A DNA stretch of 22,311 nt, from the IMG/VR virus record IMGVR_UViG_3300046459_000155, positions 1-22,311 of that record; one strand, given 5' to 3'. This document shows, in pieces, positions 1 to 22,311 of the stretch. Position numbers and translations under genes: made by a program. The notes under the pieces are model-generated. The model searched no databases and had not been told where the DNA came from. It worked only from the letters and a program-made list of their open reading frames with translations. Every line of letters begins with the position of its first letter. Position 1 is the stretch's first letter. Origin of the DNA: a virus.

Positions 1-127
1 GGTCGCCGAATCCCTGGCGTTGCGGCGGGCGTTCCCGGACGTGATCACCGGCGACGTCGTCGGCGCCTACGTGGGACCCGACGCGGTCGATCTCGCCGAG
101 CTCCACGAAACCGACCCGGTCAGTGTC
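1..127. repeat. Left copy of terminal overlap (circular contig)
   Basis: Bases 1-127 are identical to bases 22185-22311. The repeat lies inside one open reading frame that continues in frame across the join, so the two copies are best read as the same DNA seen twice, meaning a closed circle of 22,184 bp. The length of 127 is a common maximum k-mer in short-read assemblers, which favours an assembly overlap over a biological terminal repeat. Confidence 0.93.
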
Positions 128-442
128 GTACTGCCCTGGGACACTGAGACCGGCGAGGTCCTCGAGCAGGCCGGCGACGACGGTGCTTCCGGCGGAGGAT
201 CCGCGTCGCCGGCGCTCGAGGGCTATCCGCTCGTCGGGGATCTCCTCTCGACAACCGATTGGTGGACCGAACGGGCGCGGCGCGCCGGCACCACACCGGC
301 CCGCTTGTTGACCCGCGCCCGGGGCGTCGCGCTCGAGCTCGACCGCGCGCAACCCCGCGAGGTCGGTGAGATCGACGACCCGGCGCTCGTCGAGGCGTTG
401 CTCGAATGGCTGAACGACGTTGCCGCGGAACCGTTCGGCTGA
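2..442 (+). CDS. bet: Bet/RecT-family recombinase, C-terminal part (joins 21685-22311)
   Basis: This is the 3' part of the gene that begins at 21685. Joined across the circle it is 942 bp, 313 residues. The segment begins in frame at base 2 with VAESLALRRAFPDVITG, which matches the end of the RecT core (usual form KxAEALALRKAFP). About 100 residues of acidic, Gly/Ser-rich linker and a helical tail follow. Such proteins anneal complementary single strands during phage recombination and replication. The stop at 440-442 overlaps the ATG of the next gene (TGATG), so translation is probably coupled. The tail after the core (roughly residues 225-313) has no motif I recognise. Confidence 0.85.
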   Translation, partial: VAESLALRRAFPDVITGDVVGAYVGPDAVDLAELHETDPVSVVLPWDTETGEVLEQAGDDGASGGGSASPALEGYPLVGDLLSTTDWWTERARRAGTTPARLLTRARGVALELDRAQPREVGEIDDPALVEALLEWLNDVAAEPFG

Positions 443-591
443 TGGCCGGCCGGCGGATGCCACGGCCGCGGGTCCCGTACCGGTGGCGGTGCTGGACCTG
501 TCAGGCGATCTCGACGTCATGGGCGGCCGCGCAACGTCACGCCGATTCGCATGGCGGCGGCCGGATCGAGTGCCTGTTCGAGCTCAAGTAA
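442..591 (+). CDS. Small C2H2 zinc-finger-like protein, 49 aa
   Basis: This 49-residue basic protein starts at the ATG overlapping the bet stop codon. It carries C17-x2-C20-x12-H33-x3-H37, the spacing of a classical C2H2 zinc finger, within CWTC...RHADSH. The N-terminus is rich in Arg and Pro (RRMPRPRVPYRWR), which fits nucleic-acid binding. It lies between the recombinase and the replication genes, so an accessory role in DNA metabolism or early regulation is a reasonable inference. A longer in-frame start at 406 would overlap bet by 37 bases and is less likely. I do not recognise a named family; zinc binding is inferred from residue spacing only. Confidence 0.65.
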   Translation: MAGRRMPRPRVPYRWRCWTCQAISTSWAAAQRHADSHGGGRIECLFELK

Positions 592-608
592 CCCGAGGGG
601 GGTCGGCC

Positions 609-803
609 GTGCGCGAGTTCGAGATAATCCGGGAACGGCATGGCCAAGCCCTGCGGGTCCTGGTCTGCAAACGGGCCGAGGACGACCCCGACGTCTGGGA
701 CCGGATCAACGAATTCCCGGCGACGAAACGCGGTGTCCAAGACGCGCGCGCCGAGCTCTACCGGCTCATGCGTCTCGACCAGGCGCTCGAGCGTGAGCCG
801 TGA
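609..803 (+). CDS. Hypothetical early protein, 64 aa
   Basis: The start is a GTG at 609, preceded by a purine-rich GAGGGGG Shine-Dalgarno-like stretch (about 595-601). The protein is 64 residues, charged and mostly helical in character (REFEIIRERH, DARAELYRLMRLDQALE), with one Cys and no membrane segment. Its stop at 801-803 overlaps the GTG of the replication gene at 800, so the two are probably translated together. No family is recognised. Position between bet, the C2H2 protein and the replication protein suggests an early accessory role. Confidence 0.65.
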   Translation: MREFEIIRERHGQALRVLVCKRAEDDPDVWDRINEFPATKRGVQDARAELYRLMRLDQALEREP

Positions 804-1402
804 GCATCCAGGCGATCGCGTGGGTCCTCGACCAGTCGCGGGCGCAGGGAATCGACCGGCTCGTGCTCATCGCGCTCGCGAATCACGCGAACGCCGAGAC
901 CGGCCGATGTGATCCGGGTCAACGGCGCATCGCGCAAGAGGCGAACTGTTCGCCCGGGATGGTGACGGTCTCGATTCGCCGTCTGGCCGAGCTCGGCGAG
1001 GTCGCGATCGAGGCGCCGGGTCAGGGTCGCGCGACCACGAAATACCACTTACCGTGGTTATCCACAGGATTCGGTAGCGCGCGACCTGGATCGCGCGCTA
1101 CGGAACCCGTAGCGCGCGATGGAGAGGCCGTAGCGCGCGATTTTGACCCCGTAGCGCGCGACCTGGATCGCGCGAAACCAGAACCTGTCTTAGACAGAAC
1201 CGCGCACGGCGCCGCCGATCCGGCTGACGCCGGCGGCGCCGTGGCTCCGAAGATCGTCACCCTCAGCGACGGGTCGCGATGGTGCCCCGACACCGGCGAG
1301 CTCATGGACCCCGAACCCGTCGAGGTCGCCGAGGTCGACGACGAGCTCGCATCCCGACGCCGGCACCCGGCGTCCGTTACCCGCATGGAGGCGCCACCGT
1401 GA
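800..1402 (+). CDS. Winged-helix replication initiator-like protein, 200 aa
   Basis: Residues 1-88 form a winged-helix region of the kind found in phage replication or DnaD-like proteins: an N-terminal helix (SIQAIAWVLDQ), then RIAQEANCSPGMVTVSIRRL as the helix-turn-helix and a wing near GQGRATTKYHLPW. The middle (about residues 88-127) is low-complexity and is encoded by an iteron array; it reads as seven-residue units containing VARD. The C-terminal third is acidic. Known precedent is lambda O, whose gene contains the origin that O binds. Here a DnaA box and 11-bp repeats sit inside the gene, so a replication-initiator role is inferred with fair confidence. It could instead be a regulator of the same fold. 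It starts at a GTG overlapping the upstream stop and is followed by a GTG overlap at 1399. Confidence 0.75.
   Translation: MSIQAIAWVLDQSRAQGIDRLVLIALANHANAETGRCDPGQRRIAQEANCSPGMVTVSIRRLAELGEVAIEAPGQGRATTKYHLPWLSTGFGSARPGSRATEPVARDGEAVARDFDPVARDLDRAKPEPVLDRTAHGAADPADAGGAVAPKIVTLSDGSRWCPDTGELMDPEPVEVAEVDDELASRRRHPASVTRMEAPP
1058..1066 (+). promoter_or_regulatory. Consensus DnaA box
   Basis: TTATCCACA, a perfect match to the classical DnaA box, lies 8 bp before the first iteron and inside the replication gene. It is embedded in a small inverted repeat GTGG-TTAT-CCAC. One 9-mer alone could occur by chance, but its placement beside the repeat array raises its weight. Confidence 0.55.
1074..1174. 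repeat. Iteron array, candidate replication origin
   Basis: The 11-mer GTAGCGCGCGA occurs at 1074-1084, 1109-1119, 1130-1140 and 1151-1161, and inverted at 1091-1101. The last three direct copies are spaced exactly 21 bp apart, two helical turns. A 24-bp identity links 1074-1097 and 1151-1174, yet those two copies are read in different codon phases (SARPGSRA versus VARDLDRA), so the conservation is at DNA level. A segment of about 45% GC follows at 1174-1200, low for this genome, and contains the inverted repeat CTGTCT-T-AGACAG at 1185-1197. The layout resembles lambda-type origins inside the initiator gene. Confidence 0.65.
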
Positions 1403-2004
1403 TTCGTGCCTTGATCGTCCTGGCCGTCATCGTCGTCGTCGCCCTGGTCGCCGGTCTCGTCGCCGAGCTCACCGCGGCGGATCCCGAGCACGCCAAGCCC
1501 GACCGACTCGAGCGTCCCAGTGGCGGACGTTTCCCAGGACCACCCGCACCGCCGGCCTTGAGCGGTGCGGACCCGTCGGCGACGGGTGAGCTCGTCGCCG
1601 TCGTCACCTACCTCGACGCACTCGAACAGGAACGACTCGAACGTGAACGCCAAGCCGTCGCCGCCTACCTCGACGCCATCGAGCAGACTCGCCTTGCCGA
1701 TGCCGCTGCAGCGGCGGCGCGCATGGCGCAAGCTCGGCCGACTCCAGGACCGCCGGCGACTAGCGGCGGAGCTAGCGGCCCACACTCGGACGCGTGGTGG
1801 TGGGGCGTCGCGGTCTGTGAGCAAGGCGGCCGGAACGACCCGTACTTCGGGTACTTCTCGTGGATGGACGGGAGCGCGGCCGGCATGACCTGGGACCAAC
1901 AAGTCGCCAAGTCCAACGACCTGTTGCGACGCGCCGGTCGCGAGGTCGGACCGTGGGCCGCGTCATGTGTCGCCGCCGGCTACCGCGCAAGCCCGGGAGG
2001 ATGA
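1399..2004 (+). CDS. Membrane-anchored lysozyme-like (Rpf/transglycosylase-type) protein, 201 aa
   Basis: Residues 4-23 are a strong hydrophobic segment (LIVLAVIVVVALVAGLV), a membrane anchor or signal. A Pro-rich stretch follows, then a helical region with an internal duplication (YLDALEQERL at 71-80 and YLDAIEQTRL at 90-99). Residues 130-201 resemble the small lysozyme-like domain of actinobacteria: W-G-V-A-V-C140-E141-Q-G-G, then GRNDPYFGYF and GPWAASC190. E141 matches the catalytic Glu position of CESGG-type domains, and C140/C190 could form a disulfide. It should therefore act on peptidoglycan outside the membrane. It sits in the early region, far from the endolysin, so it may serve DNA entry, exclusion or auxiliary lysis; this is unresolved. 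The start is a GTG overlapping the upstream stop. Confidence 0.7.
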   Translation: MIRALIVLAVIVVVALVAGLVAELTAADPEHAKPDRLERPSGGRFPGPPAPPALSGADPSATGELVAVVTYLDALEQERLERERQAVAAYLDAIEQTRLADAAAAAARMAQARPTPGPPATSGGASGPHSDAWWWGVAVCEQGGRNDPYFGYFSWMDGSAAGMTWDQQVAKSNDLLRRAGREVGPWAASCVAAGYRASPGG

Positions 2005-2008
2005 CCCG

Positions 2009-2194
2009 ATGATGGAGCTCGGTGATCTGTGGCTCGAGATCGACCGTCAACGCGACGCCGTGAACCTGTTGACGTCGCGTGTGCGCGACCTCGAAGACCG
2101 CGTCGCACGCGTCGACGAGCTCGAACGCCGCGTCGCCACGCTCGAGCTCGACGTCGGCCGTCTCGTGCGCCAAGCCCGTGAGCTCGCACCGTGA
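2009..2194 (+). CDS. Small coiled-coil protein, 61 aa
   Basis: The ATG at 2009 is preceded by GGGAGG at 1995-2000 with 8-nt spacing, which decides the start over the upstream out-of-frame ATG at 2001. From about residue 10 on, the protein is one continuous amphipathic helix with hydrophobic heptad positions (LTSRVRDLEDRV, VDELERRVATLELDV, VRQ), typical of a dimeric or trimeric coiled coil. There is no membrane segment. The stop overlaps the HNH gene start. The function is unknown. Its position just before HNH and terminase would allow a small-terminase-like or packaging accessory role, but nothing in the sequence proves this. Confidence 0.7.
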   Translation: MMELGDLWLEIDRQRDAVNLLTSRVRDLEDRVARVDELERRVATLELDVGRLVRQARELAP

Positions 2195-2550
2195 CGACAA
2201 CGGCGCGCGGGTACGGGTACCGGTGGCAACAGCTGCGCCTGGTGATCCTCTGGCGTGACGGGTGGCGGTGCCACTGGTGTGGCCGGCGGGCGAACAGCGT
2301 CGACCATGTGATCGCCAAGGTCGAGGGTGGGTCCGACGACCCGAGCAACCTTGTCGCCGCGTGTACGCCGTGCAATTCCCGACGATCGATCGAGCTTGTC
2401 AACGCGCGGAATCGACGGGGCAAAAGACGACCCGGCATTCGTGGGGCGTTTTTTAGTGGGGGTACCGGTCCCGAGATGACGTCAGCCAATCGCAGTCACA
2501 TAGGTGGCCGATCGGCGAAAGGCGAGCGCTCCGGGGCGATCAGACTGTGA
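2191..2550 (+). CDS. HNH endonuclease, 119 aa
   Basis: This is a compact HNH nuclease. C27-x2-C30 and C58-x2-C61 form the structural zinc site, D38-H39 is the first catalytic element, GG at 46-47 and N53-L are the middle element, and CTPCNSRR closes the motif. HNH proteins next to the terminase are common in long-tailed phages, and the HK97 enzyme gp74 is needed for genome packaging. The basic C-terminal 45 residues (GKRRPGIRG...) extend beyond the usual core and may bind DNA. It starts at a GTG overlapping the coiled-coil gene and ends 4 bases into the terminase gene. No separate small terminase is recognisable, so this protein may be part of the cutting and packaging machinery. Confidence 0.85.
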   Translation: MTTTARGYGYRWQQLRLVILWRDGWRCHWCGRRANSVDHVIAKVEGGSDDPSNLVAACTPCNSRRSIELVNARNRRGKRRPGIRGAFFSGGTGPEMTSANRSHIGGRSAKGERSGAIRL

Positions 2551-4001
2551 CCGTGGCCGACCCGCCCAAAGTGCTGCACGATCAGCTGCGGCGCGCGGGC
2601 GCCAAAGCCCAGCTGCGGTTGCTCGAGCTGCCGCCGTGGCACGGGTGGCACTACCGGTCGGTGGCGGCGCGGGCGCAGCGGTGGATCGAGCGGTACCTGC
2701 GCATCCCGACCGGCCACAACGCCGGCCAGCTGATGCGCCTCGCACCGTTCCAGCGCGAGATCCTCAAGGCGATCTACGACGACGGCCGTGGCGCGTTCGT
2801 GTCACTCCCCGCCGGGAACACCAAGACGACGTTGCTCGCGGCGGTGGCGCTCGAGCGGGTCTGTCGGGGTGACGACTACGCCGAGGTCGACGTCGTCGCC
2901 ACGAAACAGGAACAGGCCGGCCGGCTCGTCGACGTCGCCAAACGGATGGTCGAACACTCGCCCGAGCTCGTCGAGCTGTTCGCCTACTGGGAGCACCACG
3001 GGATCCTCGAGTACCGGCCGACCGGCTCGAGGATCCAGGCGCACCCCGCCAAGCTCTCCGCCGTCCAAGGCTTGAACTTCTCGCTGGCGGTGGTCGACGA
3101 GATCGGGTTCGCGTCGGATGCGATCGTCGAGTCGTTGATCGCCCGGGTCGGCAAGCGCGCGGACGCGGCGGTCGTCGGGGTCGGCACGCCCGGGTTCGAG
3201 CCGAACGTCATGTTTCGCCTCCGCGAGCTCGCGGAGCATGGCGATCTCCCGGCGTCGGTCCGGTATCTCGAGTGGACCGCACCCGCCGGTTGCGACGTCC
3301 ACGACCGCAAGGCGTGGCGCAAAGCCAACCCCGCGTTGCGCGCCGGGATCCTGTCCGAGGATGCGCTCGCGGTCCAAGCCGCGATCCTGCCGGAGCGCGA
3401 GTTCCGCGTGTACCACTTGGCGCAGTGGGTCGACGGTGCGGCGGGATGGCTCCCCGTCGGCGCGTGGGATGCGTGTCCGTACCAAGCGGCGCCGGCGGAT
3501 GGGACCGAGGTCGTTCTCGCGGTCGAGGGCACCTATCTGCGCACGATGGCGGTCGTCGGCGCGACCCTCGACGGCGCGGTGTTCTTTGGGCGGGCGGCGG
3601 AGACCGCGACTGACGACTGGCTGCGCGCGGTGCTCGACGCCGCATGCCAACAGTGGAACGTCGTCGAGATCGTCCACGCCCCCAGGATCCGCCCGCATGT
3701 GTTCCGCGAGCTCGCCGAGACCGGCGACGTGCCGGTCGTCGAATGGTCACCCGGCGCCGCGCTCGACATGACGTCGGCAGGTGAGCTGTATCGGGCGATC
3801 CTCGAGCAGCGCGTCGCGCACGATCACGACGAGCTCGTCGGCGCCCACATCGGCCGGCTCGTGACGCGCGCTACGAGCGACGGATCCCTCCGCCTTGGTC
3901 GGCCGGCCGACGGCGGGTTCGTCGACGCCGGTCTCGCGGCGCGGATGGCATGGTGGCGCGCCGCCGAGCTCGCCGACACCCTCGAACCCGCGATCTACTG
4001 A
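2547..4001 (+). CDS. terL: Terminase large subunit, 484 aa
   Basis: This ATPase/nuclease packages DNA into the prohead. The Walker A-like loop is PAGNTKTT (residues 88-95), Walker B is AVVDEIG (181-187), the coupling motif is GVGTPGF (211-217), and NPAL (261-264) is typical of the HK97-like family. The length is typical. The C-terminal RNase H-like nuclease looks altered: the usual first Asp is Glu (VVLAVEGTYL, E327), the middle strand reads IVHAPRI where many relatives have a catalytic Asp, and only the last Asp is clear (FVDAGLAARMAWW, D460). The start is a GTG overlapping the HNH stop. The adjacent HNH could compensate for a weak nuclease, but this is inference. Confidence 0.93.
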   Translation: MTVADPPKVLHDQLRRAGAKAQLRLLELPPWHGWHYRSVAARAQRWIERYLRIPTGHNAGQLMRLAPFQREILKAIYDDGRGAFVSLPAGNTKTTLLAAVALERVCRGDDYAEVDVVATKQEQAGRLVDVAKRMVEHSPELVELFAYWEHHGILEYRPTGSRIQAHPAKLSAVQGLNFSLAVVDEIGFASDAIVESLIARVGKRADAAVVGVGTPGFEPNVMFRLRELAEHGDLPASVRYLEWTAPAGCDVHDRKAWRKANPALRAGILSEDALAVQAAILPEREFRVYHLAQWVDGAAGWLPVGAWDACPYQAAPADGTEVVLAVEGTYLRTMAVVGATLDGAVFFGRAAETATDDWLRAVLDAACQQWNVVEIVHAPRIRPHVFRELAETGDVPVVEWSPGAALDMTSAGELYRAILEQRVAHDHDELVGAHIGRLVTRATSDGSLRLGRPADGGFVDAGLAARMAWWRAAELADTLEPAIY

Positions 4002-4213
4002 TGCGGGTCATCACGCCGCACAGCTACCACTACGAGCCGGCCGACAGAGCCTTGGCCGACGAGATCATGCACCGCCTCGACCTCGAACCGAACACCGTGA
4101 CGCTGATGGAGGTCAGCGAAACGGGTGTGCTGATCGAGCAGCTCGTGCGCGACTGCGACGGGCGGGTGCGGGTCGTCGACGGTCAGGTCTTGCGGCGACG
4201 GTGGCGAGTCTGA
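4001..4213 (+). CDS. Hypothetical protein between terminase and portal, 70 aa
   Basis: The ATG at 4001 overlaps the terminase stop (TGATG), so I prefer it to the in-frame start at 3950. The 70-residue product is soluble and mixed alpha/beta in appearance (DRALADEIMHRL, TVTLMEVSETGVLIEQLV), with a very basic end (GQVLRRRWRV). No family is recognised. Position between the terminase and portal genes gives no firm hint. Its stop overlaps the start of the following tiny membrane protein. Confidence 0.65.
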   Translation: MRVITPHSYHYEPADRALADEIMHRLDLEPNTVTLMEVSETGVLIEQLVRDCDGRVRVVDGQVLRRRWRV

Positions 4214-4296
4214 TGATCGGGTTTGTCGGTGGCGTGTTCGTCGGCGCCGCCGCGACCGTGTTCACGATGTTCCTGGCGCGCGCCTGGTGGGACTAG
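4213..4296 (+). CDS. Tiny single-span membrane protein, 27 aa
   Basis: The ATG overlaps the upstream TGA (TGATG). The product is a 27-residue peptide that is almost entirely one hydrophobic Gly/Ala/Val/Phe helix (GFVGGVFVGAAATVFTMFLA) ending in RAWWD. A GTG four codons upstream (4201) is an alternative start. Candidates are a small holin-like or exclusion peptide. The real lysis cassette lies elsewhere (18909-19970), so the role is open. Confidence rests on the overlap pattern and the clean membrane segment. Confidence 0.5.
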   Translation: MIGFVGGVFVGAAATVFTMFLARAWWD

Positions 4297-4379
4297 CGGC
4301 GCCCGACGATGCCGAGCAGCGCGCCGAGCGCGATGCCGACCTCGAAGACGAGGATCCATTGAAACGCGTCAGTGCTCAT
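4293..4379 (-). CDS. Possible leftward 28-aa membrane protein
   Basis: On the minus strand an ATG at 4379 opens a 28-residue ORF with one membrane segment (FQWILVFEVGIALGALLGIV) and a C-terminal Arg pair. By hand count 24 of its 27 sense codons after the start end in G or C, which fits this genome's coding bias. Its stop overlaps the stop of the rightward 27-aa membrane protein. A rightward ORF over the same bases (4287-4457) has a poorer third-base pattern and would intrude on the portal gene. If real, it is a leftward gene in an otherwise rightward late region. Confidence 0.4.
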   Translation of the reverse strand: MSTDAFQWILVFEVGIALGALLGIVGRR

Positions 4380-4429
4380 GGTGAGTGTCCTACCCCGTCG
4401 TTAGGTTCGAGGGTTAGCCTGGCCGTCCA
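4380..4429. promoter_or_regulatory. Short gap before portal, possible promoter
   Basis: This 50-bp segment is one of only three non-coding gaps of note in the genome. The portal GTG at 4430 has no Shine-Dalgarno sequence and is not overlapped by a known gene. TAGCCT at 4415-4420 fits the actinobacterial TANNNT -10 form and would place a transcript start near 4428-4430, giving a leaderless portal message. No convincing -35 element is seen. Confidence 0.25.
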
Positions 4430-5617
4430 GTGGAGTCGACGACCGCGTCGGGGTTAGTCCTGGAGACGCGTCAGGCGACTCCGCCCGGTGTCGAGGTCGT
4501 CGGGGACCCGGTCCCGTTCGAGGCGCCGCCGGCGATCGTCGCGTCGCCGTGGGCCGGATGGCCGACCGAATGGTCGACCCCGTCGTGGCAAGGCTCGGTT
4601 GCTTTGTTGACCGATACCGCGTGGGCGTGCCTGGACTCGAACACGAACATTCTCTCGACGATGCCGCCCTATCTGGTCGACGCCGCGCCGACGCTCGACG
4701 CCGACTGGTTGAACAACCCGAACCCTGATCTCTACGCGTCGTTCGAGGAATTCGCCAAGCAGCTGTTCTGGGACTACCAGGGTGTCGGCGAAGCATTCGT
4801 CCTGGCGACGGCCCGGTATGCGTCGGGATGGCCGGCCCGGTTCCATGTCATGCCACCATGGTCGGTGAACCCTGAGATCGACGGTGCCGGCCGGCGCCGC
4901 TACTACGTCGGTGGGATCGAGGTCACCGCGGACCTGTTGCATATCCGGTACCAGTCGCGCGTCGGTGACGCGCACGGTCACGGTCCACTCGAGGTCGGCG
5001 GCCCGCGTCTCGTCGCCGCCGCCGCCTTGGCGCGGTACGCGTCGACGCTCGCCCAGTCCGGTGGTGTCCCGCACTCGGTGCTTGTGCACCCGAACCGTCT
5101 CACCGCGGCGCAGGCGTTGAACTTGCAGCAGCAATGGGTCGCGGCGCGCATGTCATCACTCGGCTATCCGGCCGTGTTGTCGGGCGGCGTCGATTTCAAG
5201 GTCCTGTCGTTCGACCCCGACAAGATGGCGCTCGTCGACCTCGCCCAGTGGAACGAGGCACGCATCGCGGTCCTGCTGAGCGTCCCGCCGATCTGCATGG
5301 CGTTACCCAGTGGCGGCGACCCGATGACGTACCTCAACGCGACTGCACTGTTCGACTACCGGTGGCGTGCCGGGTTACGTCCCCTCGCCCAGCACGTCAT
5401 GTCGGCCCTGTCGGGGTGGGCGTTGCCGCGGGGGACGACCGTCGAGCTCAACCGTGACGAATTCGTCCGGCCCGGCCCGCTCGAGCGGGCGCAGGCCGCC
5501 GAGATCTGGAACCGCATCGGTGCCCTGTCGGTCGACGAGATCGCACGCCGGGAACGGTTCACCATGCCGGCGCCGGCACCGCCGGCAACCCAGATGACCG
5601 CGGGGGTCTTACCGTGA
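4430..5617 (+). CDS. HK97-family portal protein, 395 aa
   Basis: The portal forms the dodecameric ring at the capsid vertex through which DNA enters and to which the tail connector attaches. The sequence follows the HK97 portal pattern: the wing and helix region WACLDSNTNILSTMPPYLV, then DYQGVGEAFVLA, the HIRYQSRVGDAHGHGPLEV segment, the stem-helix region AARYASTLAQSGG-like, and LAQWNEARIAVLLSVPP before the clip-to-crown end. The length is typical. The likely start is the GTG at 4430 (VESTTASG), because the upstream bases hold stops in frame. The C-terminus overlaps the GTG of the prohead protease, the usual gene order. A Pro/Ala-rich tail (MPAPAPPATQM) ends the protein. Confidence 0.93.
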   Translation: MESTTASGLVLETRQATPPGVEVVGDPVPFEAPPAIVASPWAGWPTEWSTPSWQGSVALLTDTAWACLDSNTNILSTMPPYLVDAAPTLDADWLNNPNPDLYASFEEFAKQLFWDYQGVGEAFVLATARYASGWPARFHVMPPWSVNPEIDGAGRRRYYVGGIEVTADLLHIRYQSRVGDAHGHGPLEVGGPRLVAAAALARYASTLAQSGGVPHSVLVHPNRLTAAQALNLQQQWVAARMSSLGYPAVLSGGVDFKVLSFDPDKMALVDLAQWNEARIAVLLSVPPICMALPSGGDPMTYLNATALFDYRWRAGLRPLAQHVMSALSGWALPRGTTVELNRDEFVRPGPLERAQAAEIWNRIGALSVDEIARRERFTMPAPAPPATQMTAGVLP

Positions 5618-6195
5618 ACGACGACGAACGACCCGACGGTCCGCTCGAGTACCGCACAGCTACGACACTCAACGTGCGGTATCCCGAACGGGTGATCGAG
5701 CTGATCGCCGTCCCGTACAACGAAGAGACCCGCGTTGTGCATGACGGCCGATGGATCACCGAGACGGTCGCACCCGGCGCCTTCGCCGGCGCCAAGGGCG
5801 ATATTCGTGTCAACCGTGGCCACGACGTCGAAACGCCGGTCGGCCGTGTCGTCGGATTGCACCCCAACGACCAACGCGGGCTACGTGCCGACGTCAAGAT
5901 CGTCAACACGCCCGCTGGGAACGACGTGCTGGAGCTCGCCGCCGAAGAGCTGCTCGGTGCGTCAGTCGGGATGGCCCCCTACCCCGGTGGCGAGGAATAC
6001 ACGACCGACCGGTCTCGGCGGGTGATCACCCGCGCGTTCTTGGCCCATATCGCGATGGTCGGCGAACCCGCCTACGAAGGCGCCCGGGTGTTGGCCGTCC
6101 GTTCCGCACCGGCCGAACCCGTATCCGGTACCCCGAACCTCGATCGTCTCATCGTCGAACGACGGATGCTTGCGCTCGGCTTGGACGCGTCTTAA
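5614..6195 (+). CDS. HK97-type prohead protease, 193 aa
   Basis: This serine protease matures the capsid by removing the scaffold domain of the major capsid protein. It shows the family core: EGxAVPY-like strand (VIELIAVPYNEET), WITETVAPGAF (47-57), RGHD with catalytic His70, PVGRVVGL (75-82), and LGASVGM with catalytic Ser117. The segment ITRAFLAHIAMVGEPAYEGARV is the usual C-terminal strand pair. It starts at a GTG overlapping the portal stop and lies immediately before the capsid gene, as in HK97-like phages. Confidence 0.93.
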   Translation: MNDDERPDGPLEYRTATTLNVRYPERVIELIAVPYNEETRVVHDGRWITETVAPGAFAGAKGDIRVNRGHDVETPVGRVVGLHPNDQRGLRADVKIVNTPAGNDVLELAAEELLGASVGMAPYPGGEEYTTDRSRRVITRAFLAHIAMVGEPAYEGARVLAVRSAPAEPVSGTPNLDRLIVERRMLALGLDAS

Positions 6196-6315
6196 CGTTC
6201 GCCCCAGCGAAGGACGCCCCCGAGGACAGCGGACGTAACGGCGCGTCGATCGGGCTAGCGAGCGACTGGCTACCAAGTCACGATCCGCGATCGTTTTCCG
6301 TGGAGGACTCGCTCA
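6196..6315 (+). other. Leader of the capsid gene with a hairpin (6280-6297)
   Basis: This 120-bp gap is the longest non-coding stretch in the genome. It contains a perfect 6-bp hairpin, ACGATC-CGC-GATCGT (6280-6294), running into a T4 tract (6294-6297). It ends with a strong GGAGG Shine-Dalgarno at 6302-6306, 9 nt before the capsid ATG. The hairpin is too short to be a convincing terminator; it may tune or protect the capsid message. I see no clear promoter. Confidence 0.4.
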
Positions 6316-7527
6316 ATGGCGAACGCAACCGACGCTGTCCTCGCCCGCTACCAGGCGGAGCTCGAGGAAAAGAAGATCCAGATGGACGGCATCATCGAAG
6401 CCGCCCAAGAAGAGAAACGCGATGTGAGCCCCGCGGAGATGGAGCACTACAACCGCTGCAAGGAGCGGATGCAGTTCCTCGAGACGGCGATGCAACCGTT
6501 ACGCGAAGGCGCCAAGATCACCGCCGAGTCGAGCCGCCGCACCGCCGAGCTCCAAGAGGCATTCGCGGTCGCCCGCAACCCGGGACTGCTCGCCCAGAAG
6601 GTCGAGTACCGCTCCGCCGGCGAGTACGTCGTCGACTACGCCGCCGCGCAAACCGGGTCGATCCAAGCCAAAGAACGCATGGACCTGTACCTGCGCGCCG
6701 CCGCGCACCAGACCAGCGCGGACAACCTGGGGGTGATCCCCGAGCCGATCGTCTCGCCCTTGCTCAATTTCATTGACGTGTCGCGGCCGATGGTCAACGC
6801 GATCGGGGTGACACCGATGCCGGGCGGCCGGTTCAACATTCCGAGCGTGACTCAGCACACCGACACGGCGAAGCAAGCGGGTGAGAAGGCCGAGCTCACG
6901 TCCCGCAAGATGTTGATCACGCGGGTGCCGGTGACGATGGACACGTACGGCGGGTACGTGAACGTGTCCCGCCAGGACATCGACTGGTCGGTCCCGCAGA
7001 TCATGGACATTGTGATCCAGGACCTCGCCGGCCAGTACGCGCAGGACTGCGAGTCGGCGACCGGTGTCACGTTGAAAGCCGGATCCACGGCGCAGACCCC
7101 GGTCCTCACCGCCTCGAGCACCGCGGCGGACGTCTCGACGGCGATCTGGAAGGCCGTCGGCGCCGCGTACGCCGCGACCCCCGGTGTGAGCAACTTCCTG
7201 CTGTTCGTGTCGCCCGACATGATGGGCGTCATCGGTCCGCTGTTCCCCGGCGTGAACCCGACGAACGCCCAGTCGTCCGGGTTCAGTGCGGCGAACTACG
7301 GGTCCGGGGTCATGGGCACGATCGCCGGCGTCCAGGTCGTCATGTCCTACGGCCTCGCGGCCGGGACGATCCTGTTGCTCAACGCGCCGGCGGCCCGGTG
7401 CTACGAACAGAGGATCGGCGCGCTGCAGGTGACAGAGCCGAGCGTGCTCGGCGTCCAGGTCGCCTACGCCGGGTACTTCCAGGTCGCCGCGCTGGTGCCG
7501 ACCGCGATCATCAAGCTCACCGCATGA
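6316..7527 (+). CDS. HK97-fold major capsid protein, 403 aa
   Basis: Residues 1-90 are a charged coiled-coil resembling the HK97 delta/scaffold domain (YQAELEEKKIQMDGIIEAAQ, ERMQFLETAMQPL). They are probably removed by the protease encoded just upstream. The rest follows the HK97 capsid fold: the E-loop region around residues 95-125, PEPIVSPLLNFIDVSRPMVN at the start of the spine helix, then TMDTYGGYVNVSRQDIDWS and the P/A domain strands through VTEPSVLGVQVAYAGYF near the C-terminus. The length is typical. The ATG has an excellent Shine-Dalgarno sequence, consistent with very high expression, unlike most genes here, which rely on overlap. The stop overlaps the next ATG. Confidence 0.93.
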   Translation: MANATDAVLARYQAELEEKKIQMDGIIEAAQEEKRDVSPAEMEHYNRCKERMQFLETAMQPLREGAKITAESSRRTAELQEAFAVARNPGLLAQKVEYRSAGEYVVDYAAAQTGSIQAKERMDLYLRAAAHQTSADNLGVIPEPIVSPLLNFIDVSRPMVNAIGVTPMPGGRFNIPSVTQHTDTAKQAGEKAELTSRKMLITRVPVTMDTYGGYVNVSRQDIDWSVPQIMDIVIQDLAGQYAQDCESATGVTLKAGSTAQTPVLTASSTAADVSTAIWKAVGAAYAATPGVSNFLLFVSPDMMGVIGPLFPGVNPTNAQSSGFSAANYGSGVMGTIAGVQVVMSYGLAAGTILLLNAPAARCYEQRIGALQVTEPSVLGVQVAYAGYFQVAALVPTAIIKLTA

Positions 7528-7733
7528 GCACGCCCGAGCAAGAGACGCCGGAACCGGAGACCCCCGAGGTCGAGCCGGAACCGGAGACGCCCGACACCGA
7601 GCCGGAGACCCCGGAAGGGCCGGCGCCGGTAATCGGACCGCCCGACGACGCCGAATTCCCCGACCTCGACGTCCCGGTGTCCGAACCGGTCATCGGACCA
7701 CCCGACGAACCCGACGAGGGCGAGGGCGCGTAA
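7524..7733 (+). CDS. Acidic Pro/Glu/Thr-repeat protein, 69 aa
   Basis: The ATG at 7524 overlaps the capsid stop. The product is nearly pure low-complexity acidic sequence: repeats of PE-T/V-PE (PEQETPEPETPEVEPEPETP), then two copies of VIGPPD(D/E) at roughly residues 37-43 and 56-62. It has almost no basic residues and should be intrinsically disordered. Short acidic proteins after the capsid gene can be capsid-associated or serve as flexible tails. No family is recognised. It is encoded in the same tight overlap series (TAATG into the next gene), which supports it as a real gene. Confidence 0.65.
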   Translation: MSTPEQETPEPETPEVEPEPETPDTEPETPEGPAPVIGPPDDAEFPDLDVPVSEPVIGPPDEPDEGEGA

Positions 7734-8026
7734 TGGCGGCGACGACGATGTACGCACCGAACCAGCAGTGCGTGCATGCGGACACGCTCGGCCCGGCGAC
7801 CGTGCATGCGACCGGCGCGACCGCCGGCGCGCCGGGCGCGTGGACGCCGGCGAGCTCTGACCCGCCGAACACCGTCGCGCAGCTCCAGGCCGGGTTTCCG
7901 TTGACGATCGTCGCGTCGCCGGGCACCAACTGGACGGTCGGCCAGTACGTCGCCACCGAACAGTCCGGGTCGACGGGTGAGGCGTATTGGAACGGCACCG
8001 CGTGGGTTGCCGGCCGGCACCCGTGA
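7733..8026 (+). CDS. Putative capsid decoration protein, 97 aa, domain shared with tail protein
   Basis: The ATG overlaps the upstream stop. Residues 24-97 form a small beta-rich domain (ATGATAGAPGAWTPA, NTVAQLQ, WTVGQYVAT, AYWNGTAWVAGRHP). It is clearly homologous to the C-terminal domain of the major tail protein (residues 148-217 of the gene at 10015), which shares ATAGxPGAxTPA, TGQYV-like and GTAWxAGR-P. The remaining 23 residues are unique. Placed right after the capsid genes, the protein most likely decorates the capsid surface, while the tail copy decorates the tail tube. The function of the domain itself is not known to me; adhesion or stabilisation are options. Confidence 0.65.
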   Translation: MAATTMYAPNQQCVHADTLGPATVHATGATAGAPGAWTPASSDPPNTVAQLQAGFPLTIVASPGTNWTVGQYVATEQSGSTGEAYWNGTAWVAGRHP

Positions 8027-8032
8027 TCGCCG

Positions 8033-8368
8033 GTGCCTTACGCCACGGCCGACGAATTAGCGGCGGCACTGCGCGTCGCGCCGACCGTCAAGAACCAGGA
8101 GCTGCTCGAGGCGTGCGTCGACGCTGCATCGCGGGAGATCGACCAGGAGATCGACCGGACGACCGCCGGCTCCCCGCTCGATCCCGCCGACGATCCGCTC
8201 GCGCACATGGTCTGCATCGCGCGCGGCGTCGAGTGGTACAAGTCCAACGATTCGGTGTTCGGTGTCATCGGGTTCGCCGATACCGGAGTCCTCGCCGCCC
8301 CGCGCGACACGTTCGGACGGCATGCGGCGACCCTGATCCCGCTGCGCCAACAATTCGGCATCGCCTGA
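8033..8368 (+). CDS. gp6-like head-tail connector, 111 aa
   Basis: The start is a GTG at 8033, six bases after the upstream stop. The helical protein opens with YATADELAAALRV, the usual beginning of gp6/gp15-type connectors that bind below the portal. It continues with LLEACVDAASREIDQEIDR, a helix in LAHMVCIARGVEWYKS, and a C-terminal PRDTFGRHAATLIPLRQQFGIA in which the final helix is typical. The length of about 110 residues matches the family. It forms the adaptor ring between portal and tail completion proteins. A separate stopper gene is not evident downstream. Confidence 0.85.
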   Translation: MPYATADELAAALRVAPTVKNQELLEACVDAASREIDQEIDRTTAGSPLDPADDPLAHMVCIARGVEWYKSNDSVFGVIGFADTGVLAAPRDTFGRHAATLIPLRQQFGIA

Positions 8369-8371
8369 CCG

Positions 8372-10015
8372 GTGGCGATCACCTACGTCAGTGGTGTCGC
8401 CGGTTCTGGGGTTACGACGACGTCGTTGACGTTGACGGCACCGGCGACCGCGGCCGGCGACATTCTGGTGGTGTCGTTCACGAATGGTGGCGCGAACGCG
8501 GACCCGACGTTCGCGGGCACGTTGACGACGACCGGCGGCCTGACGTTCGCGAAGGTGACCGGTCTCAACGGTGGTGGGACGACCACGTTGACCGGTGGGC
8601 TCTGGTGGGCCCGCTGCACGGGGAACCATACGGGTCAGACGTTGATCGCGTCGGGGTTCACGAACAGCTGCGCCGGGAACCTGATCGTGCTTCGCGGCGC
8701 GCGGCCGTCGGGGTCGCCGTGGACGGCGACCGGCACCGGGTTGAACGCGTCGGGGACGAACACCCTCGCCGCCCTCAACGCCGCGGGCGCGGCGGGCGCC
8801 TGGTTGGTGCTCGGATTGTGCGCGGACGTCAACGTGACCACGACCGGGACGGTCGCGACCGATCCGGCGACCGTGACGGTGCGGGTCGAACACCTGTCGA
8901 CGGGCGGCGCGTTCACCGGGAACCGGATCAGTGCGGAGGCGATGGCCGGGACCGGGTCGACGGGCGGGATCTCGTGGGCGAACGCCCGCGGTGCCGGCAT
9001 CTACCAGGTCGCCTTGGGCGCCCTGATCATCCCTGCCCAGTCGGTCGCCTTGGCCGGGACCGCGCCGACCGCGACGGCGTCACGGCCCACCGGGACGATC
9101 CTGGGCGTCTCACGGCCGATCACCGCGCGCGCAGCGACGGCGACGAACGCGCGCGCGACGCCGTCGGCCGCCCGATCGGTCATCGGCCGGGCGGCGACGG
9201 CAACCTCCGCGCGCGGATCCCCAGCCAGCGCGCGCCCAATCTCTGGGACCGCACCAACCGCGACGGCCGCACGCGCGACACCGCTGACGGCCCGGGCGCT
9301 CGTCGGCCGTGCACCATCGGCGACGAGCACGCGGGCGGGATTGACGGTCACCGGGGTTTCGGTCGTCACCCTCGCCGGCCGTGCCGGCACGGCGACGTCA
9401 GCGCGTGCGCTCGTCGGTCTCAGCCTCCGCTTGGCAGGTCGCAGCGCGACCACGACGGGCGCACGCGCCGACCTCACCGTCGCTGCCCTGGTGACGGTCG
9501 TCCCGCCGGGCGCGTATGCGACGTTCCGCGACCGGGTCGCCACCGCGCTCGAGGGTGCGACCGCACCGAGCTCGGACGTCTACGCCACATTCCGCGACCG
9601 GGTGGCGGTGGCGCTCACCGGCGCGACCGGACCGGCGGAGGTCTTCTCGATGTTTCGTGAGGCAATCACCGCCGCGCTCACCGTGAACGACGACCCCGTC
9701 GAGGTCCACTCAGGCCCGGTCGACAGCTTGACGCCACCCGCGTACATGCTCCAGTGGGCCGACCCCTGGTCCACGCCCGCGACCGCGTGTCACGAGCTCG
9801 CGACGCTCGAGATCATCTGCATCGCCGGACGCATCGAACCCGACCCTGGCATCGAGACGCTCGAGGTCATGGTCGCCGCCGCGCTCGCCGCCCTCCAGGT
9901 CGCCGGCATCCCGCACGGCCCGACCAGCGCGCCGCGTCTGTTCGAGGTCGCCGGCGTCCCGTATCTGTCCGCCCGAATCACCGTCTCAGGAACCGTGAAC
10001 ATAGGAGCAAACTGA
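8372..10015 (+). CDS. Long fusion: beta-rich domain, Ala/Thr repeats and tail-terminator domain, 547 aa
   Basis: The start is a GTG at 8372, three bases after the upstream stop. Residues 1-226 are Thr/Gly-rich and beta-strand-like (TAAGDILVVSFTN, NLIVLRGARPSG), resembling a fibre or decoration jelly-roll. Residues 227-373 are about seven imperfect 20-residue repeats around GxAPTATxARA. Residues 382-446 hold three copies of a helix of the type YATFRDRVATAL. Residues 427-547 look like a complete tail terminator (MFREAITAALTV to SARITVSGTVN), the ring that ends the tail tube, and the position just before the major tail gene agrees. A fusion of this kind is unusual. A strong internal start at 9650 suggests that the terminator is also made alone. 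Confidence 0.75.
   Translation: MAITYVSGVAGSGVTTTSLTLTAPATAAGDILVVSFTNGGANADPTFAGTLTTTGGLTFAKVTGLNGGGTTTLTGGLWWARCTGNHTGQTLIASGFTNSCAGNLIVLRGARPSGSPWTATGTGLNASGTNTLAALNAAGAAGAWLVLGLCADVNVTTTGTVATDPATVTVRVEHLSTGGAFTGNRISAEAMAGTGSTGGISWANARGAGIYQVALGALIIPAQSVALAGTAPTATASRPTGTILGVSRPITARAATATNARATPSAARSVIGRAATATSARGSPASARPISGTAPTATAARATPLTARALVGRAPSATSTRAGLTVTGVSVVTLAGRAGTATSARALVGLSLRLAGRSATTTGARADLTVAALVTVVPPGAYATFRDRVATALEGATAPSSDVYATFRDRVAVALTGATGPAEVFSMFREAITAALTVNDDPVEVHSGPVDSLTPPAYMLQWADPWSTPATACHELATLEIICIAGRIEPDPGIETLEVMVAAALAALQVAGIPHGPTSAPRLFEVAGVPYLSARITVSGTVNIGAN
9050..9490 (+). repeat. Tandem APTATxARA-type repeats
   Basis: About seven degenerate units of roughly 60 bp encode phrases such as LAGTAPTATASR, VIGRAATATSAR, ISGTAPTATAAR, LVGRAPSATSTR and LAGRAGTATSAR. 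The same phrase appears in the proteins starting at 14147 and 16870. The region probably encodes an extended linker or stalk. Confidence 0.8.
9515..9706 (+). repeat. Triplicated helix before the tail-terminator domain
   Basis: Three consecutive segments of 21-22 residues begin YATFRDRVATALEGAT, YATFRDRVAVALTGAT and FSMFREAITAALT. The third copy contains the internal ATG at 9650 and is the natural N-terminal helix of the terminator, so the first two look like duplications of that helix. Confidence 0.75.
9650..10015 (+). CDS. Internal in-frame start: stand-alone tail terminator, 121 aa
   Basis: ATG at 9650 lies in frame with the 547-residue ORF (codon 427) and is preceded by GGAGG at 9637-9641 with an ideal 8-nt spacer. 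The full-length start at 8372 has no Shine-Dalgarno. The resulting 121-residue protein, MFREAITAALTVNDD to SGTVNIGAN, has the usual size and end of a siphophage tail terminator, and the next gene is the major tail protein, the expected order. I infer that both a long and a short form are produced. The short form alone would be enough for the tail-terminator ring. Confidence 0.55.
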   Translation: MFREAITAALTVNDDPVEVHSGPVDSLTPPAYMLQWADPWSTPATACHELATLEIICIAGRIEPDPGIETLEVMVAAALAALQVAGIPHGPTSAPRLFEVAGVPYLSARITVSGTVNIGAN

Positions 10016-10668
10016 TGGCCGACCCTGTCCCGCACTTCATGACCAAACCGCTGTTGATCATCGGGCCGTCCGCGACGCCGGTCATGGAGCTCGAGTGCGC
10101 GGCGAACAACATCGACGCGAGCGCCGACCAGGACGAGAACGACTACAACACGTACTGCGGCACGTACAGCAGCTACGGGCCGGAGAAGTGGACGATCACC
10201 GCGACGATTCTGCAGTCGTTCGGTGTCGACGGCGTGTGGACGAAGCTCCGCCCGGTCGTCGGCACCATTCAGGCGTTCGAGCTGCGGCCCGACGCGAACG
10301 ACCCCCGCTCGATCGACAATCCGGCGATGACCGGCAACGCGCTCGTGAAGGCGTTCCCGTTCCTGTCCGGCGGCGTGAACGAGCCGTCCGAGATCGACAT
10401 TGTCTTGAAGGTCCAAGGCGTGCCGACGATGGCCCTCACCGGCGGCACACCCTTGCGGGCGACCACGGCGACGGCCGGGACGCCGGGTGCGTTCACGCCG
10501 GCGGGTGCGGCGGTGCCGAACAACCTCGCCGACCTTGCGGCGACGACCCCGTCCGCGATCACCGCAAGCCCGGCGACAGTGTGGACGACCGGCCAGTACG
10601 TGCACCTCCAGGACGGGTCCGATGCGTTCTGGACCGGGACGGCATGGTCGGCGGGCCGTAAGCCCTGA
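10015..10668 (+). CDS. Major tail protein with C-terminal accessory domain, 217 aa
   Basis: This protein forms the hexameric rings of the tail tube. The ATG at 10015 has AGGAG at 10003-10007 and overlaps the upstream stop. Residues 1-140 fit a tail-tube fold: MELECAANNIDASADQDEND near the N-terminus, WTITATILQSFGVDGVWTKL, and the strand pair near VKAFPFLSG and EIDIVLKVQG. Residues 148-217 are an added domain homologous to the protein encoded at 7733. C-terminal Ig-like or decoration domains on tail-tube proteins are well known in siphophages and are thought to face outward. It is followed by the gp10-like gene with a TGATG overlap. Confidence 0.88.
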   Translation: MADPVPHFMTKPLLIIGPSATPVMELECAANNIDASADQDENDYNTYCGTYSSYGPEKWTITATILQSFGVDGVWTKLRPVVGTIQAFELRPDANDPRSIDNPAMTGNALVKAFPFLSGGVNEPSEIDIVLKVQGVPTMALTGGTPLRATTATAGTPGAFTPAGAAVPNNLADLAATTPSAITASPATVWTTGQYVHLQDGSDAFWTGTAWSAGRKP

Positions 10669-11012
10669 TGGGCGACCTGATCCGCGTGGAAGTGGACGAC
10701 ACCGCGGCACGGCGAGCACTCGACCAATTCGCGAGTGCTCTGCCGCCGCTCGTGGACCGTGTCGGCATGCGACAAGCCGCCGACACGGCCAGCGAGATAC
10801 GCCGCAACGTCCCGGTCCGGTCCGGTCGCCTCGCGGCGACGGTCGGACCGGTGCGGAGCGACAACGGCGGCGCCGTCACCTACGGCGGACTCCCGTACGC
10901 GCATTACATCGAGGGCCGGTCCCATGCCGTCGCGCACGCGCTCGACGGTGCCGACACCCAATTCTGGCGGGCACTCGAGACCGCCACCGAGACCGAGGCG
11001 AGGCGCGTGTGA
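10668..11012 (+). CDS. HK97 gp10-like tail component, 114 aa
   Basis: The sequence matches the small HK97 gp10-like family: N-terminal strand IRVEVDDTAARRALDQF, helix AADTASEIRRNVPVRSGRLAATV (the VPVxSGRL phrase is diagnostic), and GLPYAHYIEGRSH followed by a C-terminal helix WRALETATETEAR. Members assist head-tail joining or tail completion. It usually precedes the terminator and tube genes; here it comes after the tube gene, a mild rearrangement. It starts with an ATG overlapping the upstream stop and ends in a GTGTGA overlap with the chaperone gene. Confidence 0.85.
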   Translation: MGDLIRVEVDDTAARRALDQFASALPPLVDRVGMRQAADTASEIRRNVPVRSGRLAATVGPVRSDNGGAVTYGGLPYAHYIEGRSHAVAHALDGADTQFWRALETATETEARRV

Positions 11013-11320
11013 GCGCAGACAACGGCCACAAGATCCGGGTCGACACTCGGGACCTCACGTTGCTCGAGCATGCCGAGGCCGTGAAAGCCGCGGAGCCGTA
11101 CAAGGATCACCCGGCGTCGTCGACGTTCGTGATGGCCGGCATGATCTGGCAGCTCCGGGCCCGCGAGGATCCGACGTTCACATTCGAGGAGGCGTTAGCG
11201 CTCAAGTTCTCGGACCTCGACATTGTCGGCGAGGCCCCCGACCCGGAAGCCCTCAGCGTCAGCTATGGCGCTCCGCTGCAGTCATCGCCCGAGCTTGGGG
11301 AATCAACCCCGGAGACGTGA
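11009..11320 (+). CDS. Tail assembly chaperone (gpG-like), 103 aa
   Basis: Its place between tail-tube and tape-measure genes, its size and its sequence fit the first tail assembly chaperone, which binds the tape measure until the tube polymerises. The N-terminal half is helical (LTLLEHAEAVKAAEPYKDHP, TFVMAGMIWQLRARED) and the end is acidic (FSDLDIVGEAPDPEALS), as in many relatives. The start is a GTG at 11009 inside the previous stop. In this family a -1 ribosomal frameshift near the end usually fuses it to a second frame; see the next entry. Confidence 0.8.
   Translation: MSADNGHKIRVDTRDLTLLEHAEAVKAAEPYKDHPASSTFVMAGMIWQLRAREDPTFTFEEALALKFSDLDIVGEAPDPEALSVSYGAPLQSSPELGESTPET
11234..11239 (+). 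promoter_or_regulatory. Candidate -1 frameshift site
   Basis: In the chaperone frame the codons are GAG GCC CCC GAC. The CCC codon is preceded by another C, so a tRNA at 11237-11239 can slip back one base and still pair with CCC. The -1 frame then reads without a stop to 11415 through the chaperone-like phrase VIARAWGINPGDV. It is not a classical XXXYYYZ heptamer, so this is tentative. Confidence 0.3.
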
Positions 11321-11415
11321 TGCGCCTCCCGGTCGGTCTCATCGAAGAAATGGACCGCGTGCTTCTCGACGAGGCCCGCGCACAACGGCGCGCCGCGGCA
11401 CGCCGGAAAGCCTGA
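11320..11415 (+). CDS. Second tail-chaperone reading frame (gpT-like), 31 aa from ATG or frameshift-fused
   Basis: An ATG at 11320 overlaps the chaperone stop and would give a 31-residue helical, basic peptide (LPVGLIEEMDRVLLDEAR...ARRKA). The same frame is open upstream and reads VIARAWGINPGDVMRLP across the end of the first gene. That phrase is typical of the downstream half of tail assembly chaperones (ARxWGIxPxxVxxLP). The real product is therefore probably a -1 frameshift fusion with the gene at 11009, as described for many long-tailed phages. The separate 31-residue peptide cannot be excluded. Confidence 0.6.
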   Translation: MRLPVGLIEEMDRVLLDEARAQRRAAARRKA

Positions 11416-11418
11416 CCG

Positions 11419-13563
11419 ATGCCGGCCGACATTGTCATCCGGTTCATCAGTGACCCGACGAACGCCGTCAACGCGGCGAAACAGGTCGAAGACGCGCACT
11501 CGAAGCTCGCGACGTCGCTCGTCAAAACGGGCGCGGCACTCACCGTCGGGGTGACTGCACCCATCGCCGCGATGGGTGCACTCGCGTTCAAAGAATTCGA
11601 GCAGGCGGGGAAGGTCGCCGCGCAGACGAACGCGGTCCTGAAATCGACGGGTGAGATCGCGAACGTGTCCGCGAAAGAGGTTGACGGTCTCGCGTCGTCA
11701 ATGCTCAAAAAGACCGGGATCGACGATGAGGCGATCAAGTCCGGCGAGAACATGCTGTTGACGTTCACGAACGTCCGGAATGAGGCCGGGAAGAACAACG
11801 ACATTTTCACGCAGGCGACGAAGGTCACCGCCGACCTGTCGGTCGCGTTCGGGAAAGATATGACCGAGTCGGCGATCCTGGTCGGCAAGGCGTTACAGGA
11901 TCCGATCGCCGGGGTCACCGCGCTGCGCCGGGTCGGTGTGCAGCTGTCCGAACAGCAGCAGCAGCAGATCAAAGATTTCGTCGAGGCGGGCGACGTCATG
12001 AGTGCGCAGAAAGTGATTCTGCGGGAGCTCGCCACTGAGGTCGGTGGGAGTGCGAACGCGTACGGGAAGACGATGGCCGGCCAGGTCGCCATCGCACGCG
12101 AAGAGCTCTTGAACGCGGGCGCGGCGATCATCACGGTCGCGGCGCCGTCACTGCGGGTCCTCGCCGACGTCGTCGGGCACGTCGCCGAGGCGATGCAGAC
12201 GCTGCCGCACGGGGTCCAAACCGCGATCGGTGTGTTCGCATTGTTGGCCGCCGCGGTCGGCCCGGCCATGACCGTCGTCGGCGGGATGATGACGCTCCTC
12301 CCGAAGCTCGGGTCGGCGTTCGTCACCGCCGGCCTGGATATCGCCGCGTTCATCGAACGGACGTCTCTCGCGGCTTTCGCGATGAACCCGGTCGTGCTCG
12401 GACTCGCCGCCGCCGCGGCGGTGATCGGTCTCACCATCGCGATTGTCGGCCGCAGCGCGAACGTGTGGGATGAAGCCAAAGCCGCCGCGAAGGGATGGGG
12501 TGACACGATCGTTGCCGGTGCGAACGCATCCGGCGATGCGCTCGGCACCCTCCAAGCGCAACAGCACCTGTTGAACGAAGAAGCCCGCGCCGCCGCGGAG
12601 GCGGGTGGCGTGTCGTATCAGCGGGTCCTCGAGCTGAAAGCGAAACAGGACGAGCTCACCGGCGCGATCGCCTCGACTCGCCAAGCGAACGCCGAAGCCA
12701 AAGCCGCCGACGCCGAACGCACCGCCGGCCTGAACGCGCTCGTCCTGTCCACCGAGCAGAGCACCCAAGCGACCCTGGACGCGATCAACGCGATGCAGCA
12801 GTACGCGAACCAGGTCCTCGCCTCCCAAGGCGGCGCGGTTGGACTCGAAGCCGCCCAGATCAACCTGCAACAGGCACAGGACAAGCTGACCGCGCTGCAG
12901 AATTCCGGGACCGCGACTGCGCTCGAGCTCGCCGCCGCGCACAACCAGGTCGACCAGGCGACGCTCGGCGTCGCAAACGCCGCCGTGAACGCCAGCGCGA
13001 AAGAAGACACGTTCACCGCCGGTCTCAACCAAGGCGCGATCCCTGCACTCGAAGCGATGAAACATTCGCTCGAAGAATCCAAGGCACGCCACGGCGACAA
13101 CACCGGCGCGATCCAGGCCGAGATCGACAAGGTGAGCGGTTACATCTACATCGCGAACCAAGTCCCGACCGACAAGACAACCACCGCGCACTGGGAAGAT
13201 CGGGACGCCGTAGCGCGGATGGCCGATTACAAACGCCAAATCGACGCGCTACCCGCATCGAAGGTGACCGAGCTGTACGCGGGGATTTTCGGCGGCGTTG
13301 CTCACGGTGCCGCCGGTGGCATCGTGAGCCGTCCGACCGTCGCGCTCATCGGTGAGGCCGGACCCGAGGCGGTCGTCCCGTTGCACCGCATGCCCGGCGT
13401 CAGTGCGCTCGGGAACACCCGCAGCATGGGCGGCGGCGCGCAACAGACGTTCAACATCAACATCACCGTTCCGCTCGGCGCACACCCCGCGGAGGTTGGT
13501 GCAGCGACGGTCGACGCGATCCGCCAGTACGAACGACTCAACGGCAAGTCCTGGAGGTCCTGA
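11419..13563 (+). CDS. Tail tape measure protein, 714 aa
   Basis: The tape measure sets tail length and occupies the tube lumen. It is the longest gene in the genome, starts three bases after the chaperone frame, and is mostly helical with coiled-coil stretches. It has hydrophobic segments around residues 34-54 and 255-300 and at about 320-345 (AMNPVVLGLAAAAAVIGLTI). The phrase GDVMSAQKVILRELATEVGG is typical, and GEAGPEAVVPLHRMPG near the C-terminus is a hallmark of actinophage tape measures. At about 1.5 angstrom per residue, 714 residues predict a tail near 107 nm. A Q-rich run (SEQQQQQIK) lies near residue 178. Confidence 0.92.
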   Translation: MPADIVIRFISDPTNAVNAAKQVEDAHSKLATSLVKTGAALTVGVTAPIAAMGALAFKEFEQAGKVAAQTNAVLKSTGEIANVSAKEVDGLASSMLKKTGIDDEAIKSGENMLLTFTNVRNEAGKNNDIFTQATKVTADLSVAFGKDMTESAILVGKALQDPIAGVTALRRVGVQLSEQQQQQIKDFVEAGDVMSAQKVILRELATEVGGSANAYGKTMAGQVAIAREELLNAGAAIITVAAPSLRVLADVVGHVAEAMQTLPHGVQTAIGVFALLAAAVGPAMTVVGGMMTLLPKLGSAFVTAGLDIAAFIERTSLAAFAMNPVVLGLAAAAAVIGLTIAIVGRSANVWDEAKAAAKGWGDTIVAGANASGDALGTLQAQQHLLNEEARAAAEAGGVSYQRVLELKAKQDELTGAIASTRQANAEAKAADAERTAGLNALVLSTEQSTQATLDAINAMQQYANQVLASQGGAVGLEAAQINLQQAQDKLTALQNSGTATALELAAAHNQVDQATLGVANAAVNASAKEDTFTAGLNQGAIPALEAMKHSLEESKARHGDNTGAIQAEIDKVSGYIYIANQVPTDKTTTAHWEDRDAVARMADYKRQIDALPASKVTELYAGIFGGVAHGAAGGIVSRPTVALIGEAGPEAVVPLHRMPGVSALGNTRSMGGGAQQTFNINITVPLGAHPAEVGAATVDAIRQYERLNGKSWRS

Positions 13564-14147
13564 TGGGTCTAGTCATGTTGGAAGGCGTCGCGACGATCGT
13601 GCGCGCACGCCCGTCCGCGGCGACGGTGCGACGGTGCGCGCTCGAGCTCGGCCTGTCCGACCACGATGCGGAGCTCTATCTGCGCGGTGTGGCCGGCGGC
13701 GCCGGCTTCACTGACACGCTCGAGCTCGCCGTCCTGAACCATGTGATGGGCAAAGGCACGTTCACGCCGAACGCCCAGACGTGGATCGGACTCAGCTCGA
13801 CGACGCCGACCGAGGCGGGTGGCACGTTCACCGAACCGTCCGGCGGCGCGTACGCGCGTCCCGCGACGCAAGGCACGACGGCGACCGGCGCAGCATGGAA
13901 CACCGCCACCGCCACCGCACCCGCGTACGTCGACAACTCGGGGGTGATCACGTTCCCGACCGCATCCGCGGACTGGGTCGCCGGCGCGAACCTCACCTAT
14001 TTCGGCGGGTTCACCGCCCTCACCGCCGGGACCCTCCACTGGTTCGGGCTGCTCACCACCCCCAAACCGGTCCTCAACGGTGACACCGCGTCGTTTGCGG
14101 CCGGCGGGATCCGCGTCCAGATGGGCGACCCGCTCGACACCTACTGA
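13563..14147 (+). CDS. Tail fibre/tip protein, 194 aa
   Basis: The ATG overlaps the tape-measure stop. After about 55 residues of mainly helical sequence (SAATVRRCALELGLSDHDAE) it contains a domain often found in phage tail proteins: ELAVLNHVMGKGTFTPNAQT followed by WIGLSSTTPTEAGGT and a GGAYARPA strand. In relatives this reads LLNHVFGxxxYTPPATVYVGL...GGGYARQA. The C-terminal part is beta-rich (GVITFPTASADWVAG, LTYFGGF). It should be a distal-tail or baseplate-attached structural protein. The usual distal tail (Dit-like) gene is not evident here. Confidence 0.72.
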   Translation: MGLVMLEGVATIVRARPSAATVRRCALELGLSDHDAELYLRGVAGGAGFTDTLELAVLNHVMGKGTFTPNAQTWIGLSSTTPTEAGGTFTEPSGGAYARPATQGTTATGAAWNTATATAPAYVDNSGVITFPTASADWVAGANLTYFGGFTALTAGTLHWFGLLTTPKPVLNGDTASFAAGGIRVQMGDPLDTY

Positions 14148-14926
14148 TGACGACGCCGATCCCTGTCCCGACTGCAACCGGCGCGCGCGGCGCGATGACA
14201 CTCGCCACCCGTCTCGCCGGCCGGGCGCCGACCGCCGACTCGGCGAAAGGCACGCTCACGACCGTCGCCGGGGGTGCGTGGACTCCCGCGTCGATCGCCG
14301 GTCTCGTCGCTTGGTACGACGCGTCAAACGCCGCGAGCATCACCGCGAGCGCAGGGAACGTCAGTCAGTGGAACACGCTCGGCGGATCGGCGGCCGGCGC
14401 GCACCTGGTCCAGGCGACGAGCACGAACCAACCGAAGACCGGGACCCGCACGATCAACGCCAAGAACGTCATCGACTGCGACGGGTCGAACGACTGGATG
14501 GCCGTCACGTTCACGACCATCGCGCAGCCCTACACGGTTCTCATGGTCGTCGTGTCCGACTCGGCGTCGGCCGGGACGTTCCACGACTCGAACGACGCCG
14601 CGTCACGCGGTCAGGATTTCATTTCTTCATCGCAGCTCGCCTTGTATGCCGGGTCGGTCGTCAACTCCGGCCATGCGATGGGCACGGTGGCGTTCCAATT
14701 CGTGTCGGTGTTCAACGGTGCGAGCTCGGTCGCCTACAAGAACGGCACCGCCGGCTCGACTGTGAACCCGGGCGCCCAGACTTTGCACGGTCTGACGATC
14801 GGTGCCGACTCGAGCCGCGCGGGACCACTTGACGGTGCGTATGGCGAGATCGTCATCGTCTCCGGTGTCATCCCGTCAGGGGACCGCACGAGCTGGAACA
14901 CGTACTGCGCACGGTGGGGTCTCTGA
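14147..14926 (+). CDS. LamG/concanavalin-like tail protein, 259 aa
   Basis: The ATG overlaps the upstream stop. Residues 7-40 carry two copies of the APTATxAR-type motif (VPTATGARGAM, LAGRAPTADSAKG), as in the long fusion at 8372. From residue 44 on it is a carbohydrate-binding-type jelly roll: IAGLVAWYDASNAASIT, SQWNTLGG, KTGTRTINAKNVIDCDGSND, PYTVLMVVVSDS and GLTIGADSSRAGPLDGAYGE. This is the common LamG-like fold found on tail fibres and surface proteins that bind glycans. It probably helps recognise the host envelope. Confidence 0.8.
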   Translation: MTTPIPVPTATGARGAMTLATRLAGRAPTADSAKGTLTTVAGGAWTPASIAGLVAWYDASNAASITASAGNVSQWNTLGGSAAGAHLVQATSTNQPKTGTRTINAKNVIDCDGSNDWMAVTFTTIAQPYTVLMVVVSDSASAGTFHDSNDAASRGQDFISSSQLALYAGSVVNSGHAMGTVAFQFVSVFNGASSVAYKNGTAGSTVNPGAQTLHGLTIGADSSRAGPLDGAYGEIVIVSGVIPSGDRTSWNTYCARWGL

Positions 14927-15357
14927 TGGCGTGGGCGTACTTCCAGAACCAGGCCGCACTCGACGGCTACCAGAACGCGGTCTGCGCCGATCAGGCGATC
15001 CCGCACGCCGGATACAACCAGGCGTCGGGTGCGGCGGCGATCCTCGACTGTTGGACCGACGCGTTCGTCGCACCGATCCAGCTGCGCGGGCAAGGCAACG
15101 TGCGGACGTGGGCCGCGCAGATCCCTGATGCGCATGTTGCGCAGTACGACCCGGTGCTCGGGATCACCGTCCCGGATTCGGCGGTCGTGTTCGGTGTCGC
15201 CGCGAACGGTCTCCCGGACGGGACGGTCACCGTCCAAGGGACGACGTACACGCTCGAGCCGAACACGCTCACCTACAAGAAGACGAAACCGGCGACGTGG
15301 ACCGACCCGCACACCGGCAAGAAATATGACACGGCGACCGGCGCGGAGGTTCCCTGA
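14926..15357 (+). CDS. Hypothetical tail-associated protein, 143 aa
   Basis: The ATG at 14926 overlaps the LamG gene stop and is preferred to the in-frame start at 14914. The first half is Ala/Gln-rich and helical (AYFQNQAALDGYQNAVCADQ), with Cys residues at about 20 and 43. The second half is beta-rich (VLGITVPDSAVVFGV, GTVTVQGTTYTLEPNTLTY) and ends in a His/Lys segment. No family is recognised. It lies between two adhesin-type genes, so a virion tail role is likely. A GGAGG precedes the next gene inside its last codons. Confidence 0.65.
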   Translation: MAWAYFQNQAALDGYQNAVCADQAIPHAGYNQASGAAAILDCWTDAFVAPIQLRGQGNVRTWAAQIPDAHVAQYDPVLGITVPDSAVVFGVAANGLPDGTVTVQGTTYTLEPNTLTYKKTKPATWTDPHTGKKYDTATGAEVP

Positions 15358-16865
15358 TGCCGACGAGCTTCCCCGGTGCGATCGACGTGTTCCCGTCGGC
15401 GGCGACTCTCGCCGCCCATACCCTCGCCACCGATCAGCACGGTGATCTGCACGGCAATCTCGGCGACGCGCTCACCGCAGTCGAGAAGGTCATCGGCGGC
15501 CCGACCTGGATCAACGTCAAAGGGCACGGCGGCGCCAAAGGTGACGGGACGACCGACGACACCGCCGCCATACAGAGCGCGGTGAACGCGGCGATCGCGG
15601 TCAAGGGCGTCGTCTACTTCCCGCCCGGCACCTACCTCTGCGGGGCGCTCACCACCCTCACATCGTCCGGGTTGACGCTCCAGGGTGCAGGCCGGTACGC
15701 GACGACGATCAAGGCCACGGCGACGACGTGGATCACGTTCGACACGTTCAACGCGTCGCCGGCGTCGTATTACGGCGCCTACGACACGCTCATCATCAGC
15801 GATATGACGCTCGACGGCCAGCAGTTCGCCACCGCGGAAGGGTCACGGACGCGTCGCGCGATCACCGATAACGGCAGCGGCAACATCCGGCTCGAGAACG
15901 TGTGGTTCTTCGGCTGGCAGTACGGCCTCAAGGCGAACTACGGGTCGGACTTCACAACGGGGACCGGCACCACGTTCTATTACTGCGACGTCGGCGCGTA
16001 TCTCGGCCCAGGTTCCGACCAGGGCGTGTGGACGGCGAGCACGTTCGCAACCTGCCGCGAGGGAATGGTCACCGACGGGGTGCAGCACCTCAACCTGGTC
16101 GCTTGCACGTTCGCCGACAACGCGCTTGTCGACTTCCAAGCCGAGTTGCTCGCCGCGCCGCGTGGTGGGCTCGCCGCGGGCGCGGGCGGAGCGTTAGTGC
16201 AAGGGAACACGACGCTCACGAATTGTTGGTTCGAGTCTGGCGCGGCGGGCACGAACCGCAAGCCCACCAACGGGCATATCCACACCTACTCCAACGTCGC
16301 GAACGACCTCCCTCGCGGCATCCACGTCAACGGTGCTCATTGTGTCGCTGGCGGATCGGGGACGAAATACCCGTTCTTCTATATGGAGACCGGCCGGTTC
16401 ATGACGTTGTCGGACCTGGCGATCGCCGGGAACCAACTTTCGTCTGCGGTCAAACGGGGCACAAGCGCCGCCTATATGCGCCAGTATCGGACCCGCACGA
16501 TCGACGGGTATACGGCCGTCCCGTGGTGGGAGAACCAAGATAACTCTTGTCGCGGCGAGGGTCTCGGCGGCGAAGTCACCACGTTCACGAACGCGGACAC
16601 GACCCCGTCGGTGGCGGTCGGCTCGGACCAGTCGGGTGCGTCGTCACACGAGATGTTCAAGGCGGCGAATACCGGCGCGACGCTGATCACGACGTTCGAC
16701 GACGGCTATAGCGGCCAGGTGATCACCGTCGTCTGCACGAACGCCAACACGACGTTTGTCAACGGCACACCGTTGAAAACCAGGACGGGTGCGAACGTGA
16801 CCGGCGTGGCGAATGGCGCGTACCAGTTCGTCTACGACGGTACGACGTGGTTCCAGGCGTCGTGA
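15357..16865 (+). CDS. Pectate-lyase-like tailspike, candidate depolymerase, 502 aa
   Basis: The ATG overlaps the previous stop and has GGAGG about 8 nt upstream. After a short N-terminal attachment region, residues 50-80 show the diagnostic start of the pectate-lyase-3 beta-helix family: INVKGHGGAKGDGTTDDTAA, then a helix IQSAVNAAIA, YFPPGTYL and LTLQGAGRYAT. The middle is a right-handed parallel beta-helix (repeating short strands such as LIISDMTLDGQQF, NIRLENVWFFG, LNLVACTFADN). The C-terminus (TTFDDGYSGQVITVVCTNAN) resembles a small trimerising beta domain. Such spikes bind and often cleave capsular or wall polysaccharides. Catalytic residues cannot be fixed from sequence alone. Confidence 0.87.
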   Translation: MPTSFPGAIDVFPSAATLAAHTLATDQHGDLHGNLGDALTAVEKVIGGPTWINVKGHGGAKGDGTTDDTAAIQSAVNAAIAVKGVVYFPPGTYLCGALTTLTSSGLTLQGAGRYATTIKATATTWITFDTFNASPASYYGAYDTLIISDMTLDGQQFATAEGSRTRRAITDNGSGNIRLENVWFFGWQYGLKANYGSDFTTGTGTTFYYCDVGAYLGPGSDQGVWTASTFATCREGMVTDGVQHLNLVACTFADNALVDFQAELLAAPRGGLAAGAGGALVQGNTTLTNCWFESGAAGTNRKPTNGHIHTYSNVANDLPRGIHVNGAHCVAGGSGTKYPFFYMETGRFMTLSDLAIAGNQLSSAVKRGTSAAYMRQYRTRTIDGYTAVPWWENQDNSCRGEGLGGEVTTFTNADTTPSVAVGSDQSGASSHEMFKAANTGATLITTFDDGYSGQVITVVCTNANTTFVNGTPLKTRTGANVTGVANGAYQFVYDGTTWFQAS

Positions 16866-16869
16866 ACCG

Positions 16870-18267
16870 ATGGCTGATGCGTTCCAAGTCTTCCGACCGA
16901 TCGCCGGCAAGGCGCCGACTGCGACCGGTGGACGGGCGACGTTCGCGCCGCCGGCCGGTCTCGTCGCCGGGTTCAACGACCCGCACGTCGCATTCAACGA
17001 CCCGCGGGTCACGTTCAACGGTGAGGCGATGCCGCCGGTCGAGACGATCGGCCCGATCGCTGACGTCGCCGTGCATGTTGCGTTCTGCTACTACCCCGAA
17101 GACGTCCCCGTCGCCCGCTACGACATTGCGCTCTATGACGTCGACGCTTACGCCGGCCCGCCGACGTGCGAAGACGTGAGCTGCAACATGCGGTCCTACA
17201 GCTCGAACGTCGGCCGTGACCTGCCGCTCGAACGGTTCCGGACCGGCACCGCGACGCTCGTGCTCGACGACCCCGACGGCCGCTACTCGCCCTGGCGGAC
17301 CGCCGGCGTCCCGGAGACGTTCTCTGGGATCCGCCCGGGGATCGACGTCGAGGTCTGGGTCGAGGTCGGCCCCTGGACCTACCCGCGCTTCACGGGCCGG
17401 GTTACCAAGATCAGGGACCTGTTCAAGACGACCGGGCACCACGAGGTCGCCTTCGATTGTGCCGACGGCCTGTCCCTGTTGGCCGCGTACGACGGCGTCG
17501 AGCAGTCGCCGGTCGGTGCGGGTGAGACGTCCGGGACCCGCATCGCGAGGATCGCCGACAACGCCGGCTACGACCGGCCCCGCCGCCTCGACGCCGGCGC
17601 CGTCACCCTCCAAGCGACCACCCTCGCCAAGAACGCGCTCGACGAGGCCGGCCTGGTCTGCGACACCGAGCTCGGCGTCCTGTTCTGCGACCAGGACGGC
17701 ACGCTCGTGCACCGGGACCGCAACGCGCTCGTCGACGACCCGCACTACACACAGATCCAGGCGACATTCGGGGAGGTCGAACCCGAGCTCTGCTACCAGG
17801 CGATCACCCCCGCGTCCGACACCGACAAGGTCAAGAACGTCGTCTCGATCGCGCCCGAGGGTGGCACCGCAGTCACCCTCGAAGACACGCGATCGAGCGC
17901 GCTCTACGGGCGGTCCACCTATCGGCGGTTCGATCTGATCCACGACGACCCCGCACAGTCCGCGGTGATCGCCGGGCGGCATCTCGATTTCTATGCGTAC
18001 GCGGCGAACCGCATCGAGCAGCTCGAGCCGGTCGTCAACGCCGACACGCTCGTCCAGCTGTTGCCGTTGTTCCTGTTGTCGCGGATCCAGGTCCGACGCC
18101 GCGCCGAGGGGTTCCAGATCGTCGCCGACCTGCAGATCGAAGCAATCAAAGAGCAGATCACCCCGAAGACGTGGACGCTCGAGTACACGACGTTCAGCGC
18201 GGACGCAGTGTTCGACGTCGGCCGTTACGACGTCGACAACTACGACACCGCGCTCTACGGCTACTAG
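16870..18267 (+). CDS. Minor tail protein (tail-tip hub-like), 465 aa
   Basis: The ATG at 16870, five bases after the tailspike stop, is preferred to an overlapping upstream start at 16813. Residues 8-25 contain the shared motif FRPIAGKAPTATGGRA. The body resembles actinophage minor tail proteins: RDLPLERFRTGTATLVLDDP and DGRYSPW early on, FTGRVTKIRD, the strand HEVAFDCADGLSLLA, and a later IQATFGEVEPELCYQAI region. Two related phrases rich in YD occur, ARYDIALYDVDAY near residue 80 and GRYDVDNYDTALYGY at the C-terminus. It is probably part of the tail tip or baseplate to which fibres attach. Confidence 0.77.
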   Translation: MADAFQVFRPIAGKAPTATGGRATFAPPAGLVAGFNDPHVAFNDPRVTFNGEAMPPVETIGPIADVAVHVAFCYYPEDVPVARYDIALYDVDAYAGPPTCEDVSCNMRSYSSNVGRDLPLERFRTGTATLVLDDPDGRYSPWRTAGVPETFSGIRPGIDVEVWVEVGPWTYPRFTGRVTKIRDLFKTTGHHEVAFDCADGLSLLAAYDGVEQSPVGAGETSGTRIARIADNAGYDRPRRLDAGAVTLQATTLAKNALDEAGLVCDTELGVLFCDQDGTLVHRDRNALVDDPHYTQIQATFGEVEPELCYQAITPASDTDKVKNVVSIAPEGGTAVTLEDTRSSALYGRSTYRRFDLIHDDPAQSAVIAGRHLDFYAYAANRIEQLEPVVNADTLVQLLPLFLLSRIQVRRRAEGFQIVADLQIEAIKEQITPKTWTLEYTTFSADAVFDVGRYDVDNYDTALYGY

Positions 18268-18276
18268 GAGTAACCC

Positions 18277-18912
18277 ATGGCACGCCTCGCCGATACCGTC
18301 CCGAACACGCCGATCCTTTCGGCGTGGCACAACACGAACCGCGACCGCACGGTCGTCCCGTTCGTCAACGCCGCCGAACGTGCCACCCAGTGGGTCACCC
18401 CGGGTGCGGGCGCGACGTCGTACCTCCAAGACGTCAACAGCTTGGAAGTGTTCAACGGCACCGCGTGGGTCCCCGTCCCGACCTCACCCGCCGCCTACCA
18501 GACCTGGACGCCGACGTGGTTCGGTGCCGGCGCCGCGATCGGCAATTCGAGTGTCGTCGCCCGCTATCAACGTCTCGGCCGCCAGATCACCGGCTACCTC
18601 GAGATCGGTCTCGGCTCCAGCTCGATCATGGCCACCGACCAGCTCGCCATCGCCCTGCCGACGCCGGCGTATGTGGCCGGGAGCGTCGCGGTCGCGATCG
18701 GTGCGGCCGCCTACTGGAAGAGCGCCGTCCGGTATCCCGGCTCCGCCGACATTCACCTGGGCACGCCGTCCCGAATGCGACTGTTCACCGCGTTCTACGG
18801 GGTCGGCGGGTTCGTGTTCGACGACGCCGTCCGCACCAACAGCCCATTCGCATGGTCGCCGGCGGCGACTGACCGCATCACCGTCGAGTTCTCCTATGAG
18901 GCGGCAACATGA
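18277..18912 (+). CDS. Tail fibre protein, 211 aa
   Basis: The ATG is preceded by GGAGT about 6 nt upstream. The first 65 residues contain a fibre-type attachment region ending in LEVFNGTAWVPVP, a phrase seen in many phage fibres. The rest is a beta-rich tip: YQTWTPTWFGAGAAIGNSSV, ARYQRLGRQITGYLEIGLGS, LAIALPTPAYV and FDDAVRTNSPFAWSPAATD. This QxWTPTxxG...G.Y.r.G..v pattern is common in trimeric receptor-binding tips. It is the last tail gene before lysis, the usual place for a receptor-binding fibre. Confidence 0.75.
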   Translation: MARLADTVPNTPILSAWHNTNRDRTVVPFVNAAERATQWVTPGAGATSYLQDVNSLEVFNGTAWVPVPTSPAAYQTWTPTWFGAGAAIGNSSVVARYQRLGRQITGYLEIGLGSSSIMATDQLAIALPTPAYVAGSVAVAIGAAAYWKSAVRYPGSADIHLGTPSRMRLFTAFYGVGGFVFDDAVRTNSPFAWSPAATDRITVEFSYEAAT

Positions 18913-19622
18913 GCGAACCTCGCTATCCCGGCGCCCAGTGGATCCCCGGCCGCAACGCCGGCTACAACGCCGGCCACTCGAACATGCACGCCGCGATCTG
19001 CCATTTCACCGTCGGGGTCAATTCGACTGGGATCGGCCGCGACGGCTATTTCCACTGGCTCGTCGCCCGCGACGGCCGGATCCAACAATTCGCCGAGGCT
19101 GACGCCGTGACGTGGCATGCCGGTGAGGCGAACCGGGTCGGCCCCGGCATCGAGATCGAGCACCTACCCGGTGTCGACGACGACGTGTTCACCGACGCGG
19201 CACGCGACGCGACCAGTGGACTGATCCACTGGCTGCGCGACGAATGGGGCATCCCGCTCGACTACTGGGACGGCGACCGCATCCCGCCGAGCTCCATGCG
19301 CGGGTTCGTCGCACACCGTTCCGTTGAACAGTCCGAACGCCACGCGGACTATTGGCCGCGCGCCGATTGGGACCGCATGGTCTCCGGCACTCCGCCGGCG
19401 CCACCATCTGAGGAGGATCGGATGCAGCCCGAGTTCATGGCCAATCGCGACGGTGTCGTGTACGTCTACGACGCCAACACGCACACGAAAACCCGTGTCG
19501 GCGACCCTGACGCCTACTACGCCATCGCCGCGGTCTGGTCGCTGCACGGCGTCGGCACCAACATCGCGTCGAACGACACGACCGAGATCATCTTGCGCGA
19601 CGCCGTCGAGATCCACGGCTAG
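18909..19622 (+). CDS. Endolysin, N-acetylmuramoyl-L-alanine amidase, 237 aa
   Basis: This is an Amidase_2-type zinc amidase cutting the bond between MurNAc and the stem peptide. Residues 20-155 form the catalytic domain. Likely zinc ligands are His32 (AICHFTVG), His136 (FVAHRSV) and Asp147 (RHADYWP). WHAG (69-72) and GIEIEH (80-85) are also typical. A Pro/Glu linker (TPPAPPSEED) leads to a C-terminal domain of about 66 residues (QPEFMANRDGVVYVYDAN..., YYAIAAVWSLHG) that should bind the cell wall. There is no signal peptide, so release depends on the holins downstream. The ATG overlaps the fibre stop. A strong internal start at 19422 could make the wall-binding domain separately. Confidence 0.92.
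   Translation: MSEPRYPGAQWIPGRNAGYNAGHSNMHAAICHFTVGVNSTGIGRDGYFHWLVARDGRIQQFAEADAVTWHAGEANRVGPGIEIEHLPGVDDDVFTDAARDATSGLIHWLRDEWGIPLDYWDGDRIPPSSMRGFVAHRSVEQSERHADYWPRADWDRMVSGTPPAPPSEEDRMQPEFMANRDGVVYVYDANTHTKTRVGDPDAYYAIAAVWSLHGVGTNIASNDTTEIILRDAVEIHG
19422..19622 (+). CDS. Internal in-frame start: separate wall-binding domain, 66 aa
   Basis: ATG at 19422 is codon 172 of the endolysin, preceded by AGGAGG at 19411-19416 with 5-nt spacing, one of the best Shine-Dalgarno sequences in the genome. It falls exactly at the boundary between linker and C-terminal domain. Several known endolysins, for example Lys170 and CD27L, use such internal starts to add free binding domains to the enzyme complex. 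The product would be the 66-residue wall-binding domain alone. Confidence 0.5.
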   Translation: MQPEFMANRDGVVYVYDANTHTKTRVGDPDAYYAIAAVWSLHGVGTNIASNDTTEIILRDAVEIHG

Positions 19623-19634
19623 AGACCGCCGGGT

Positions 19635-19853
19635 GTGCGCTCGACGCGTGAGATCGTCCTCATCATCTTCGCGGCGACGGTCGGCGCCGTCCTGGTCCTC
19701 ACCGTCGGCGGCCTGTTGACGATCGAACTCGTGCACCCCGAGGCCGACACCGGCCCTGGTCTCGAGGCGGCATGGAACGTCGCTTCGCTGATGCTCGGCG
19801 GCATCACCGGCTACCTGTTCGCGATCCGACGCAAGAACGGCAACGGCCACTGA
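19635..19853 (+). CDS. Holin candidate, two membrane spans, 72 aa
   Basis: The GTG at 19635 lies 12 bases after the endolysin stop. The first segment, residues 7-31, is strongly hydrophobic (IVLIIFAATVGAVLVLTVGGLL). A short acidic loop follows (HPEADTGPG), then a second segment at about 46-64 (VASLMLGGITGYLFAI) and a basic tail (RRKNGNGH). This two-span shape and the place right after the endolysin are standard for actinophage holins, which form the hole in the membrane that lets the endolysin out. The stop is followed directly by another small membrane gene. Confidence 0.75.
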   Translation: MRSTREIVLIIFAATVGAVLVLTVGGLLTIELVHPEADTGPGLEAAWNVASLMLGGITGYLFAIRRKNGNGH

Positions 19854-19970
19854 ATGGACGATGACGACCCATGGCGCCTCTGGCACGAGGCGCTGATCTG
19901 TCTCTACCTGGCGCTCGCGATGTTCGGCATCGGCGCCGCGATCGTGTTCGTCTGGTCGGTCCTCACCTGA
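19854..19970 (+). CDS. Single-span membrane protein of the lysis cassette, 38 aa
   Basis: The ATG at 19854 follows the holin stop with no gap. The 38-residue product is acidic at the start (MDDDDPWRLWHE) and then has one hydrophobic segment (ALICLYLALAMFGIGAAIVF) ending VWSVLT. With the two-span protein before it, this looks like a holin/antiholin or accessory lysis pair. Codon use and tight spacing support a real gene although it is very short. It ends one base before the convergent integrase stop, so the two opposing units meet with no intergenic terminator space. Confidence 0.6.
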   Translation: MDDDDPWRLWHEALICLYLALAMFGIGAAIVFVWSVLT

Positions 19971-19971
19971 G

Positions 19972-20841
19972 CTAGGCGGCGTCGTAGGCGCGCCCTTCCA
20001 TCGCGTCGCGGAGCCGGCCGAGCGACGCGCGTCGGAGATAGATCGCGGTCGTGGCGAGCTGACGATGGCCGAGCATGTCCTGGACGGCCCGGAGGTCTTT
20101 GGATTGCTCGAGGACGTCGCTGGCGGCGGTGTGACGCAGCGCATGAGCCGAGACGCCATCACGGGCGACGAGCTTGATCCCCGCGGCGCGCATCCATTCG
20201 CTGACCATTCCCGAGATCGTGTCCGGACGCAGCGCGCGCGGGGTCCGGTAGGAACGAATCAACGGCCCCCGCGGTGTCGGCCACTCGCGCAGGTACTCGG
20301 CGAGAGCGCGCGTGACATCGGCGACGACGGGCAGCTCCCGGTCGCGGGAGCCTTTCCCGTGCACTAACAGGACACCGGCACGGCGGGACCAGTCCTCGAC
20401 GTGGAGGCGGGCGACTTCACTGCACCGCAGTCCGAGCCCGACTTGGAGCCACACGATCGCCCGCGCGCGGGCGTCGGGGCACACGTCCAACAGCATGGCG
20501 ACCTGGTCACGATCAAGCGCCCGTGGAACCGCATCGGGCACCTTGATGCGTTCGACGTCGTCGGTCGGGTTCGTCGCGATGACGTGCTGGCGGACCAGCC
20601 AGTGCGAGAAGCCTCTCAGCGCACTGAGGTCACCCCGGCGGGTGGCTGCAGTCAGGTAACCGCGGGATTCGAGCCACGCTTCGATGTCGTCGGACTGGAG
20701 CTCTCGGAGTGGTTGGTCGCCGTAGAACAGGGCGAAGCCGCGCAGACTCGACCGGTAGTTGCGTGCAGTCATCGGGTGCATCTGGTGACGCCGCACCCGT
20801 TCGGAAAGCCAGGCTTCTGCGTATTCGAGCATGTTTGTCAT
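19972..20841 (-). CDS. int: Tyrosine integrase, short arm-less type, 289 aa
   Basis: This site-specific recombinase integrates the phage into the host chromosome. All catalytic residues are present: Arg139 (GLGLRCSEVARL), Lys163 (HGKGSRDREL), His233 and Arg236 (HALRHTAASD), His259 (LGHRQLATTAIYL) and Tyr268. The protein begins directly with the SAM-like core-binding domain (EYAEAWLSERV, MTARNYRSSLRGF); no separate arm-type DNA-binding domain precedes it, as in Brujita-type integrases. It ends GRAYDAA, an ssrA-like non-polar tail. It lies 11 bases after the repressor on the same strand, so both are probably on one leftward message. No excisionase is evident. Confidence 0.93.
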   Translation of the reverse strand: MTNMLEYAEAWLSERVRRHQMHPMTARNYRSSLRGFALFYGDQPLRELQSDDIEAWLESRGYLTAATRRGDLSALRGFSHWLVRQHVIATNPTDDVERIKVPDAVPRALDRDQVAMLLDVCPDARARAIVWLQVGLGLRCSEVARLHVEDWSRRAGVLLVHGKGSRDRELPVVADVTRALAEYLREWPTPRGPLIRSYRTPRALRPDTISGMVSEWMRAAGIKLVARDGVSAHALRHTAASDVLEQSKDLRAVQDMLGHRQLATTAIYLRRASLGRLRDAMEGRAYDAA

Positions 20842-20852
20842 GCCCGTGGACG

Positions 20853-21209
20853 CTATGCCGCTTGCGCGAATGGCCGTAGTTCACCCGCCGTAAACCATGC
20901 GTTCTTCGGTCTACGTCCTCGCTTGATCATCCCGAGCAACGCGGCGGGCACGTCATCGGGGTCGAGGTCGAGATCGGCGGGGTCGACGCCGTAGATCACG
21001 CATGCGATGTACGCGGTGCCGCGCGCGCTGCGGTTCGGTGGCGGGCCTTCGCGTTTCTCCATCCGGCTCAATGCCGACGCTGACGTGAGCTTGTAGCGCG
21101 AGACCGCTTCCGCGGCGACCTCGAGCTTGTAGCCGGCGACGTCTTCGCGGGCGCGGCGGAACTTCGATCCCCACGGTTCCGGGGGTAGGGGCAATGGACG
21201 TCCAGCCAT
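20853..21209 (-). CDS. Immunity repressor, HTH, 118 aa
   Basis: Residues 15-62 form a helix-turn-helix region of the actinophage immunity-repressor type (KFRRAREDVAG, LEVAAEAVSRY, SASALSRMEKREGPP), followed by AYIACVIYGVDPADLDL, a characteristic phrase of this group. It should keep lytic promoters off in the prophage. The ATG at 21209 is chosen over the in-frame ATG at 21218 because TAATAT (21222-21217, minus strand) forms a -10 box that would place the transcript start at the 21209 ATG, giving a leaderless message. The C-terminus (WFTAGELRPFAQAA) ends in two alanines. The gene is transcribed toward integrase and diverges from the Cro-like gene, the layout of integration-dependent immunity systems. 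Confidence 0.8.
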   Translation of the reverse strand: MAGRPLPLPPEPWGSKFRRAREDVAGYKLEVAAEAVSRYKLTSASALSRMEKREGPPPNRSARGTAYIACVIYGVDPADLDLDPDDVPAALLGMIKRGRRPKNAWFTAGELRPFAQAA

Positions 21210-21275
21210 GCGCCACATATTACCTGCGCCATCTATTGCACGCCAGCCATGCCGTGTGGTTGACTAGGCGCCCAT
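21210..21275. promoter_or_regulatory. Switch region: divergent promoters and operator-like repeats
   Basis: The 66 bp between repressor and Cro-like gene must hold both promoters. Leftward, TAATAT at 21222-21217 is a good -10; no clear -35 is seen. Rightward, TTGCAC at 21236-21241 could be a -35, with a poor -10. TGCGCCA occurs at 21209-21215 and again at 21225-21231, 16 bp apart, with a related GCACGCCA at 21238-21245. These are candidate operators for repressor and Cro. The Cro-like ATG at 21276 also lacks a Shine-Dalgarno. Confidence 0.5.
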
Positions 21276-21497
21276 ATGGCAACCATCCCACCTACCAAAA
21301 CCGTCGGCGAACGGATCCGCGAGGTTCGACAGTCCCGCGGTTGGAGCCAAGAACGCCTCGCGGTCGAAGCCGGCATCTACAGCCGCACTGTGCAACGCAT
21401 CGAAAGCGGCGAGGACTTCACCTTCGGGAGCCTGACGTCCATCGCACGCGCGCTCGACGTGGGGCCGGCCGACCTGCTCGAGGACCACGCGTCGTGA
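21276..21497 (+). CDS. Cro-like Xre-family regulator, 73 aa
   Basis: This is a small DNA-binding protein with a complete Xre helix-turn-helix from about residue 10 to 65: VGERIREVRQSRGWSQERLA, then VEAGIYSRTVQRIESGEDFT and SIARALDVGPADLL. It is the first gene of the rightward unit and diverges from the repressor, so the Cro role, shutting down repressor transcription and tuning early genes, is the natural reading. No dimerisation or cleavage domain follows. The ATG has no Shine-Dalgarno, so translation may be leaderless. Its stop overlaps the GTG of the next gene. Confidence 0.82.
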   Translation: MATIPPTKTVGERIREVRQSRGWSQERLAVEAGIYSRTVQRIESGEDFTFGSLTSIARALDVGPADLLEDHAS

Positions 21498-21688
21498 ATC
21501 TCAAGATGGGCGATCACAAGGTCGACCTTGTCTGTCCGGAGTGCGGCGCGGTGGTCTCAGTGGCGGCCCAATTGGCGACGGTGCGGACGGTCATCGGTGA
21601 CGATCCCGGCACGCTGAAACTCCGAGCCGTGTCAGCGAAGATCGAACACGACTGTCGACAAGCATTGCTATTTGAGGGCGCGTCGTGA
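21494..21688 (+). CDS. Small zinc-ribbon-like early protein, 64 aa
   Basis: The GTG at 21494 overlaps the Cro-like stop. The 64-residue product has C14-PE-C17 and H52-D-C54, which could bind one zinc ion. Between them lies a segment of beta and helix (VVSVAAQLATVRTVIGDD). It is encoded directly before bet, with a GTGA overlap, so the two are likely co-translated. No family is recognised. An accessory of recombination or a regulator is possible; zinc binding is inferred from the Cys/His spacing only. Confidence 0.7.
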   Translation: MNLKMGDHKVDLVCPECGAVVSVAAQLATVRTVIGDDPGTLKLRAVSAKIEHDCRQALLFEGAS

Positions 21689-22311
21689 GTGTCCCGGCGC
21701 GTACCGCGGCGCCGCCGCGGGTGGTGGACCGGTTCGAGCAACTGATCGCGGTGCGCGAGCAACTGGCGCCGAAAGCATCGGACCGCGAGCTCGCGCTGTT
21801 CGCGCAGGTGTGCACGAACCTCGACCTGAACCCGTTCGCCGATCAGATCGTCCTCGTTCCCCGGTGGGACGGCCGGGTCGGACGTGAGGTCCACCGGCAT
21901 CAGGTGACCGTCGCCGGCCGGCGTGCGATCGCCGAGCGGACCGGCGACCTGATCGGGATCCAGGGTCCGGAATGGTGCGGGCCGCGCAACGCGCGCGGCG
22001 AGCTCGCATGGCTCGAGGTCTGGGACGACGACGTCCCGCCGTACTGCGCGCGTGTGTTCGTGCACCGGCGCGGGTGGGTCTCGCCGGCGAACGGCACCGC
22101 GAAATGGTCGGAGTTCGTCGTCACGAACCGGGACGGCCGGCCGGCGCCGCTGTGGGCGCGGATGCCGTCGCACATGCTCGGCAAGGTCGCCGAATCCCTG
22201 GCGTTGCGGCGGGCGTTCCCGGACGTGATCACCGGCGACGTCGTCGGCGCCTACGTGGGACCCGACGCGGTCGATCTCGCCGAGCTCCACGAAACCGACC
22301 CGGTCAGTGTC
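21685..22311 (+). CDS. bet: Bet/RecT-family recombinase, N-terminal part (continues at base 2)
   Basis: The start is a GTG overlapping the upstream stop. 209 codons lie before the contig end, and the frame continues exactly at base 2 after removal of the 127-bp overlap (total 313 residues). The sequence follows actinobacterial RecT/Bet proteins: ELALFAQVCTNLDLNPFADQ, the strand-turn HQVTVAGRRAIAERTGDLIG, GPEWCGP, WLEVWDDDVPPYCARVFVHR, and LWARMPSHMLGKVAESLALR. The protein anneals single strands for recombination-dependent replication. No partner exonuclease or SSB gene is recognisable in the genome, so host functions may supply them. Confidence 0.9.
   Translation, partial: MSVPARTAAPPRVVDRFEQLIAVREQLAPKASDRELALFAQVCTNLDLNPFADQIVLVPRWDGRVGREVHRHQVTVAGRRAIAERTGDLIGIQGPEWCGPRNARGELAWLEVWDDDVPPYCARVFVHRRGWVSPANGTAKWSEFVVTNRDGRPAPLWARMPSHMLGKVAESLALRRAFPDVITGDVVGAYVGPDAVDLAELHETDPVSV
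22185..22311. repeat. Right copy of terminal overlap (circular contig)
   Basis: This is identical to bases 1-127. The unique genome therefore ends at 22184. The bet gene must be annotated as one gene across the origin of the circle and not as two partial genes. Confidence 0.93.

Follow-up and report, generated by a model that had tools for sequence, protein, structure and literature searches.

Does the repressor gene of this virus contain the site at which the virus integrates? In integration-dependent immunity systems attP lies in the repressor gene (rep), the viral form of the repressor is destroyed via a tag of two C-terminal alanines, and the integrase (int) is usually, though not always, tagged as well. 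The same systems use a core-only attP, lack an evident directionality factor and possess integrases without an arm-type domain (PMC4557955, PMC9262239). Their gene arrangement, co-directional and adjacent rep and int genes with a divergent cro, was also present in the DNA examined here. In our view the locus is likely to serve a temperate phage as an integration-dependent immunity switch, with attP inside rep and probably an actinobacterium as host.

The window, i.e. the whole stretch of 22,311 nucleotides that was analysed, is an IMG/VR virus record. Its first 127 bases are repeated directly as its last 127 bases (1-127 = 22185-22311). The window thus represents the entire circularised genome (22,184 bp), so that attP, wherever it is, has to fall within it. 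As retrieved, the record carried no completeness flag despite the terminal repeat. A rightward gene run codes for RecT (across the join), an O-like replication protein, HNH, terminase, portal, protease, capsid, tape measure, tail genes and endolysin. It is followed by the leftward int-rep pair and then by the divergent cro. The best matches of the terminase, though distant, were in Streptomyces and other phages, which makes an actinobacterial host likely. An early-region protein (1399-2004, plus strand) has an N-terminal membrane segment and a C-terminal part which looks like a lysozyme or transglycosylase (WWGVAVCEQGG...); it had no convincing Pfam match. The features at the int-rep-cro locus are:

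19854-19970, plus strand: small open reading frame of 38 amino acids, probable membrane protein; ends 1 bp from the int stop codon.
19972-20841, minus strand: int, tyrosine integrase of 289 amino acids with core-binding and catalytic domains, C-terminus GRAYDAA.
19975-19983, minus strand: codons for the C-terminal DAA of int, an extension past GR.Y, where the untagged relatives L007, L008 and L010 stop.
20842-20852: 11-bp gap between rep and int.
20853-21218, minus strand: rep, HTH repressor of 121 amino acids, C-terminus PFAQAA, with an HTH match and relatives in the contigs L002 and L083.
20856-20867, minus strand: codons for the C-terminal AQAA of rep, an ssrA-like tag.
20873-20901, minus strand: candidate attP core, CGCATGGTTTACGGCGGGTGAACTACGGC, coding for rep residues 107-115.
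21217-21222, minus strand: TAATAT, likely -10 element of a rep-int transcript that would be leaderless from ATG 21209.
21219-21275: rep-cro intergenic control region, 57 bp.
21276-21497, plus strand: cro, Cro-like HTH protein of 73 amino acids, heading the divergent early operon.

The original prediction, a leftward rep, a gap of 11 bp, a leftward int and a divergent Cro-like gene, was confirmed in all coordinates, as were the two-alanine ends of both leftward proteins (AQAA in rep, YDAA in int). In Pfam searches int matched Phage_integrase (4e-27) and a core-binding SAM-like domain (3e-9); the domains begin with the core-binding domain and an arm-type domain is absent. Cro matched HTH_3 (E 1e-10), and rep matched HTH_31 with an E of 1e-4, which is below the curated cut-off. 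An excisionase family was not detected by Pfam among the early open reading frames tested, and the 38-residue frame at 19854-19970 had no Pfam match. The AlphaFold model of rep, built on three sequences only, has a folded HTH domain at about residues 11-100 and a poorly predicted tail (101-121). The likely start of rep is ATG 21209, which results in a protein of 118 amino acids. TAATAT is located 7 nt upstream and the spacing is kept in L002 (TAATAT) and L083 (TAACAT); a leaderless rep-int transcript from this ATG is likely on these grounds. In the rep-cro region of the window no clear palindromic operator was recognised; the counterpart regions contain GCTCTTG-5-CAAGAGC in L002 and GACTTGCAAGTC in L083. 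Around int, free space is confined to 11 bp towards rep and 1 bp at the opposite end. Because the small frame comes this close to the stop codon of int, there is no intergenic room for an attP 3' of int.

Relatives of the module were present in IMG/VR. L002 (IMGVR_UViG_3300047408_000103) has an intact cro-rep-int module with a 66% identical int; its rep ends with LVAA and its int with YLAA. In L003 (int 44% identical) a different small protein which ends with QVAA overlaps an int ending with NGAA. The third, L083 (IMGVR_UViG_3300036791_000747), was retrieved by the core pattern. There, int is missing save for the last ~35 codons, which form an in-frame fusion with rep (753-1193, minus strand). 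The junction is located just past the candidate core and the fusion still ends with YLAA. This is either a natural deletion or an assembly error. Rep of the window is 42-49% identical to those of L002 and L083. It had no relatives in phage records, and a rep query against viral contigs gave no match. Int matches in phage records were distant only, below ~35% identity. An integrase tree grouped the window with L002, L003 and L004-L006 in one supported clade, to which Charlie, Brujita, Bunker and GRU3 did not belong. This bore out the claim that the lineage differs from that of BPs and Brujita. Six virus contigs of 16-18 kb (L015, L016, L022, L023, L035, L037) carry an AA-ending integrase, 30-34% identical to that of the window, near the contig edge, as expected for integrated prophages of this type.

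How unusual are the alanine ends? Among 187 proteins of three actinophage genomes only five (2.7%) terminate with two alanines. In the window both module proteins do, and likewise in L002 and L003, which suggests more than chance. The integrases of the outgroup L007, L008 and L010 stop exactly at GREY or GRSY; the tagged ones append DAA (window), LAA (L002) or NGAA (L003) past GR.Y. The integrases of L004-L006 have a longer added tail, which ends with RVVA. In the virus form of rep the two alanines are a sequence feature that is conserved as AQAA in the window, LVAA in L002 and YLAA in L083. Probably, the tags act as degrons.

A common rep-int module could look similar. Then attP would be elsewhere, rep would be alike in virus and prophage, and the alanine ends would be coincidental or only set protein turnover. 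Rep-int pairs with a divergent cro are indeed frequent in phages without a switch, e.g. in Gordonia phage Tarzan, which has 143 bp between rep and int and a T-arm motif downstream of rep; nor was an att junction found for the window. However, double alanine ends are rare and recur in two relatives, the neighbouring genes leave int next to no intergenic space, and in this complete genome the sole DNA-conserved block near int resides inside rep. We therefore regard an ordinary module as unlikely.

This block, the candidate core, comprises 29 bp (20873-20901) and falls inside the interval in which the original prediction had placed the junction (20853-20950). The window shares 27/29 bases with L002 and with L083, and L002 and L083 are identical (29/29). 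Elsewhere in rep, the best 29-mer in the comparisons with the window reached 21/29. For shared residues the codons in the core were identical in 6/6, 6/6 and 8/8 cases compared with a background of ~45%. Equally conserved 29-mers do occur elsewhere between these genomes, but most of them are located in recT and in structural genes that are strongly conserved, and not in a protein that has diverged to the degree of rep. In the core, imperfect inverted arms, TGGTTTA and TGAACTA, flank CGGCGG. In length and symmetry the core resembles a site for two protomers of a tyrosine recombinase, and would suit an armless integrase that acts on a core-only site. Together with its conservation at the DNA level and the lack of other space, these two traits point to this block as attP. 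Apart from the window, the core was seen in two relatives only, of which one, L083, is without most of int. Searches of viral contigs with half-core patterns returned extra matches; with no module nearby these were taken as chance and discarded as further sites.

Two other explanations of the block were considered. It may be a regulatory DNA element, i.e. an internal int promoter, an operator or an RNA element, in which case the tags may still be degrons. Its position 30-60 bp upstream of the int start would be suitable, and DNA conservation alone does not reveal the binder. Yet length and dyad suit a core-type recombinase site, a second copy, as a repeated operator would have, was absent from the genome, and Rfam, a weak test, returned no match. 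We rate a regulatory element as very unlikely. The notion that the block reflects protein-level constraint, with AW(F/V)TA(G/D)ELR as a functional C-terminal motif and codon agreement by chance, is hardly credible: A107, W108, T110, A111, E113, L114 and R115 are invariant in all three repressors, but when codons were drawn at random from the genome's own usage 27/29 identity was reached in 1 of 1,500 trials, and the rare codons CTA (1% of Leu) and GCA (8% of Ala) are common to all three.

Returning to the block as attP, a host site was sought. In 84,980 prokaryote species genomes neither the exact 22-base core pattern nor, by alignment, a related integrase was found. Against plasmids and phages blastn with the core yielded chance-level matches only. 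Hence attB, attL, attR or a lysogen were not found in the genome, plasmid and phage searches. The failed exact search with 22 bases would fit a short common core at a non-tRNA site. A scan for the T-arm motif of tRNAs was negative in the window, L002 and L003, and positive in Charlie, Brujita and GRU3. Rfam detected no RNA family in the module, but also none in the Charlie control despite its tRNA-derived attP; it was thus uninformative and the tRNA question was decided on the motif scan. By this measure the locus does not appear to belong to the subgroup with a tRNA-derived attP, although attP may still derive from another part of a tRNA. This counts against the switch, as attP is mostly tRNA-derived in the known systems.

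How does the locus compare with those systems? The mycobacteriophages BPs, Brujita and Charlie (clusters G, I, N and P) similarly have a leftward int-rep pair, a divergent cro, a small HTH repressor with an AA tag, in several of them such a tag on int as well, and an armless tyrosine integrase. For their attP, a location in the 3' portion of rep has been demonstrated; for that of the window it is a prediction (PMC4557955, PMC9262239). Differences are that their integrases belong to another clade and that their attP consists of the 3' end of a tRNA in antisense orientation, with the T-arm motif visible in Charlie and Brujita. The Gordonia cluster CW phages GRU3 and GMA5 and the Bifidobacterium prophages Bb423phi2 and 689b-1 share small genomes of ~18 kb and an attP close to the rep 3' end, and integration removes a short tagged tail from the repressor, which amounts to 18 residues in the Bifidobacterium prophages (PMC5559632, PMC6109161). 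Unlike the site predicted here, their attB is in a tRNA, and the GRU3 integrase, ~33% identical to that of the window, is in another clade. In GRU3 (KR053197; L088, ~1490-1670) the rep 3' end, together with its tRNA-derived attP, is directly repeated and thus occurs in two tandem copies before int. The M. abscessus prophages MabC, MabN and MabO (attB-12, -13 and -14) may be alike in that their attB, which is known, is outside of tRNA genes with common cores of 3-25 bp; yet their repressors lack the AA terminus (PMC8092301). Because of these reports we dropped the apparent non-tRNA site as a novelty.

The original reading of the locus as a switch of the BPs/Brujita type was thus supported in part, by gene order, alanine ends, the armless integrase, the lack of a detectable excisionase and the core in rep; a tRNA-derived site was not seen. 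The different phage lineage was correct as well, but phages other than mycobacteriophages had already been found to use the mechanism (PMC5559632, PMC6109161). The terminal repeat, the conserved core in rep and the 1-bp spacing at the far end of int had not been part of the original prediction.

The switch might operate as follows. Rep and int would be co-transcribed leftward from a promoter before rep, and cro would lead the divergent early operon. The viral repressor would be made with its C-terminal AA tag and be degraded, and the integrase likewise. Surviving integrase, if sufficient, would recombine the core-only attP at the 3' end of rep with the host site and part rep from its last ~10 codons. 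The prophage repressor would then be shorter, untagged and stable, and would shut off the early promoter. A cut at the core should leave DNA binding intact because residues 107-115 map outside the confidently folded HTH domain of the AlphaFold model, which would be kept. This truncated repressor would then confer immunity.

Integration-dependent immunity, non-tRNA cases included, has already been published; new is the distantly related lineage. Possibly the switch evolved separately, with an armless Xer-like integrase lineage, a degron gained as a tail of 3-4 residues and a non-tRNA site of 28-29 bp in a rep without known relatives in sequenced phages, and in L083 the int deletion with a tagged tail on rep would then leave a phage unable to form a stable lysogen; but we rather doubt this scenario. 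The proposed attP is short and precise and thus directly testable. If the assignment is right, one more lineage of small phages, a distant one, has evolved or acquired the switch, with a different integrase clade and a different repressor. This would support the view that integration-dependent immunity is an easily reached design.
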